This document shows positions 1 to 64,000 of a DNA stretch of 64,000 bases, one piece after another. The notes beneath the pieces are model-generated. The model saw only the letters and a list, made by a program, of their open reading frames with translations. It searched no databases and had not been told where the DNA came from. A program made the translations under genes and the position numbers. Each line of letters opens with the position of its first letter. Position 1 is the stretch's first letter. Origin of the DNA: Turicibacter faecis (GTDB taxonomy: Bacteria; Bacillota_I; Bacilli_A; MOL361; Turicibacteraceae); contig NZ_AP028127.1 in the NCBI RefSeq assembly GCF_037076425.1, positions 1,866,501-1,930,500 of the forward strand, in the 5' to 3' direction.

Positions 1-503
1 GTTTCATGAATCAAAATAAAGAGTTTTATAATAAATTCAAACATTATTGGCGACTTCTCTTAAAAGCCCAAGAAGATCTTAGTGCCACTCATTACTTCTA
101 TTCCAACTGCTTCAAAAAGATGATCTCTCAACAAGAAATTATTGACTTTTTATTAGCCCTAGACCCTGAACTAAAGGAGACTTATGATTTCTACCAAACT
201 GTCCAACAGGCTATTAAACTTCGTAACCTTGAAATATTTCATCATGCCATTCAACACCCCTCTGACCTGCTTTCACACGAAATGAAAACAGCTTTAAAAA
301 CACTCACTCATTATCAAGATTATGTCAAAAATACTATCGAAACTCCTTATACCAATGGAGTACTCGAAGGAATTAACAATAACATTAAAGTCATTAAACG
401 TATTGCCTTCGGATACCGTAGTTTCTACCATTTCAAAGCAAGAATTTTGATTATTCATAAATACACTTTTGAACAAAAAAAGAAGAGGAACCAAGCCGTC
501 TAA
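1..503 (+). CDS. ISL3-family transposase, C-terminal part (5' end outside window)
   Basis: The frame is open back to the first base, so this is the C-terminal 165 or so residues of a larger transposase. The segment TNGVLEGINNNIKVIKRIAFG followed closely by YRSFYHF is the typical end of the DDE domain of ISL3 (IS204/IS1001/IS1165) transposases, with the last catalytic Glu in the VLEG motif. About 40 bases after the stop lies a terminal-repeat-like sequence. The enzyme would mobilise the element by cut-and-paste. Whether the element is intact cannot be judged because its left part is not in the window. Confidence 0.85.
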   Translation, partial: FMNQNKEFYNKFKHYWRLLLKAQEDLSATHYFYSNCFKKMISQQEIIDFLLALDPELKETYDFYQTVQQAIKLRNLEIFHHAIQHPSDLLSHEMKTALKTLTHYQDYVKNTIETPYTNGVLEGINNNIKVIKRIAFGYRSFYHFKARILIIHKYTFEQKKKRNQAV

Positions 504-540
504 AGAATGGCCTAATTCCTCTTGATTACATGTATAGATT

Positions 541-571
541 TTATTCACCCACACGATTTGACAAAGAGCCT
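541..571. repeat. Right terminal inverted repeat of the ISL3-type element
   Basis: Read from the outside in, the sequence starts GGCTCTTTGTCAAAT, which resembles ISL3-family ends. It lies just downstream of the transposase stop codon. The matching left end is outside the window, so the repeat could not be paired. Confidence 0.6.
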
Positions 572-592
572 TAATATAACAGAATTACAAAA

Positions 593-636
593 AATCCCCT
601 ATCACTCAAGGGTTACCCTCTGATTGATGGGGGATT
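593..636 (-). terminator. Rho-independent terminator of the sortase operon
   Basis: A 12-base stem (AATCCCCTATCA pairing with TGATGGGGGATT, one imperfect pair) is followed on the minus strand by a run of T. It lies just after the last gene of the minus-strand sortase operon. Confidence 0.8.
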
Positions 637-673
637 CATTTATCAGATTCATGTTCTTTTTCTTTGCCTAAGT

Positions 674-1573
674 CTATGCCATACACTTTCGATACAACCG
701 GCGCCAATACGGAATCATTAACATAAACCCAATACTAGCAAACACAAAGCCGGCTAAACTTAAAAATTGTAACCTATCTTTAATCAAGTATCCTACACTT
801 TCTCGCAAATAGTCCACATGAATGGCTGTATGTTCATAAAAGCCTGATTGAATTCCACTAAAGAAGATAATAAACACAAGTAATCCACCCGCGACAAGTC
901 CATAAGCTGCGTATAATAGTCCAACCTCAACCTTCTTACGATGATGCTTTTTACGACTAGCAGGCGATAACCATATCATCACACCGATGATTAAAACTGA
1001 CAAAACGACTAACACAGTCACGATTAATTTAACATTCAAAAGCCCTACAAGTTGAGGAACTTTCGTTACAACAGGAATCTCCATTAACTTATCAAAATCT
1101 AGAACTCTTAAACTTCCTTTAATGACCTGCATCGCATCCTGTTTCATAAGCTCCACATCCGCTTTAGCTTGGTCATCTAAATAATACTGATTATTTCTAA
1201 AGAAATCTCCCATTCGTTCATCAAATCGTGACTCATAATCCGCCAATTGAAGGGGTGCTAACACCTGATTGCTGCCATTAAGCCATCCAATCAATTGCTT
1301 AGTATCTCCGACAATTGTCTGCTTCACCTCTTCAACGGAGATAAACTCATGCATCGTCTGACGATCAATATTATTAAACAACATAATATCATCTAAGCCA
1401 TTTTGAATCGTTTCTTGAACCGACTGATAAATATTCGCCTTCTCCATGACACGAGTATACATCGATGACGATAAGAAGGCGGGCAATGCACTAACCAAAC
1501 AAATGCCAATCACAAGTCCCATTAAGCAAAAACTTAATATTACAGAAACCATTTTCTTAACTATATTCATCAC
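674..1573 (-). CDS. Membrane protein of the sortase operon, unknown function
   Basis: This 299-residue protein has an N-terminal hydrophobic segment (about residues 8-30), a long polar region probably outside the cell (about 35-175), then three hydrophobic segments (about 182-204, 220-243 and 268-290) and a basic C-terminus. I do not recognise a family. It is the third gene of the operon, starting 11 bases after the class D sortase gene, so a role in the assembly or display of the sortase substrate is plausible but is inference only. Confidence 0.75.
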   Translation of the reverse strand: MMNIVKKMVSVILSFCLMGLVIGICLVSALPAFLSSSMYTRVMEKANIYQSVQETIQNGLDDIMLFNNIDRQTMHEFISVEEVKQTIVGDTKQLIGWLNGSNQVLAPLQLADYESRFDERMGDFFRNNQYYLDDQAKADVELMKQDAMQVIKGSLRVLDFDKLMEIPVVTKVPQLVGLLNVKLIVTVLVVLSVLIIGVMIWLSPASRKKHHRKKVEVGLLYAAYGLVAGGLLVFIIFFSGIQSGFYEHTAIHVDYLRESVGYLIKDRLQFLSLAGFVFASIGFMLMIPYWRRLYRKCMA

Positions 1574-1584
1574 TCATACCTCAT

Positions 1585-2208
1585 TTATTTAATTTGAACC
1601 AAATTGGAAACCACCACAAACCGTTCAGGCGTAGGTCCATATTTGACAAACGGATAACATGTATACATCGTTAACTGCTCCGTCTCCGTTGGCATCGTCG
1701 GTGAAACATCATCTGGAGTTGTAATATAAATATCTGACACCTCATATTCATACGTTCCATAGTCTGTTTCCACATAAACAAGATCTCCTTGCTTTAACTC
1801 TTTCAAGGCATAGAACGCTGTTTCTCGGTGTCCAGATAGAACCGTATTCCCCCCTTCACCAGGTAACAAACTTCCAACATAATGACCGACCCCTTGACGA
1901 AGTTGCGCATTTCCTTCGCCTTGATAAATACCGACTTCTAAATTAGCACTTGGAATTTTTAATGTCGCAAACTCCTCCCCAATTTTAGGAAGATACATTG
2001 CCTGATTGTTAATTTGAAACTCGGTCTGTGTCATTTCCAAACTAGGGTCATAAAAAATGAGGGAACTAAACGACATGGCTTCCCCAATCCATGACCAAAT
2101 AGGAATGAATATCATCATTGAACCAATTACCATTAAAAAAATAGGGATTACCAATGTAATCCCTAATCTTTTTAAAAAGGATTGGCGTTTTTGTCTTATC
2201 TTTTTCAC
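1585..2208 (-). CDS. Class D sortase
   Basis: A membrane-anchored cysteine transpeptidase of 207 residues. There is one N-terminal membrane segment (about 16-40), then a sortase beta-barrel. The catalytic triad is visible: His127 in SGHRET, Cys184 in TMYTCYPF and Arg196 in PERFVVV. The TCYPF context and the length fit class D sortases. Sortases of this class cut a C-terminal sorting signal and attach the substrate to the wall. The gene starts 18 bases after the end of a gene coding for a protein with such a signal, so that protein is the likely dedicated substrate. Confidence 0.9.
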   Translation of the reverse strand: MKKIRQKRQSFLKRLGITLVIPIFLMVIGSMMIFIPIWSWIGEAMSFSSLIFYDPSLEMTQTEFQINNQAMYLPKIGEEFATLKIPSANLEVGIYQGEGNAQLRQGVGHYVGSLLPGEGGNTVLSGHRETAFYALKELKQGDLVYVETDYGTYEYEVSDIYITTPDDVSPTMPTETEQLTMYTCYPFVKYGPTPERFVVVSNLVQIK

Positions 2209-2226
2209 ACCCGATTCCTCTACTTT

Positions 2227-2898
2227 CTACTCCTGAATTTCACGCTTTGAAAACATCATTAATCCAGCAGCTAATACAACAAGTCCAGCCCCTGCCATCA
2301 CGGTAGTCGGCATTTCAAATCCTGTATTTCCAAGTCCAGCATCTGGGATTGGCGTAACAGATGGACGATTCGTTTCTTCCCCATTTTCCACAACGTTACT
2401 TCCAATGACCACTTCTAACGTTGTATTTAAAACCGTTTGAAGGAATGAAATCATGCTTCCATCAAAATTTTGTAAAACAGATGCGATGTCTTGATCTGTT
2501 AATGATAAAATTTGTTGCCCACCTGCTGTTACTAAAGTAACCGTATCAATTCCATTAACCACATCGTATTTTAAAACTAACCCCACTTTTGATGCTGCTT
2601 GTGATGCTAAATTCATTAACGTATTTTTCTCATCTGTAGATAATGTTCTTAAATCTGTACGATCTCCAATTAATGAATAAGCTTGATCCACTAAAGACTT
2701 TAATGTGGCTTGATCCACCGTTGATAATTGAATCGATTGTAAATACGTAATTAATTGATTTGCATCATTTGCAGGAACCCCTAATGACACTAATTGATCA
2801 CGTAACTTAGCAACATCTGTTGTGCTTGCATCTGCCACCACACCAAATGAACTTGCGACCATCACTGCCGCTAATGTAGAAACCGCTAATTTCTTCAT
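2227..2898 (-). CDS. Secreted surface protein with LGNTG-type sorting signal
   Basis: 223 residues. The signal peptide covers about residues 1-25 with a cleavage site near ADA-S. A helical, Leu/Ser/Asp-rich middle follows, then a proline-containing linker and the sorting signal LGNTGFEMP, a hydrophobic stretch (about 195-216) and the charged tail SKREIQE. The motif is a variant of LPxTG. The middle recalls 'processed acidic surface protein' families that travel with class D sortases, but I am not certain of that link. It is the first gene of the operon, with a strong site (GAGGTGA) before the ATG. Confidence 0.8.
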   Translation of the reverse strand: MKKLAVSTLAAVMVASSFGVVADASTTDVAKLRDQLVSLGVPANDANQLITYLQSIQLSTVDQATLKSLVDQAYSLIGDRTDLRTLSTDEKNTLMNLASQAASKVGLVLKYDVVNGIDTVTLVTAGGQQILSLTDQDIASVLQNFDGSMISFLQTVLNTTLEVVIGSNVVENGEETNRPSVTPIPDAGLGNTGFEMPTTVMAGAGLVVLAAGLMMFSKREIQE

Positions 2899-2947
2899 CC
2901 CTTCACCTCATTAAAAGAATAAATTTATCCAATAAATAGACACCCAT

Positions 2948-2956
2948 ATTATACCA
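2948..2956 (-). promoter_or_regulatory. Extended -10 promoter of the sortase operon
   Basis: On the minus strand TATAAT (2948-2953) is preceded directly by TGG, which is an extended -10 box. It is about 50 bases upstream of the start codon. No good -35 box is visible. A second TATTGGTATA occurs about 40 bases further upstream. Confidence 0.55.
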
Positions 2957-3049
2957 ATAAATAGTGTCATTTAACACCTATTAGACAAAATATACCAATA
3001 TTTTAATGCATCATTTACCCTTACATATGATATTTTATCAATTCACCAC

Positions 3050-3521
3050 CCTCAACCGTTGAAGCAACGGAGCATACAAAATATTTGGCTACTACTAACG
3101 AAAAGTTAACGGCAAATCATGAATCATTATCTGAACCTCCCAGGCAAATACGAAAACAATGTGTTAATCAAATTGTTTCCTATTTAAATCAAATCTCACA
3201 ATGGTGTCAGCAGGAAAAAACCTTGTTGGATTCATGAACAACTCATCCAACAGGGTTTTAAAGGAGGCTCATTAACTCGTCGAAAAGTTCAAGATATTAT
3301 AAAGCAAATCTCACAGTAAAAACGGGTGAGAAGGTAATAACGCGTTATATACAGCCATCCAAGTAGTGACGAGAGATCGATAAGTAATGCATTAGTTTTA
3401 TCCATTACTAATGCGATTTGTGAAGGGAATATCAATTGGAATTAAAATGATTAAACGTCAAATGTATGGACGAGCAAGTTTTGAACTTCTACATATTAAA
3501 GGGCTCTGCGCTTAGAAAGGG
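3050..3521 (+). pseudogene. Decayed ISL3-type transposase remnant
   Basis: Translated pieces in shifting frames are recognisable: a helix-turn-helix-like piece reading EQLIQQGFKGGSLTRRKVQ (from about 3230), and a C-terminal piece MIKRQMYGRASFELLHIK (about 3447-3500), which is the typical end of ISL3-family transposases. Several stops and frame changes separate them, so the gene is dead. It sits between the sortase operon and the distal end of exopolysaccharide locus A, exactly where the AT-rich imported block ends. Confidence 0.75.
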
Positions 3522-3574
3522 CTTTTCATCAAAACAGCGGAAGAAACACATTTTTATTGACATTTACCCCACGA

Positions 3575-4993
3575 TTACTTACCACCTTTAATAATTTTTT
3601 CTTTTAGAGTATTTAATAACATAGCAATGATATTTTTATTAAAAACGAATGAATATATACTAGCAACTATTAATCCTAATAAGCACAGTTGAGGATTTTT
3701 AGTATAATAAATAATTATTATGATAATAATTATAGGAATACTAATTAATAAAAATCTTAAATCTAACCTTAGTTTAACATATTTTTGTATATCTATATAT
3801 CTATATATTGCCATAGCTAGATACGATACAAAAGTTGATAAAGAAGCTGCATATAATCCTATAAAATTTATTAATAATAAATTTATAACAATATTTATAA
3901 TTGCGGAGTATATAGATGTTTTAGCAATTTCGTCTGTTTTTTTTAATGCTACATAAATTGATCCTAACAATGATACTATAATATTAAAAATAGTAGCAAG
4001 CATCAATAAAGGAATTTGATAATATGCACTCTTATAATCTATTCCTGTTATGAAAATTCTAAATACGAAAGGCATAAATGCAATTATCAATACGCATAAA
4101 GCAGTAAATAACTTTACCGTAATATTCATTATATATGAGAAATAATTAGAAGAATCTTTATCATTAATATGAATAGACGCTGATTCAGCCCACGTTATAT
4201 TAAAAATACTAAACAAAGAAATACATACACTTGAAAATTTATTTGAAGCTGAATATATTCCGTTTAAAGCCACTCCAAGAACATATGTTATAATTAACCT
4301 ATCAGAAACATTAATAATCCACCAAGATAGTTGATTTGGAATTAATGGCCATGAATATTTCCAAAGAGTTATAAGAGTATTTTTACTAAAATTATTAATC
4401 TTTAAATATATGTATACCTTTTTCTTTATAATTATAAATAATATGCAAAATATATTAGCCATAGCAGTGGCTGTTAGCATACCATAGGCACCAAATTTAA
4501 AAAATAAGATAAATAATACATTTAACAATATTGTGCTTGCACCTGTTATAAGACTTCCTTGCGAATAGGTAATATTATCGCCTAGCCCTCTAGATATTTG
4601 TAATAGAATGTTTGCTGATGCTATAACAACTACATTAACAGCTAAGAAATATTTATAATCATTCTGAATATATCTGGCTAAAACAAAATAAATTAATAAA
4701 TATAGAATTGCTTGAATAAATACAATATAGCACGTCGTTGCAATAAGTTTTTTCTTTTTAGTCTCATTTTCTCGAGCATCTATTAAATATCTAAAAATAG
4801 CTTGATCTATTTGAAAAAATACAATGGGTATTAATAAAGCAACATAAGTATTCAACAAATCAACTGTACCATATTCTTCGGCTGATAATAAAGATGTATA
4901 TAGAGGTAAAAGAAAAAAACTGATAAATTGGGTGCATATCTTTCCTGCAGCAACTATTAATGTATTTTTAACCAATTTTTTCTCTCTTTCCAT
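3575..4993 (-). CDS. Polysaccharide flippase (Wzx-type), locus A
   Basis: A 472-residue integral membrane protein with about 12-14 hydrophobic segments and the N-terminal pattern KNTLIVAAGKICTQFISFFLLP, typical of the oligosaccharide flippase (MVF/MOP) superfamily. Such proteins move undecaprenyl-linked repeat units across the membrane. It is the last gene of locus A, starting 5 bases after the stop of the pyruvyl-transferase-like gene. Base composition is extremely AT-rich with many ATA and AAA codons, unlike the proximal genes of the same locus. No terminator is obvious after the stop. Confidence 0.88.
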   Translation of the reverse strand: MEREKKLVKNTLIVAAGKICTQFISFFLLPLYTSLLSAEEYGTVDLLNTYVALLIPIVFFQIDQAIFRYLIDARENETKKKKLIATTCYIVFIQAILYLLIYFVLARYIQNDYKYFLAVNVVVIASANILLQISRGLGDNITYSQGSLITGASTILLNVLFILFFKFGAYGMLTATAMANIFCILFIIIKKKVYIYLKINNFSKNTLITLWKYSWPLIPNQLSWWIINVSDRLIITYVLGVALNGIYSASNKFSSVCISLFSIFNITWAESASIHINDKDSSNYFSYIMNITVKLFTALCVLIIAFMPFVFRIFITGIDYKSAYYQIPLLMLATIFNIIVSLLGSIYVALKKTDEIAKTSIYSAIINIVINLLLINFIGLYAASLSTFVSYLAMAIYRYIDIQKYVKLRLDLRFLLISIPIIIIIIIIYYTKNPQLCLLGLIVASIYSFVFNKNIIAMLLNTLKEKIIKGGK

Positions 4994-4998
4994 ATTAA

Positions 4999-6090
4999 TC
5001 AGTCCGTTTCTTTTAATAATTTATCCAATTTATAAAAGTGTTGGTTAGCACTTTCTACTTGTTCTTTAATTTCAATTTTATAAGATAAATCTTGGTCTGT
5101 AATCTTTGTTATATTAAAATCCTCTAATTTTCTTATATCAAATATTTTACCTTTAAAATTCATATCTTTTAAAACGTTAATTGTTTTATCACTGTAGGCA
5201 ATCGGTATAATTGTTTTATTTAATTTTAATCCTAAAATATTTGCATGAAATCTTGTTCCAATAATAATTTTGGAACAAGCTAATTCATTAATAGCTTCAT
5301 TAATATCTCCTCTATAAAAGTGCTTTTTAATTTTATTTTTTTGTTGATTATTAAATTTTTTTATAATCCTTTCTATAACTTCTTCATCTCCTTCAGATTT
5401 ACAAAAAGACATTAATGTAATATTATAATCTTTTTTTATAAAATATTTTATTAATTCTATAATTTTATTTTCATATCCTATTTTATATTTTGGATTAACT
5501 TTCCGACAGCAGTCAATAACAGAAATAACTACCTTATCTTCTTCCGTTATTTTGATATGAGATAAATCCATAGAAAAAACTACGTCTGATGCAATTCTTA
5601 CATTATTTAAATCATTAAATAATATATATGAACTATTATCTCGAAAACAAACATCTTCTGCTTTTTTTATAATATTCTCTTTATTAACTTCGAGATATTC
5701 CTGTGTAAAATAAGGACCAAAGTTTGATCCTAAAATGTAATAAGGTCTTATGAATTTATAATTATAGTTTAAGTATTTACTTGAATTAAACTTTTCGGTT
5801 TCAATAAATAATGATCCGCCTATTATTACTGTCGCTAAATAATCATTTTTCATTTCTCTTGTAATGGATTTTTTTATACCCATTTTAAAGAAAAGCATAT
5901 TTATTACTTTAGTAATAAAATTTTCAAAAAAATATAAATTTAAATTTTTTTGTTTGAAGATATTTTTATTATATTTTTTTAATGAATATGCATCAAAAAC
6001 AACTTGCGGGTATCTTTCAGAGATTATCTTAATAAACAAATCATCTCCTAAGTTTTTTATAAGATAACCTTTTAAAAATATTTTTTTCAA
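4999..6090 (-). CDS. Polysaccharide pyruvyl transferase family protein, locus A
   Basis: The 363-residue product contains the family pattern NLGDDLF near the N-terminus, VIIGGSLF in the middle and GTRFHANILGL in the last third (the conserved R-x-H of the family). Family members transfer pyruvate from phosphoenolpyruvate to sugars; some relatives are glycosyltransferases. I chose the TTG at 6090, not the in-frame ATG at 6108. AGAGGAAG (6098-6105) sits seven bases before the TTG, and the product then begins MKKIF, as in the paralogue at 26449-27555. The ribosome site overlaps the stop of the preceding gene, which suggests coupled translation. Confidence 0.85.
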   Translation of the reverse strand: MKKIFLKGYLIKNLGDDLFIKIISERYPQVVFDAYSLKKYNKNIFKQKNLNLYFFENFITKVINMLFFKMGIKKSITREMKNDYLATVIIGGSLFIETEKFNSSKYLNYNYKFIRPYYILGSNFGPYFTQEYLEVNKENIIKKAEDVCFRDNSSYILFNDLNNVRIASDVVFSMDLSHIKITEEDKVVISVIDCCRKVNPKYKIGYENKIIELIKYFIKKDYNITLMSFCKSEGDEEVIERIIKKFNNQQKNKIKKHFYRGDINEAINELACSKIIIGTRFHANILGLKLNKTIIPIAYSDKTINVLKDMNFKGKIFDIRKLEDFNITKITDQDLSYKIEIKEQVESANQHFYKLDKLLKETD

Positions 6091-6104
6091 ATTAATACTT
6101 CCTC

Positions 6105-6983
6105 TCATTTATAATTTCTACTATAAATTTTCTCTATTATCTCTTTATCTAGATTTTCGTCGAATTTTCTAGCAAATAAGTATGGGGAGTTTACTAATTC
6201 ATTCAAATCTGAAGAAACATATACGTAGGGATTTCCTCGCTTCCAATCAATTGCTCGCATACAAGAAATATAATTATCATCATACTTTGAATAAAATAAA
6301 TTTTTTTTAAATGGGGAGTTGAATAAAATAGTTTGTAAAAAAATTTCATCCGCACTTTTAGTATTTTTAAAAGTAGTATATATAAAATTTTTTTTACTCA
6401 ATAAATATTCAGAAAATTCTTTAGTAATACTAAACCAATTAGCACCTGTCATAAATTTTAAATTATGTTTCTTCAATCTATTAATATTAATTAATTTTTG
6501 CAATGATATAGAAATGAATTCCAATAAATATAGTATTTTACTATTTCGAGAATATTTTCTAAATAACCAAAAATATTTAAGCCAACAATATTTTTCAATT
6601 GGAAGTTCTTCTGAGTAAAAATGAATAAATTCTTTATTCTTCGCTTCGTTGAAATAATTATATATAATTTCTGATTTTTTTAAAGGTAAATCAACACCTG
6701 ATAAAAGATGAAAGTAAGAATACTCTCCATTTTGTAGAGCTTTTTCTAATAAAAACAATTCACATTCAACTTGAGAGTAATCTGACCATCTAACATTAAT
6801 TTCCTTATATATATAAATTTTTGATACTTTTACAAATTGCGCTATTACATCTAAATTATTAATATTACTTTTTTTATCAACATGTATATATATATCAAAA
6901 TATTTGCTATCTAAAGATTTTAATAATTTTTCTAAAGTCCAAATATTATTATGAGCTATGATTAGAATTGCCTGCTTTTTCAA
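6105..6983 (-). CDS. Core-2/I-branching-type N-acetylglucosaminyltransferase family protein
   Basis: 292 residues. The opening AILIIAHNN, then DIYIHVDKKS (about 29-38), YSYFHLLSGVDLPLK and later MTGANWFSIT are typical of the 'Branch' family (GT14, PF02485). Bacterial members add a sugar to capsular or exopolysaccharide repeat units from a nucleotide-sugar donor in the cytoplasm. The donor and linkage cannot be read from the sequence. The gene belongs to the AT-rich part of locus A, 20 bases after the EpsG-type gene. Confidence 0.85.
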   Translation of the reverse strand: MKKQAILIIAHNNIWTLEKLLKSLDSKYFDIYIHVDKKSNINNLDVIAQFVKVSKIYIYKEINVRWSDYSQVECELFLLEKALQNGEYSYFHLLSGVDLPLKKSEIIYNYFNEAKNKEFIHFYSEELPIEKYCWLKYFWLFRKYSRNSKILYLLEFISISLQKLININRLKKHNLKFMTGANWFSITKEFSEYLLSKKNFIYTTFKNTKSADEIFLQTILFNSPFKKNLFYSKYDDNYISCMRAIDWKRGNPYVYVSSDLNELVNSPYLFARKFDENLDKEIIEKIYSRNYK

Positions 6984-7003
6984 TTACATCACCTCGTAAA
7001 TTT

Positions 7004-8101
7004 TTAATTAACTTTAATGTGAAATAACCAATTTTCATATGGCAAAACTTCACTATTATTACTCTTTAATTGAATTAACATGGGAAGAATCATAAGAAGA
7101 GTAAATATATAAATATATAATATTTTATCTTTAAAGAAACTTAAAATATAAGGAATATATATTATCGCAAAGATTGAGAAATAAACTTCTATCCTAGATA
7201 ATAGCATTATCTTTAACGACAATATCCCTATCAATATAGCTAAAGCATTTATGAAATAATAAATAAAAAGAGAATTTTCTTCTTCAATTTTTAATGTTTT
7301 TTTTCTCAATAAAATTAATATTATTATTTCAAAAATTATATATATAAATGTAATTAATATCTTCTTATTTTGACCTACTTCAGTTAATAAATTATTATTA
7401 AGATATAGTTCATAATGCGGAAATATTTGAGAAAAAATAGCGATGATTTTATCCAAAAATAAAGCAATTACAAATAAGGAAAATAAATATATATATAGTT
7501 TTTTCTTATTGCGTTTTATAAAAAATATAGGTAATAATGTAAAAGAAATTATTGCAGTATTATGAATAAAAGTTGCACATATACACATAAATATAAAAGG
7601 CAATTTTTTATTTAATTTTAAAAAATATAAAGAGTTAGCTATTAATAAAACAGCAATATATTGTCTAGAAATATTCATAGCACTGAAGTAGTGATAAAAA
7701 GACATAAATAGAATTGTTGGAAGAATTACATTTTTTTTACTATTATTATAAATAAATATAGCTGTTAATAAACAAATGACAAAGCTATTAATGACAATAA
7801 TCGCATTTCTATCATTCGAAAATAACGATACTAATTTATTATATAAAACATATAATATTGCACTATCTCCACTCTTCAATATATCCATAAAACTTAAAGT
7901 AGAGTTTTTAATAAAGATATTACAATATAGACTTGTATCAGTTCCTACATTCTCACTTCGAAATCCCATAATTAAAAACATTGTTAAAAAAGAAAAAAAT
8001 AAAAATATTTTTTTCTTTTTTAAGGATTTATTATTACCATTTATATAAATGAAAAAATAATAAAAATTTATCAGAATAAATACTAATATATATATGAGCA
8101 T
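7004..8101 (-). CDS. EpsG family polysaccharide polymerase-like membrane protein, locus A
   Basis: 365 residues with about ten hydrophobic segments. The segment FRSENVGTDTSLY after the second membrane span (the R-x-x-x-G-T-D-T pattern) and later NISRQYIAV are typical of EpsG family proteins, which are thought to polymerise repeat units at the outer face of the membrane (Wzy-like role). It is flanked by a GT2 gene and the Core-2-type gene. A second EpsG-type gene lies in locus B (31632-32693), so each locus carries its own polymerase. Confidence 0.85.
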   Translation of the reverse strand: MLIYILVFILINFYYFFIYINGNNKSLKKKKIFLFFSFLTMFLIMGFRSENVGTDTSLYCNIFIKNSTLSFMDILKSGDSAILYVLYNKLVSLFSNDRNAIIVINSFVICLLTAIFIYNNSKKNVILPTILFMSFYHYFSAMNISRQYIAVLLIANSLYFLKLNKKLPFIFMCICATFIHNTAIISFTLLPIFFIKRNKKKLYIYLFSLFVIALFLDKIIAIFSQIFPHYELYLNNNLLTEVGQNKKILITFIYIIFEIIILILLRKKTLKIEEENSLFIYYFINALAILIGILSLKIMLLSRIEVYFSIFAIIYIPYILSFFKDKILYIYIFTLLMILPMLIQLKSNNSEVLPYENWLFHIKVN

Positions 8102-8117
8102 CTAACTAACCGCCTTA

Positions 8118-9113
8118 TTATAAAAGTTTTTTCTTATTAAATTTATCAAACTTATTAGCAAATAATCCAAGAAAAAGAGCTATACTAGTAATTTTAAAAC
8201 TCTTAAATATTAGTCTTATTTTCCAATCACTAATAAATAATAAATCATTTTTAAAATTATCATTTTTAAAAATTCTTTTTACTAAAAAATATTTTTCTTT
8301 ATAGCTATCTTCTTTATTTCTATTATCAACAATATTAGCAATCCATGATATATATTGCTTTAAAAGATTTTTCTCTATATAACTTGTTTCATAATTATTT
8401 TCTTCGTATAAAAGAAATATTGCCCGAAATATTTTTAATTTTAATTCTCCTGCATTTTTTCTATACTTAAATCCTAATCCATTATTAGTTATTCTATATT
8501 TATATAAACATAAATTAAAACATTCTATTTTATTACAGTATTTTAAATAATTAATATTAAAAATTGCATCCTCACCTAAATTTAAATTTTCTTCAAATCT
8601 AATATAATTTTCTTGAATAATTTTGTTTTTATAAATTTTATTCCATAATTGGTTAAATAAAAGTTTAGATTGAAGAAACTCTATTACCACGTTTTTTTCT
8701 TCAGTTATAAAACCTTTCTCAATACTAAAATTTTTATTTGATGATTCAAAACATTGGTAGCCACAAATATCCCAATCGCAATTATTATCAGTTATTCGCT
8801 TTATCATTTCATTCAGATAATTTTTTTCATATAAATCATCTGAATCAATAAAACAAATATATTCCCCCTCAGCTAAATCTAATCCAATATTCCTACTTTT
8901 ACTTACACCTTGATTTTTATTATATATATACCTAACTTTAGAATCATTTATATATGATGAACAAATAATATCAGTATTGTCAGTCGAACCGTCATTTATA
9001 ATAATTAACTCAAAATTTTGGTAAGATTGATTTAAAACTGAGTTTATTGTTTTTTCAATAGTTTTTTCTGAATTATAAACTGGTAATATTACACTAACCT
9101 TATCTTTAATCAT
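8118..9113 (-). CDS. Glycosyltransferase family 2, locus A
   Basis: 331 residues with an N-terminal GT-A domain: VSVILPVYNSEKTIEKT, the nucleotide-binding IINDGSTDNT and the metal-binding FIDSDDLY. The C-terminal part is hydrophobic and basic, as in many capsule GT2 enzymes. It transfers a sugar from a nucleotide donor to the growing lipid-linked repeat unit in the cytoplasm. The start is supported by a GAGGTGAGG ribosome site. It is the first gene of the AT-rich block. Confidence 0.88.
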   Translation of the reverse strand: MIKDKVSVILPVYNSEKTIEKTINSVLNQSYQNFELIIINDGSTDNTDIICSSYINDSKVRYIYNKNQGVSKSRNIGLDLAEGEYICFIDSDDLYEKNYLNEMIKRITDNNCDWDICGYQCFESSNKNFSIEKGFITEEKNVVIEFLQSKLLFNQLWNKIYKNKIIQENYIRFEENLNLGEDAIFNINYLKYCNKIECFNLCLYKYRITNNGLGFKYRKNAGELKLKIFRAIFLLYEENNYETSYIEKNLLKQYISWIANIVDNRNKEDSYKEKYFLVKRIFKNDNFKNDLLFISDWKIRLIFKSFKITSIALFLGLFANKFDKFNKKKLL

Positions 9114-9233
9114 AAAACCTCACCTCATTTTCTTAAATAAAATCTCCATTCATTTTAGGAAGTGATTTAAATGAGACTCTTTTTAGGCAAACTATTATTA
9201 TGCCAAATATTAAGCCTATATATTCGTACAATA

Positions 9234-10355
9234 TTATTTTTTTTTCAATAAATTCGTATATTGAATCTCTATTTTTTGTGCTTCATTATTTATATTAAAG
9301 TTATTTTTTGTAATTTCATTAGTAGCATCCACTCTTTGGAAAAAACCAGTAAATTGTATGGTCTTATCAGCCCAGACTTCTGCTGAATTATCTAGCGAAA
9401 CAAATTGTGTCGTATTCAGAACTTTAGCCTCTTTTGTCACACCCTTTGAAAATAAACAAGGTAACCCTGAAGCTTGGGCTTCTACTCCTACAACTGGTAA
9501 TCCTTCGTATAGTGAAGGTAATAAAAATGTATCAAATACTTGATATAATCGATTAGCATCGTTTCGTTGACCCAAGAATAATACATTATCTTGCAAGTTA
9601 TACTTTCTAACCTTTTCTTTTATTTCTTCTAATTTAGGACCTTGTCCCAGTAATAACAACATTGAATCATTGTTTCGTTTATAAATCTCCCTAAAAATAT
9701 CTATTAAGAAACTATGATTTTTAGTCTCAACAAATCTTCCGATATGTCCTATTACTAATTTATCTTCACTTATATTCAGCTCTTTTCTAGCCTTTTTTCG
9801 CATTTCTTCATTAAACTTAAATTTATCTATATCGATAGCATTATTCAATAAGTAAACGTTTCCTTCGTTATATTCTTTATCCCCAAACAACCATCTTCCT
9901 GCTAACTCTGAACAACACATATAGTTAGTAGCAAATGTTTTTGAAAAGGGTCTTAGAATTTGTTTCATAAAATTCCTCTTCTTTTCTTTTTTATTAGTCG
10001 TACTATGACTATGGGCTATTCTAATAGGAACCCCGGCATCTTTAGCAGCTTTTAAAGAAAATACAGATAAGGTATTAATATGCGAATGAACAATTTTATA
10101 ATTACCTTCTTCTAAAACCCTTTTTAATTCTTTATGATATTTCATTACCTTTTGATATGGAGGAATAAGTACTACTTTTCCTCCCAATGATTCTATTTCA
10201 TCATAGGGAATATTAGTCGAGTCATCATCACAAATAAAATCAAACTGTATCTTCGTTCGGTCAATATGACGATAATAATTCATAACGACAGATTCTACTC
10301 CACCACCGATCCATTTCCCCATAATTTGTGCAATTCTAATCGGATTTTGCTCCAT
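9234..10355 (-). CDS. Glycosyltransferase family 4, locus A
   Basis: A 373-residue GT-B enzyme. GKWIGGGVESVVMNYYR near the N-terminus and VIGHIGRFVETKNHSFLID plus PSLYEGLPVVGVEAQASG in the C-terminal half are typical of EpsF-like GT4 proteins; the last contains the E-x7-E retaining motif. I chose the ATG at 10355, because AAGGAGG lies five bases before it. A further in-frame ATG at 10403 would lie inside the preceding gene. The locus B gene 33603-34709 is a close paralogue and also starts at this point. Confidence 0.88.
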   Translation of the reverse strand: MEQNPIRIAQIMGKWIGGGVESVVMNYYRHIDRTKIQFDFICDDDSTNIPYDEIESLGGKVVLIPPYQKVMKYHKELKRVLEEGNYKIVHSHINTLSVFSLKAAKDAGVPIRIAHSHSTTNKKEKKRNFMKQILRPFSKTFATNYMCCSELAGRWLFGDKEYNEGNVYLLNNAIDIDKFKFNEEMRKKARKELNISEDKLVIGHIGRFVETKNHSFLIDIFREIYKRNNDSMLLLLGQGPKLEEIKEKVRKYNLQDNVLFLGQRNDANRLYQVFDTFLLPSLYEGLPVVGVEAQASGLPCLFSKGVTKEAKVLNTTQFVSLDNSAEVWADKTIQFTGFFQRVDATNEITKNNFNINNEAQKIEIQYTNLLKKK

Positions 10356-10383
10356 AAAAACCTCCTTATAACTGATATTACTG

Positions 10384-11037
10384 CTAACTTGCATTTTCAT
10401 CACCGAGCATTGCCGGAATTGTTAATAAAATTAATTTAATATCGAGCCATAAATTACGTGTTTTAATGTATTCGATATCAAGTTCCACCCATTCATCAAA
10501 TCCAATGTTATTACGGCCACTCACCTGCCAAATACAAGTTAAACCTGGCTTAACAAGTAATCGTTGCATTTGATATGGCGTATATTGTTCTACTTCTCGT
10601 GGAAGAGCCGGTCGCGGTCCAACTAAACTCATATCACCTTTTAATACATTAAACAGTTGTGGCAATTCATCCAAACTTGTCTTACGAATAAACTTTCCTA
10701 CCTTCGTAATACGCGGATCATTCTTCATTTTAAAGGCAGGGCCACTTTGTTCATTTAAATGCATTAATTCATGAAGTCTCTCCTCTGCATCCGTATACAT
10801 ACTTCTAAACTTATACATTTTAAATGTCTTCGGATATTCGCCATTTCTCACTTGAGAGAAAAAGATTGGCCCTTTAGGATCTTCAATTTTAATGAGGATT
10901 GCAATGATTAACATCACAGGAGATGCTAATATTAATCCAATTAACGATCCAACAATATCCATCAGACGCTTTAATACAACATAGCAAATACTTGTCTTCA
11001 CTAATTCTTGACGTTGAATTGCTAATTCATTCTCCAT
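10384..11037 (-). CDS. Priming sugar transferase (undecaprenyl-phosphate sugar phosphotransferase), locus A
   Basis: 217 residues of the bacterial sugar transferase family (PF02397; WcaJ/EpsL type without the extra N-terminal membrane domain). It has one re-entrant hydrophobic helix (about 25-50), then KMYKFRSM, the catalytic Asp123-Glu124 in [20 protein letters not shown] and a C-terminal WQVSGRN. It starts repeat-unit assembly by moving a sugar phosphate from a UDP-sugar to undecaprenyl phosphate. A terminator-like hairpin lies between the kinase gene and this one. Confidence 0.92.
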
Positions 11038-11054
11038 CTCTCTACCTCCTAAAA

Positions 11055-11102
11055 TAAAAAAGGTAGAACTCTTAATTTAAGAAATCATTAGGAGTTCTAC
11101 CT
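11055..11102 (-). terminator. Hairpin with T-run between kinase and priming transferase genes (possible attenuator)
   Basis: On the minus strand GGTAGAACTC pairs with GAGTTCTACC across a loop of about 20 bases, followed by TTTTTTATTTT and, directly after, the ribosome site of the sugar transferase. It looks like a terminator inside the operon, so some read-through or antitermination would be needed to express the sugar genes. Confidence 0.75.
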
Positions 11103-11179
11103 TCATCTATTCTATCATTGAATAAATGGTATCTAATTTATCTCTCCCTAATTTCTTCTCTCTTTATTTAAATCCCAAT

Positions 11180-11896
11180 TTATTTCTTTTTCCCAAAAAG
11201 TTTTCGTTTCTTTTTGTTTTCTGCCCCTTCTTCATAGCTATAATATTGATAGCTATAATATCCTTTTTTTGTGACTGGCATCATCGTCATGACAGCCCCT
11301 AACACATTCGCATTAACTGCTTCGAGTGATTTAAACGCCCTTTTTCCAGCCTCAATTTCTGTTTTCCCTGAGGCAATCGCCAAAATCACCCCATCAACAA
11401 AGGTTGATAAAACGGCGGCATCCGTTACCAGGTTAACTGGAGGTGCATCAATTAACACCACATCATAATTATCACTTAAGATTTTAATTAAATCTTGCAT
11501 TTTTGTTGATCCTAATAATTCCGATGGATTAGGTGGAATTGGTCCCGAAGTTAGCACATTAATCTCACTTCCCGAAACCTTGATTACATCTTTTAATCCA
11601 ACTTGGCCTGCTAACACATTCGTTAACCCTTGTTGATTCGAAACCGCAAATACTTGGTGTACACGTGGGCGACGCAAGTCGGCATCAACAATTATCACGC
11701 GATTTCCCGCCTGAGCAAAAGTCTCGGCTAAATTTGTAATAGTCGTCGTTTTCCCCTCCGACATCATCGAACTTGTCACCATTAACGTCTTAATCTGTTT
11801 ATCAACACTTGAAAATTGAATATTTGTTCTTAACGTACGATAGGCTTCCGAAATTGGTGACTTACTATTCGTATGTGTAATAAGATCTAAACTCAT
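11180..11896 (-). CDS. CpsD/CapB-type tyrosine kinase, locus A
   Basis: A 238-residue P-loop kinase. Walker A is SSMMSEGKTTT (about 42-52), Walker A' is VIIVDADLRRP (about 67-77) and Walker B is VVLIDAPP (about 146-153). The tail has a tyrosine cluster, GYYSYQYYSYEE, the autophosphorylation site in this family. It works with the adjacent Wzz-type membrane protein to control chain length and export. It starts 11 bases after the end of that gene, with a good AGGAGG site. Confidence 0.93.
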   Translation of the reverse strand: MSLDLITHTNSKSPISEAYRTLRTNIQFSSVDKQIKTLMVTSSMMSEGKTTTITNLAETFAQAGNRVIIVDADLRRPRVHQVFAVSNQQGLTNVLAGQVGLKDVIKVSGSEINVLTSGPIPPNPSELLGSTKMQDLIKILSDNYDVVLIDAPPVNLVTDAAVLSTFVDGVILAIASGKTEIEAGKRAFKSLEAVNANVLGAVMTMMPVTKKGYYSYQYYSYEEGAENKKKRKLFGKKK

Positions 11897-11907
11897 CCCT
11901 TATCCTC

Positions 11908-12597
11908 CTACAATCCTTTAATATCAGGTATAGCCCCTAAAATTGGTAATCCTAAGTGACGTTCAATATCTGATGGCGTTTTGTACGTACGGTCTAAAAA
12001 CTCAAGAACGAAAACTAAACCAACACTTACCATCATTCCAAGCACGGTAGCAATCGCAATATTCATCACTTTATTAGGAGCTACCGGACTTTCAGGAACC
12101 TTTGCCACATCGATTGTTGATACACTATCCACTTTCATCATCTCATTAATTTCTTGTTTGAAGATTTCTGCTTCAGTGTTCGCAATTAAAGCAGCTAACT
12201 CCGGATCGTTGTCTTTAACTGTAATTTTAAAAATCTCTGTCGTTTCTACTTGAGAAACTGAAATTTTGGAATTTAAATCTTTGGAAGATAAATCTAAATC
12301 CAGTTTTTTAATCACCTTATCCGCGATACGATTACTTTTAATAATTTGCGAATAAGTTGTAGCCAGCTTCTGACTCATTTGTAATTGATTATAATCCATC
12401 AACGCTTCTTGATTTTGCTTGTAACTAACGATCATAGTTGTTGACGCCTCGTATTGTGGTTTTAGCAAAAAGAAGCTAACCCCTGCCGCCAATATCGCAG
12501 CGATTAACGTAATACTGGCAATCATTAGCCATCGTTTTCGTAACATTCCAAATATTTCACGCAGATCAATTTCGTACTCCGTATTCTCCACTTTCAT
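11908..12597 (-). CDS. Wzz-type chain-length determinant / kinase activator, locus A
   Basis: 229 residues with two membrane segments (about 20-40 and 180-203) enclosing an extracellular domain, and the Wzz N-terminal pattern YEIDLREIFGMLRKRW. The end, IERHLGLPILGAIPDI, is typical of Gram-positive CpsC/YveK proteins that activate the CpsD kinase. The ribosome site is ambiguous: GGGAG touches the ATG at 12597 and is better spaced for the GTG two codons later (12591). It is the first gene of locus A and has a leader of about 265 bases from the distal promoter. Confidence 0.9.
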   Translation of the reverse strand: MKVENTEYEIDLREIFGMLRKRWLMIASITLIAAILAAGVSFFLLKPQYEASTTMIVSYKQNQEALMDYNQLQMSQKLATTYSQIIKSNRIADKVIKKLDLDLSSKDLNSKISVSQVETTEIFKITVKDNDPELAALIANTEAEIFKQEINEMMKVDSVSTIDVAKVPESPVAPNKVMNIAIATVLGMMVSVGLVFVLEFLDRTYKTPSDIERHLGLPILGAIPDIKGL

Positions 12598-12639
12598 CTC
12601 CCTTTCTTTACATTAAAATTTATAATCACATTCACACCG

Positions 12640-12648
12640 ATTATACCA
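12640..12648 (-). promoter_or_regulatory. Proximal extended -10 promoter of locus A
   Basis: On the minus strand TGG directly precedes TATAAT (12640-12645), about 43 bases upstream of the Wzz start codon. No clear -35 box is present. A CodY-like sequence lies just upstream of it. Confidence 0.5.
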
Positions 12649-12659
12649 CAGAATTTACT

Positions 12660-12674
12660 CATTTTCTGAAAAAA
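12660..12674. promoter_or_regulatory. Weak CodY-box-like sequence
   Basis: CATTTTCTGAAAAAA matches 12 of 15 positions of the CodY consensus AATTTTCWGAAAATT. It lies just upstream of the proximal -10 box. On its own this would be too weak to call. Confidence 0.3.
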
Positions 12675-12860
12675 CTGTAGGAAAGCGTTGTGTTTTTTTT
12701 TGAAATTTTTGTCTTTTATTCAACAATAATCTCCTGAATCAACAAATATCAACTATAGCTCACTACTTTTTACTTCTTTTCTACATACTTTTATACCAAA
12801 ACAATGACACTACTCCCAACCAAAACATGTTACTTTAGAACCCTTGACCTTCCGTTCCTT
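12675..12860. other. Untranslated leader of locus A, nothing recognised
   Basis: Between the distal promoter and the proximal promoter there is AT-rich sequence without an ORF. I see no clear riboswitch, RNA gene or strong hairpin in it. Confidence 0.5.
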
Positions 12861-12894
12861 ATTATACCTTATCATTACCGACATTTTCTGTCGG
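12861..12894 (-). promoter_or_regulatory. Operator-promoter module of locus A: CCGACA-N5-TGTCGG-N11-TATAAT
   Basis: On the minus strand a perfect 6+6 inverted repeat (12878-12883 and 12889-12894, five bases apart) ends exactly 11 bases before a consensus TATAAT (12861-12866), followed by AAG. There is no -35 box and no extended -10 box, so the repeat occupies the -35 region. The same arrangement with the same spacings occurs at 18646-18679. I infer a binding site of a dimeric regulator, probably an activator. Confidence 0.7.
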
Positions 12895-12911
12895 CACCCT
12901 TCATTTAAATA

Positions 12912-12926
12912 AATTTTCAGAAACTT
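12912..12926. promoter_or_regulatory. CodY-box-like sequence upstream of locus A
   Basis: AATTTTCAGAAACTT matches 14 of 15 positions of the CodY consensus AATTTTCWGAAAATT. It lies 18 bases upstream of the palindromic operator. CodY represses capsule genes in several Bacillota under rich nutrition; whether this organism has CodY is not visible here. Confidence 0.45.
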
Positions 12927-13042
12927 TGTATATAAGTGACTCGGTCCAAATTCAATTATTTATAAAGATTAACCGTAAAGAGGTTATCATTTGATAATTT
13001 AAACTCGGAAACTCACTATCCTATGTAATTTTGAATCCTAAA

Positions 13043-13066
13043 TAAAAAAAGTGGTTTCAAGCCACT
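13043..13066 (-). terminator. Terminator after pglE
   Basis: AGTGG and CCACT form a short hairpin, followed on the minus strand by TTTTTTTATTT. It lies 12 bases after the stop codon of the aminotransferase gene. Confidence 0.75.
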
Positions 13067-13077
13067 CTTTCCAACTG

Positions 13078-14226
13078 TTATTTAAATAATCCTTTAATAA
13101 TATCAATGACGTGCTGTTGTTGTTCCGCTGTCATTTTCGTATCTGACGGTAAGCAGATTCCTCGTTTAAAATAGTCTTCTGATACCGGTTGGTCATCCGT
13201 TGCTGTAAAAAATGGATACTGTTTGAAGACCGGCTGCATGTGCATCGGTTTCCATACCGGGCGCGATTCAATGTTTTCCTTTTCTAACGCTAACATGATG
13301 TCCATTGGTTTCACCTGAGATGTTTCTTTGAGGGTCATGACCGATAACCAATAGTTCGACTCCCCAAAGTCACAAATATTCATCATTTCTATATCTTCAA
13401 TATCTCTGAAAGCTTCTTTGTATGTTTCATAAATTTCTTTCTTCTTTACAATTCGTTCATTTAAAACTTTTAGCTGTCCGCGACCGATTCCTGCAACGAC
13501 ATTTGACATCCGATAGTTGTAGCCGATTTCTTTATGTTCATAATGACGTTCCGCCTCACGCGATTGAGTCGCCCAAAACGTCGCCTTTTTTGTGTACGCT
13601 TCATGATTAGAAACCATCATCCCTCCACCTGAAGTCGTGATGATTTTATTTCCATTAAAGGAATAGATTCCAATATCTCCTATCGTTCCGCTCATTCGTC
13701 CTTTATACGTTGATCCTAATGATTCGGCAGCGTCTTCTAAAATTGGGACGTTATATTTCTGACAGAGTTCTAAAATCAGATCCATGTCTGCACTTTGTCC
13801 ATATAAGTTCACAACAACGACAGCTTTAGGAAGCTGATGGCGTTTTATGGCGTCTTCAAAAGCCTTCTTCAGGGCTTTTGGACACATGTTCCATGTTGCA
13901 GCATCGCTATCAATAAACACAGGTGTTGCTCCTAAGTATAAAATCGGATTACATGAAGCAGAAAAAGTGAGGGTTGAACAAAACACCGTGTCTCCTTCTT
14001 TAACGCCTAATGCTTTTAATCCAAGATGAATCGCTGCGGTTCCACTCGAAAGAGCAGAGGCTGATTTCACCCCGACATAATCGGCTAATTCTTGTTCAAA
14101 CTGATTCACATTCGGTCCGAGTGGCGCCACCCAGTTCGTATCAAAAGCCCCTTTAACATATGCTTGTTCGTACCCTTCCTCACTCATATGAGGAGACGCT
14201 AAATATATTCGTGTCATCATTTTCAT
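13078..14226 (-). CDS. pglE: PLP-dependent UDP-4-keto-sugar aminotransferase (PglE-like)
   Basis: 382 residues of the DegT/DnrJ/EryC1/StrS family. It opens with IYLASPHMSEEGYE, has SSGTAAIHLGL for phosphate binding, EDAAESLGS, and the PLP lysine Lys194 in SFNGNKIITTSGGG. In the bacillosamine pathway PglE puts an amino group on C4 of UDP-4-keto-6-deoxy-GlcNAc. The assignment rests on the fold and on the intact pglF-pglC-pglD-pglE order. A related aminotransferase with another sugar substrate is the alternative. It is the last gene of this operon. Confidence 0.85.
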   Translation of the reverse strand: MKMMTRIYLASPHMSEEGYEQAYVKGAFDTNWVAPLGPNVNQFEQELADYVGVKSASALSSGTAAIHLGLKALGVKEGDTVFCSTLTFSASCNPILYLGATPVFIDSDAATWNMCPKALKKAFEDAIKRHQLPKAVVVVNLYGQSADMDLILELCQKYNVPILEDAAESLGSTYKGRMSGTIGDIGIYSFNGNKIITTSGGGMMVSNHEAYTKKATFWATQSREAERHYEHKEIGYNYRMSNVVAGIGRGQLKVLNERIVKKKEIYETYKEAFRDIEDIEMMNICDFGESNYWLSVMTLKETSQVKPMDIMLALEKENIESRPVWKPMHMQPVFKQYPFFTATDDQPVSEDYFKRGICLPSDTKMTAEQQQHVIDIIKGLFK

Positions 14227-14231
14227 CCCCT

Positions 14232-14879
14232 TTATCGTCGTTGTTTAATCACGCGCGCCGGAACCCCGACCGCGGTTACATCCTGAGCTAAGTCATTTAC
14301 GACGGTTGCCCCCGCTCCAATGATTGAACGAGAACCAATCGTCATCCCTTGAATCACCGTTGCTCCTGCCCCAATATGAGTCAAGTCGCCCACAGTCACG
14401 GTCCCGCATAAAGTAGCGTTAGGAGAGAGATGAACATAATCTCCAATTCGATTATCATGTTCCACAATAGCGCCCGTATTAATAATTGCATGACAGCCAA
14501 TTTGGGTATTCGCATTCATCACCACATTTGGCATCACCACAGTTCCCACACCGATGGAAATATTCGTTCCCATCGTCACCGTTGGATGAATCACCGTATA
14601 AAAAGGCAAGTGCGAATACTGACGAGCCAATCGCTCACGTACCTCATTCGAACCAATGGCTAAAACAAATTCCGTCTGTCCATCATGAAATCGATCCGCC
14701 GAATCAGTCGTTCCTAAGATGGGATACCCCATCCATTCCGTTTTCCCCGAATCATCGAGTAATCCTTTAATCTCAATCGGTGCCCCGTGTTCGATTTGTG
14801 CTTTTAAACTATCGAGAATAACCGCAGCATGGCCACCCGCTCCAAAAAGAATAATCTGCTTCATCTTAATTTGCTCCAT
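14232..14879 (-). CDS. pglD: UDP-4-amino-sugar N-acetyltransferase (PglD-like)
   Basis: 215 residues: an N-terminal Rossmann-like domain ([17 protein letters not shown]) and a C-terminal left-handed beta-helix of hexapeptide repeats (about 95-205). His141 in [17 protein letters not shown] fits the catalytic base of PglD/NeuD proteins. It acetylates the 4-amino group to give UDP-N,N'-diacetylbacillosamine. The start overlaps the end of pglC by 14 bases; GGAG lies seven bases before it. A second ATG five codons later also has GGAG upstream, so the start could shift by that much. Confidence 0.88.
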
Positions 14880-15468
14880 TAAACTTCTCCACCGTCACAT
14901 GTCCCTCTTGACTAATATCCGATTGTTTAAGAACTTTTCCAACCGTTTGCGCTAAAATTTTAAAATCCAGACTTAAACGATAGTTGTCCACATAATAAAC
15001 ATCTAATTCAAATTTTTGGGCCCAAGAGATATTATTTCTTCCATTAATTTGAGCGTATCCCGTAATTCCTGGGCGAACCTCATGACGGCGCATCTGCTCT
15101 TTTGAGTAAAGAGGGAGATACTCAACAAGAAGTGGTCGGGGTCCTACTAAACTCATATCCCCTTTTAACACATTAAACAATTCAGGTAATTCATCTAAAC
15201 TACTTTGTCTTAAAAATTGACCAAACTTCGTTAATCGCTCGTCATCCGGTAAAAGATGACCCTTTGCATCTTTGGCATCTTTCATTGTTCGAAACTTCAC
15301 CATTTCGAATACTTCGCCATTTAACCCAACACGAGGTTGGCGAAATAAAATCGGCGCTCCTAAGTTTAGGCGCACTAAAATTGCCACGATTAATAAAATC
15401 GGTGAAGCAATAATGATCCCTATTAAGGCAATCATAAAGTCGAATATCCTCTTAATTCGTTGTTGCAC
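14866..15468 (-). CDS. pglC: Monotopic phosphoglycosyl transferase (PglC-like)
   Basis: At 200 residues it is the size of the minimal PglC enzymes. It has a single N-terminal re-entrant helix (about 10-33), then EMVKFRTM, the catalytic Asp92-Glu93 in [19 protein letters not shown], and [10 protein letters not shown]. It transfers the sugar 1-phosphate of UDP-diNAc-bacillosamine to undecaprenyl phosphate. It overlaps pglF by 17 bases and pglD by 14. Locus B has no priming transferase, so this enzyme may prime locus B glycan (inference). Confidence 0.88.
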
Positions 15469-17407
15469 ACTTTATCCCCCTATTCATCACTTCTTCATTC
15501 GATTGAGCCAACTGTACATTTATTTTATGATGTTCAGGTTCGCGATAAGTTGGGACAACTTCTTTCAATTTAGCTTTTAACTCCGTGCTTCCCTTTGTTG
15601 TTGCTACAATCAACTCATTAATTTGTTTTTTTACTGTGCAAAGTTCAAAGTCTCCTGGCTTACCGATAAAGATTTTTTTATGGTCTGTTTTAGTTAAGCC
15701 TTCCTCGTCCATTAAAAGCTCTTCGTATAGCTTTTCACCCGGGCGAAGTCCCGTCACCTGAATTTCAATTTCGGTGTGAGGTTCATATCCCGATAATTTA
15801 ATTAAATTTTCAGCTAAATCATAAATCTTAACCGGTTTTCCCATATCGAGGACAAAGATTTCTCCTCCTTGGGCAAATCCACCCGCTTGGAGAACGAGTT
15901 GGGCAGCCTCAGGAATCGTCATAAAGTAACGGACAATCTCTTTATGCGTTAACGTAACCGGTCCACCTTTTGCAATCTGTTTTTTAAACAGTGGCACAAC
16001 CGATCCATTTGAACCAAGCACATTTCCGAAACGGACAGCAACAAAATCCGTTTGACTCGTTGGGTTTAACGATTGAATAATCATCTCACATAATCGTTTC
16101 GTTGCCCCCATGACGTTCGTTGGATTTACCGCCTTATCGGTCGAAATCAGAACAAATCGTTTCACGCCATATTCACTTGCCAATTCCGCCGTATGAAGCG
16201 TTCCAACTACATTATTTTTAATTGCTTCCGCTGGACTATCTTCCATTAACGGCACATGCTTATGCGCAGCGGCATGGAAAACGACATCTGGACGATACGT
16301 CTCATAAATTTCTTTCAAACGGTCGCGTTCACGAACAGACGCAATCAACGTCACTAAATTTAAGTGCGGATATTGGCGACGTAATTCATTTTGTAAATCA
16401 TATGCATTATTTTCGTAAATATCAACGATAATGAGTTGCGTTGGATGGAATTTAGCAATCTGACGACACAACTCCGATCCAATCGATCCTCCACCACCGG
16501 TTACCATCACGACCTGTTGTTCTAAATAATCACTAATTCCCTCATAATCCAGTTGAATTGAATCACGAGCTAATAACTCCTCTACTGATACATCACGAAT
16601 CATCCCGACATTAAACTTTCCATCGATTAATTCAAATAAGCCTGGCATTGTCTTAACCGCTACATTTAACCGTTTCGCTTTTAATGTAATAGCCTTTAAA
16701 TCCGACTTATTCATCTGTGAAATAGCGATAATTAATTCATCAATATCATACTTCATCAATACTTGTTCTAATTCATCGCCTGTTCCAAATACGGGAATCT
16801 TACCAATGCAAGTCCCACTTTTTTCAGGATTATCATCCACAAAACCAATAATTTTCTTTCCAAACTGCGGATTACGACGATACTCATTCGCGACAAGGCT
16901 TCCACCCATTCCGGCTCCATAAATTAACGTCCGTTGGATATCCCCCTCCTCAAACACTTGTTGTGTGATAATGTAATATCGAAGGCAACGCCACATAATT
17001 CGGGCCCCGTTACACGCAATCATCGCTAAAATTCCCGCTAAGATAGTGACAAGTAAAGGAATGCGAACGGGCAAAAGGAAAGAGGTCATTAAATTAATTC
17101 CTGTTCCCATAATAAAAGACAACGTTCCGAGGGTAAAATCCTCAAGTCCCGCCAATTTCCAGATGCTTTGATACTGTTTCATTATCCATTGACAGAGAAT
17201 TAATGTAATAATCCCTAAAAGACTCATTCCTCTTATAACATTCATAATTTCAAAAATATAACTCACTTCTTGACCGGCCATGTAATATCGAAAAATAATC
17301 GCTAAAAAATAACAAATTGAAATCAACACAAAATCCATGACAACCAAAATTACACGTTTTAATCCCCGCTTCTTTATACCGGGAATCTTTGATATATACT
17401 CTCCCAT
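15452..17407 (-). CDS. pglF: UDP-GlcNAc 4,6-dehydratase, membrane-bound (PglF/CapD type)
   Basis: 651 residues: four N-terminal membrane segments (to about 135), a first Rossmann domain ([18 protein letters not shown], about 161-178) and a C-terminal SDR domain with [12 protein letters not shown] (about 302-313). Thr423-Asp424-Lys425 replace the usual Tyr-based triad, exactly as in PglF. The enzyme makes UDP-4-keto-6-deoxy-GlcNAc, the first step to bacillosamine. GGGAGGAG precedes the ATG. It is the first gene of an operon with its own promoter and with overlapping downstream genes. Confidence 0.92.
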
Positions 17408-17539
17408 ATCTTACTCCTCCCAAGGATTCTTTTTATTCTGCACCTTGGCCTCTCCTGATAAAAGATATCTTATCCTCCCTCCAAATATCCATCCATTCAG
17501 CCATAAAGATACAAATCACCTCATTTTATAACATCCTAT

Positions 17540-17568
17540 ATTATATTATGTTTCGACTTTTTCGACAA
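17540..17568 (-). promoter_or_regulatory. Promoter of the pgl operon
   Basis: On the minus strand TTGTCG (17563-17568) and TATAAT (17540-17545) are separated by exactly 17 bases. The -35 box is followed by AAAAAGTCGAAA, so GTCGAAA is repeated nine bases apart. TTGTCG recurs in other upstream regions of the window. Confidence 0.7.
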
Positions 17569-17604
17569 GCATTCCCGAAAGACTTTAACCATTTTCATGA
17601 TGGA

Positions 17605-17665
17605 AAAGGATAAGAAAAGACCCCTTTTTGTTCACTCACAAAAAAGGGATCTTTTCTTATCCTTT
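17605..17665 (-). terminator. Very long hairpin after the lipoprotein gene
   Basis: AAAGGATAAGAAAAGA and its complement, extended by CCCTTTTT and GT, give a nearly perfect stem of about 26 pairs with one G-U pair and one bulge, and a six-base loop. The stop codon of the lipoprotein gene lies in the stem. There is no long T-run after it, so it may work by processing or RNA stability as well as termination. Confidence 0.65.
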
Positions 17666-18572
17666 AAAAAGCACCCCGTTCAAAATCCTGATCCTCATAA
17701 ATCGTTCCCTGAGCCTGGTAATCAAGATCATAAACTGTTAATGTTTGACTCCCAACGTAAAACATTCGCGTGTGATAGTCATTTCCGAACGGATAAACAA
17801 TATTGGAGATATAACAGCGTTCACCATTAATATAGGCATCTTTAAAAAAGTCATCATCTGGCTCTTCGTCCACGGCCATCCCCTTATCCAAAGAAATTAA
17901 TAGCTCAGTTACTTCTTCTCTCGAGTAAACTTTCGGCTCTTGTTGCTTTTTACGCTCTTCTTCCTGACGTTTCTCCTCAGCAAGTCGTTCTTCCTCGGCC
18001 ACTCGTTGGGCCTCCTGTTCATCAAGCGCTTGCTGTGATTTTGCGACTAACTCCTCAGCCTTTGCTTTTTGTTCACTTGTCGCATAAGGATTAGCATTCA
18101 CATGCTCACTCAATGAACCGATAACATGGGTAATCAACGTAGCCTTACATTCTTCATACTGTTGCTGGTTAAACATCTCTTCAGCCTCAGTTAAAACTTG
18201 GGCAACCTTATCTATTTCTGTTAAATGAGTTTCAATCTTTTCCTTTAGGACGTCCATATCCTCCTTAATTGTATAATCAGCATACCCTTTATCTAATTGG
18301 TCGATGACCTTTTTGGCTTCCGCAAATTTCTCCTCCGCTATTAACTGCGTCGCCTGAAGGTAAGTATCCACGATGGAATGTAACGTTTTTGCCTCTTCAT
18401 GTGATGGATTCTCTTCAAGCACCAATTCTAATGAAAGCAAGGCCTTTTCATACGCTTTCTCCTCCATCGCAATTTTTGCTTTTTCCATCGATTTTTTCAC
18501 CATCCCGTTCTCACATCCAACGATGATTAACAAGGCCATTAATAAAACAGATATAAACTGCTTTTTCTTCAT
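17664..18572 (-). CDS. Lipoprotein with TPR-like and coiled-coil regions
   Basis: 302 residues. The lipobox LLIIVGC ends at Cys20, so the protein is probably lipid-anchored on the outer face of the membrane. Helical pairs resembling TPRs (EKAKIAMEEKAYEKALLSLE) are followed by a charged coiled coil rich in Glu, Lys and Arg (about 170-215), then a small C-terminal domain of about 80 residues with GERCYISNIVYPFG. I do not recognise the C-terminal domain. The gene stands alone between a palindromic promoter and a long hairpin. The shared promoter architecture suggests co-regulation with locus A. Confidence 0.8.
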   Translation of the reverse strand: MKKKQFISVLLMALLIIVGCENGMVKKSMEKAKIAMEEKAYEKALLSLELVLEENPSHEEAKTLHSIVDTYLQATQLIAEEKFAEAKKVIDQLDKGYADYTIKEDMDVLKEKIETHLTEIDKVAQVLTEAEEMFNQQQYEECKATLITHVIGSLSEHVNANPYATSEQKAKAEELVAKSQQALDEQEAQRVAEEERLAEEKRQEEERKKQQEPKVYSREEVTELLISLDKGMAVDEEPDDDFFKDAYINGERCYISNIVYPFGNDYHTRMFYVGSQTLTVYDLDYQAQGTIYEDQDFERGAF

Positions 18573-18645
18573 TTTCTCTCCTCCTTAACCGTTATCTGAG
18601 GAAATTCCTCATACACAGACACTCCTCATTCAATCCGTCTAACTT

Positions 18646-18679
18646 ATTATACCGTATACCTTCCGACAATAAGTGTCGG
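18646..18679 (-). promoter_or_regulatory. Operator-promoter module of the lipoprotein gene: CCGACA-N5-TGTCGG-N11-TATAAT
   Basis: On the minus strand the inverted repeat (18663-18668 and 18674-18679, five bases apart) ends 11 bases before TATAAT (18646-18651), followed by AAG. The spacings are identical to those at 12861-12894, although the five-base loop and the 11-base spacer differ in sequence. No -35 box is present. Confidence 0.7.
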
Positions 18680-18701
18680 TCTTCTCGTTTTAATCCCTAT
18701 T

Positions 18702-18741
18702 AAAAAAGGATGACCCCCACTTCATTCGTAGAGGACATCCT
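18702..18741 (-). terminator. Terminator at the distal end of locus B
   Basis: AGGATGTCC pairs with GGTCATCCT (one T-T mismatch) and is followed on the minus strand by TTTTTT. It lies 15 bases after the last stop codon of locus B and just before the lipoprotein promoter. Confidence 0.75.
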
Positions 18742-18755
18742 GCAATTAATCAAAT

Positions 18756-19784
18756 TTATTGCTGCTTAACATTGACGGTTAATTTTGGGCTAAACGCATG
18801 ACGAATCATCCATTCAATTCCAGACGATAAAACAAACGATAAATAAAAGACAACAACGGTTAACACAGGTAAATACCACACCGGATTAGGTTCTAAGTGC
18901 CAAACCTGTCGAACAATAAAGTCTACAATATCCAAAACTCCGGCATGGAATAAATAAATATAAAATGTGAGTCCCGCTAACCTTCCTAAGTTCAAATTTA
19001 GCACTGGCAGGTTAAGAAACGCCACATACATCAACAGTGCACTTGCCATCACCGTCACCGATAAAGAGGAAACAAAATAAAAAGGTTGCACGGCCTGCGT
19101 CATGACTCGATGATACGTGAGTGCCGTCATGGCCCCCAAGATTAAAATCGATCCCATTAAACACCAGCGCCACGATAAAAGTTTAGGAAGTTTCCATTCT
19201 TTTAAACAATACCCCATGATAAAGTATCCCAGATAGAAAATGAACTTAAATGGCTACAACACCTCTGTTTGATAATTGATCAGACCTATGATTAAAAAGA
19301 GAACTCCTATCCACGCAAATAGATGATTTCCAACCTTTTCACGTAAACGGATTAGAAACGGCGTCACCGCATAACAACCAATAATCATATACATATACCA
19401 CATATGATAATACGGCCACCCCAAAACCCAACTCTTCACCGAAAAAATCCAGTCCACAGGTTCCCCCTTTAATTGTGCAAAACCAAGCGATAAAAGGGTG
19501 TACCCTAAACTAAACCAAAAGGTTGGAACAATAATACGCCAAAACGTCTTCTTATAATGCGCCTGAAAATCCTTATTTCTTTCATTAGCTAATAAAAACC
19601 CACCCGAAATCATCACAAATAACGGGACGGGCGTCCGTGGAAAGGCATGAAAAAGATTTCCGACAAAAAAATAATACGGTTCCCTCTGATTCGGATCCAT
19701 TCCATACAACGTCCCCACATGCACCGCAATCACCATCACACACGCAACAATCCTCAACAAATCTAAACGACTATTTCTCACCAC
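18756..19784 (-). pseudogene. Acyltransferase family 3 gene split by an in-frame TAG
   Basis: One reading frame of 343 codons is interrupted by a single TAG at 19254-19256. The upstream part (176 residues: NSRLDLLRIVACVMVIAVHVG, then TPVPLFVMISGGFLLANE) and the downstream part (from 19217, or directly after the stop) are in the same frame, and the 12 codons between them still encode a hydrophobic segment. Together they make a normal-size membrane acyltransferase (OatA/WecH type) that would O-acetylate the glycan. A CAG-to-TAG change is the simplest origin. The gene is probably inactive unless the stop is read through or is a sequencing error. Confidence 0.85.
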
Positions 19785-19810
19785 TCTATCTCCCTACTTT
19801 CCTACCTATT

Positions 19811-20875
19811 TTAACGAGACCTTTGTCCCTTCTGAAAAAACGTGGGCATCATCACCCACTGATAAATGCCACGGAATCGGCGCACGAAAAAATAACTCAA
19901 GACCGACGCCACACTAATTAGAAGGAACGTGATTAACCTTGGATTTTCAATCCCCAGTTGCTGATAAATGACGAGTAATAATCTTAAAAATGTAACATGA
20001 ATTAAATAAATCCATAAACTACTCTCTCTAAAAATTGCGTCATACTTCATTAAAAGCGGACTAGGTTTCCTTTGATCCCAGCGTCCCACCTCAATAAAGA
20101 AAAGCGTCGAAAAAAGAAGCAAGGAAAGAGAAACAGTATAATCCGTCGCCAGCCCTAAAACACGGACTCCCAGTTGTTCAATCACCAACAAGATAAAAGC
20201 GACGAGGCACCATCCTCCAACTGGTGTGTCCTTCTTCAGAAGCTCATATTTTCTAATAAGCATCCCAATCGTTAAAAAAGGAATCGCCATGATAAAGCTA
20301 TTAGCCAGTCCACCAAATAAACGTTCATACAGTGCTAAAACCGAAGCGATAACAGTCCCTTGGATAAGGCCCGCATACGTTTGTGTCAGAAGAAGCAAGA
20401 GAATACATCCCACATTAACCCCTATCAATACGCGCCAATCGAACATTCTTAAAATCACGACGATAACGATGATTCCAACAGCAACAGCCGATAAATACCA
20501 TAGGTGAACATCAATGGCCGTAAACAAAAAGTTTCGCACCACATGAACGAGAGCAATCACAGGCGATTTTCCAACGAAATAAGTAGAGAAATTAATCATT
20601 AAATAAATCAATGACCACACTACATACAATTGAATCAACTTGAGGACATAGTCTCTAATTTTCGTCTTATTCATCCCATTAGCTACTTTCGGATAGAAGA
20701 AAAACCCGCTTGTTATTAAATAAAAAGGAACAGCTACTCGCCCCACAATATTGACCACGAAGAAGTCCAATCCCCAAGAGAGATTAAAAAAGGGATGGGT
20801 ATGAATAGCAATCACTAAAAATGCCCCGATAAATTTCATTAAATTAAGTCGGGGATACTGATACGTCGAATTCAT
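19811..20875 (-). CDS. Acyltransferase family 3 membrane protein
   Basis: 354 residues with about ten hydrophobic segments. YPRLNLMKFIGAFLVIAIHTHPF contains the N-terminal His typical of Acyl_transf_3 proteins, and PFYLITSGFFFYPK is the second family pattern. Such proteins use a cytoplasmic acyl donor to acetylate extracellular or lipid-linked sugars. The start has a good AAGGAGG site. It lies between two related acyltransferase genes at the distal end of locus B. Confidence 0.85.
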   Translation of the reverse strand: MNSTYQYPRLNLMKFIGAFLVIAIHTHPFFNLSWGLDFFVVNIVGRVAVPFYLITSGFFFYPKVANGMNKTKIRDYVLKLIQLYVVWSLIYLMINFSTYFVGKSPVIALVHVVRNFLFTAIDVHLWYLSAVAVGIIVIVVILRMFDWRVLIGVNVGCILLLLLTQTYAGLIQGTVIASVLALYERLFGGLANSFIMAIPFLTIGMLIRKYELLKKDTPVGGWCLVAFILLVIEQLGVRVLGLATDYTVSLSLLLFSTLFFIEVGRWDQRKPSPLLMKYDAIFRESSLWIYLIHVTFLRLLLVIYQQLGIENPRLITFLLISVASVLSYFFVRRFRGIYQWVMMPTFFQKGQRSR

Positions 20876-20887
20876 CCGAATCCCTCC

Positions 20888-21967
20888 TTAATTCTTCATC
20901 TTTAATTTTTGTTTTAAATAACAATCCGCCCATTGACTCAGCGGTACGTAAATCGCTTGAATCACATAAGAAGCCCCCAAACATAGGAGGACTAACCACA
21001 TATAAATAAACAATGGATATTTAGGCATAAACACTAATTTTCTAAAATACACCATGTAAAAGAACATGTGCGTCAACCACAAGTTGGTCGAATGTTTCGC
21101 AATAAATAAGAAAAATTCATTCATCCCGGTTGGTTTATCGAGTAAATTAAACACACAAATAAAAACAATCCCTGTAAACGGGGCAACAAAAAGTGTTTGC
21201 ACCATACCGTGCGCCACAATCATGAATCCAATCACCAGTAAACAAATGACGTTCTTAAACGGGAAACGATCCGCCACTTTGGCTAACTGGCTATACACTC
21301 GATTTTTAGCAAACACCGCTCCAACCATAAATGGGAAGAGTGACGTTCCTAAATAAGCCAGTTGGCTCACCGCCCAATCTAACACTTCTACATCAAAGAA
21401 AAGAAGTCCCTTAAACCGTTGAAGATAGGCTAAAACGTAAAGGATGACCGACGCCCCAATCACGACACCACTTGGAAGTTTTAATGTGAGACGGTTGAGG
21501 AATGGGCTTAGGAGGACTAAAAAGATATAGGTTGTTAGGAACCACCAAGCCCCGTTGTAATATTCTGTATCTAACCCTAGGAAGGCGAGGAGCACGACTT
21601 TCGGGTCTCCAAGCATGAAATCAACTTTATTAAAAATAAATCCAAGGATGATGACAAAGATGACAAAGATCACCCAATAATTAAGGTATAACTTTGCGAG
21701 ACGAATGATGTTTCGCTTGTGATACCCCTCGTTATTTTTTTGATAGCCAATCATTAGGCCATAACCTGAACAGAAACAGTAAATAGCTACACAACAGTCC
21801 CCAAATAAGGCAAAATAATAAATGAGAGGGACACCTTTGATAAGAATCCAGGGCTGAAATAATCCCTCGTAGGCTTTATTACAAAACAAATGTAACAATA
21901 ACATAAAGAGAATAGCGATGCCTTTCGTCATCGCTATTTGTTTTTTCGTTAATTCCAATTCATGCAC
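20888..21967 (-). CDS. Acyltransferase family 3 membrane protein
   Basis: 359 residues with about ten membrane segments; KKQIAMTKGIAILFMLLLHLF carries the family histidine. CVAIYCFCSGYGLMIGYQ is the second typical segment. It is the most N-terminal of the three acyltransferases in the operon. Its start codon lies immediately after the stop of the PTPS-related membrane gene, with AAGGGTAGGTG as ribosome site. The product probably O-acylates the locus B polysaccharide. Confidence 0.85.
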   Translation of the reverse strand: MHELELTKKQIAMTKGIAILFMLLLHLFCNKAYEGLFQPWILIKGVPLIYYFALFGDCCVAIYCFCSGYGLMIGYQKNNEGYHKRNIIRLAKLYLNYWVIFVIFVIILGFIFNKVDFMLGDPKVVLLAFLGLDTEYYNGAWWFLTTYIFLVLLSPFLNRLTLKLPSGVVIGASVILYVLAYLQRFKGLLFFDVEVLDWAVSQLAYLGTSLFPFMVGAVFAKNRVYSQLAKVADRFPFKNVICLLVIGFMIVAHGMVQTLFVAPFTGIVFICVFNLLDKPTGMNEFFLFIAKHSTNLWLTHMFFYMVYFRKLVFMPKYPLFIYMWLVLLCLGASYVIQAIYVPLSQWADCYLKQKLKMKN

Positions 21968-23665
21968 CTACCCTTGCTTCGAATTTTTTGTATTTCGATA
22001 AATATAAACCAAAACTCCCATGGTTGTCAGGCAACTCACCCATACTGTTACTTGGGCAAGGCGTGTTCCTGCATAGGCAATCGTAAAGGTTCCTTCTGTT
22101 TGACCATTCAATTGAACACGAACCAATCCTTCCTCACTCTTCACGAGAGTAAGTGACGGATCATCAATTTGATATCCTTTATAATAAACCAGTGGTAAAT
22201 CCAAATAAGCTGATGAAGAGGCCCCGTGATATTTCACCGATAAGGTTAACCCTTTTCTTGAAAATGTCACTTGGAGCTGGTCGTCGTTTGACGTAATGAC
22301 CTCACCTCTTTCAGAAATTTCGGTTGGATTTGCACCCAGCGGTAAATATTCGCCTAACCCGATGCTATAGGTTGAAAGGTCCACAGGTTGGATTAAACCC
22401 GTCACACGTGTATGATACAAATAAGAGGCATACTGACCACCGACGTTTAATAGATAAGGAACCATTAATAACCCGACGATTAGACCATAAAATCTCACTC
22501 TCTGTTTCATTGAGGTCATCGTCCTCATAGCATAGATTCCCCCTAATATACTTAAAAAGACGGTAATCGTTAAAAAGAGTCGCCAACTAAATTGGATCAT
22601 CGCCAATGGCGATAACACGCGAAGGACTAATTTCCATGGGAAGAATGGCGTCACTGCCCAAATACTTAATAAGGCGAATAAAAACAGTTGATCCGTTAAC
22701 TGATTGATTTGAAAACGACCATTTCGTTTGTTGAATCTTAATAATAACACCATGACAAAGACGATTCCAATCCCCGCTATTCCGTCATGTTTTCCATATG
22801 GAAGGGCTAAAAACACTTCAATAAGCGAACGTGTCGATCCCGCCACGTCTGCTGTTACCGTTTCAGTCGTTAAAACAAATTGATCTGACATCATTTGTTC
22901 AAGCATCGGAAATAGGAAATAACTAACCATTCCAATCGTTACAACGGTTGCCAATATTAAATATCCAAACCGTGATTTCTCTTTCCAAAATTGCTTTACG
23001 CCGAAGCAGACAAAGAGAAACGTAAATCCAACCATTAAGGCGAAGCTAATGTTATGCGTTAAGAAACATCCCGCAAACCCGATACTTAGCCAATACCAAC
23101 GCTTCGGATTTCTATAAATGACTTCATATAGTCCAACCACAATGAGAGGGATAAAAATAAACGCGCAAACTTCCGCTAATGCTCCACGAATGAAAATATC
23201 AATCACTCGATAGCTAGATAACGTGCAGAGCGTGACCGCAACTAAACTCGCATAACGCGAGTTAACTAATGTTTGAACACAAAAATAAACGGTCGCCATC
23301 GTTGCGACAGTCACCAAAACAAGAAAAAGTTTATAAGCTAAAACAACATTCATTCCCAAACAAACGAGTAGCGCTGGAATGTACAGGAGTAAATCCCCGT
23401 AGAAAAGTCCATTGGCATACCCGTAATTATTTAAATAGCCGAGATAAACTCGAGGAATTTCTCCTAATTTAAAAGACTCCGCCAGACTCGAAATTCTTGA
23501 CAGTTGAAACGATAAGTCGTGGGCGTGAGGGATATCTGGAATGAGTAACACCCCTAAATTTAAAATTAAAAGTCCCCCTAATAGAAATAAAATCAAATGA
23601 GATTTAGAACAACGATTCATCCATTCCATCAAACGTTGCTCTAATCGTAAATACTGCTTTTTCAT
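21968..23665 (-). CDS. PTPS-related / YfhO-like polytopic membrane protein
   Basis: 565 residues with about 12 membrane segments. DIPHAHDLSFQLSRISSLAESF after the first span, and then GEIPRVYLGYLNNYGYANGLF, match the '6-pyruvoyl-tetrahydropterin synthase related' membrane family (PF10131). Despite the name these are likely GT-C-type transferases that use polyprenyl-phosphate sugars at the outer face. The C-terminal 130 residues form a soluble beta-rich domain. The GtrB-like enzyme (41058-42008) could supply the lipid-linked donor (inference). Confidence 0.8.
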   Translation of the reverse strand: MKKQYLRLEQRLMEWMNRCSKSHLILFLLGGLLILNLGVLLIPDIPHAHDLSFQLSRISSLAESFKLGEIPRVYLGYLNNYGYANGLFYGDLLLYIPALLVCLGMNVVLAYKLFLVLVTVATMATVYFCVQTLVNSRYASLVAVTLCTLSSYRVIDIFIRGALAEVCAFIFIPLIVVGLYEVIYRNPKRWYWLSIGFAGCFLTHNISFALMVGFTFLFVCFGVKQFWKEKSRFGYLILATVVTIGMVSYFLFPMLEQMMSDQFVLTTETVTADVAGSTRSLIEVFLALPYGKHDGIAGIGIVFVMVLLLRFNKRNGRFQINQLTDQLFLFALLSIWAVTPFFPWKLVLRVLSPLAMIQFSWRLFLTITVFLSILGGIYAMRTMTSMKQRVRFYGLIVGLLMVPYLLNVGGQYASYLYHTRVTGLIQPVDLSTYSIGLGEYLPLGANPTEISERGEVITSNDDQLQVTFSRKGLTLSVKYHGASSSAYLDLPLVYYKGYQIDDPSLTLVKSEEGLVRVQLNGQTEGTFTIAYAGTRLAQVTVWVSCLTTMGVLVYIYRNTKNSKQG

Positions 23666-23693
23666 CTTCTCCTCCTACTCTCTTCATCATCTA

Positions 23694-25241
23694 TCATGAA
23701 CTATATTTTTTGAAGACAGGTATCTTACTCAAAATCATTCGTTTCACAAGATTATTCCAAATATACTGAAACGCATCTGTTTGATAAAAGATGATCGCAT
23801 AAATCAAACTTGGGACGATGACCGTAACCATCCCCTTGAAGATAATCGATAGGAATAAAGATGGAAGCGTGATCCATTGGCAAATAACAGATGAAAGATA
23901 TCCCGCTCCAATCATTAATCCAACCTTCATCAAATAATCTAAATAATAACGAAACACCGGTTGATGAAAATAATGGTGGAATAAAATACGCGGTTGATTC
24001 CAAAAAGAAACAAGTAAATAACTCACCGTTGTTCCTAAGAAAACACCTGCAAGCCCTAATTTTTGCACGAACACAATCGATAAAAATAAATTTAAAAGAC
24101 CTTCAATTAAATACGCATACTTATCCTGAGCAAACAACCCGGCCTTACTTTTAAAAGTCTTTAACGTCTGGTGAACCCCCATTAAATAAAAGTTCAATAA
24201 AATAATCATAAACGTCACCTTATCAAGTAAGAACCCTTCTCCAAGCCATAAATCAATAAACGGCTCTAACACATTAAAAAGAGCAATCGTACACACCGAA
24301 TAAACCCAAAAGGTAATCAGTTGCGTCATATTATAAATCGCATACGTCTTTTCCTTTGACTCCGTTGCAATTAAATTTCCAACACTATTTCCAATCCCAT
24401 TAATAATCGGATTTAAAATATTACTCAACTGCGAAATAATCATGGCATAATTTGAATAAAACCCAACCGTAATGACATTAATAAACGCCGTGATAACTAA
24501 ATTATCCGTCCCATTAATCGCATAATATCCAATGTTTTGAATAAACATCGCCTTCACATTCGTGATAATATTCGCTTTTACCTCAGGCTCAATTTCGCAT
24601 TTTTCCTTCATCAAAAGATAAGGATACATCTTTTTCACAAGATAAACACTATAACTATTTTGAATAATATATAAAGCCAACTCAATCGCTAAGAATAAGA
24701 CATAGTTCTTCGTCGCAAGCAAAATAATAATTTTAACAACCATGCTTAATACTTGAAAGTATAAATTATACTTCGCTAAAATATATCCCTTTTGATCAGC
24801 ATTAATCAAAGCTGTTTTATCTGCAATTAAATAAGAAGCCAAACATTTAGCAACAAAAATCCAATACACGAGCCCTAAATACGGAATCTCCGTTTCAGAC
24901 TTAATCAAAACATCTAAGAATGGAAACAATGCTAAACAAATAAGAAAGATGATAGCTGCCAAAAACAAATAAGCTTTTTTATACAGACGGATTAGCGCCG
25001 TCACTAATTTCTGATTATTTTCAGCCAACGGTTTATATAAATTGTAGACAATACTAATCCCAATACCGCCCTCTAATAAAACCATCGCTGTTAACACATT
25101 CGTTAAAACCCCATTCACTCCGAGATATTCTGTTCCAAGGCTATCAATAAAGATTCGCCTTGAAACAAATCCCAACAGGGTAATAATAATTTGGGTCGTA
25201 ATCCCAATTGTTATATTTTTAATGGAGTGACTTGTTCTCAT
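23694..25241 (-). CDS. Polysaccharide flippase (Wzx-type), locus B
   Basis: 515 residues with about 12-14 membrane segments. The N-terminus IGITTQIIITLLGFVSRRIF and DSLGTEYLGVNGVLTNVL are typical of Gram-positive oligosaccharide flippases. It would move the completed lipid-linked repeat unit of locus B outward. Its start overlaps the stop of the preceding GT4 gene by four bases. It is not close in sequence to the locus A flippase, as expected for proteins that follow their glycan substrate. Confidence 0.9.
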   Translation of the reverse strand: MRTSHSIKNITIGITTQIIITLLGFVSRRIFIDSLGTEYLGVNGVLTNVLTAMVLLEGGIGISIVYNLYKPLAENNQKLVTALIRLYKKAYLFLAAIIFLICLALFPFLDVLIKSETEIPYLGLVYWIFVAKCLASYLIADKTALINADQKGYILAKYNLYFQVLSMVVKIIILLATKNYVLFLAIELALYIIQNSYSVYLVKKMYPYLLMKEKCEIEPEVKANIITNVKAMFIQNIGYYAINGTDNLVITAFINVITVGFYSNYAMIISQLSNILNPIINGIGNSVGNLIATESKEKTYAIYNMTQLITFWVYSVCTIALFNVLEPFIDLWLGEGFLLDKVTFMIILLNFYLMGVHQTLKTFKSKAGLFAQDKYAYLIEGLLNLFLSIVFVQKLGLAGVFLGTTVSYLLVSFWNQPRILFHHYFHQPVFRYYLDYLMKVGLMIGAGYLSSVICQWITLPSLFLSIIFKGMVTVIVPSLIYAIIFYQTDAFQYIWNNLVKRMILSKIPVFKKYSS

Positions 25242-26446
25242 GATCGACCCGTTCCCTTCTCAATTAATTGATAAAAATACGCAATTTCTTCAACGTTACC
25301 TTTTTTCTCCTGGTTCAGGTAATCAACAATCGCGTGATAAAGGTCAGGTTCTTTCAATAAACGTTCAATGCCATCTGCAACGCCTACTCCATCCATCGTC
25401 GTTACCAATCCGTTCTTCTCATGCACCATTTGATTAAATACGGCATCAAACTTTGTCGTCACGACTGGCTTGTTTAACATCCTAGCTTCGGCAATGGCTA
25501 ACCCGTATCCTTCAAATTTTGAAGTTTGAACATAAATATCACATTGTTTAATCATTGGATAAGGATTAGCAGTAATTCCAAGCAAAATAAATTCTTTTTC
25601 TAGCCCGTACTTTTGAATCGTTTGCTTGATTTCATCATACAGTCCCCCTTTTCCGAGGACATACCAAGTAAACAAAATCCCTCTTTCCTTAAGTAGGCGA
25701 GCAGCTTCTAAAGCAATATCATATCCTTTTTGATGATCCAAACGCCCGATCGTTAACAACTTTAAGTGTGGCACATCTAACTTAAATTCTGGTTCTAATT
25801 CAGACATCCGCTTAATCATCTGATAATCATTGATGTCATAAATAATTGTCATTCGATCTTTAAACATTGGAAAGCTTTCTAAGAAAATTTCTTCTGCTGA
25901 TTCCGAGACAGCTACAATTCGCTCATACGCTTGATAGTATTTTTCTTGGAATAACCGGTCTTCTTCCCCTAGCGTATAAGAAACATTGACCCAAGCATAT
26001 TTTTTCGCCGCTCGCGTCTTATCTGCCACATAAAAAGTTGGAATTCCTTGAGCGTAACTAATTGCGACATCATACACCTTCTCATTTTTCTCGATAACTG
26101 AACCGATGCTTTGCCAATATAAACGAGCCATTTGGGCATTGGTTAAGTGTCCTTTACGAATGAATAACGAGTATCTTAATCGGGCAACAATCATTTTAAA
26201 TTGGGTAAGATTTCTACAGTTTAGAATCATCTGCTTCAGGCTTTGCTTAGAATAATTCGTATACGAAAGGGGCGGTAAAAAATTCACTTCCTTAGGAACT
26301 AATTCATCTAATGTCCATCCATAGGCGAACAACTGTAAATCTACTTCATACTGCTCATAATCAAGTTGAGACAATAACGTAATTAAGCTTTTTTCAGCTC
26401 CTGCACACGGCAAGGAATCAATCACAAATAATAATTTTTTCTTCAT
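25238..26446 (-). CDS. Glycosyltransferase family 4, locus B
   Basis: A 402-residue GT-B enzyme. FVIDSLPCAGAEKSLITLL is the acceptor-side glycine loop, and LLTIGRLDHQKGYDIALEAA plus KFEGYGLAIAEARMLNKPV form the donor-binding half with the E-x7-E motif. It adds one sugar of the locus B repeat unit in the cytoplasm. It is similar in layout to the gene at 28596-29786 (both have a long lysine- and tyrosine-rich middle), which suggests duplication within the locus. Confidence 0.88.
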   Translation of the reverse strand: MKKKLLFVIDSLPCAGAEKSLITLLSQLDYEQYEVDLQLFAYGWTLDELVPKEVNFLPPLSYTNYSKQSLKQMILNCRNLTQFKMIVARLRYSLFIRKGHLTNAQMARLYWQSIGSVIEKNEKVYDVAISYAQGIPTFYVADKTRAAKKYAWVNVSYTLGEEDRLFQEKYYQAYERIVAVSESAEEIFLESFPMFKDRMTIIYDINDYQMIKRMSELEPEFKLDVPHLKLLTIGRLDHQKGYDIALEAARLLKERGILFTWYVLGKGGLYDEIKQTIQKYGLEKEFILLGITANPYPMIKQCDIYVQTSKFEGYGLAIAEARMLNKPVVTTKFDAVFNQMVHEKNGLVTTMDGVGVADGIERLLKEPDLYHAIVDYLNQEKKGNVEEIAYFYQLIEKGTGRS

Positions 26447-26448
26447 CG

Positions 26449-27555
26449 TTAATCGTTCCCCTGCCCTATAAATTTTGATAATGCCTCAAATTGACGGTTT
26501 GCATCGAATTTGGTTTGTTCGATATTTGCTTTATTATTAAAGGCACTCCTTAACGTCTGTTCATCATGCATTTGCTCTAGACCGTCCATCTCAATTAATA
26601 GGTGATCAAGTTTTAAGTCTTTAAGCATCTGAGTTGTTTTAGAGCTATAAATTACAGGCATAATCCCGACGTTTAATAATAAAGAAATAATATTGGCGTG
26701 GAAGCGAGCCGCTACACACATTTGGAAGGTTGACATGAGTAAAATAAGTGCCTCAATGTCTCCCGTATACTCATAGGTCTTGACGTGGGATTTAACTGAA
26801 TTAGGAAGTCGTTCTAATAGTTTATGAAGAACTCCCGTATCTCCTTCATTGGCGCAAAAAGAGAGTAACCAGCATTCATATCCCTCTGTTGTGAGTTGTT
26901 CTATCGTTTGCATCGTCGATTGTAAGTAGGCCTCTTCGCGGTCGGCTAATCCTTCTTTATGGTGAACGTCGATGACTGAAAAGCCAACGCGTTTAAGCGG
27001 CGTTTTTACAGTATAGTTTTCAAGATCTAAACTAAAAATCACGTCAGGGGCTAGGCGAACGTTAGGCATGCCTTGGAAAATTTGATACGAGGCTTGATCG
27101 CGAAAACACACATCTGTGCATAACTCATAAAAGCGACGATAATCCTCTACAAACTTTTGCGTTTTAACTGGACCGAAGTTGGCCCCTATAATATAGACAG
27201 GTTTATTTAGTGCTTTAAACGCTTGAACCATTTTTAAACGGTCTGCGTACAAGGCTTCGTGAAAGGATTCTTCACGAAAGATAGATCCACCGATAAAGAC
27301 TAACGCATCTTGCTCCTTAGCAATCGATTGATAGTCCGTCAACGTATCTTTAATTTTTAATCGCTGCATGACCTTGTGAACAGAGGTATACGTGCGACGT
27401 TTAACATTTGGGTATCTTTTTAAAAACTCCTCGTAATTTTCCCCGACATAGTTAACAGTAAACTGTGAATGGGGAAATCTTTTAGCTAATATATCGAGGA
27501 ACAAATCATCCCCAAAATTAAATGAGAGATAAACATCTACAAATATCTTCTTCAT
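26449..27555 (-). CDS. Polysaccharide pyruvyl transferase family protein, locus B
   Basis: 368 residues. MKKIFVDVYLSFNFGDDLF, VFIGGSIFREES and CVAARFHANIISLLL (with the R-x-H of the family) are the same landmarks as in the locus A paralogue 4999-6090. It probably adds a pyruvate ketal to a sugar of the repeat unit, giving negative charge. It overlaps the preceding GT2 gene by four bases. Codon use is normal for the window, in contrast with the AT-rich paralogue. Confidence 0.87.
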   Translation of the reverse strand: MKKIFVDVYLSFNFGDDLFLDILAKRFPHSQFTVNYVGENYEEFLKRYPNVKRRTYTSVHKVMQRLKIKDTLTDYQSIAKEQDALVFIGGSIFREESFHEALYADRLKMVQAFKALNKPVYIIGANFGPVKTQKFVEDYRRFYELCTDVCFRDQASYQIFQGMPNVRLAPDVIFSLDLENYTVKTPLKRVGFSVIDVHHKEGLADREEAYLQSTMQTIEQLTTEGYECWLLSFCANEGDTGVLHKLLERLPNSVKSHVKTYEYTGDIEALILLMSTFQMCVAARFHANIISLLLNVGIMPVIYSSKTTQMLKDLKLDHLLIEMDGLEQMHDEQTLRSAFNNKANIEQTKFDANRQFEALSKFIGQGND

Positions 27556-28583
27556 ACCCTACTCCTTTTCTTAATCCATAATTTGATACGACGCAATTGT
27601 AAAGTCACATAAAAACTAACTACAGCACGTCTTAATTGTCTATGTTTTAAATAATACCCGCCTCGATCTAAAAACCCCCTCATCGGTTCATAATTCGTAA
27701 AATATTGTCGTACATTCGCATCCATTAATAAAGCGTCTAATTGCGCACAACACTTTTTTAACCCCACTTTATTGACATTCGCCGACTCATTTGAAGCAAT
27801 GGAAAGCGTCAACGAAATCATTCGGTTCGATAAAATAACGTCTATTTTTTCCTGAGTCCATCCTAACCTTCCTAACAAGTCGCGCATTTTTTCAATGACC
27901 ACGTGGTTGTTTTCAAGATACGGAAGCGTCACCTTTGATGTAATACTCCCTTCATTTAATCGGTTGTATTCATAAAGACATTCCTCAATCGCGCCAAAGT
28001 GAGAGGCATATTGGGCATAATCCAAATTAAATAGTAAATCTTCACACATATAAACTTGCGGATTTAACTGCAACTGGTGCTCCATGATAATCGAACGTCG
28101 GTAAACTTTTCCCCAAAGCGTTCCCCCTACTCCTCTTAAAACACCTTCAACAAATTCATCGGTTGTGAGTGAATGGCTTGAGCGATAAAAATCATTTAAA
28201 GCGACGCGTCCATATGGACTGATTTCAATATAACCGCACGTCACTACATCATTTTTGATGGCGAGTTCCATCAATTTTTCAAGGTACTCGCTCGGAATAT
28301 AATCATCCGCATCAATAAAGCAGACAAACTCACCCGTAGCTTTTGTTAATCCATAATTTCTCGCTGAAGAGGGTCCACTATTGACCTGATTATAATATTG
28401 AACGCGGGAATCACGAGCGCAAAACTCTTTTAAAATAGACTCACTTCCGTCGGTTGACCCATCATTAATTAAAATAAGTTCGAAGTCTGAATACGTTTGA
28501 TTCAACACACCTTCAATACATTTTGCTAAATATTCTTTCGCATTATAGACTGGAATAATGATGCTCACTTGTACTTGATTCAT
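27552..28583 (-). CDS. Glycosyltransferase family 2, locus B
   Basis: 343 residues. VSIIIPVYNAKEYLAKC, LILINDGSTDGSE and FIDADDYIP give the GT-A fold with its metal-binding acidic motif. I chose the ATG at 28583, because GGAGG lies five bases before it; a GTG four codons upstream overlaps that ribosome site. It adds one sugar of the repeat unit; donor and linkage are not readable. Confidence 0.88.
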   Translation of the reverse strand: MNQVQVSIIIPVYNAKEYLAKCIEGVLNQTYSDFELILINDGSTDGSESILKEFCARDSRVQYYNQVNSGPSSARNYGLTKATGEFVCFIDADDYIPSEYLEKLMELAIKNDVVTCGYIEISPYGRVALNDFYRSSHSLTTDEFVEGVLRGVGGTLWGKVYRRSIIMEHQLQLNPQVYMCEDLLFNLDYAQYASHFGAIEECLYEYNRLNEGSITSKVTLPYLENNHVVIEKMRDLLGRLGWTQEKIDVILSNRMISLTLSIASNESANVNKVGLKKCCAQLDALLMDANVRQYFTNYEPMRGFLDRGGYYLKHRQLRRAVVSFYVTLQLRRIKLWIKKRSRV

Positions 28584-28595
28584 TTCATCCTCCAC

Positions 28596-29786
28596 CTATC
28601 TAAATAAAGCATATAATTTTTCTAATTCGTCCGCATTACCGTAATTCGTTTGCTCGCAACCTTTAACTAACGTTTCTCGCAATGGGACATCTAAATATAA
28701 CTTTTCTATCCCTTGAGCAATTCCCTCAATTGATTTTTCAGTAATCCATCCATCAAATCCATCTTTCAACTGACTTTTTGCTGTTTCATAATTAGTGATT
28801 AAAACGGGTTTATGTAAAATTTGTGCCTCCGTTACAGTCACGGCTTTCCCCTCATATCGAGACGGTTGCACGTATAAATCACACGCCTTAATATACGGAT
28901 AAGGATTCATTTGTTTGCCGAGTAAAATAAAGCTATCCTCTAATCCATTTTCTGCAATTAATTCCCTTAGCATCGGCTCGTCACCACCATATCCAACCAC
29001 ATACCACTTAATATTCGTATACCCTTTATCGTGAAGAATTCGAAGCGCCTTAATCGCATGATCGTATCCTTTTGGGTAACATAATCTTCCCACTGAAAGA
29101 AGGTTGAAGTTATTCTGGTAGAAGGGAAGAGACGCTTCCTCTAACGACATCGCTTGAATAAACGAAGGAGAAATAATATTTTCAATCATGATAATCTTAT
29201 TTGATAACGTGGGGTATTGCTTTAAAAAAGATTTCGTCACGTGATTTGAAATGGAAATGATGTAATCATATTGCGACCAAACTTTTGTATCCATCTCTAC
29301 GTCTGTTTCCATCGTCGAATAATCCGTATGAATCCACGCAATTTTTGTTTTAGCCTTTACCTTAGTTGCGACGAAATAGTGCGGCCACAAATAACTAATC
29401 GCCACATCATATTCCTTTTCAACCGGTTTAAGAAACGGAAGACACTTTTCCCAAATCAATTGCATTTGGTAAATACCTGATTCTTTAAATTGATGTTTAC
29501 GACCATATCGTTTCGCGGCAAAATTAGCATAGAGTCGCGCAACAGCTAATGAAAAATATCGATTTAAAAGGACCTCTTTAATTCCCTGTCTAAACGTCTT
29601 ATACTGCGGATTTTCTGGTAATAAATGCGGCTCCGATGGTAACAGTGTCATGAAATCCCCGGTATGGCTATAGATGAGTAAATCGACTTCATGATCTGTA
29701 TAATTAAAATGGCTCAATAATCCGATAAGACTTCGCTCAACGCCTCCTATTTCCATATCAAATGATGTAATCAGTACTTTTTTCAT
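28596..29786 (-). CDS. Glycosyltransferase family 4, locus B
   Basis: 396 residues, GT-B. SFDMEIGGVERSLIGLLSHF, LLSVGRLCYPKGYDHAIKAL and PSRYEGKAVTVTEAQILHKP carry the expected donor-site residues. The pattern EGKAVTVTEAQ replaces the commoner EG-x-P. It is related to the GT4 protein encoded at 25238-26446. The start has a GGAGG-type site 7 bases upstream. Confidence 0.87.
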   Translation of the reverse strand: MKKVLITSFDMEIGGVERSLIGLLSHFNYTDHEVDLLIYSHTGDFMTLLPSEPHLLPENPQYKTFRQGIKEVLLNRYFSLAVARLYANFAAKRYGRKHQFKESGIYQMQLIWEKCLPFLKPVEKEYDVAISYLWPHYFVATKVKAKTKIAWIHTDYSTMETDVEMDTKVWSQYDYIISISNHVTKSFLKQYPTLSNKIIMIENIISPSFIQAMSLEEASLPFYQNNFNLLSVGRLCYPKGYDHAIKALRILHDKGYTNIKWYVVGYGGDEPMLRELIAENGLEDSFILLGKQMNPYPYIKACDLYVQPSRYEGKAVTVTEAQILHKPVLITNYETAKSQLKDGFDGWITEKSIEGIAQGIEKLYLDVPLRETLVKGCEQTNYGNADELEKLYALFR

Positions 29787-29797
29787 TCGCTTTCCTC

Positions 29798-30850
29798 CTA
29801 TAATACTTTCGCGAGAAGCGCTAATTTTCGCTGACGTTTCCTAAAAGACTCATATTGCGATAGCCCTAACTGTGCGAGTGTTTCAACATGTTGATGCTTA
29901 ATCGCAGTTAAGTAGTCTGCTGAAAAATACTTATTCGCATCTGCATTCATCGTTGCCTCCACAATAGCAGGATGCTCACAGTAACGTTTAATCATCTCTG
30001 CCTTCTCCTGATCGGTCATTGGACTCGCCCAAAGGTTCTGTAACGATAATTTAAACGAATTAAGAAGCATGATACTAATCCCACCTAGATGCTTACTCAA
30101 ACTATCCTGATAGTAGTGTTCAATCACTTCTTTTTGAATACAGTACCCCTCCGTTATATCGTGAAAATGATGGGGCATATATCGCGACGTATTTCCGCCT
30201 GCTCGGTAATAATAGAGGGGATCATCGATGATTTTAATTGAGTTTGCTTTTAAGAAGACTTCTAAATTCAAGTATAGATCGTCCCCTAAAAACTTAAGGC
30301 GTTGAACATATTGACCACTTTCCTTGAGAAGTTCACTTTTAAAGAGTTTCGCATATAGCGTAGCCGGAAACGGGTGTCCGTGAAAGAAGGCTTCGACAAT
30401 TTGAGTACGGATCGCGTCACCCTTCACGGTTGTATTTTCTTTAAAATAGTGACTCTCATTTTTTCGTTTTAATAGCGCGCGATCACTAAGAACGCGATAG
30501 CAATTACAAACAACGATATCTGGATCGTCCGCTACCTGTCCCATTAATCGTTCTACCATACATGGATGCACCCAATCATCGGCATCGACAAACATGATAT
30601 ATTTCCCCGTCGCTTCATCTATTCCACGTTGGCGAGTAGCAATTGATCCTTCATTTTTTTTATTAATTAAAAGAATGCGAGAATCCTTCTGTAAGAATTG
30701 CTCGCAAATTTTTTGACTTCTATCCGTTGATCCATCATTGACAAGAATAATTTCTAACTCACGATAGGTTTGATGGATTAATGACTTTAAACACTTTTTT
30801 AATTTATCTTGGGCATTATAAATTGGAACGACGATACTAACTTTATCCAT
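29798..30850 (-). CDS. Glycosyltransferase family 2, locus B
   Basis: 350 residues. VSIVVPIYNAQDKLKKC, IILVNDGSTDRSQ and FVDADDWVHP identify a GT-A GT2 domain in the first third; the rest is helical and basic. The ribosome site (GGGGG) is farther from the ATG than usual. It starts 4 bases after the GT32 gene stop, so the two are probably translated together. Confidence 0.87.
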   Translation of the reverse strand: MDKVSIVVPIYNAQDKLKKCLKSLIHQTYRELEIILVNDGSTDRSQKICEQFLQKDSRILLINKKNEGSIATRQRGIDEATGKYIMFVDADDWVHPCMVERLMGQVADDPDIVVCNCYRVLSDRALLKRKNESHYFKENTTVKGDAIRTQIVEAFFHGHPFPATLYAKLFKSELLKESGQYVQRLKFLGDDLYLNLEVFLKANSIKIIDDPLYYYRAGGNTSRYMPHHFHDITEGYCIQKEVIEHYYQDSLSKHLGGISIMLLNSFKLSLQNLWASPMTDQEKAEMIKRYCEHPAIVEATMNADANKYFSADYLTAIKHQHVETLAQLGLSQYESFRKRQRKLALLAKVL

Positions 30851-30854
30851 TGAA

Positions 30855-31610
30855 TTATTTTCCCCCTAACTTCTGATCTTTAAGTTGTCTAAGCCTCGCT
30901 AGACGTTGCCCGCCAATGACTTTCACAACCCCTTTCTTAATTCCCGATTTAACACGGGTCGAAAGTGGAAGCCAGCTTTTGTGGAAGTGATGGATGGCAT
31001 ACGTCTTTGGCGTTGCCTTCGAATAGCAATTAATATAATCGTATGGAGAAAAATACTCTTGAGGATATAGCGTCATCACTCCCTCAATTTTTTGATACGC
31101 CCCATTTAATTGAATCCCTTTATTTTGAAGGATCTCTGTCACAACTGTGACATTCGTAAATTTCTTTACTTCGCCTTCCTTATTAATTAACTCGACTGTA
31201 TCATAAAAGGCTAAAAACTCCTGGATTAATGAATTAAATGGCTTGGCTCCAATTAAACTCGTTGCAATAAAGTTTTTCTCCTCAAATCCCCAAAAAGAGT
31301 CCTCATTTAGAAATGGATTTAAACTTTGATAAATCTCCGTATCCGTATCTAAATAAATTCCGCCCTGATGATAAAGCGCATAAACCCGTACATAGTCACT
31401 AACAAAGGCATAATTCCCTATCTCATAAGCGGCTTTTGTAAAAGGATGCGCCTCTATATCAAAGTTTTCTTCATTCCATTCGATAATTTCATAATCTGTT
31501 AGATGGGTTTTCCAACTATTAATACACTTTTGAACAATCGCCGGTTTTTCTGCTCCACCAAACCAACAATAATGAATCACCTTAGGAATCGATGCCACAC
31601 TCTCTTTCAT
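30855..31610 (-). CDS. Glycosyltransferase family 32 (capsular sugar transferase)
   Basis: 251 residues. IPKVIHYCWFGG at the start, then NYAFVSDYVRVYALYHQGG and the DxD motif in IYLDTDTE are typical of the 'Gly_transf_sug' family (GT32). Such enzymes are retaining transferases that add a hexose or HexNAc in capsule synthesis. It follows the EpsG-type gene in locus B. Confidence 0.88.
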   Translation of the reverse strand: MKESVASIPKVIHYCWFGGAEKPAIVQKCINSWKTHLTDYEIIEWNEENFDIEAHPFTKAAYEIGNYAFVSDYVRVYALYHQGGIYLDTDTEIYQSLNPFLNEDSFWGFEEKNFIATSLIGAKPFNSLIQEFLAFYDTVELINKEGEVKKFTNVTVVTEILQNKGIQLNGAYQKIEGVMTLYPQEYFSPYDYINCYSKATPKTYAIHHFHKSWLPLSTRVKSGIKKGVVKVIGGQRLARLRQLKDQKLGGK

Positions 31611-31631
31611 CTCATAATCACCTCTTTATTC

Positions 31632-32693
31632 TTAAAATAAGTTTAAATAATTGGATTCGTAAACTAATCCTGTCTGCTCAACTAACATAAAAATTAAGTA
31701 GCAGACTAATAATAAATAATAAAGTACTCTTCGCTCTTTTTCTCTTGGTAAGACCGACACGATGAGGGGAAGAAGCACAAAATTATACGGTTGAAAATAA
31801 TAAGAAAAACGGGCAAAGATCCAATTCTTTAATGATACCGTCATGACTAACGCATTAAATAAAGACATATTGACAAAAATATCACTCTCGCTCCATTTCT
31901 CCTTAATTTCGCGACGAAGCATAAACGCAAGTCCGACGGGTACATAGTTAATCACGGTACGAATTAAGCTCGATCCCCCCCAGTTATTTTCCATAAAATA
32001 CTCTTCGTAATATCCATACTGTGTATTTTGAAGGACATCAAATACAAAAGGTAGCATCATATCAAAGGCGATAACAAAGCCAAACACCGCTAATGAGATG
32101 AGCATTAACCGTTTTGACCACGGTTTTAATCGCGCTAAAAAATAAACAGGAATCATGACTAACGCTGATTGATGGAATGTTGAAACCACTAAAACCACAA
32201 TTAAATATAAGAGGAATTTCCCCTTTGTAATAAGATGCGTAAAGGAAAATAAAATCGCAGCTGATAGGGCCTGGCGGATTCCATTCATTGTCGTTAGAAA
32301 GTATCCACTTGTAACATAAAGATACACTTGAAGCTCATAATAACTATACTTTCGATAGCGTGCCAAAGTCACTAGATTACAGACCGCAATAATAATTGCT
32401 GTAAATAAAATCAAGAGTTGCGGATCTGGGGACAGGTAAGTTAAAAATAAACTCATCGTATTAAAGCCAACATCCTGACTAAATTCCATGGACTGATTAT
32501 TAGCTAAAACGGTGTAACTTTGCATGTAAGTTTCAGTATCTCCAATATTACTTCTAAAACCTGAGATTAAACAAAAAGCCACAATAACGATTCCGATCGT
32601 TGTTAAAGCCAAGCCCTTATTTTTATTTTCGACTTGACGGGCCATAAAAAGAAGAAGATATGAAATCAATACTAATATTAAACAAACGACCAT
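31632..32693 (-). CDS. EpsG family polysaccharide polymerase-like protein, locus B
   Basis: 353 residues with about ten membrane segments. SGFRSNIGDTETYMQSY corresponds to the conserved loop of EpsG proteins and TTMNGIRQALSAAI to the second one. It would polymerise locus B repeat units. A run of seven G in the coding strand (31975-31981) is a possible slippage site. Confidence 0.85.
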   Translation of the reverse strand: MVVCLILVLISYLLLFMARQVENKNKGLALTTIGIVIVAFCLISGFRSNIGDTETYMQSYTVLANNQSMEFSQDVGFNTMSLFLTYLSPDPQLLILFTAIIIAVCNLVTLARYRKYSYYELQVYLYVTSGYFLTTMNGIRQALSAAILFSFTHLITKGKFLLYLIVVLVVSTFHQSALVMIPVYFLARLKPWSKRLMLISLAVFGFVIAFDMMLPFVFDVLQNTQYGYYEEYFMENNWGGSSLIRTVINYVPVGLAFMLRREIKEKWSESDIFVNMSLFNALVMTVSLKNWIFARFSYYFQPYNFVLLPLIVSVLPREKERRVLYYLLLVCYLIFMLVEQTGLVYESNYLNLF

Positions 32694-32708
32694 TTCCTAT
32701 CCCCTCCC

Positions 32709-33587
32709 CTATTTTGCCCTTTTAATGACGTATAAATAAAGTAAACATCCAAATGGGAAGGCTAATAGTGTTAATCCTTTTAAAGGCGATTTTCTTAAAA
32801 ATGTTTTATCTTTCGCAATTAAACTACTCGACACATAATGAACGCATGCTTTAAATTTAAATCCGAGGGAAGCACGCGGGTTTTTCATATCTTCCATTCG
32901 GATAAACGCAAATCCTCGTGGGTTTTTCACATATTGTTTAAACATGTTTAACGACGATCCATCTTCCATATATTCAACCACACAGACAATTTCATTTAAT
33001 GTCACTAGTTCATATTCCTCGTCGAGTTTGGCATATTTATACCCAAGTCCTACGTATTTTTCTCCCTCAAAAATCGGATACGGGTTCTTTTTCATTAAAT
33101 CTGTACGATAAATGAGTTTTTTATCGCCACGTAATTGGTATTTATGATAAAGGTCCCAGTAAGTTGATTGTTTAACATTATCAGGAAATCTATCTCCTAA
33201 AACTTCTATGTCGCTATATCCATCAAGTGCTGCAATTCCAGCAAGTTTTGGATTTTTATTTTTTTGCCAACACTCAATGATTTTTTCAATCGCCCAATCT
33301 GTTAAGTAGTCATCTGAATCGATACAAACGTTTAATTCAGTCTCCATCAATTCGTAAGCCGTGTTATGGGCCCCGTGCATTCCTTGGTTTTGTTGGTAGT
33401 GGTATTGAATTGGAATTTCATTTTGTTCAATCCACGTGCTCACTAGTTCTTTCGTATGATCGGTTGAGCCATCATCGATAATTAACCAAACGAAATCTTT
33501 TGATGTTTGACGCTTTAAACTTTCGTAGCATTTGTGTAGCGTATAGGCACGATTGTACGCGGGTGTGAATACTGTTAAAGTTGCCAT
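32709..33587 (-). CDS. Glycosyltransferase family 2, locus B
   Basis: 292 residues. TLTVFTPAYNRAYTLHKCYE, WLIIDDGSTDHTKELV and CIDSDDYLTDWA identify a GT-A domain; the sub-type with FTPAYNR and YQQNQGMHGAHNTAYE is common in Gram-positive capsule loci. A hydrophobic helix ends the protein. It lies between the EpsG-type and GT4 genes. Confidence 0.88.
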   Translation of the reverse strand: MATLTVFTPAYNRAYTLHKCYESLKRQTSKDFVWLIIDDGSTDHTKELVSTWIEQNEIPIQYHYQQNQGMHGAHNTAYELMETELNVCIDSDDYLTDWAIEKIIECWQKNKNPKLAGIAALDGYSDIEVLGDRFPDNVKQSTYWDLYHKYQLRGDKKLIYRTDLMKKNPYPIFEGEKYVGLGYKYAKLDEEYELVTLNEIVCVVEYMEDGSSLNMFKQYVKNPRGFAFIRMEDMKNPRASLGFKFKACVHYVSSSLIAKDKTFLRKSPLKGLTLLAFPFGCLLYLYVIKRAK

Positions 33588-33602
33588 TTTATTTTCCCCT
33601 TT

Positions 33603-34709
33603 TTATCCTTTATAAAATTCTAAATAAAATTTGAGTAGTTCCGCTGAACTTTGATTACTGCTGTACCCCTTTTGAGTTAGGATATCAGTATAATCTTTTT
33701 TATCATAATTAAGGGATAGAATTTTTTCTGCCCATTGGCTTGCGCCCTCATTTAAATCGATGAATTCAACCTCGCCACATAGGTTTGCTTCTGAGGTCAC
33801 CCCTGTCGATGTCACACATTTTAAACCTGAGGCTTGTGCTTCTACTAAGACAACAGGAAGTCCTTCAAATAAAGAGGGAAATAGAAAGAGGTCCATCGCC
33901 TGCATGAGGGATTTGATATCCTTTCGTAATCCAAGGAAACGAACTTTGTTCTCAAGCCCCATTTCTTTTACCTTCTCTTTTATCTTATCCTCTAGGTATC
34001 CCTCTCCAACTAATAAAAGTACTGCTTTATCACATCGTTTTTGAATTTCATTAAATACCTCAATTAAAAAGTCATGATTCTTCTGAGGGTTAAATCTTCC
34101 CACGTGACCAATTACAAATTCATCCGTCAAATTCAGATTGCGTCGTGTTTCCTCGCGAATTAACGGGTTCATTTTAAAATCGTCTAAATCTACGGCGTTC
34201 GGTAAAACTTTAATTTGGGATTTCTCTACCATTCCGCCAAATAACCATTGACCCGCCTGATCAGAACACGCATAGTAATAATTCGCATTGGGTTTGAGAT
34301 ATCTTCTGCCATACCATCTAAACGGATACTTATAATCTAACTTTAAGTCAGCTAAATGGCTATGTGCAATTCGACAGGGCACTCCGTATTTTTTAGCTGC
34401 TCGTAACGCAAATCCACTATTTTCATTAATATGGGCATGAACGACACGATACTCTTGATGTTTGGAAAAGAAATCATCAAGTTCTTTAAAATATTTTTTA
34501 TAATGACCCGGACGAATACTACTTAATCGATATATTTTACCGCCTAATTCTTCAATTTCGTCATCGTAATCTCCGCGCTCCTGACGATGAACTAAGAAAT
34601 CAAATTGATAGAGACCTTTGTCTAATTTACGATAATAGTTCATAAGCATTGTTTCAAGTCCACCGCGGTTCATTGCAGTCACCACTTGTAATATTCTGAT
34701 TGGTTCCAT
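33603..34709 (-). CDS. Glycosyltransferase family 4 (EpsF-like), locus B
   Basis: 368 residues. IRILQVVTAMNRGGLETMLM, VIGHVGRFNPQKNHDFLIEV and FPSLFEGLPVVLVEAQASG give a complete GT-B enzyme with the E-x7-E motif. It is the locus B paralogue of 9234-10355: the two share motif order, length and the tyrosine-rich acceptor domain. The start is supported by GGAGAATAGGG. Confidence 0.9.
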   Translation of the reverse strand: MEPIRILQVVTAMNRGGLETMLMNYYRKLDKGLYQFDFLVHRQERGDYDDEIEELGGKIYRLSSIRPGHYKKYFKELDDFFSKHQEYRVVHAHINENSGFALRAAKKYGVPCRIAHSHLADLKLDYKYPFRWYGRRYLKPNANYYYACSDQAGQWLFGGMVEKSQIKVLPNAVDLDDFKMNPLIREETRRNLNLTDEFVIGHVGRFNPQKNHDFLIEVFNEIQKRCDKAVLLLVGEGYLEDKIKEKVKEMGLENKVRFLGLRKDIKSLMQAMDLFLFPSLFEGLPVVLVEAQASGLKCVTSTGVTSEANLCGEVEFIDLNEGASQWAEKILSLNYDKKDYTDILTQKGYSSNQSSAELLKFYLEFYKG

Positions 34710-34728
34710 CCCTATTCTCCTTATCTTC

Positions 34729-35331
34729 TTAAAACTCTACTTGCACGCTTGTTCGCTTATTATAATAAACTGTGTTGGCTTCGACATGACCTTTGACAAT
34801 ACTTCCAGCCGCGATAACTGCGTTGTCCCCAATCGTCGTTCCGCGTAAAATCACCGTATTCGCACCAATCCAAACGTTTTTTCCAATTCTCACTGGCGTT
34901 TTAATTAAGTGTTGATCACCTTCATGCTTATAATTATGATCATGGTCATTAATACACACATTCGGTGCAATTTTTGTATACTCACCGATATAAACTTCTT
35001 CCACGCAATTTATATTACAGTTATCATTAATAAAAACATATTCGCCAAGCGTTAGCTTCCCAGAAAAATCTACCCGAAAGCGACAGTTTCTTCTGATGTA
35101 TACAAATTTACCGATGTTGACCTGAGCCCTTTTATTAAAAATTTCAAATCGGCTCTTTGATTCCATCGTAAATAGCTGGGCATTCATATTTTTTAAGTAA
35201 ACCCATTTGCACCATCTTGCACGCATCATTCCTTTTAATTGGGCTATATTCATTAGCAAGGAGAAATATAGTCCTCGGTCAGATGCCTGCTTTTTAATCG
35301 TTGTTATTACCTTTTTTATCATCTTCTTCAC
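34729..35331 (-). CDS. Hexapeptide-repeat O-acetyltransferase, locus B
   Basis: 200 residues forming a left-handed beta-helix with many I-G-x-x-x-x turns (about 70-190). CINDHDHNYKHEG contains the catalytic histidine of maltose/galactoside O-acetyltransferase-like enzymes, and RIGKNVWIGANTVILRGTTI is the acetyl-CoA-binding coil. It probably acetylates a sugar of the repeat unit in the cytoplasm, in contrast to the membrane acyltransferases at the distal end. Confidence 0.87.
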   Translation of the reverse strand: MKKMIKKVITTIKKQASDRGLYFSLLMNIAQLKGMMRARWCKWVYLKNMNAQLFTMESKSRFEIFNKRAQVNIGKFVYIRRNCRFRVDFSGKLTLGEYVFINDNCNINCVEEVYIGEYTKIAPNVCINDHDHNYKHEGDQHLIKTPVRIGKNVWIGANTVILRGTTIGDNAVIAAGSIVKGHVEANTVYYNKRTSVQVEF

Positions 35332-35332
35332 C

Positions 35333-36394
35333 CTATAGTCGTTTTCTTAAAAAATCGATTCCTAAAATAATTAGGAAAGACGGTAACACCAATTTTCTTT
35401 TATTACATAAATAAAACATTCGCCAATGAGGAGGAAAGGCTTCTGGCAAAAACTCTTCATACGCGGCGGCTATTTCTTCATCGTGAAGAATTTCCTTCCA
35501 ACGGGAAACCTTTTTGCTAAATCTTGCTTTATCCCCATCAAAACTTTCATTTAATCCCAGTCCTAATAAGGATAAACATTTTCTATTTCGCAACGCCTCC
35601 ACATACGCCTCATCTTTATTATTTAATTTGATATGATGCTCCATTTTTGAAAATAGTGTTTTCCACTGTGTCATTAAATGTGGATTATGTCTCGATGTAA
35701 TTGAATTCGCGTTTTCTTTCCAATAATGGTAAAGTGGTTGATTAATAAACACGACTTTCTTAAAGTATTCAAATGCTTGAATATTGAATAAACCATCCTC
35801 GTTTGAACCAATCACATTTAAATCGGTAAACTGAAGATTCTGTTGTTGAATAATCTCCGCCTTATATAGCTTTGCCCAAACGGTTCCAAGAGCATCTAGT
35901 GTCTCTGGACTTCCTAGTTCACTATTAATCGGACCAAAAAGACGTCTTTGTAAGTGCCCCACTTCTTCCTCTTCATATACGACGCGATCAGGTAAATTAA
36001 ATACTTTCTCTTTGGAACGATTAGAAAATTCTCGCACATAACCACACATTACTAAATCGCTATTTGAATCAATTGCTTCCTCAATTAAAACCTCTACTGT
36101 GTTGGGAGAAAGCCAGTCATCGCTATCTACAAACATGACATAATGTCCTGTTATCTTTTTGAGGGCCTGATTGCGTGAATCTGAAACTCCTGTATTCCTT
36201 TTATCAATTAATTGAATCCGATTATCTTGGCGTTTGTATTCTCTTATGATTTCTAAACTTCGATCCATTGACCCATCATTGACGCAAATAATTTCAATCA
36301 AAGGATACGTCTGGTTTAACAGACTTTCAAGGCAACGGCTTAAATACCCCTCCGCATTATAGACAGGAACAATCAAACTCACTAACCTACTCAT
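35333..36394 (-). CDS. Glycosyltransferase family 2, locus B
   Basis: 353 residues. VSLIVPVYNAEGYLSRCLES, IICVNDGSMDRSLEI and FVDSDDWLSP show a GT-A domain; NDGSMDRS has Met where Thr is usual. The start codon overlaps the end of the preceding GT4 gene by eight bases. A run of nine G just upstream (36401-36409) probably acts as its ribosome site. Confidence 0.88.
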   Translation of the reverse strand: MSRLVSLIVPVYNAEGYLSRCLESLLNQTYPLIEIICVNDGSMDRSLEIIREYKRQDNRIQLIDKRNTGVSDSRNQALKKITGHYVMFVDSDDWLSPNTVEVLIEEAIDSNSDLVMCGYVREFSNRSKEKVFNLPDRVVYEEEEVGHLQRRLFGPINSELGSPETLDALGTVWAKLYKAEIIQQQNLQFTDLNVIGSNEDGLFNIQAFEYFKKVVFINQPLYHYWKENANSITSRHNPHLMTQWKTLFSKMEHHIKLNNKDEAYVEALRNRKCLSLLGLGLNESFDGDKARFSKKVSRWKEILHDEEIAAAYEEFLPEAFPPHWRMFYLCNKRKLVLPSFLIILGIDFLRKRL

Positions 36395-37508
36395 CTATGG
36401 CCCCCCCCCACAATACTTCCATCTGTTTTAAAACGGTATCCATACTAAACTCCTTTATCGCCTCATAAGAGGCCGCCCCCATAGTCTCAATTAACTGGGA
36501 ATTGCGAACAAAATTTTCAATATAATTCGCGGTTTGTAACTCATCATTAATAGGAACTAGATAACCTGTTTTTTCATGGATAATCAAATCTCGATTTCCA
36601 CGGATATTCGTTCCAATCACAGGCTTCTTACAACACATCAATTCCATGACGCTGCGGGGCAACCCCTCGCGATAAGAAAGTAAGACCCCAATATCTGAAA
36701 CCGCAATAACCTCTTTCACGTTTTGGGTAAACCCGAGTAAGCGAATATTCGATTCCAAGCCTTTTTCCTTAATTACTTCACGAACTTGATCAAATAGAAC
36801 ACCTTCTCCAGCACATAGAACCTTGACCGAAATATTGCGTTGCTTTAGTAAATGAACAGCCTCAATGATTTGACGGTGATTTTTATTTTCATTTACTTCT
36901 GCAATCATCGCAATTACGAAATCCTCTGGTTTAAGATCGTATTTTGCTCTTAATGCATTTCTGTCTAAATCCTCCACACCGTATGTTTCAAAATCAATTC
37001 CTACCCCATTTACCTTAAATACCTTCTTAATAGGAAATCGTAATGCACGTTCGTAGTCTTCCCCGTTAATTGTAATTAACATATCCGTAAGGGGGGCCAT
37101 TAGACGTTCAATCGGATAATACAATAGCCACCCTAGTTTGCTTCCTCCCTTATGGAAGTGAAAACCATGCGCCGTATAAATTGACGTTAAATTTTTAAAT
37201 TTCAATTTTAACAAACGCCCATATAGCCCCGCAATTGGAGTATGAACATGGATATAGTCGTAATTCTCCTCAGCCTGAATCTTTTGTAACTTTTGAAAAG
37301 CCTGGTAATTATTTAAACCTAATGGATTCCGGCTAAAGGGAACATTATACACCTTGACGCCACTTTCAATTAACGTGGGATCTATTTCTTTATCAACAAA
37401 ACACGCGCAATCAACCTTAATTCCTTGATTCATTAAAAACTGAATATGTGGAACTAAAAAAGCATTGATTGTTCGACTTAGCGTTGTAATATAAAGTACC
37501 TTTTGCAT
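36387..37508 (-). CDS. Glycosyltransferase family 4 (EpsD-like), locus B
   Basis: 373 residues. Y-I-H-V-H-T-P-I-A in the N-terminal half and FVIAMIAEVNENKNHRQIIE plus LSYREGLPRSVMELMCCKKP in the C-terminal half are typical of EpsD-like GT4 enzymes that act early in repeat-unit assembly. It is the first sugar gene after the kinase. Nine G in a row in the fifth- to second-last codons mean that slippage would change only the last few residues, but also the spacing to the next start. Confidence 0.88.
   Translation of the reverse strand: MQKVLYITTLSRTINAFLVPHIQFLMNQGIKVDCACFVDKEIDPTLIESGVKVYNVPFSRNPLGLNNYQAFQKLQKIQAEENYDYIHVHTPIAGLYGRLLKLKFKNLTSIYTAHGFHFHKGGSKLGWLLYYPIERLMAPLTDMLITINGEDYERALRFPIKKVFKVNGVGIDFETYGVEDLDRNALRAKYDLKPEDFVIAMIAEVNENKNHRQIIEAVHLLKQRNISVKVLCAGEGVLFDQVREVIKEKGLESNIRLLGFTQNVKEVIAVSDIGVLLSYREGLPRSVMELMCCKKPVIGTNIRGNRDLIIHEKTGYLVPINDELQTANYIENFVRNSQLIETMGAASYEAIKEFSMDTVLKQMEVLWGGAIDE
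36401..36409 (-). repeat. Run of nine G in the coding strand at a gene overlap
   Basis: The homopolymer encodes Gly-Gly near the C-terminus of the GT4 protein and lies seven bases before the ATG of the following GT2 gene. Tracts of this length can change length during replication. Confidence 0.6.
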
Positions 37509-37533
37509 TGTCTCTCCCCTTTTTATTTAAAAG

Positions 37534-37580
37534 TAAAAAAGTAGGTATTATTAAAAGTAAAACTCTTAAAGCAACCTACT
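37534..37580 (-). terminator. Hairpin with T-run between kinase and sugar genes of locus B (possible attenuator)
   Basis: AGTAGGT pairs with ACCTACT across a 27-base loop, followed on the minus strand by TTTTTTACTTTT, about 25 bases before the next start codon. The position is the same as that of the hairpin 11055-11102 in locus A. Confidence 0.65.
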
Positions 37581-37674
37581 CTTAGTCATATGATTATTAA
37601 AAAGTTTATTTATTACTCATCATTGGTCGCTGATTATCAAAACCTTAAATGCTTAAGAAAATATAGGTTGTGTG

Positions 37675-38382
37675 TTACTTCCCAAATCTTTTCTTTTTAG
37701 TAGGTTCCTCTTCAGCATAAGCATAATATTGATATCCGTTAGTATTTGGCACCATGGTCATGACAGCACCTAATAAATTTGCATTAACATTAACTAAACT
37801 TTCCTTAGCTCTTAATACTGCCTCTGTCTGAGATTTACCGGAAGCAACAACTAGTATAACACCATCAAGTTTAGCCGATATTAAAGCGGCATCCGTTACT
37901 AAGCCTACAGGTGGCGTATCTAGAATTACTAGGTCAAATTCACCTTTTACTACTTCTAAAAAATGATCCATTGCCTTCGAGCGAATCAGCTCAACCGGGT
38001 TTGGCGGAATCGGGCCTGATGGTAATAAATACATCCCCTCTTTTACTAATTTAATCGATTCAGAAAGGGAGGCCTTACCTGTTAACACACTCGTTAACCC
38101 TGCCAAATTAGAAACATTAAAAATCTTATTTAATCGAGGTTTTCTTAAATCACAATCCACTAATAATACCCTTTTTCCTGTATCAGCATAGGTAACAGCT
38201 AAATTAGAGGCCGTAGTACTTTTTCCCTCTGAGGGTGCCGAACTCGTCACAGCAATGGTTTTAATTTGATGGTCAACAGAGGAATATTCAATATTAGTTA
38301 AGAGCGATCGATAGGCTTCTGTCGTCGGTGATTTAGGATTAATTAATGAAATAATTTCACTATTTTTAATTGTTGTCTTCAT
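37675..38382 (-). CDS. CpsD/CapB-type tyrosine kinase, locus B
   Basis: 235 residues. Walker A is SSAPSEGKSTT (about 47-57), Walker A' is VLLVDCDLRKP and Walker B is LVILDTPP. The C-terminal tyrosine cluster is short, GYQYYAYAEE. It is related throughout to the locus A kinase. It starts two bases after the end of the Wzz-type gene, so the pair is coupled. It should control chain length and export of locus B glycan through autophosphorylation. Confidence 0.93.
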   Translation of the reverse strand: MKTTIKNSEIISLINPKSPTTEAYRSLLTNIEYSSVDHQIKTIAVTSSAPSEGKSTTASNLAVTYADTGKRVLLVDCDLRKPRLNKIFNVSNLAGLTSVLTGKASLSESIKLVKEGMYLLPSGPIPPNPVELIRSKAMDHFLEVVKGEFDLVILDTPPVGLVTDAALISAKLDGVILVVASGKSQTEAVLRAKESLVNVNANLLGAVMTMVPNTNGYQYYAYAEEEPTKKKRFGK

Positions 38383-38384
38383 AT

Positions 38385-39098
38385 CTATCCCCTATTTCCT
38401 TTCATATACGCTTTTAATTCAGGTTCCACATCTGGAATAGCCCCTAAGAGTGGAATTTCAATTTCTCTTTCAATATCCTTCGGAAGTTTAAGCGTCGTAT
38501 CCAACACTTCTCGTACTAGTATAATCCCTACGACAACAACAAGTCCGACTATCGCACCAATCATAACGACCTTTAATAGCCCCATTCCTGTCATATCTTG
38601 GGGCATCATTGCCGGATCGAGGACTTGTAAATTAATATCACTCATCATACTCTGAATCATCTTTGTAAATTCCTTCGCTGTTGTATTAGCGATAAGGGCT
38701 GCTAACGTTGCGTCTGAGTGATTAACATTAATTCGAATAACCGAACCACCATTATTAGAAACCGTTATCTCTCCTAAATCTTCGATTGATAACTCTTCTT
38801 TAACTTCATTTTGTAAAGTTTGGCTATCAATAACTTCGGAAAATGTCATTAAAACGTTATTACTTACGTTATAATCACTACTTGTTGTTCCATTTTTGAT
38901 TTCACCTTCTTCCAATTCAATCGTATTCGACGTCACTAGAAGGCTTGTTTGCGCAGTAAACATAGGTTTATACGTCATATAACGTACACAACCAAATGCT
39001 ATTGCCATTCCTATAATAGACATTAAAATCCAGAGACGATATTTTTTTAGCAATTCAATATACTCCTGAACTGCTAATTCTTTACCAGTTTGCGACAT
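38385..39098 (-). CDS. Wzz-type chain-length determinant / kinase activator, locus B
   Basis: 237 residues with two membrane segments (about 19-38 and 176-199) around an extracellular domain, the N-terminal VQEYIELLKKYRLWILMS and the typical end IEREIEIPLLGAIPDVEPE. It anchors and activates the adjacent kinase. First gene of locus B, with a GGAGGAGAG ribosome site and a promoter about 40 bases upstream. Confidence 0.9.
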   Translation of the reverse strand: MSQTGKELAVQEYIELLKKYRLWILMSIIGMAIAFGCVRYMTYKPMFTAQTSLLVTSNTIELEEGEIKNGTTSSDYNVSNNVLMTFSEVIDSQTLQNEVKEELSIEDLGEITVSNNGGSVIRINVNHSDATLAALIANTTAKEFTKMIQSMMSDINLQVLDPAMMPQDMTGMGLLKVVMIGAIVGLVVVVGIILVREVLDTTLKLPKDIEREIEIPLLGAIPDVEPELKAYMKGNRG

Positions 39099-39136
39099 TT
39101 TCTCTCTCCTCCCACTTTTTCTTCACAATATCTCTC

Positions 39137-39165
39137 ATTTTACACTATATACATACAAAACTCAA
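39137..39165 (-). promoter_or_regulatory. Promoter of locus B
   Basis: On the minus strand TTGAGT (39160-39165) and TAAAAT (39137-39142) are 17 bases apart. An imperfect inverted repeat, GACAA-N6-TTGTC, lies upstream at about 39185-39200. The locus A module is not present here, so the two loci are probably controlled differently. Confidence 0.7.
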
Positions 39166-39216
39166 TGTCCTTAAATTAAATTTCGACAATTAAAGTTGTC
39201 AATAATCCACTATAAA

Positions 39217-39247
39217 AGGCGATATACCCTAACTCGGCATATCGCCT
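39217..39247 (-). terminator. Terminator after the phosphoesterase gene
   Basis: AGGCGATAT pairs with ATATCGCCT over a 13-base loop, followed by TTTTAT on the minus strand. It separates the GtrB operon from the locus B promoter. Confidence 0.75.
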
Positions 39248-39277
39248 ATATCGACTATCATTCCAGATTAAAAGAGG

Positions 39278-40078
39278 TTACTTCATTTTTAAGGTAAGAA
39301 CGCTAATTTCCGGTGCATTAAACCATCTTTTTTGCATCCATTTAAATTTAGCACTTGCCCCAAGGCCTCCGGTAATGTGTTGGGCATAGTTTTCGAACGT
39401 TTGCACGCCTATAATTTGAGTCTGATCTTTAACCCATTCAATTCCATCTGCAGTTGGAACAATTAAGGCCCCGTATCCAGGAATACGTACTTGTCCTCCG
39501 TGATAATGTCCGAATAAGAGAAGTTTATACCCTAAATCATTTGAAAATGGAACATGACCTAACCCAATGACCACGTCGCCTCGATACTCCTCAGGAACTG
39601 GTTGATAAAAATCATACTTTTGAAACACTAGGCGTTGGCCCTGTCGTTCAACAATATAAGGGGTATCCATCACCTCAAGCCCATATTCTCGAATCGCCTT
39701 AAAATCGTTGTCATCATCAATGTTTCCTTGGGAAAAAAGAATCGGACGCTCATCGCGTATCCCATCAATTAACTCAAAAAAAGGTTGCAAGGTTGGATTA
39801 TGACGATCAACCATATCCCCAGTTATTGCTACTAAATCATAATCTAATCCTTTTATGACATTGACTAATTGCTCTTGCTGCTTACCAAACCGCTCACCGT
39901 GTAAATCCGCAAAATGAAGAATCTTATACCCATCGAACGCTTCAGGTAACCCTTCTATTTCAATCGTTTCATTCTTCACGATAACCCTCGAGTTGAGCCA
40001 CTCATTATATCCATAAATCAAAACAGCCAACACTATAAAAATCGAAACACCTAATCTTTTTTTATGTAAAACCTTCAA
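39278..40078 (-). CDS. Membrane-anchored metallophosphoesterase (YkuE/YaeI-like)
   Basis: 266 residues with one N-terminal membrane segment (about 9-25) and a calcineurin-like domain. The metal motifs ILHFADLHGERFG, AITGDMVDRHNP, GHVPFSN and LLFGHYHGGQVRIPG are present. The motif that is normally GNH(D/E) reads QGNIDDDND, so the usual His is Ile. Relatives cleave phosphodiesters or lipid pyrophosphates such as UDP-diacylglucosamine; the substrate here is unknown. Last gene of a three-gene operon. Confidence 0.85.
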   Translation of the reverse strand: MKVLHKKRLGVSIFIVLAVLIYGYNEWLNSRVIVKNETIEIEGLPEAFDGYKILHFADLHGERFGKQQEQLVNVIKGLDYDLVAITGDMVDRHNPTLQPFFELIDGIRDERPILFSQGNIDDDNDFKAIREYGLEVMDTPYIVERQGQRLVFQKYDFYQPVPEEYRGDVVIGLGHVPFSNDLGYKLLLFGHYHGGQVRIPGYGALIVPTADGIEWVKDQTQIIGVQTFENYAQHITGGLGASAKFKWMQKRWFNAPEISVLTLKMK

Positions 40079-40099
40079 CTTTCTCCCTACTCTCCCCGA

Positions 40100-41014
40100 T
40101 TATTTAGAATATCCTTTGATGAAGCGATACACCTTATTATAAATTTTATTGATTGACTTATAGTAATACCCATCGACCACTACTAAATACCCCTGGTCAT
40201 CACGTTGAATATCTAGATGATGCATCCCATCCTGATTCCATGTGTGAGGAGTTTCTGAGGCACCAAATACGTCTCTTAATTGCACTTCTGAATAGGAAGT
40301 TGTCGTTAACTGAGTGATTTCAAATGCGATGAGTCGTCTTCCATAATTCTTACTGCCATCTTGCGCAAATCGAATTAATCTTCCATTCTCTTGATACACG
40401 CGTCCTCCTGGTCGAGAAATCATCGGATTATTTGTGATAATCGGATTTAGATGATGCTCTTGCCACTCTCCTAATAAATCCTCGGCATAAAAAAGATACA
40501 TGCTATTAGGCTGTGGCGATACCCCCATCGCCATCATCCACCATTTATCCTCATAATAAAACAAACTCGCATCATAGAACTGACCCTTTTTTAGTTCCTT
40601 CACAAACGTCCACTCAGTTGGAAAATGAGTTGCCTCATACAATTTAATATTTCCATCTGCTCCCCCTTCTGGGACCATATAAATCTTATCCTTTACTTTA
40701 AAAATATACGGATATGATAAATGATAGTCTGTTTGTAAAACAACTTGCCCATACTTCCACGTCACGCCATCCTCACTATACGAGTAAGCGATAACGCCCT
40801 TTCGACTCTCCTCAGGTAGGACTTCGTAAAACACATACCATCCCCCTTCGTGTTGAATAAGAAAGGGATCGGCCACAAAAATAGCGTTGCAATCCTTCAC
40901 ATCTTGCGCCGTGATTGTCGGTTTCATCTGATTGACGTCAAATTGGTCTCCATCAATATATTTATTAATACTAATACTCCACATGTCCTGTTTAAAAAAT
41001 AACTTTTCTAACAC
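40100..41014 (-). CDS. Beta-propeller glycosidase-like protein (GINT1_N-like)
   Basis: 304 residues without signal peptide. The pattern FVADPFLIQHEGGWYVFYE, then GVIAYSYSEDGVTWKY, LSYPYIFKVKDKIYMVPE and SRPGGRVYQENGRLIRFAQD is repeated propeller-blade sequence. It resembles the N-terminal domain of plant glucosamine inositolphosphorylceramide transferase and bacterial relatives, which share the GH43-like five-bladed fold. Function is unknown; the neighbours suggest glycan or glycolipid metabolism. Confidence 0.7.
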   Translation of the reverse strand: MLEKLFFKQDMWSISINKYIDGDQFDVNQMKPTITAQDVKDCNAIFVADPFLIQHEGGWYVFYEVLPEESRKGVIAYSYSEDGVTWKYGQVVLQTDYHLSYPYIFKVKDKIYMVPEGGADGNIKLYEATHFPTEWTFVKELKKGQFYDASLFYYEDKWWMMAMGVSPQPNSMYLFYAEDLLGEWQEHHLNPIITNNPMISRPGGRVYQENGRLIRFAQDGSKNYGRRLIAFEITQLTTTSYSEVQLRDVFGASETPHTWNQDGMHHLDIQRDDQGYLVVVDGYYYKSINKIYNKVYRFIKGYSK

Positions 41015-41057
41015 GCTCTCTCCTCTTTTCGTCTCCTGGTATAATGAAAAAGTTAAA

Positions 41058-42008
41058 CTATTCTACATCTACACTCGTTCCCGAGTATTCATCTATGAAA
41101 TAAAGGGGTCTTGCTTTAGCTTCAATAAAAATTCGCCCAAGGTATTCTCCAATAACCCCTAAGCAAAGAAGCTGAACGCCTCCTAAAAATAATACAACAC
41201 ACATTAAACTCGCATATCCTGGAACATCAATCCCATAGATGACGGTTTTAATAAAGATAAATGTAGCGTAGACCATCGCACATAGGGAAGTGATAATCCC
41301 AATATAGGTCGAAATCCTTAATGGGGCCAAAGTAAATGACGTAATTCCTTCAACGGCCAACTCCATTAATTTAAAGTAATTCCACTTAGTGCTTCCGGCT
41401 ACTCGTGGATCACGATCAAATTCGATGGCAATTTTCTTAAATCCAATTAAACTAAACATTCCCTTTGTATAGCGTTGTTTTTCAGGGAATGATTTTAGCG
41501 CCTCGATAGCCCGACGACTCAATAACCTAAAGTCCCCGGTATCTTGTTGAATAGGCACCCTTGAAACAGTATGAAGCACTCGGTAAAAGGTCTTCGAAGT
41601 CATCTTTTTCAACCATGTCTCACCTTCACGACTTTTTCTCTTCGCGTAAACGTCATCATACCCTTCTTCATAATATTTAAGCATTTCTAAAATTAACTCT
41701 GGTGGATCTTGTAAGTCAGCATCAATAATAACGACGGCATCCCCGTTAACGTAATCAAAGGCAGCTCCCATTGCTACTTCTTTTCCAAAATTTCTTGAAA
41801 GTGATAAATAGCAAACACGGGCGTCTATCTCTCTTAACTCTTTAACCATCGTTAAGGAGTTGTCCGAACTGCCATCATTCACAAATAAAAATTCTAATGT
41901 ATAGTTCTCTATTTTGTCCCCTAACCGAACTAAGCGATCATATAAATAAGGAAGGGACTCTTCCTCGTTATACATTGGTATTATAATCGATAAAACTTCT
42001 TTACTCAC
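41058..42008 (-). CDS. Polyprenyl-phosphate glycosyltransferase (GtrB/YkcC-like GT2)
   Basis: 316 residues. LSIIIPMYNEEESLPYLYDRL, FVNDGSSDNSL and VVIIDADLQDPPELI give a GT-A domain, followed by two membrane helices (about 220-243 and 258-285) typical of GtrB/DPM1-like enzymes. They make undecaprenyl-phosphate sugars for modification outside the cell. I chose the GTG at 42008 (MSKEVLSII) because GGGAGG lies eight bases upstream; the in-frame ATG at 42029 lies before that site. Confidence 0.88.
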   Translation of the reverse strand: MSKEVLSIIIPMYNEEESLPYLYDRLVRLGDKIENYTLEFLFVNDGSSDNSLTMVKELREIDARVCYLSLSRNFGKEVAMGAAFDYVNGDAVVIIDADLQDPPELILEMLKYYEEGYDDVYAKRKSREGETWLKKMTSKTFYRVLHTVSRVPIQQDTGDFRLLSRRAIEALKSFPEKQRYTKGMFSLIGFKKIAIEFDRDPRVAGSTKWNYFKLMELAVEGITSFTLAPLRISTYIGIITSLCAMVYATFIFIKTVIYGIDVPGYASLMCVVLFLGGVQLLCLGVIGEYLGRIFIEAKARPLYFIDEYSGTSVDVE

Positions 42009-42099
42009 ATCATCATCCTCCCATAACAACTAAACTTAGATTAATAAAATTTTCTAACTTATCAAAAGATTCTCTTAACCCTTATTATCTATCTAAAAA

Positions 42100-42128
42100 A
42101 TTATAACCCCTGAACTGACATAAAACAA
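42100..42128 (-). promoter_or_regulatory. Promoter of the GtrB operon
   Basis: On the minus strand TTGTTT (42123-42128) and TATAAT (42100-42105) are 17 bases apart, about 90 bases upstream of the GTG start. The region 42030-42247 holds nothing else that I recognise. Confidence 0.5.
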
Positions 42129-42247
42129 CATTATGATTACATTTATTTAGATTAGGCTGAAATAATTTTTTGTTTTTTGTATGATTATGATTCTTTTTGT
42201 AACCCGTTCTTCATAAAATGTAGTACCTGTATGAAGAAGGTGATTTT

Positions 42248-43228
42248 ATGCATGAATATAGGGTATATTTTATTCCAAAAAAAGTTTTTGCTGAAATTAA
42301 AAAGGAATTTCAACGAAAGAACCCGTATAGAAAATTACTTGCTATTCCAAAAAATTTATCCAATAGTTCCCCTATCAGAAAGAAAGCACTAAGATTACAA
42401 GACACACTTTGGGAGGATGTTCTGGTTAAAACAGCTAATGTATTACAAACGGATCACTATACACATATCGAAGCATCCCATGAAAGCACAGTAAAAAAAT
42501 ATATTCTTAACGTCTATACACCGACTGGAAAATTGCGAGAGGAAATTGTAGAATTAATTATCATCTTATCTCACATACGAATTAAACGTCATATCAGAGG
42601 TCTCCAGCAGCCGCTAAGCGTATTTTTGCGAGCTGTTAATTCACAAATTAGTCATTCATCAGAAAGAAAGCAATTAAACAGAACATCAAACGTCTACCTT
42701 ATTGATGAATTTGGAACTCCCTATACCGATATTAACGGATATATTTACGGAATTCATCCAAACTTCTTCCTTCAACTAAAGCTCGAATTTACTAAAAAGA
42801 ATTTCTTCAGAAAAAGTATTGCCATTCCCCAAAAACATGCCTTATCTACTGAATTTAAAAATCAACTGCTAGAGTTACAAAATCATTTATGGGAAGACGC
42901 AAAACTTCAAGCTTATCATCATTTCAAAATATTGGATAACCATTTTATTGAACAAACTTATACTAAGCAAATAGAGCATTATATTCTAAACCTTTATGTC
43001 CCTACCCCTACTCTTTTACGCCAGATAACCTTAGCAATTGAACAGTTAATTCTAAAAAAATTAGAATACTTCGATTGGGTGTGTTCAAAAAATAAAGAGT
43101 TAATTATTGGTGACCTTAATAAGAAAATTAAATACTCGCTAGAAAGCCAATATTTAACTAAGAACTGCCCACTTTATCTCACTGACAATGAGGGAAATCT
43201 TTACGCCACCATCCACCTTACCCCTTAA
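42248..43228 (+). CDS. Unknown protein made of two related halves
   Basis: 326 residues, basic and without membrane segments or signal peptide. The N-terminal half (VYFIPKKVFAEIKKEFQRKN ... LLAIPKNL ... LQDTLWEDV) and the second half from about residue 165 (IHPNFFLQLKLEFTKKNFF ... SIAIPQKH ... LQNHLWEDA) are clearly related, so an ancestral unit of about 160 residues has been duplicated. I recognise no family. AAGGTGA precedes the ATG at good distance. It is the only non-mobile gene on the plus strand. Confidence 0.75.
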   Translation: MHEYRVYFIPKKVFAEIKKEFQRKNPYRKLLAIPKNLSNSSPIRKKALRLQDTLWEDVLVKTANVLQTDHYTHIEASHESTVKKYILNVYTPTGKLREEIVELIIILSHIRIKRHIRGLQQPLSVFLRAVNSQISHSSERKQLNRTSNVYLIDEFGTPYTDINGYIYGIHPNFFLQLKLEFTKKNFFRKSIAIPQKHALSTEFKNQLLELQNHLWEDAKLQAYHHFKILDNHFIEQTYTKQIEHYILNLYVPTPTLLRQITLAIEQLILKKLEYFDWVCSKNKELIIGDLNKKIKYSLESQYLTKNCPLYLTDNEGNLYATIHLTP

Positions 43229-43461
43229 TTTAAACCTACCGAAATCGGAAGTTATTTAAATTAAATTTCCCTTTCAATACTTTACACATTGAATCTAGCA
43301 AATACTTGAAAGACATTCGTGTTAATAGTGAAACTCACTTTCCATACTTTCTAACATTAAATTAAATGGAATTAAATTGATCAGCCCTATTCATTGAAAA
43401 CAACTCTCCATCACCTGAATCAGCCATCTCCACCGAAACGTATTTCTTACTTTAAAGATGA
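43229..43461. other. Spacer with nothing recognised
   Basis: AT-rich sequence between the two convergent genes. I see no ORF, RNA gene or repeat before the terminator. Confidence 0.5.
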
Positions 43462-43508
43462 AAAAAACGCATCAACCACACGGTAACGTGATTGATGCGT
43501 TTTTTTTG
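43462..43508. terminator. Bidirectional terminator
   Basis: ACGCATCA pairs with TGATGCGT around a CACACGGTAACGTG-type inner stem, with A-run before and T-run after. It can stop the unknown plus-strand gene and the autolysin gene, which converge here. Confidence 0.85.
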
Positions 43509-43509
43509 A

Positions 43510-45240
43510 TTAACGAATTTCTAATTTAACTGGTTTTCCTTTTCCAGCGTTTGAAATAGTGTATGTTTTATTTCCAACTTTATATGTTTTTGAACCTAAG
43601 TCAAAGTTACTCATTACTTGACTCGTTTTTGAAATTCCCGAAACATTCACCTCGATATCGAAGGTATACGTTCCAGTTGGTAACGAATAGATATCCACTG
43701 TTTGTTCATAACGTGCATAATCGTATGGTTTGTTATACTCTTTCGAGAACCATGGATGATAGTAGTTTGAAAGAACTTGACGCTTCACTTCTTGATGGCT
43801 CGCATTCTTAATGATCAATGTTTTCTTGACATCGGCATCATTATTCATGTTTAAGTTTTCAATAAATGACCACCCATATAAATAAAGTCCGTTTTGATTA
43901 AAGTCTGCACGATCCACATGGTTTTCATGTTTCCCGGCTTTCACATTTGACACTTCTAATTTTAATGCTGTTCCTTTTCCGCCGTTTGAAATTTTATACA
44001 GGCGGTTCCCAGCTTGGTACGTTTGTGAACTTAACGCAAAGTTACTTGTCACCTTTGATGTTTTCGAAATACCTGAAACATTCACGTCAATGTCAAACGT
44101 ATACGTTCCGACGGGTAACGAATAGACATCAACTGTTTGTTCATAACGCGCGTAATCGTAGGGTTTGTTATACTCTTTCGAGAACCATGGATGATAGTAG
44201 TTTGAAAGAACTTGACGCTTTACCTCTTGATTACTTGCATTCTTAATAATCAACGTTTTCTTCACATCGCTATCATTATTCATGTCTAAATTTTCAATAA
44301 ATGACCAACCGTATAAATAAAGTCCGTTTTGATTAAACTCCGCACGATCCACATGGTTTTCATGTTTCCCAGCATTAATCGTTGAAACTTCTAATTTTAA
44401 CGCCGTTCCTTTTCCACCATTTGAAATTTTATAAATGCGGTTTCCAGCTTGGTACGTTTGTGGACTTAGCGCATAATTACTCTTTAATGCGTTCGTTTTC
44501 ACCCCACCTGGCACGCTAACTTCAATATCAAAGGTATACGTTCCAGTTGGTAAGTGATAAACATTAACCGTTTGTTCATAACGACCATAATTATAGGATT
44601 GTTTGTATCCTTCTGAAAGGTCGGTTGAATAGAAGTTTTTGAGCGATTGACGTTCAACTACATTATTTTTTGAATCTTTAATGATCAATGTCTTTTTGAC
44701 CTGGGCGTCTTGGTTCATATCGGCATTTTCAATAAATGACCACCCATATAAGTAGAGCCCATTTTGATTAAGCGCCACACGATCGACGTGGTTTTGTTGA
44801 TTTCCAAGTGGAGCATTTGTCACCTCTAGTTTAAGAGCTGTTCCTTTCCCAGAATTAAACACACGGTAACGTTTCGAACCAACTTCGATGTATCCTGTAT
44901 CAATAGCATCGTTGCTTTTCATCTCGCTCATTTTTTGATAATCGTTCGCTTTAAAATCTATTTTTAATGAATAGGTTCCATTTGTTAACGAATTGATGTT
45001 TAAAGTTTGCTTATATCGGGCATACTGATAAGGACCTTTATATGCTGCTGCGAAGTCAGCATTATAAATATTTTGAGCCGTTTGACGAACGACTTCCAAT
45101 CCACGTTCATCCACTAATAGAAGCTCTTTTTTCACGTAGCTATCTTGGCTAATATCTACGCCTTCAGTAAAGGCCCAACCGTATAAGTAAAGTCCTGAAT
45201 TCCCGATAGAGACTTGATCAATATGATTCAAGAAGTTCCC
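43510..45240 (-). repeat. Four tandem coding repeats of about 435 bases
   Basis: Units begin near 45240, 44795, 44358 and 43923 (minus strand). The last two are nearly identical over long stretches, for example around 43720-43790 and 44155-44225, so recent duplication or gene conversion is likely. The first unit is the most divergent. Confidence 0.85.
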
Positions 45241-47124
45241 ATAAGTGACTGTCGTTGATCCATCCGGACTCTTATAGTTCGTATGATTCACCGAATTAAT
45301 TTCATTTTTTGAAATATACCCTGTCGATGTTTTAAAATCGTACGTTCCACTATAAACAGGACTTCCATTAACAATCGGAGTATCAGTTTGAATACGATAG
45401 TATCCATTCTTTTCTCCTGTAATCAAAACGGGATAGTTTCCAAAGCTTAAATTATTTTTACTGTTTTTTGTCTTATAGTACGTCTTCGCACTTGAAGTAG
45501 CATCACTTTTTACATCGACGACTTTATTTGATGATTTAACGCCAAGTGAATAATAGTTGTAGTCTTTTGACCCATTCGCTTGATCGAAACGGTAATACCA
45601 TCCAGCAATTTTTTCACCCCAGAATGGATCAGAGGCATACCGCACGTTCATTCCGCTTCCTTTGTTTCCAACATGGGATCCAGCGTAACGCCAATCAGAA
45701 AGAGGATCGGTATATCCCCAAGAAAGGTAGCGATCGGCATGATAATTAATTCCCGCTTCAACGCTTGGGAAACTCGTTCCATTTCCATAAGGGTTATTAT
45801 CCGTCGCATTCATTCCAAATAGGTTGTTTTTATTCATACTAAGGCTACTTTTACCCCAACCACTTTCATGAATTCCCATCGCGTATTGAAGGGCGCCATT
45901 AATTCCGAAACGATCGCCGACGGCATTAAAGTATTTTCCGGTTCCAATTAATTTTCCACCTGAACCCCCATTGTTTGAGGTATACGTATCAAATGCATTC
46001 GTTTGGTGGTTTGTTTTCGAACGGACCGGTAAGTATTGATAATAGTTATAGAATGGATTGCCTTGATTAACCGCACCTGTTCCATTCACCTTAATTTGAC
46101 GCCAATCTTTATAGAAATATACCCCATCATAACTATAATACTTCACATTGGCGGACATAAAGCTTGGTGCTTTCCCTACCGTCACCTTTGAATAGCTTCC
46201 CGTCTTCGTCACATCATTCGTTAAGTAATGATAAAGCGTTCCGTTTTCATTTGCATAATAAGAGGGCGATTGAACAGAATCTGACGCGTAAGGCTCAATT
46301 CCTGATTCGTTCAACTCATCCGCTTTATTTAAATAATCCGTATGATAGTTTAATTCTGGAGCTTCTTGGTATGCTCCTTCATCGGCTAAAGTTCTAGCCC
46401 CTGAATCAGGAACATAGTAAGCGACTGTCTGAATTTCATACTTCACTTTTGTCCCATCATTATTTAAATCCAACTCAAAATAATGGGATTGTGATTTACG
46501 CACTTTTCCTTCATAGCCTGATAAATAAACATAATAATAATTAGCGTCTTCTCCTAAATAAAGGGCATCGTCGACATAACATGAGTTGACATACGTCTCA
46601 TGTTGAGAAGTTCCGTTTAAAGGATATAAATTGTGGTTTGGGCGACATTGAAGATTTTTCATAATTTCCGCTGTCGATTTTCCCTCTTGGTCTTGTCCCG
46701 AAGGAACGACCTGCCATAGTTGGACAAGCCCTGAGCCTGACGCTCTTGGTAACAGTTCTTCATTTTGTAACTCTAACTCATCAGTTACTCCTTTATCCGA
46801 ACTTGCTAAATCATTTGTTTGCTCCCCTTGTATACTATCTTCAACCGTTTCTAAATCCATTTCCCCTTGATTGATTGAAGGTGTCTCACTCTCTTCATTC
46901 CCCACTGTTTCACCTTCGATTGAAGGTGTTTGAACCTCGTCAGTGCTCTCTGACTCTTGTCCTGTTCCTGCTGTCCCCATCTCAGGAACACTTGGGACAC
47001 TCGGCGTATCTGTTTCTGATTCCAACGTTTCATTTGCTACATGAGCAAGGACCGCCACATCTGCCACATTGTTTAAAACTAGTGATAAAGCAACTGAGGT
47101 TTGAATGATTTTAATTTTTCCCAT
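43510..47124 (-). CDS. Secreted glucosaminidase autolysin with four C-terminal repeats
   Basis: 1204 residues. Signal peptide (about 1-30), Glu/Thr/Ser-rich region (to about 125), SH3-like segment, then a glucosaminidase domain (PF01832, about 400-530) with the catalytic Glu near 420 in MGIHESGWGKSSLS and NNLFGMNATDNN. After another SH3-like part come four units of about 145 residues, each starting NH(V/I)D and containing NGLYLYGWSF. The domain cleaves N-acetylglucosamine bonds of peptidoglycan; the repeats probably bind the wall. I chose the ATG at 47124 because a promoter lies just upstream (47165-47193); an in-frame ATG at 47202 lies before that promoter. Confidence 0.9.
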   Translation of the reverse strand: MGKIKIIQTSVALSLVLNNVADVAVLAHVANETLESETDTPSVPSVPEMGTAGTGQESESTDEVQTPSIEGETVGNEESETPSINQGEMDLETVEDSIQGEQTNDLASSDKGVTDELELQNEELLPRASGSGLVQLWQVVPSGQDQEGKSTAEIMKNLQCRPNHNLYPLNGTSQHETYVNSCYVDDALYLGEDANYYYVYLSGYEGKVRKSQSHYFELDLNNDGTKVKYEIQTVAYYVPDSGARTLADEGAYQEAPELNYHTDYLNKADELNESGIEPYASDSVQSPSYYANENGTLYHYLTNDVTKTGSYSKVTVGKAPSFMSANVKYYSYDGVYFYKDWRQIKVNGTGAVNQGNPFYNYYQYLPVRSKTNHQTNAFDTYTSNNGGSGGKLIGTGKYFNAVGDRFGINGALQYAMGIHESGWGKSSLSMNKNNLFGMNATDNNPYGNGTSFPSVEAGINYHADRYLSWGYTDPLSDWRYAGSHVGNKGSGMNVRYASDPFWGEKIAGWYYRFDQANGSKDYNYYSLGVKSSNKVVDVKSDATSSAKTYYKTKNSKNNLSFGNYPVLITGEKNGYYRIQTDTPIVNGSPVYSGTYDFKTSTGYISKNEINSVNHTNYKSPDGSTTVTYGNFLNHIDQVSIGNSGLYLYGWAFTEGVDISQDSYVKKELLLVDERGLEVVRQTAQNIYNADFAAAYKGPYQYARYKQTLNINSLTNGTYSLKIDFKANDYQKMSEMKSNDAIDTGYIEVGSKRYRVFNSGKGTALKLEVTNAPLGNQQNHVDRVALNQNGLYLYGWSFIENADMNQDAQVKKTLIIKDSKNNVVERQSLKNFYSTDLSEGYKQSYNYGRYEQTVNVYHLPTGTYTFDIEVSVPGGVKTNALKSNYALSPQTYQAGNRIYKISNGGKGTALKLEVSTINAGKHENHVDRAEFNQNGLYLYGWSFIENLDMNNDSDVKKTLIIKNASNQEVKRQVLSNYYHPWFSKEYNKPYDYARYEQTVDVYSLPVGTYTFDIDVNVSGISKTSKVTSNFALSSQTYQAGNRLYKISNGGKGTALKLEVSNVKAGKHENHVDRADFNQNGLYLYGWSFIENLNMNNDADVKKTLIIKNASHQEVKRQVLSNYYHPWFSKEYNKPYDYARYEQTVDIYSLPTGTYTFDIEVNVSGISKTSQVMSNFDLGSKTYKVGNKTYTISNAGKGKPVKLEIR

Positions 47125-47164
47125 TCGTATCTCCGCCTCTCGTCTCTCATTTTTCTTCTTTTTA

Positions 47165-47193
47165 ATTATAAAAAAAATATTCGTATTTGTCAC
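47165..47193 (-). promoter_or_regulatory. Promoter of the autolysin gene
   Basis: On the minus strand GTGACA (47188-47193) and TATAAT (47165-47170) are 17 bases apart, about 40 bases before the chosen start codon. Confidence 0.75.
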
Positions 47194-47268
47194 GAAAAGC
47201 AAAAAAATAGTGTAAATTCGTCAGTATTTTTATATTGTTTTTGGTATAAATCGGATGAATTGTAAAAA

Positions 47269-47300
47269 AAGGAAGTTAGTTGGTTAGACTAACTTCCTTT
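47269..47300 (-). terminator. Terminator overlapping the end of the LTA-synthase-like gene
   Basis: AAGGAAGTTAGT and ACTAACTTCCTT form a perfect 12-pair stem, followed by TTTTTTT on the minus strand. The last codons and the stop codon of the gene are part of the stem. Confidence 0.9.
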
Positions 47301-49255
47301 TCGTATTGTGCCCCTTGACCAATCGTTTGATCGAGTCCACTATGTTGTTTAATTTCGATTAATTGATAGTCGACATGAGCCCCCACGACTTGCAATTCCT
47401 GTGGAGAAACGTAAGTCGTACTATACGGCTCCCCGTCCAAGTAGACCCGACTTTCAGAAGAAAAACCATCTCCACGAATAATAAGGAGTTCATCTTCTGT
47501 TTCAACTGAATCAATCTTCAATTCATCCAATCCAAAGAACAGATAAGACGTATAGGGCAAAATTTTATTTTGATAAAATTGGCCGTCACCTTTTAATAAA
47601 TCAAACTGAACTAAGTCTAAAATCTGTTGATACTCCTCCGTCGTTGCATAAGTTTTATGAATACTATTCATTGCTCCATCCGGCATTCCAAGTAATTGCA
47701 ACAAATAAGAACCTAATTGGTACGCCGTCATCTCATGAAAGGGCGCCACCGGTTGAAGCTCTGTATTACTATAAATCAAATAAGGTGTTTCATATAAATC
47801 ATGCGCATACGTTTTTTCATTGGTTACGAGTGATAAATTAGGTAAATGATCCCCGAACATCACAACAACTGTTGGTTCTGATAACGTATCGATATATTCG
47901 ACTAACCGCTTGATCTGCACATCTAAGCTATGCATCCGATTCGCATAATCTTGAAGTGGTAAAAGCTCCTCTTTATCTTTCTTCCCCTTAACCGTAATTT
48001 CTGATGTTTCACCATCGGTTAGACTATACGGTTGATGCGTTCCTGCCGTCACGGCATAGATAAAGTTCGGTGCCTCATCTTTTTCCATTGTTTTAATGAT
48101 ATAATCCACTAACAGTGCATCATCGGTTTCATCAATCACGTGTGGTCCATGATCACCCGCCATATATTCTAACGGAACATACGTTTTAAACCCTAGCTGA
48201 CTCACGACGAAATGACGATTATAAAAATTACCTTCATAGTTATGCAAAAACGTCGTTCGATGCCCCTTTTCATTAAAGATTGTTGCCAACGATTGAACCG
48301 GATTTCCTCCTAAAATTTCATCATAAGGATTGGCCCCAGGTTTAAACGCCGACATTGAAATCGATGTTAATGCCTCAAACTCCGTGCGAACCGTTCCCGC
48401 TCCAAAGGTTGGAACAACCATCGTTCCACTCGGATAACTTTCTGTAAGAGATCGAAACGTTGCGATTGGATCTTCACTGTACGTGACCCCTTCAATTTCT
48501 AAAGGATCCATAAACGATTCCAACTGAATCATCACCACATTCGGCAGATTCTCTGCCTGAACCTCTTCAAACGGATAAGACTGTAGGTCGTTCGCTAACG
48601 CCTCCAGATGCTTTTTATTTTGGGTCTGCTCCCCCTGCAAATAAGGGTAAATCGAATTCACAACCGAATACGCAAATCCATATTGGTCATAACTTTTCAC
48701 ATAATTCACTTTATCCGGTGGCATGATGCCTTGCTTCTCAATTCCATATAACCCATAAATAATCGGAATCACCATTGTGGTAAATAAGAGATAGTCTCTT
48801 TTTTTCACCGACGCCTTTACTTTAAATAAAAAAGCCATTCCGACGAATAAGAGCACGATAACTGCTATAAAGAGACCCATCGTCATCGGTGTAAAATAAA
48901 GGTCAATAAGCTTTGCTGCTTCGCCGATTAAAAAAAGATCCGCAAACATCAACGGCATCCCTCTAAAATGAAGGACGACGGCATTGGCAACCGCTAAAAA
49001 TCCCCAAATAAACGTCACAAGAGCAAAGCAAAACCATTTACGCTTCACCAAAAGCGCTAAACTATAACTCACCATGAGAATTAACACATTAACTAAAAAA
49101 TAAAACGGCCGTTGTCCTATAAAATGAACCGCTTGAGATAGCGACCCTAACTGTAACCATTGAATGATGATACTTAATCCTAACGATCCAATCACCATAA
49201 CCCCATAATACCAGTAGTCGCGCCCATACTCCTTAAGTTGTGCCCACCTTTTCAT
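47276..49255 (-). CDS. LTA synthase family protein with extra C-terminal IPT/TIG-like domain
   Basis: 659 residues. Five N-terminal membrane segments (to about 170) and an extracellular sulfatase-fold domain with Glu245 (MIQLESF), Thr288 (GAGTVRTEF) and Asp469-His470 (MFGDHLP), which match the metal and catalytic residues of LtaS. It would transfer glycerol phosphate from phosphatidylglycerol to a lipid or glycan acceptor. Residues 575-659 add a beta-rich domain (IIRGDGFSSESRVYLDGEP), resembling IPT/TIG and not usual in LtaS. I chose the ATG at 49255: GGGAGGAGG lies seven bases before it. Confidence 0.87.
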   Translation of the reverse strand: MKRWAQLKEYGRDYWYYGVMVIGSLGLSIIIQWLQLGSLSQAVHFIGQRPFYFLVNVLILMVSYSLALLVKRKWFCFALVTFIWGFLAVANAVVLHFRGMPLMFADLFLIGEAAKLIDLYFTPMTMGLFIAVIVLLFVGMAFLFKVKASVKKRDYLLFTTMVIPIIYGLYGIEKQGIMPPDKVNYVKSYDQYGFAYSVVNSIYPYLQGEQTQNKKHLEALANDLQSYPFEEVQAENLPNVVMIQLESFMDPLEIEGVTYSEDPIATFRSLTESYPSGTMVVPTFGAGTVRTEFEALTSISMSAFKPGANPYDEILGGNPVQSLATIFNEKGHRTTFLHNYEGNFYNRHFVVSQLGFKTYVPLEYMAGDHGPHVIDETDDALLVDYIIKTMEKDEAPNFIYAVTAGTHQPYSLTDGETSEITVKGKKDKEELLPLQDYANRMHSLDVQIKRLVEYIDTLSEPTVVVMFGDHLPNLSLVTNEKTYAHDLYETPYLIYSNTELQPVAPFHEMTAYQLGSYLLQLLGMPDGAMNSIHKTYATTEEYQQILDLVQFDLLKGDGQFYQNKILPYTSYLFFGLDELKIDSVETEDELLIIRGDGFSSESRVYLDGEPYSTTYVSPQELQVVGAHVDYQLIEIKQHSGLDQTIGQGAQYEKEVSLTN

Positions 49256-49311
49256 GAAGCAACCTCCTCCCATTTACTTAATGGTAGCGTTTCATATTCA
49301 AGCGCTCTTTT

Positions 49312-49340
49312 ATTATAGTCGAAAAATCCCCTCGCTTCAA
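49312..49340 (-). promoter_or_regulatory. Promoter of the LTA-synthase-like gene
   Basis: On the minus strand TTGAAG (49335-49340) and TATAAT (49312-49317) are 17 bases apart, about 55 bases before the start codon. Confidence 0.65.
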
Positions 49341-49510
49341 TGGGTATAAGGTTAATATATTTACCCCTTTCCTCGGATTTAACTAACTCCCCCTATCTCT
49401 ATCTTATGCACACTCATCCCCATCATAACAAAAAGAAACATGCCAGTCCTACACCAGTATGTTCCTTTAAAAGTAAAGAGAGATTCAAATCGTCGCAACA
49501 AATTTACACT

Positions 49511-50017
49511 TTATTCTTGATTCAAAATCAGTTGTACGACCATTCCAATGAGTAAGAGGCTCGTCGTTGTAATCCCCGTTAATAAATATTTTTGTTCACG
49601 CGGTAAAATACGTTTCGGCTTTTTCGGTTTTCGTTTTTTCTTCTCTTTTAACTCCACTTCTAATTCTTCTTGTCCCTCCACCTCCGCCTGCTGTTGTTTA
49701 ACTTCCTCAAAATAGCACGCCACATTCATCGCTAAATGATATCTTTTTCTCGAAAAATTCTTTTTAAGGTCCGCCAACAACGCTGGGTACTTTTCCTCCT
49801 CCCAATGCGTTACGGTATAGTCGAGCATTTCTCCGTTATGTTTTTGAAAGATTAATGGGTCTCCTAGAACGAGGTGATAGCAATCCGTTAAAAATTCTTT
49901 ATCCTCTGAATAGGTCGTCAAGTTTTGAAGTAACATTTCGCGGACTTTCAGTAAGTTTCGGCGTTGTAAAAACACCGTCATTTCTTCCAAGCGCGCTTCT
50001 TTTTCTTCCTCTAACAT
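49511..50017 (-). CDS. Small tail-anchored membrane protein, unknown function
   Basis: 168 residues. The N-terminal two thirds are charged and helical (LEEEKEARLEEMTVFLQRRN), followed by a Lys/Pro-rich stretch (KKKRKPKKPKRILPREQ) and one C-terminal membrane segment (about 143-163). The positive stretch before the helix puts the soluble part in the cytoplasm. I recognise no family. I chose the ATG at 50017, since AAAGGGGGAG lies just upstream; an in-frame ATG six codons earlier overlaps that site. Confidence 0.7.
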   Translation of the reverse strand: MLEEEKEARLEEMTVFLQRRNLLKVREMLLQNLTTYSEDKEFLTDCYHLVLGDPLIFQKHNGEMLDYTVTHWEEEKYPALLADLKKNFSRKRYHLAMNVACYFEEVKQQQAEVEGQEELEVELKEKKKRKPKKPKRILPREQKYLLTGITTTSLLLIGMVVQLILNQE

Positions 50018-50047
50018 GTAAACTCCCCCTTTCATCCATCACGCCTT

Positions 50048-50077
50048 ATTACATTATATTCATTAAAAGTTCGACAA
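50048..50077 (-). promoter_or_regulatory. Possible promoter of the tail-anchored protein gene
   Basis: On the minus strand TTGTCG (50072-50077) and TGTAAT (50048-50053) are 18 bases apart. The -35 box is the recurring TTGTCG hexamer. Confidence 0.45.
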
Positions 50078-50108
50078 TATAACTCACTGTTACTTTTTTT
50101 CACAGACA

Positions 50109-50142
50109 TAAAAAGAGGCCCCATGAGGGAGCCTCTTTTTAT
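50109..50142. terminator. Terminator after dedA (bidirectional)
   Basis: AAAAAGAGGC and GCCTCTTTTT form a strong stem with a ten-base loop, with A/T runs on both sides. It lies about 85 bases after the stop of the DedA gene. Confidence 0.85.
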
Positions 50143-50226
50143 TAATCATTAGGTGTCACGATTTTAACCTACATACCTTCCACGCCACTATCATTATATG
50201 CTAGATTTAACCAAATCATACATCAT

Positions 50227-50832
50227 TTATAGGGGATATTTCATCTTCTTTCGCTCGTGCACTTTTTTTAGGGCGATGCCCCCGATGATCAAGCCAAATC
50301 CGAGTAAAATAAACCATTTCCCTTTGTCATAGTAACCCATGACCTCGCGCCAACGATCCGCTAAAACATACCCAAGTGTAATGAGGAGGCTATTCCAAGC
50401 AAAAATCCCGATGGATGAGGCGAGGATGAAGGTCGTGACGCTTTGTTTTGTAATTCCTGCCATAAAGGAAATGTATGTTCGAAAGAGTGGAATCACGCGC
50501 CCGATCGCTACAGAGAAGGTCGCGTATTTTTTGTAAAAGTGCTGGGTGGATTCAATTCCTCTCTTTGTACTTGGATATCGGTGTTTCATGAATTCTAGGA
50601 CACGACTTCCGCCGCTATACCCGATACTGTAACAAATCATTGAACCGAGTAATCCTGCAACGACGCTGATGAAAATCACTAGAAGCAGTGGCCGCCCACT
50701 CGATACGGCCATGGCACCTGATAGTGGTAACACCACCTCACTTGGAAGAGGAAGGCACGCATATTCACAGGCAATAAAGAGAAACATCGCAATCATTCCG
50801 TATTGTGCAATAAACTCAATGATCCATTCCAT
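50227..50832 (-). CDS. DedA family membrane protein
   Basis: 201 residues with about five hydrophobic segments. EYACLPLPSEVVLPLSGAMA and GRVIPLFRTYISFMAGI (with the conserved R-x3-P-x2-R) are typical of DedA/SNARE-associated proteins. Members flip undecaprenyl phosphate or phospholipids across the membrane and thus recycle carrier lipid. This role would fit the glycan-rich neighbourhood, but a specific substrate cannot be read. The gene appears to be monocistronic. Confidence 0.9.
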   Translation of the reverse strand: MEWIIEFIAQYGMIAMFLFIACEYACLPLPSEVVLPLSGAMAVSSGRPLLLVIFISVVAGLLGSMICYSIGYSGGSRVLEFMKHRYPSTKRGIESTQHFYKKYATFSVAIGRVIPLFRTYISFMAGITKQSVTTFILASSIGIFAWNSLLITLGYVLADRWREVMGYYDKGKWFILLGFGLIIGGIALKKVHERKKMKYPL

Positions 50833-50861
50833 TCTATCATCCCCCTCTATTCACTACTAAC

Positions 50862-50875
50862 GGTTCGTACGAACC
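50862..50875. promoter_or_regulatory. Perfect 14-base palindrome upstream of the DedA gene
   Basis: GGTTCGTACGAACC lies 30 bases upstream of the start codon, in the spacer of about 170 bases before the IS3-like remnant. It is likely to be an operator; no promoter boxes stand out next to it. Confidence 0.4.
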
Positions 50876-50994
50876 CTAAACATCTCTCTTACTTTTTCTA
50901 TCCTATGTCCCGCCATCTTCTCCTAGTACCCCACTTTTTATGAATCCTGTAATATTTCACTCAAAATCCTCTTTTTCAAACGCCTGAATAGGAT

Positions 50995-51116
50995 ACACTT
51001 AGTTGGACAAATAATTAAGGGTCTAGTTTATTTTAACTTTAACCTTAAAGGAGTCCTATCATGTCAAAACCTAAAACAACCCGTCGTAAATTTACTGATG
51101 AATTTAAAAAGACGAA
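50995..51116 (+). pseudogene. Left end and first codons of an IS3-type element, cut by IS30
   Basis: A TTGGACAAATAATTAAGG end-like sequence, a ribosome site (AAAGGAG) and an ATG at 51061 lead into MSKPKTTRRKFTDEFKK, which is the typical start of an IS3-family OrfA. The frame stops being coherent at 51117, where the IS30 inverted repeat begins. No continuation is visible on the other side of IS30. Confidence 0.7.
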
Positions 51117-52163
51117 TTGTCAATACAAATGCGACAGTTTCTCATGAAATAGCTCGAATGAAGTTTTCCAACCTAAGCATTTTCGTGGTCGATGATTAAT
51201 GAGGAGGAGGGCTTCATCAATCTCTTTCTCACTAACTCGTGCTAAGTCCGTCTTCTTCGGAAAGAATTCTCGAAGAAGACCATTGGCATTTTCATTACTT
51301 CCTCTTTGCCAAGAGGAATAGGCGTCAGCGAAGTAAACAGGAACCTTTAAATCTGCTTCTACTTTGGAATAACAAGCAAACTCTTTTCCTCGATCAACGG
51401 TATAAGTTTTAAAGGTGTCTTTAGGAAAATGTTCATATAACTCACTAATCGCTCGGTACATTTCAGATGCTGAGCGATTTTCGATTTTAACGGCGACATA
51501 AAATCGTGTTTGACGTTCAATAAATGTAGCTAAACATCCTTTACTTTTACCACGGCTTGAAACAACTGTATCAAGTTCCCAATGACCAAATGCCTGACGT
51601 TTTTTTACCTCTTTCGGACGTTGATGAATTGATGTCCCAATGTTAAATCGTCCGCGTGTTTCTCGTGGTTTTCGGCGTTTTCCCTTTTGCCTTAAACAGC
51701 TTAAATCCCCTAACAAAATCGTTCCGTCATAAATCCAACGATAAATAGTTTTGAATGAAATAACACCCTTTAAAACCGTATTAGAAATTTGTTCAGGCGA
51801 CCAGGTTAACTTTAAATAATGTTGGATGGTTTGAATAACTTCTTCAGATTTGGTCTCTGGACGATGACAAACTAAGCGACGTTGCTCGGCTAATTTATCT
51901 GCTAGCTCTGCTTGATACGTCTTTTGAGTATTTCGTTTTAGTTCACGAGCAATGGTTGAATGATGACGATTTAATTGCCCCGCAATTTGTCTCGTTGAAT
52001 AACCCATTTTTGAAAGAACTTCTATACGTGTACGCTCAAATGTGTTAAGATGTTTATAACTCATAAATAGATCTCCTTGTTAAGAATTTGGTGTGGTAAC
52101 TTCATTCTATAACAAAGAATTCTATTTATGAGCTTTTTTTATTTGTCGCACTTAATATTACAA
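51117..52163. mobile_element. IS30-family insertion sequence
   Basis: About 1.05 kb bounded by imperfect inverted repeats (51117-51136 and 52144-52163; both read TTGT at the outside and GCGACA inside) with one full transposase gene on the minus strand. Both ends and the gene look intact, so it may be active. Flanking duplications are not evident. Confidence 0.8.
51120..52064 (-). CDS. IS30-family transposase
   Basis: 314 residues, normal length. An N-terminal helix-turn-helix (FERTRIEVLSKMGYSTRQIA, RHHSTIARELKRNT) is followed by the DDE domain: Asp in HWELDTVVS, Asp in TYTVDRGKEF and Glu in QRGSNENANGLLREFFPK. All three catalytic residues are present. The stop codon lies inside the inverted repeat of the element. 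Confidence 0.93.
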   Translation of the reverse strand: MSYKHLNTFERTRIEVLSKMGYSTRQIAGQLNRHHSTIARELKRNTQKTYQAELADKLAEQRRLVCHRPETKSEEVIQTIQHYLKLTWSPEQISNTVLKGVISFKTIYRWIYDGTILLGDLSCLRQKGKRRKPRETRGRFNIGTSIHQRPKEVKKRQAFGHWELDTVVSSRGKSKGCLATFIERQTRFYVAVKIENRSASEMYRAISELYEHFPKDTFKTYTVDRGKEFACYSKVEADLKVPVYFADAYSSWQRGSNENANGLLREFFPKKTDLARVSEKEIDEALLLINHRPRKCLGWKTSFELFHEKLSHLY

Positions 52164-52170
52164 TCTGTCA

Positions 52171-52427
52171 TTCCAAAATATTTAAATTTAAAAAGGAAAT
52201 CGCTCCATTGAGGCGTATTTTAAAGTAGGAAGATGATTCGATACTTTAAAAATGATATAATGGGTCCCCTGCGCCAAGTAGCGAAAGCTCTTGGCTATCC
52301 TCCGCTAGTAGGGCTTTGGCCCGCTATTAGTTTCAAAATATTTAAATTTAAAAAAGGAAAATCCTCTATTCACGCGTATTGTAAGATAGAAAGATGTTTT
52401 GACATCGTTAGTATGCTATAATAAACG
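52171..52427 (+). repeat. Two diverged direct repeats of about 93 bases, each ending in an extended -10 promoter
   Basis: Copy one (52171-52263) and copy two (52331-52427) both begin CAAAATATTTAAATTTAAAA and end with TGN-TATAAT (TATAAT at 52256-52261 and 52417-52422). Between them is a GC-richer segment of about 65 bases with short inverted repeats (GCCAAG/CTTGGC, AGTAGCG/CGCTAGT). The second copy probably drives the Rpn-family gene. Confidence 0.7.
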
Positions 52428-52492
52428 GAGGAAAAATAAGATGATAAATTTAGAGGATTTAATGAAACAAGTGAAAGGGGGTTGGAGAAGAC

Positions 52493-53350
52493 GTGGGACC
52501 GGTACTATTACCCCCAACAATGGATTTTGTTTTCAAAGGGCTGTTTGGAAACGAGAAGAGACCAGAACTGTTAATTTCATTTTTAAATGCGGTATTAACA
52601 CCCGATGAACCGATTACTTCGATTACCTTTAAGGATCGAGTACTCGATAAACAATATAAAAATGATAAACTCGGATCGTTAGATATTTTAGCTACAACAA
52701 ACAAAGGGGAGTTAATCAATGTTGAGGTTCAGGTGGCGGATGAAAGGAACATGATTGAGCGGAGTTTGTTTTATTGGAGTCGGTTATTTTCGGGACAACT
52801 TCAAAGCGGGAACCCTTATCAAAAACTTGAGCGAACGATTTGTATTAACCTTCTCGATTTTAATTTACTGGATACGCACGAGTATCATAGTTGTTATGTC
52901 CTAAAGGAAAAGGAACGTAATGAAGTACTCAGTGACTTATTAGAACTACACTTTATTGAACTTGATAAAATAAAAGATATAAAGCAGGCAAGCGACATTA
53001 AAACACACTTAGAAGCATGGCTTGAATTTATTAAGCATCCAGAAAGCCAAGTGAGCTACGAGTTAGCTCGCCAAGATGAAGCCATTCGTGAAGCCAAAGA
53101 TGACCTCCTGATTTTAAGTTGTAATGAGCAGTTCCGTTTATATTATGAGGCACGTTTAAAAGCGTTGCTCGATAAAACGAGCCGCCTACAAACGGCGAGA
53201 GAGGAAGGCCTCGCACAAGGAATTGAGCAAGAAAAGTTAAAACATCTTAAAAATTGTTTTTCTCTTGAATTGAGCGAGGAGCAAATTGCACGAATTACTG
53301 AACTGTCAATTGATGAAGTGCGGCGATTAAGACAGGAATTAACGTTTTAA
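52493..53350 (+). CDS. Rpn/PD-(D/E)XK nuclease-family transposase-like protein
   Basis: 285 residues. LLPPTMDFVFKGLFGNEKRP, then SLDILATTNKGELINVEVQV (Asp and Glu-x-Gln of the nuclease core) and NMIERSLFYWSRLFSGQL are typical of the PF12784/Rpn family of recombination-promoting nucleases. I used the GTG at 52493 (GGAG upstream). A better ribosome site (GGAGG) precedes an ATG at 52441 whose frame is displaced by one base; a frameshift near the 5' end is therefore possible. The C-terminal tail is a charged coiled coil. Confidence 0.85.
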   Translation: MGPVLLPPTMDFVFKGLFGNEKRPELLISFLNAVLTPDEPITSITFKDRVLDKQYKNDKLGSLDILATTNKGELINVEVQVADERNMIERSLFYWSRLFSGQLQSGNPYQKLERTICINLLDFNLLDTHEYHSCYVLKEKERNEVLSDLLELHFIELDKIKDIKQASDIKTHLEAWLEFIKHPESQVSYELARQDEAIREAKDDLLILSCNEQFRLYYEARLKALLDKTSRLQTAREEGLAQGIEQEKLKHLKNCFSLELSEEQIARITELSIDEVRRLRQELTF

Positions 53351-53382
53351 ATAACTCCGAGAATGGATGACTTCCATGAAAA

Positions 53383-53412
53383 AAGACCTCTTACCAAAAT
53401 TGTAAGAGGTCT
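53383..53412. terminator. Bidirectional terminator between Rpn and LCP genes
   Basis: AAGACCTCTTAC and GTAAGAGGTCTT form a 12-pair stem with a six-base loop, with A-run and T-run on the two sides. The two genes converge here. Confidence 0.92.
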
Positions 53413-53416
53413 TTTT

Positions 53417-54424
53417 TTACTTCTCAATATAACCAAATTTTTCGTAAATCGTTGCTTCCATTTCTTTGACGCGTTTTGAAGGCTCATAGTTTGAATCTCC
53501 ATAAATATCTTCATGGACGTCCTTCACTAATTGTTGGTAACTATCGACAATATAAAGTGGACTATAACCGTTATATGTCACGCTCTGATTCACTGTTTCA
53601 CCACTTCCACGTGGAATTTGATACGATTGGATATTTCCTAAATCAACTTTTAAAGCTTTCATTCCCAGCGATAAAATTTCATTTGTTGAAATATTCGTTT
53701 CAATATATGGCAAACATTCATTGACTAAGTCTAATAATTGTGAGTAATCAAGTGTTGATAACTTTGAAAACATTGCCTTCATAACAGCAGTCTGGCGATC
53801 CATTCGGACATAATCATTGTCTGAATAACGCAAACGCATATATCCTAATGCTTGCTTACCATCTAAATGTTGATAACCACTATGCGATACTTCTGCAATA
53901 AACGGAACTTCATTTTCATAAATCTCCAATTCAATTCCACCCATCGCATCAATAACATGCTCTACAGCTTCAAAATTGAAGGCCACATAACGTGTAAGGT
54001 CTAAATCAAAATTGTAGTTAATCGTCTGTAACGCGAGTTTAGCCCCTCCGTAAGCATAGGCATGATTTAACTTTTCAAAATCCTGTTTAACTCCAGGAAT
54101 ATAAATGAGCGTGTCGCGCTGTAACGACGTAATTTTAGCCTCATTATTCTTCGTATCTAGCGATAAAATTTTCATCGCATCACTGCGTCCATCTGTTTCA
54201 TCCCCATTTTTATCAATCCCAAAGATGGCGATATTAATGACCTGAGATCGTTTCTCTTTTTCTAACAGATCTTTTTCAATTCCCGCCTCCGTTTTATCAA
54301 TCTTCTCCGTCATGTCCATTTTTGAAAGCGTTGAATTTACAACATAATAAGCGGCCCCAACTCCACCTCCGACAAGTAAAACAACCACTCCGAGTATGAT
54401 CCATAACACTTTAAATCGCTTCAT
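53417..54424 (-). CDS. LytR-CpsA-Psr (LCP) family glycopolymer ligase
   Basis: 335 residues. One N-terminal membrane segment (about 6-28), then the extracellular LCP domain: IAIFGIDKNGDETDGRSDAM, ITSLQRDTLIYIPG, KLNHAYAYGG, and the arginine pair in YMRLRYSDNDYVRMDRQ. LCP enzymes move lipid-linked glycans (teichoic acid, capsule) to peptidoglycan. This one may attach one of the two polysaccharides made in the window (inference). It has its own promoter. Confidence 0.92.
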   Translation of the reverse strand: MKRFKVLWIILGVVVLLVGGGVGAAYYVVNSTLSKMDMTEKIDKTEAGIEKDLLEKEKRSQVINIAIFGIDKNGDETDGRSDAMKILSLDTKNNEAKITSLQRDTLIYIPGVKQDFEKLNHAYAYGGAKLALQTINYNFDLDLTRYVAFNFEAVEHVIDAMGGIELEIYENEVPFIAEVSHSGYQHLDGKQALGYMRLRYSDNDYVRMDRQTAVMKAMFSKLSTLDYSQLLDLVNECLPYIETNISTNEILSLGMKALKVDLGNIQSYQIPRGSGETVNQSVTYNGYSPLYIVDSYQQLVKDVHEDIYGDSNYEPSKRVKEMEATIYEKFGYIEK

Positions 54425-54463
54425 GATTTTCCCTCCAAATCTCTATATAAACTCTTTTTTAAA

Positions 54464-54483
54464 ATTATACCATATCCCGACAA
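54464..54483 (-). promoter_or_regulatory. Extended -10 promoter of the LCP gene with TTGTCGG half-site
   Basis: On the minus strand TGG precedes TATAAT (54464-54469). TTGTCGG ends seven bases upstream of TATAAT. No -35 box is present at normal distance. Confidence 0.55.
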
Positions 54484-54500
54484 ATCATAGCTATTTTTTA

Positions 54501-55277
54501 TTATCGTTTGAAAATCTTTTCAAAAATATTTTGGAGTGATTCAATCCCTGATTGAATAGATTCCGTCAGTATCTCTTTAACTTCACTCCACTTGCTTTCT
54601 AGTGTTCCTTTCTCCATCGCTAGATGCACATCTTCTTTCAACTGAAGAAATTGTTCATCTCCTTCCGATAAAGATAACGCCTGCTCAATCACCGTTAACG
54701 ATTTCTCATACTGACGTTTCTCATAGTACGTCACGGCTTCTACTAATAAATCTTGAAGCCACCAACGTTTAGCGGTGTCCGCTAATTGCCTCGACTTTTC
54801 ATAGTTTGGATCCTCCTCAATCACCTGTAAATACAGGTGATAGGCTTCCTCCCACTTTTTTTGAATGGCTAGCTTTTCAGCCTCTTTAAACTGTTGGCGT
54901 GATTGCTTCAATTCATCAACCTTTGTTTGAACATCTTGAATCAAGGAAGGACGATTAGCAAATGCTTCGATTCGTTCCACGCCCCCTATCGCTTCATGAT
55001 AAGTGACTTGTTCTTGTCGGTACTCCTCAAATAATTGATTCGCTTCTTCTAATAAAAAGTGATCAAAGTCCTCGCCATATTTAGTTGATAACCGATAGCG
55101 AATCGATTCAAAAGCAATCAAATCATTTTCTTCGTAATAGCTAATCGCTTGATTGTAAACTCTTTTTAATTGATACTCCCTAATGACTAGGCACCCCACG
55201 CAAAGAATGATAAAGGCGGCAACCCCCATCACTATCATCCTTTGATGTTCGCTAATCCAAACTTTTAAACGATTCAT
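54501..55277 (-). CDS. Membrane-anchored TPR/coiled-coil protein, unknown function
   Basis: 258 residues. One N-terminal membrane segment (about 15-33), then an all-helical region with TPR-like pairs (EAYHLYLQVIEEDPNYEKS, QYEKSLTVIEQALSLSEGD). No signal for lipid attachment. The start at 55277 is fixed by AAGGAGGTC; in-frame starts upstream would run into a hairpin. Similar in style to the lipoprotein 17664-18572. Its gene follows the TPR/GGDEF-like gene, with a terminator-like hairpin between. Confidence 0.75.
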   Translation of the reverse strand: MNRLKVWISEHQRMIVMGVAAFIILCVGCLVIREYQLKRVYNQAISYYEENDLIAFESIRYRLSTKYGEDFDHFLLEEANQLFEEYRQEQVTYHEAIGGVERIEAFANRPSLIQDVQTKVDELKQSRQQFKEAEKLAIQKKWEEAYHLYLQVIEEDPNYEKSRQLADTAKRWWLQDLLVEAVTYYEKRQYEKSLTVIEQALSLSEGDEQFLQLKEDVHLAMEKGTLESKWSEVKEILTESIQSGIESLQNIFEKIFKR

Positions 55278-55297
55278 CCAAAAGACCTCCTTTTTTA

Positions 55298-55323
55298 AAA
55301 AAGGACCCATCATTTGATGGGTC
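55298..55323 (-). terminator. Terminator/attenuator between two genes of the TPR cluster
   Basis: GACCCATCA and TGATGGGTC form a stem with a two-base TT-type loop, followed on the minus strand by TTTTTT and, immediately after, the AAGGAGG site of the next gene. It may reduce, rather than abolish, read-through. Confidence 0.75.
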
Positions 55324-55328
55324 AATGA

Positions 55329-57281
55329 CTATAAGGTATAAATTCCTTTACCTCTTTGCTTAGAAATGTTTAATTTAATCGTCGCAAGATTAATGTATTC
55401 ATCAATATCGATTGTATTTTTTATATGACCTTTACTAATCCCCACACAGCACGTGATTTCGCGTTTGGCTGAGATTGTTTGACTCTGCTTAATGGCCTCT
55501 AAAATAAAGGTAACTTTCTCAATCACAGCATGCTCTTCAACGTCTTTCAAAACAATAATAAAGTGGTGTCCAGAATGGCGCGAAATAGCGGCATCTGGAA
55601 ACACTTCTTTTAGTAAGTGAGATATTTCTACAAGTACGCGATCTCCCGCTAAATACCCAAAGTCTTGGTTATACAATTTAAAATCATTGATGTCCATTAA
55701 TAAGAAATAATAGTTTTTATCCGGGTCCATTTCGGACTCTAGCTGTTCATATAATGCTTTTTTCGTGAGCGTTCGAGTTAAAGTATCGGTTTTTCCACTG
55801 TCCTTTACTCGTTTTTTCAAGGTTGCCAAATAAACATTATAACGATAAGCCCCGTATGCCAAGCCAATCCCAAATAAGGTCGCCATCACGTATCCTCCAT
55901 ATTTTATTACGACTCGTGAGAATGAGGTGTTAAACTGCATCTCGCGTTGGGCACTTTTTTGAATCATGTCGCGTAAGGCATTAATCGCATCAAGTTCCTG
56001 ATCGAGTGGATCTCTTAAACGAGAAGTATATTGATAGACGGTTTCATAGTCACCTAGCTCGAGTAATCGTGCTAGAATTTGTGGCATCACGTGATGCATA
56101 ATCCCTGAAGTATCGGGGGTAAAATACATCTTTGCTAGCAATTGTTGATAACGCTCGGTAAAGTTAATGTCACTCGCTTTTGTCCGATAACTTAAATCTA
56201 AACGAACCATCTCGATTAATTCACTAACAACTGGGGAAACATTCTCTCTATTTTTTATCAATTCAGCTTCTTTTAAGTATGCTTCACTTTCCTCGTATTT
56301 TCCTTCTAACATGAGAAAATATGCTCGATTAAATGCGATAAACCATTCAATATATTCTTTTTCTTCTTCGACAACTTCAGGGTATTTTTTTGCTAGTTTA
56401 GATAAGCCATTTTCAAACCCCTCATATCCATGCAGGAAATATTGAACTTGCAGCCAATGCCATAACATATCATAGTTTTCCTTAGGATCATCAGAAGCAA
56501 TGGAAAAATAATTTTTTAACATCTCCTCTGTTTCCTCATATTGGTGTGCCCCGAAATAAAAACGGATGAGATGATTCATCAATTGAAGCTGGAGTTCCTT
56601 ATTGTGTAAACTCACACTCATATTGAGGGCACGCGTTAACTCGCTGACCGCTAAATCTTTTAAACCATTTATATCATAAACTTCGGCGAGTTGTTTCATT
56701 AAGATGACCTTTTGTTCCTCATCCCGAGTTAACTGAATAGCCTCACTCAATAAGTAAATCGGGAATGTCGTATGATCCGTATACTCCGTCAACCCTTTAG
56801 CAAACTGCTGATAAAAGGAAATCGCCAGCGGCGAATTTTTCAGTTGAAAAATAACATTATTCGCCTCTTCAAAATAAAGATATCCGTTCTCAACATCGTC
56901 GAGCACTAAGTAATTTGTCGCAAGTGTTTCATAAATCAACGCGTCAATCGGTTGATGTCGGCCTGTAATAAAACTTGCAGCATTTAATAAATAATTAGTT
57001 GATGACTCATAATTTCCTTGAAGAGCAGCAATTTTTCCTAACGCAAAGTAGATTTTTTCTAAATCCTTACGACTCTTTAAATGCGTGAGCTCTTTATTAA
57101 TATCTATTTCATAAGTTGCTAATTGTTCCTCACTGAAATTTTGACTCTCTCCACTAAGAATCTTTTCAATAAACTCGTCACTTTCCGAAAAAAATACCTT
57201 CCCTCTCAAGACAGAGGCTACTAAAATAGCCACTATCACTAGAACACTCAAAATCTTTAGCCAACGGGACTTGCCCCTCAT
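55329..57281 (-). CDS. Membrane protein with extracellular TPR domain and degenerate GGDEF domain
   Basis: 650 residues. Membrane segments at about 7-25 and 458-480 enclose a helical TPR-like region of about 430 residues, which should face outward. The C-terminal 160 residues align with GGDEF domains: TLTRTLTKKAL, FLLMDINDFKLYNQDFGYLAGDRVL (metal-binding Asp530 kept) and HSGHHFIIVL where RxGGDEFxxL is expected. Four of the five signature positions are altered or shifted (SGHHF, 570-574), so cyclase activity is unlikely. It may bind a nucleotide as a sensor. Confidence 0.85.
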   Translation of the reverse strand: MRGKSRWLKILSVLVIVAILVASVLRGKVFFSESDEFIEKILSGESQNFSEEQLATYEIDINKELTHLKSRKDLEKIYFALGKIAALQGNYESSTNYLLNAASFITGRHQPIDALIYETLATNYLVLDDVENGYLYFEEANNVIFQLKNSPLAISFYQQFAKGLTEYTDHTTFPIYLLSEAIQLTRDEEQKVILMKQLAEVYDINGLKDLAVSELTRALNMSVSLHNKELQLQLMNHLIRFYFGAHQYEETEEMLKNYFSIASDDPKENYDMLWHWLQVQYFLHGYEGFENGLSKLAKKYPEVVEEEKEYIEWFIAFNRAYFLMLEGKYEESEAYLKEAELIKNRENVSPVVSELIEMVRLDLSYRTKASDINFTERYQQLLAKMYFTPDTSGIMHHVMPQILARLLELGDYETVYQYTSRLRDPLDQELDAINALRDMIQKSAQREMQFNTSFSRVVIKYGGYVMATLFGIGLAYGAYRYNVYLATLKKRVKDSGKTDTLTRTLTKKALYEQLESEMDPDKNYYFLLMDINDFKLYNQDFGYLAGDRVLVEISHLLKEVFPDAAISRHSGHHFIIVLKDVEEHAVIEKVTFILEAIKQSQTISAKREITCCVGISKGHIKNTIDIDEYINLATIKLNISKQRGKGIYTL

Positions 57282-57440
57282 TTCCTTTTCCTCCTACTAC
57301 CTTCTTCATGACTTAAAAGCGGAAATCATAAGAGATAGCACACTTCTTAAAATATCGACTTCTAAGTATACCTATTGATTTATTACAACAAAATCTTACA
57401 TAAGACTCATTATTATATCATATCATGCGAACATTAAAAG

Positions 57441-57461
57441 CTCAATGATAACCACATCGAG
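57441..57461 (-). terminator. Weak terminator after the GHKL kinase gene
   Basis: CTCGATG and CATTGAG pair with one G-U, followed by CTTTTAAT on the minus strand. The spacer 57282-57472 holds nothing else that I can support. Confidence 0.4.
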
Positions 57462-57472
57462 TGTTCATGATT

Positions 57473-59215
57473 TTAATCAGCAGTCGGAATTGGAATCGTC
57501 ACCGTAAATTGAAATTGGGCATTAACTTCATCGAATTTCCACATCGTCATTCCCCCGTAATAGGATGTCACACGTTCGATATTTTTCACTCCATATCCAT
57601 AGGTCATGCGCTCACGCTTACGACTCATGAGTAATTGGTTGATCACGATAGGTTCATGATCACAGCTATTTATTAATTTTATAACGATATACGACTCATT
57701 AAACGTATAAACTTGAAATTCTATCTCTTTATTCTCGCTTTGTTGACAACTTTCAATCGCATTATCAAGGAGGTTTGTTAGTAAGATCGTTAAATCCTTG
57801 TCGTTGATAAATGATAAATTCACACGTTCGATTTTATAATCAAAGTGAATATTTCCTTTTTTGATGAGGCTTAATTTTTCATTTAAAATGACATCCATTA
57901 ATTGATGACCTGTAACAATCGTATTTGAAAGTTTCCCTAAATCATCATACATCACATCAATATAATCTAAGGCCGCCTGATTCTGTTCTAACTCAATGAG
58001 CCCCTTAATTGAACTGATATGATTTTTTACGTCGTGTGCCATTTCATTAATGCGTTCGTATTTTGAAAATATAATTTCATTATGTTCTAGTGCGAGGTGA
58101 GCACGGCGCTTTTCCATCATGACTTCCTTCATTTTCGCTTTTCGTATGACAAGAGCACCTCCAATAAAAGCTGCTAAAATCGTAATCGCACTGATTACTA
58201 AAGCGCCTATGACTCGTTCCTGTCTCCCTTGGTCATAGCTTTCAATCATATCAAGAACGTCAGTTGTAAACGTTGAAGTCGGAAGAGTTAATAAAATCCC
58301 CATACTAAAGTCACTACTTTTATGTCCAAAAATTAAATAATCTTGATTCTCCGTTTCTTCACGATAAAATCCATAATAGTCTCGATTATGATCGAAGGAA
58401 TCTTTAATCGCTGCCAGTAATTTTGTTTCACGATCCCCTATTCTTTGATAATCTGTCACCCAATTAAAGGGGTGGGTACTAAACAACACATCCCCAAAAT
58501 ACTCTTCAATGGTTTTGGCCCCGCCTAAATTTAATTGAACTAAACTCATATGGGCATCTAATCCTTTAAGTTCTTCTCCTAGATTTAACGTGACATTCCC
58601 CATTAAATCTAACTTCACTTCTTCGCGAACCTTAAAAAAGATGAGTTTTTGATTCACTTCATCACGATAATAGTCTGATGGCCATGGTTCCATCAAATAA
58701 TCCATTAAAGCTTCATCCACATTGATTGGCTTTCCTTGTGCATAAGCGACTTCTAACTGTTCATTTTCTCGATTCCAAATCGAAAATTCATACTTCGGGT
58801 ATTCATAACTCAATCCTTTGATCAACTGTATTAAAGAGGGTGTTCCAGGGAGTTCGTCTCCTTCTAACTTTTCGGTAATGACCCGTTTAATTGAGACCAA
58901 TTCATTCCAAAGCTCCGTTGAGATGACTCCCCGATAAACATTAATTTGCTCCGTTAATACATTCATCGAACTTTTTAATTCTTGTGCCCTTAATGCCAAC
59001 GCTGTTTTATATAACTGATTAATTTCAACCTTTCTCGTTCCCTTAACAATTCCTGTATAACAAATGGTCAAAGGGATCGTAATAATCAACGCTGCTAGAA
59101 AAATTTTCACGTTCGATCCATATTTGAGGAAGAAACGTTTAAATGGGGAATAAACTTTTAAAATAAACCGTTGAATCCTTCCCTTAGCTACGATATGTTT
59201 AGTTCGATTCTGCAT
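57473..59215 (-). CDS. GHKL-type sensor histidine kinase
   Basis: 580 residues. Membrane segments at about 36-55 and 335-357 flank a large extracellular sensor domain. The cytoplasmic part has the phospho-acceptor His394 in NEMAHDVKNHISSIKGL, the N-box TNLLDNAIES (about 480-489) and the glycine-rich TYGYGVKNIERV. This layout (DHVKNH-type H-box, GHKL ATPase) belongs to AgrC/CitA-like kinases that partner LytTR regulators; one such regulator is encoded directly upstream. The signal is unknown. Confidence 0.9.
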   Translation of the reverse strand: MQNRTKHIVAKGRIQRFILKVYSPFKRFFLKYGSNVKIFLAALIITIPLTICYTGIVKGTRKVEINQLYKTALALRAQELKSSMNVLTEQINVYRGVISTELWNELVSIKRVITEKLEGDELPGTPSLIQLIKGLSYEYPKYEFSIWNRENEQLEVAYAQGKPINVDEALMDYLMEPWPSDYYRDEVNQKLIFFKVREEVKLDLMGNVTLNLGEELKGLDAHMSLVQLNLGGAKTIEEYFGDVLFSTHPFNWVTDYQRIGDRETKLLAAIKDSFDHNRDYYGFYREETENQDYLIFGHKSSDFSMGILLTLPTSTFTTDVLDMIESYDQGRQERVIGALVISAITILAAFIGGALVIRKAKMKEVMMEKRRAHLALEHNEIIFSKYERINEMAHDVKNHISSIKGLIELEQNQAALDYIDVMYDDLGKLSNTIVTGHQLMDVILNEKLSLIKKGNIHFDYKIERVNLSFINDKDLTILLTNLLDNAIESCQQSENKEIEFQVYTFNESYIVIKLINSCDHEPIVINQLLMSRKRERMTYGYGVKNIERVTSYYGGMTMWKFDEVNAQFQFTVTIPIPTAD

Positions 59216-59647
59216 GTTACCTTCTCCTCATCGTTATTTAGCATCAATGCATGTAAATTACACTTTATAACCTTGTTTTCCTCACCATTCTTCTACCGAC
59301 AAGACACCTTATCATAGGTCTATAAATTTAATGTTGACTTAGCCTATCGTGAAAAAACCTTTTTCATTGGATGACACGCCTCTTCTAAGCGGATTTAGGG
59401 ACTAGTAAAAATAGAAATTCTTATGTTAACATCTTGTGTAGGCGGACTATTTATTTCCTTCTCTAAATAAGGAGAAATAATCCTAATCTTTACCTCCCGG
59501 TCATCAATCAATTCCAGCACATTAAATCGGTTCCTAAATCTATAAAACTTACTTCACTTTCGACAAAATAGAATAATATACGACAATATTATACACGAAT
59601 GCGTACCAAATTTCTATAAAATTTCAAGTTTCACCGATTGAAACCAT
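59216..59647. promoter_or_regulatory. Upstream region of the kinase gene with repeated TTGTCG
   Basis: TTGTCG occurs three times on the minus strand, at 59297-59302, 59561-59566 and 59581-59586; the last two are direct repeats 20 bases apart. A TATAAT lies at 59588-59593. LytTR regulators bind pairs of direct repeats about two helix turns apart, so autoregulation is possible. No ORF is present. Confidence 0.45.
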
Positions 59648-59682
59648 AGAAAAAGGGAATCCTTCTCGGATTCCCTTTTTCT
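59648..59682. terminator. Strong terminator after the LytTR gene
   Basis: AGAAAAAGGGAATCC and GGATTCCCTTTTTCT form a perfect 15-pair stem with a five-base loop, with A- and T-rich arms that work in both directions. Confidence 0.92.
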
Positions 59683-59703
59683 CTTCATCGACCGTGAAAG
59701 AAC

Positions 59704-60408
59704 TTATAGACTACTCACATATTCCATAAATTTCTCTTTAAATTGTTTATATTTTCGTAAGGAGATATAAACTTCTTGACCGTTCGTTAACGTGACACTA
59801 TCTTTCCCCACTAATTTAACATGCTTCAAATTAACAAGATAACTTGAATGTGTTTGCGCAAAGTGATGATGTTCTAGTTCTTTTTTAAACTGTGCTAGAC
59901 TTTTAGAACTGACATAGACTTCATCCTTTGTATAGAGGTTAACCTTACGACCCGCTATCTCTAAATAAAAGATATCTTCTACGGCGACTTTTGCTACCCT
60001 TTTATCTTGAGAGGCTAGTACAAATGGCGTCTGCTCAATCAGTTGATCCATAACCTCTTCAATTTCTAAATATAAAGACTCATCAGTGATCGGCTTAATA
60101 AGAAATCTTGAAGCAAGTACTTTATACCCCTCAGGCCAGAAATTTTCATGCGCCGTTAAAAAAACAATTTTTGTTCGGTGCGATTGTTCACGAATTTTTT
60201 TTGCTAACTGAATTCCATCAATGCCCGGCAAATGAATATCAAGGAACACCAAATCATATGCCTCTTTGAAATGGTTTAAAAATAATTCAGCACAATCAAA
60301 TGCTTTTATATTTAACGAAATATTCTTTGCCTTTCCGTAACGCTCAACTTGCGTCATAATTTGCTTCATTTGAAACGACTCATCCTCACAAATTGCAATA
60401 CGGTACAA
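59704..60408 (-). CDS. LytTR-family response regulator
   Basis: 234 residues. The receiver domain starts YRIAICEDE and has the phospho-acceptor Asp57 in LVFLDIHLPGIDG and the Lys in FLIKPITDE. The C-terminal LytTR DNA-binding domain has DIFYLEIAGRKVNLYTKD and FAQTHSSYLVNLKHV. The start is taken as TTG at 60408, as GGTGA lies six bases upstream and MYRIAICEDE is a typical start; a GTG at 60417 is too close to the same ribosome site. It is the probable partner of the GHKL kinase. Confidence 0.92.
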   Translation of the reverse strand: MYRIAICEDESFQMKQIMTQVERYGKAKNISLNIKAFDCAELFLNHFKEAYDLVFLDIHLPGIDGIQLAKKIREQSHRTKIVFLTAHENFWPEGYKVLASRFLIKPITDESLYLEIEEVMDQLIEQTPFVLASQDKRVAKVAVEDIFYLEIAGRKVNLYTKDEVYVSSKSLAQFKKELEHHHFAQTHSSYLVNLKHVKLVGKDSVTLTNGQEVYISLRKYKQFKEKFMEYVSSL

Positions 60409-60422
60409 AAAAATCACCGTCC

Positions 60423-62282
60423 TTATTCATCTTCATCTTTTAACGATTTCATATGGCGTTGCACTTCTTTTAAACATCGATCTAAATCAAAGTGATTTGA
60501 TAACTGATAGGATAGTCCGCTCGCTCTCATTAAAAGTTGTCCCTTTGTTATCCCAGTATTAAATCTAATATCTAATGCATGAAAAGCTTCAATCGCTTGA
60601 TTCATTTTTTCATGAATGCACGCTTCTTGATCAAATAGCATCACAATAAACTGATGTCCATTATAACGAACAACGAATCCCTCGTCAAATGTTGATTTTA
60701 ATAAATCAACCGTTTGTCTTAAAATTCGATTTCCTGCCATATACCCATACGTATCATTGTATTTTTGAAAAGATTCTAAATCAAATAACATGACCTGTAA
60801 GGTCTCATGCTCCTTAATTAAAGAGTGAATTTCTTCATCTAACCATTCGTAACTTAATGATTGAGTCAAGGCATCGATTTTTTTCGAGTGTTCTATCTCC
60901 CTTTTCAAACGGCTAATCACTCGTCTTTGATAGAAGTATCCACTCATTAATATGCCAACTCCTATCAATATTAAAGCATTTAATTTAAACATTTGTTTCT
61001 TTTCTGAGCTATCTTTCAAATTCATAATTTGATCAACATCTTCAAATGAAGGCTCTTTCAAATATTCCTGGTCTAAGTAAAACTCATTCGCATAAGGAAC
61101 ACTATTTCCCCTTATTTGAGATAAATAGTCTTTCGCCTGACTGTAAATAAAATACACACTGACTGTCGATAACGCTCCAGTTCTTGATTGTTCTAATAGT
61201 GTCTCATATTCTGAGTATAAATCAATATCTACATTCAGATTTCGTTTAACTTCAAGTTCGAGTGTCTTCCTCCACAACTTAGAGTATTCATCTACTGCCG
61301 CCGTTTCTAGTAATTTCAGGGCTTCCTCATACTGACCTTCGGAAATTAATAAATTTGTCTGTAATAGATCGTAGTAATCATCAATGACTCCGGATTCTTG
61401 TTCTCTGATTTCATTTAAAAACTTAATAGATTCATCATATCCGTGGAGTTGGTAGTAACTATTCATTAAGAAATAGAGATAACCCATCGGATCGATGTCA
61501 TACATTGTTTTATCAATCACTCGAAGTAATTCAAAGGTTCCTTCATAGCGTTCTTCAGCATAGTAAGCCATCGCTCCAAGATATAAAATATATTGTTCTA
61601 ACATTTTATTATTTTGATCTTGCGCCAACATCCATGATTGATAAAGGTAATACATGACCCCTTCGTAGTTATGACTAATTAAACTAATCTCCATCATTAA
61701 TAAATTTGTTTCAATGATTCGCATAGGTGTTAAGTCTAAATAGTTTGCCAACTGAGCTAAATTAGCAACAGCATCGAGGCGACTAAGCGAGTTCACATAA
61801 AGTTTCGCGCGTGATTCATAAACATCTGCTAATAATGAAAGTTCTTGGCAATCAATCGCATATTGTTGCGCTTTTTCATAATAGAGTTGTGACTGTTTAA
61901 AATCGCCTAACAAATAATAATTATTTGAGATTCCCATATAAATCATGATTTGTAGCTTATTCGACTCCGTATTTGCAACACTCAGAGCACGAAAAAGATA
62001 ATCATTTGATTTCTCGTACTCGTTTGAATAATAGTGTAATTGGCTTAACCAATAATATCCCTGTTGTAATTCCTGTCTCGATTTCACGAATTCTAACTCT
62101 TCATTAAGATACTTTTTTTGTTTTTTTATATATTTTGAATCTAAATGATAATATTGTGCCATTTCGAAGTTATGCTCAAACTTATCAGTCCTAGTCATTT
62201 TATACTGATGGCTTACCACTCCAATTAGTAAAATGAACACACTAATTAAAGCCAGTATGATGATAGTAAACCTCCGCTTCAA
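60423..62282 (-). CDS. Membrane protein with extracellular TPR domain and degenerate GGDEF domain
   Basis: 619 residues, paralogue of 55329-57281. Membrane segments at about 5-24 and 434-452 enclose a TPR-like region (for example YYWLSQLHYYSNEYEKSNDY). The GGDEF-like domain keeps Asp501 (VMLFDLESFQKYNDTYGYM) but reads RYNGHQFIVML at the signature (NGHQF, 541-545). I chose the TTG at 62282, because AGGAGGAG lies five bases upstream; the in-frame ATG at 62303 has no ribosome site. Co-transcribed with the LytTR gene. Confidence 0.85.
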   Translation of the reverse strand: MKRRFTIIILALISVFILLIGVVSHQYKMTRTDKFEHNFEMAQYYHLDSKYIKKQKKYLNEELEFVKSRQELQQGYYWLSQLHYYSNEYEKSNDYLFRALSVANTESNKLQIMIYMGISNNYYLLGDFKQSQLYYEKAQQYAIDCQELSLLADVYESRAKLYVNSLSRLDAVANLAQLANYLDLTPMRIIETNLLMMEISLISHNYEGVMYYLYQSWMLAQDQNNKMLEQYILYLGAMAYYAEERYEGTFELLRVIDKTMYDIDPMGYLYFLMNSYYQLHGYDESIKFLNEIREQESGVIDDYYDLLQTNLLISEGQYEEALKLLETAAVDEYSKLWRKTLELEVKRNLNVDIDLYSEYETLLEQSRTGALSTVSVYFIYSQAKDYLSQIRGNSVPYANEFYLDQEYLKEPSFEDVDQIMNLKDSSEKKQMFKLNALILIGVGILMSGYFYQRRVISRLKREIEHSKKIDALTQSLSYEWLDEEIHSLIKEHETLQVMLFDLESFQKYNDTYGYMAGNRILRQTVDLLKSTFDEGFVVRYNGHQFIVMLFDQEACIHEKMNQAIEAFHALDIRFNTGITKGQLLMRASGLSYQLSNHFDLDRCLKEVQRHMKSLKDEDE

Positions 62283-62324
62283 AGCTACTCCTCCTAAATC
62301 CATTCTTGCATGTATGCTGGATTT

Positions 62325-62353
62325 ATCATAACATCCTAATCAGAGGGACTCAA
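62325..62353 (-). promoter_or_regulatory. Promoter of the TPR/GGDEF-like and LytTR operon
   Basis: On the minus strand TTGAGT (62348-62353) and TATGAT (62325-62330) are 17 bases apart. Upstream, at about 62381-62392, GACA-N4-TGTC with TTGTCG is a weak copy of the recurring palindrome. Confidence 0.65.
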
Positions 62354-62500
62354 CATTTTTCACATTTTCGTTGACTTTTTCGACAAAAATGTCTATGTTT
62401 ATCGAATTAATACAAAGCGAAAAGCCCTCTCTATAGCTAACATCACGTAATGGGTTAACTCATCACCGATAAAACTTATGGAGCATCACTATTTATTTAA

Positions 62501-62530
62501 AAGGGATACCGTGAAGAGCGGTATCCTTTT
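62501..62530 (-). terminator. Terminator after the LysM protein gene
   Basis: AAAAGGATACC pairs with GGTATCCCTT (one imperfect pair) around an eight-base loop. It lies about 155 bases after the stop codon. The rest of the spacer holds nothing that I recognise. Confidence 0.6.
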
Positions 62531-62687
62531 CTAGAAAAACGGAAATTCTTTTATTGCTTTATCTCTTAGTATTCAGCGTGAAATTCATTGTTACCATCTA
62601 TATCTAACAGAAGCACACAATATTTTCAATACGCGGTAACCCAATCATCCTTAATCTTTTTATATCGGGCTCGAATCTCTCTTATCC

Positions 62688-64000
62688 TTAATATAGACGT
62701 AACGTTTCTCCAGGATAAATTAAGTTCGGATTTTGGATGCCATTTAATCTCGCTAACGCATTTGCACTCGTTCCATAGCGAGCCGCAATTCCGGATAACG
62801 TATCTCCACTTCGTACCGTATACGTTCCTTGTCCGCTTGCTGTTGCACCAGAATTAGATCCTCCTGATACTGCTGCTGTTCCGCTAATTTTTAGCACTTC
62901 ACCTGCATAAATTAAGTTCGGATTTTGGATGCCATTCAATCTCGCTAACGCATTTGCACTCGTTCCATAGCGAGCAGCGATTCCGGATAACGTATCTCCA
63001 CTTCGTACCGTGTATGTTCCTTGACTAGTGGCTGTTACATTAGAATTAGATCCTCCTGATACTGCTGCTGTTCCGCTAATTTTTAACACTTCACCTGGAT
63101 AAATTAAGTTCGGATTTTGGATGCTGTTTGATCTCGCTAATGCATTCACGCTAGTTCCATAACGAGCGGCAATTCCCGATAACGTATCCCCACTTCGAAC
63201 CGTGTATGTTCCTTGACTAGTGGCTGTTGCATTAGAATAAGATCCACCTGATACAGCTGCGGTTCCACTTATTTTTAAGACTTCACCTGGATAAATTAAG
63301 TTCGGATTTTGAATGCCGTTTAATCTCGCTAATGCATTCACGCTAGTTCCATAACGAGCGGCAATTCCCGATAACGTATCCCCACTTCGAACCGTGTATG
63401 TTTCTTGACTAGTGGCTGTTGCATTAGAATAAGATCCACCTGATACAGCTGCGGTTCCACTTATTTTTAAGACTTCACCTGGATAAATTAAGTTCGGATT
63501 TTGAATGCCGTTTAATCTCGCTAATGCATTCACGCTAGTTCCATAACGAGCGGCAATCTCTGATAAGGTGTCACCCGACTGTACGGTATAGCTTCCTTGT
63601 CCAGATGTTGTTGAACCTGAATGAGTTCCACCTGATACAGACGCGGCTCCTCTTATTTTCAATACCTCACCTGGATAAATCAAGTTCGGATTTTGAATGC
63701 CATTTAATCTGACTAATTCATTCACAGTCGTTCCATAGCGAGCGGCAATTTCCGATAACGTATCGCCTGACTGTACCGTGTACGTTCCAACATCGGTTGG
63801 TGAAGAACTTGGAACTTGTGGTCTTGCATGATCAGGGACTGTCGGAATTCCACCTTGATCAGATAAGAAAATATCCGCTGTATAGTAATCTAAATCGACC
63901 GAGCTTCCATAAATTCCAGGAACCCTTCCAGATTCACTATACTGAAACCCTACCCACTCTGTCCACTTTCCATTATTCCGTGGCTGACTCACACCATACT
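62688..64000 (-). CDS. GH25-type lysozyme C-terminus with six LysM repeats (5' end outside window)
   Basis: The frame is open to the window edge; the visible part is about 436 residues. The first 35 residues ([24 protein letters not shown]) match the end of GH25 muramidase domains, so the catalytic part lies outside. Six LysM domains of about 44 residues follow ([17 protein letters not shown]... [11 protein letters not shown]), joined by Ser/Gly/Ala/Thr linkers. LysM binds GlcNAc in peptidoglycan; the enzyme would cut the glycan strand outside the cell. Confidence 0.88.
62700..63795 (-). repeat. Six tandem LysM-coding repeats, about 192 bases each
   Basis: The sequence TAAGTTCGGATTTTG recurs about every 190-195 bases. 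Neighbouring units are nearly identical, including linkers, so the number of LysM units may vary between strains by recombination. Confidence 0.85.

Follow-up and report, generated by a model that had tools for sequence, protein, structure and literature searches.

Judged from sequence, the palindromes CCGACA-N5-TGTCGG that stand 10 or 11 bp before a consensus TATAAT in Turicibacter faecis are quite likely the operators of a homodimeric WYL activator, similar to DriD and PafBC, which would replace the -35 box and would probably respond to a ligand of nucleic-acid stress. Two of these sites (W1 and W2) are located in the window, i.e., the whole 64,000-nucleotide stretch of DNA that was analysed. 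The features discussed below are collected in Table 1.

The full sites in the window read CCGACA-GAAAA-TGTCGG-TAATGATAAGG-TATAAT-AAG (W1, minus strand 12894-12861) and CCGACA-CTTAT-TGTCGG-AAGGTATACGG-TATAAT-AAG (W2, minus strand 18679-18646), exactly as a first-pass annotation had described them: perfect half-sites, a gap of five, a spacer of 11, and differing loops and spacers. Its statement that neither promoter has a -35 box or a TGn was also correct, with the best -35 match at spacers of 15-19 being 3/6 for W1 and 2/6 for W2 and TGn in neither. When up to two mismatches were allowed, the window alone gave two matches, a count reached by 26 of 100 shuffles, and both real matches are perfect. 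W1 lies 263 bp upstream of wzz, the first gene of the polysaccharide operon of locus A, which we regard as an operon because its genes are on the same strand and the gaps are short. An extended -10 box, TGG-TATAAT (P2), lies nearer to wzz (42 bp before the gene) and has no palindrome; W1 would then mark a further start, a regulated one (P1), and judging from these boxes, the operon may have basal (P2) plus regulated (P1) starts, and the regulator may only add to wzz expression. W2 lies 73 bp upstream of a lipoprotein gene for which, when orthologues were sought for footprinting, no full-length match was found in any other genome of the family and only weak partial matches elsewhere.

Table 1. 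Features discussed in the text; positions without a genome or locus label are those of the window.
Feature	Location	Strand	Basis or remark
W1, candidate palindromic operator CCGACA-GAAAA-TGTCGG of wzz promoter P1, in the place of the -35 box	12878-12894	minus	sequence, genome scan
-10 box TATAAT of P1, 11 bp from the W1 palindrome	12861-12866	minus	sequence
Second, extended -10 box TGG-TATAAT before wzz (P2)	12640-12648	minus	read from sequence; promoter role putative
Polysaccharide operon, locus A (Wzz, AAA_31 kinase, Bac_transf, glycosyltransferases, EpsG polymerase, branching enzyme, pyruvyl transferase, Polysacc_synt flippase)	3575-12597	minus	Pfam
W2, candidate palindromic operator CCGACA-CTTAT-TGTCGG	18663-18679	minus	sequence, genome scan
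-10 box TATAAT, 11 bp from the W2 palindrome	18646-18651	minus	sequence
Lipoprotein gene downstream of W2, no Pfam family	17664-18572	minus	Pfam
HTH-WYL-WCX protein gene, the only WYL gene of the genome	G000 (T. faecis) 418933-419907		perfect palindrome at promoter, spacer 10
Tandem lipoprotein genes upstream of the WYL gene	G000, L134 4535-6631		
Dynamin-like GTPase, 121-aa ORF and HerA-type ATPase, consecutive and downstream of a perfect operator	L135 6672-12713 (G000 446671 onward)		LeoA-like and HerA models
Previously unlisted sRNA, ~160 nt, with terminator	G000 940655-940831; G001 248448-248621; G003 C134 32699-32876 (L144/L145/L146 1501-1677)		
Phage promoter of similar type	L147 2787-2819, 3582-3614; L148 12103-12135; L149 536-568; L150 6777-6809; L152 6189-6221; L153 3003-3035, 11068-11100		

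A scan of the genome (2,431,147 bp, one contig) resulted in four perfect palindromes compared with 0.028 expected by composition, and a reversed-control palindrome was found nowhere in it. Each of the four is followed at 10 or 11 bp by a perfect TATAAT (approximately 0.0001 such pairs expected), and all lie in intergenic DNA and face a gene in the right orientation; none falls in a coding region, where the first-pass annotation had foreseen many matches if the palindrome had no link to promoters. The other two perfect sites precede the gene of the genome's only WYL-domain regulator and an operon encoding dynamin-like and HerA-type proteins (spacer 11). The earlier claim of a spacer of exactly 11 thus holds for three of the four sites and fails at the WYL gene, where it is 10. 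Similarly, the proposed link to envelope genes stands for the wzz operon and the lipoproteins, but the sites also serve the regulator gene, the dynamin/HerA operon and a small RNA (sRNA). Allowing up to two mismatches at a spacer of 10 added CCGACG-AAATT-TGACGG, before the lipoprotein gene that immediately precedes the WYL gene, and, in front of the sRNA at 940638, ACGACA-AAATA-TGTGGG. Most two-mismatch matches in the genome were one repeated sequence (GCGAAATTCCTTGTCGG), which probably comes from rRNA operons, and were set aside as not relevant. The regulon listed here is one of near-perfect sites, and weaker or half-site promoters would escape the scan.

The dynamin/HerA operon, a candidate defence operon, lies 27 kb from the WYL gene, which itself adjoins lipoprotein genes. 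The dynamin promoter has a TGn and may therefore not need an activator; in G005, which has no WYL gene, no palindrome was found near a dynamin homologue of 48% identity. Just upstream of the WYL gene, the lipoprotein genes form a tandem pair of related appearance in T. faecis; G003 has one copy at the corresponding position.

The N10/N11 spacing was found in nine promoters of three species, all of them without a -35 box, and the best -35 match of palindrome promoters averaged 2.2/6 compared with 3.0 for random sequence. With TATAAT set at -12 to -7, the centre of the palindrome coincides with the -35 hexamer. The closest precedent is DriD of Caulobacter crescentus, a homodimeric HTH-WYL-WCX activator whose operator, ATACGAC-N7-GTCGTAT, lies over the -35 at a fixed distance from the -10, with its HTHs binding on either side of the -35 and sandwiching sigma region 4 (PMC12340889). 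The DriD core CGAC-N7-GTCG is that of Turicibacter, where all four perfect sites read CCGAC-N7-GTCGG, and its constant distance from the -10 at promoters with a poor -35 is comparable to the N10/N11 spacing here. However, the two proteins share only ~19% identity and belong to different phyla, the Turicibacter flanks are C/G instead of ATA/TAT, and DriD targets didA, bapE, recJ and dnaG, whereas the Turicibacter sites stand before genes of the envelope, defence-like genes and an sRNA.

The mycobacterial PafBC promoter, tTGTCRgtg-N8-TannnT (PMC5656591), works by sigma adaptation and does not need a -35 (PMC11804915). Its -26 element, TGTCRG-N10-TAnnnT, is identical in right half and spacing to the N10 sites, the N11 sites being one base longer; likewise, at the PafBC P1/RecA-NDp promoter 10 bp separate TGTCRG from the -10 and the -35 is dispensable (PMC5656591, PMC11804915). 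PafBC is a heterodimer of two paralogous subunits with a non-palindromic motif, whereas Turicibacter has a single WYL gene and a perfect palindrome; the Turicibacter protein would resemble PafBC in its mode of action without being one. A further similar case is SiwR of Mycobacterium smegmatis, a homodimeric WYL activator with a palindrome in the -26/-35 region and its own gene adjoining (PMC10693628), although that palindrome is an imperfect one of 19 bp with a GGA triplet and its targets are dinB-like genes.

The Turicibacter protein has HTH, WYL and WCX in one chain, which places it among the WYL-domain transcription regulators; the Pfam matches to WYL (2e-7) and WCX (1e-5) are both over the cut-off, and those to HTH_11 and HTH_PafC are weak. 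The AlphaFold model of the 86%-identical orthologue from G003 (pLDDT 87) comprises a winged HTH, a WYL Sm-fold and a WCX domain. Foldseek placed DriD structures at the top of its matches (8tp8, 9pfv and 8tpk, E 6e-15 to 2e-14), and among solved structures DriD, both bound to DNA and in complex with RNAP, was the nearest, followed by PafBC and after it by BrxR and CapW. The VIA comparison of the model with DriD gave Z 14.4 over 298 residues with an rmsd of 15.2, a large value that is consistent with domains hinged differently, and Z 13.5 with an rmsd of 4.5 for the C-terminal domains alone. A sequence search of the PDB with close orthologues alone returned nothing, and a wider profile returned PafBC and DriD. 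The recognition helix, DSRTFERDIATLR (SRTFERDIATLR), matches PafB AFSRMFERDKNELR (SRMFERDKNELR), and its core is SRTFERD compared with SRMFERD in PafB. The aligned helix of DriD, GRRTAERMRD, shares the pattern R-T-x-E-R. In PafB, R44 and R48 are outward-facing arginines (PMC6789036). Furthermore, the R-x-D-R stretch of the WYL domain is conserved, with R204, D206 and R207 invariant in 31 homologues and aligned with DriD.

From the position and core of the operator, the PafBC-like half-site, the fold, the recognition helix and the R-x-D-R stretch, we infer a homodimeric, autoregulated activator that would bind these sites, activate rather than repress, and replace the -35 contact. Each half of CCGAC-N7-GTCGG would carry one HTH of the WYL homodimer, which would span the -35 position used by sigma-A RNA polymerase, and the bound dimer would let the polymerase use promoters with a consensus -10 and no -35 by sigma adaptation, as in DriD and PafBC. 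Its WYL domain would probably sense a nucleic-acid ligand derived from stress, for which ssDNA is a candidate by extrapolation from DriD, PafBC and SiwR. The targets would be its own gene, the wzz polysaccharide operon (through the extra upstream promoter), two lipoproteins, the dynamin-like/HerA operon and the sRNA.

BrxR and CapW, which are HTH-WYL regulators linked to defence systems and are among the fold matches, are repressors. The same WYL protein might therefore act as they do, its dimer covering the -35 and blocking the polymerase until a ligand releases it, and an operator over the -35 would indeed block sterically, while a site at the protein's own gene fits negative autoregulation. 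We consider this unlikely, since repressed promoters normally have a usable -35 and none is present here, geometry and operator core match those of the activators DriD and PafBC, and both of these rank above BrxR and CapW in Foldseek, the latter having lower structural similarity to the model.

The distribution of the sites among relatives bears on whether this WYL protein is their owner. The sample was eight genomes of the family, T. faecis (G000) included, and an orthologue of the WYL gene (63-86% identity) was found in G000, G001 and G003 only. Perfect palindromes were restricted to the same three genomes (four, one and one, respectively; Fisher p=0.018), and the other five, one of them only 75% complete, had neither palindrome nor orthologous WYL gene nor sRNA. 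Because only three species carry the system, this co-occurrence rests on few independent events. Two congeners with a WYL homologue of only 33-35% identity have a different recognition helix (NKSIQRDIEHLR-type) and no palindrome. In all three genomes that carry both, the site adjoins the WYL gene. In G003 it precedes the gene at the same spacing, and the promoter alignment of G000 and G003 keeps CCGACAAATT-N-TGTCGG and the -10; in G001 the site is 16 bp after the WYL stop, in front of the sRNA, and none precedes the WYL gene itself. A different dimeric regulator could own the sites and also control the WYL gene, given that WYL autoregulation is read from adjacency alone, but this is improbable in view of sites that accompany the orthologue in 3/3 genomes and are absent from the 5/5 genomes without it, that adjoin the gene in each case, and that match DriD and PafB in operator and recognition helix.

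Beyond these species, phage and plasmid records contained only distant WYL homologues. At 80 WYL loci of other Bacillota (one of Turicibacter, the rest 30-38% identical), CGAC-N7-GTCG was present twice compared with 2.9 expected, one of the two being the Turicibacter site, and PafBC-like half-promoters showed no excess (20 compared with 18 expected). Nearly all recognition helices at these loci are of the form K/R-S/T-I-Q-RDI and not RTFERDI. Given no excess and differing helices, the operator is not common to the wider family, and generalising it to other Bacillota was rejected.

A repeated promoter of similar type, CCCCCGACA-N5-TGTCGGGGGTATATGG-TATAATA, with the same N10 spacing, was observed on AT-rich IMG/VR phage contigs, several of which carry a T4-like cobS, closest to Pelagibacter/Synechococcus phages. 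No WYL protein was found on these contigs, so the likeness may reflect convergence or reliance on a regulator of the host.

Downstream of the G001 site and of the degenerate G000 site at 940638 there is no ORF but a conserved stretch of ~160 nt with a rho-independent terminator at its end. It outperforms shuffled sequences in folding (z -3.2 and -4.4), and a covariance model built without the palindrome matched only G000, G001 and G003 among the genomes of the order that were searched, i.e., the genomes with the WYL gene. The G003 copy, found blind to the operator, is preceded by ACGACA-AAATA-TGTAGA-N10-TATACT, with a degenerate right half (TGTAGA). Across the three species the sRNA promoters keep CGACAAAAT-N-TGT and the -10, and the 10-bp spacer has diverged. 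Conserved blocks of the sRNA are GUAAGGGAA, UGGGUAG-N-UGU and GUUCUUCG; its structure is tentative because covariation support is slight. A 6-codon ORF in the sRNA (MW-xx-xF) was not retained, its start codon being absent from the third species. Rfam gave no family match to the window or the sRNA loci, and no copy of the sRNA was found in the 64-kb window. W2 scores on the plus strand as a weak terminator-like hairpin, but chance palindromes or bidirectional terminator hairpins near accidental -10-like boxes are refuted statistically by the excess over expectation and the fixed TATAAT distance, W1 is followed by no T-run, and the sites are conserved across species while loops and spacers diverged. 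Taken together, the genome scan, phylogenetic co-occurrence and footprinting support the view, first taken from the two window sites, of a dimeric regulator site tied to promoters.

In the open-access papers searched, neither Turicibacter nor exopolysaccharide promoters were linked to a WYL activator, in agreement with the first-pass annotation, which knew of no regulator with this site at such promoters; the class of regulator can nevertheless be named (WYL activators of the DriD/SiwR/PafBC type), which gives the architecture a precedent. Systems of this kind are known, and what appears to be new is the individual member with its regulon and the sRNA. WYL regulators are widespread, and promoters are known for only a handful of activators (PafBC, DriD and SiwR), to which this case would add a gut commensal of the Bacillota whose regulon is compact and testable and whose operator can be read. 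In our comparison, recognition helices of the pattern R-x-x-E-R also seem to accompany GTCG half-sites located at -35, a pairing that could help to predict WYL regulons elsewhere. It is possible, and we offer it as a tentative reading, that a one-protein, sigma-adapting WYL switch jointly turns on surface polysaccharide, lipoproteins, the dynamin/HerA defence operon and the sRNA when phage attack, DNA damage or a similar event causes nucleic-acid stress. If true, the Bacillota would have their first regulon of this kind, with a WYL activator connected for the first time to exopolysaccharide and an sRNA, and capsule-type polysaccharide expression and a new sRNA would be tied to the proposed stress-sensing switch.
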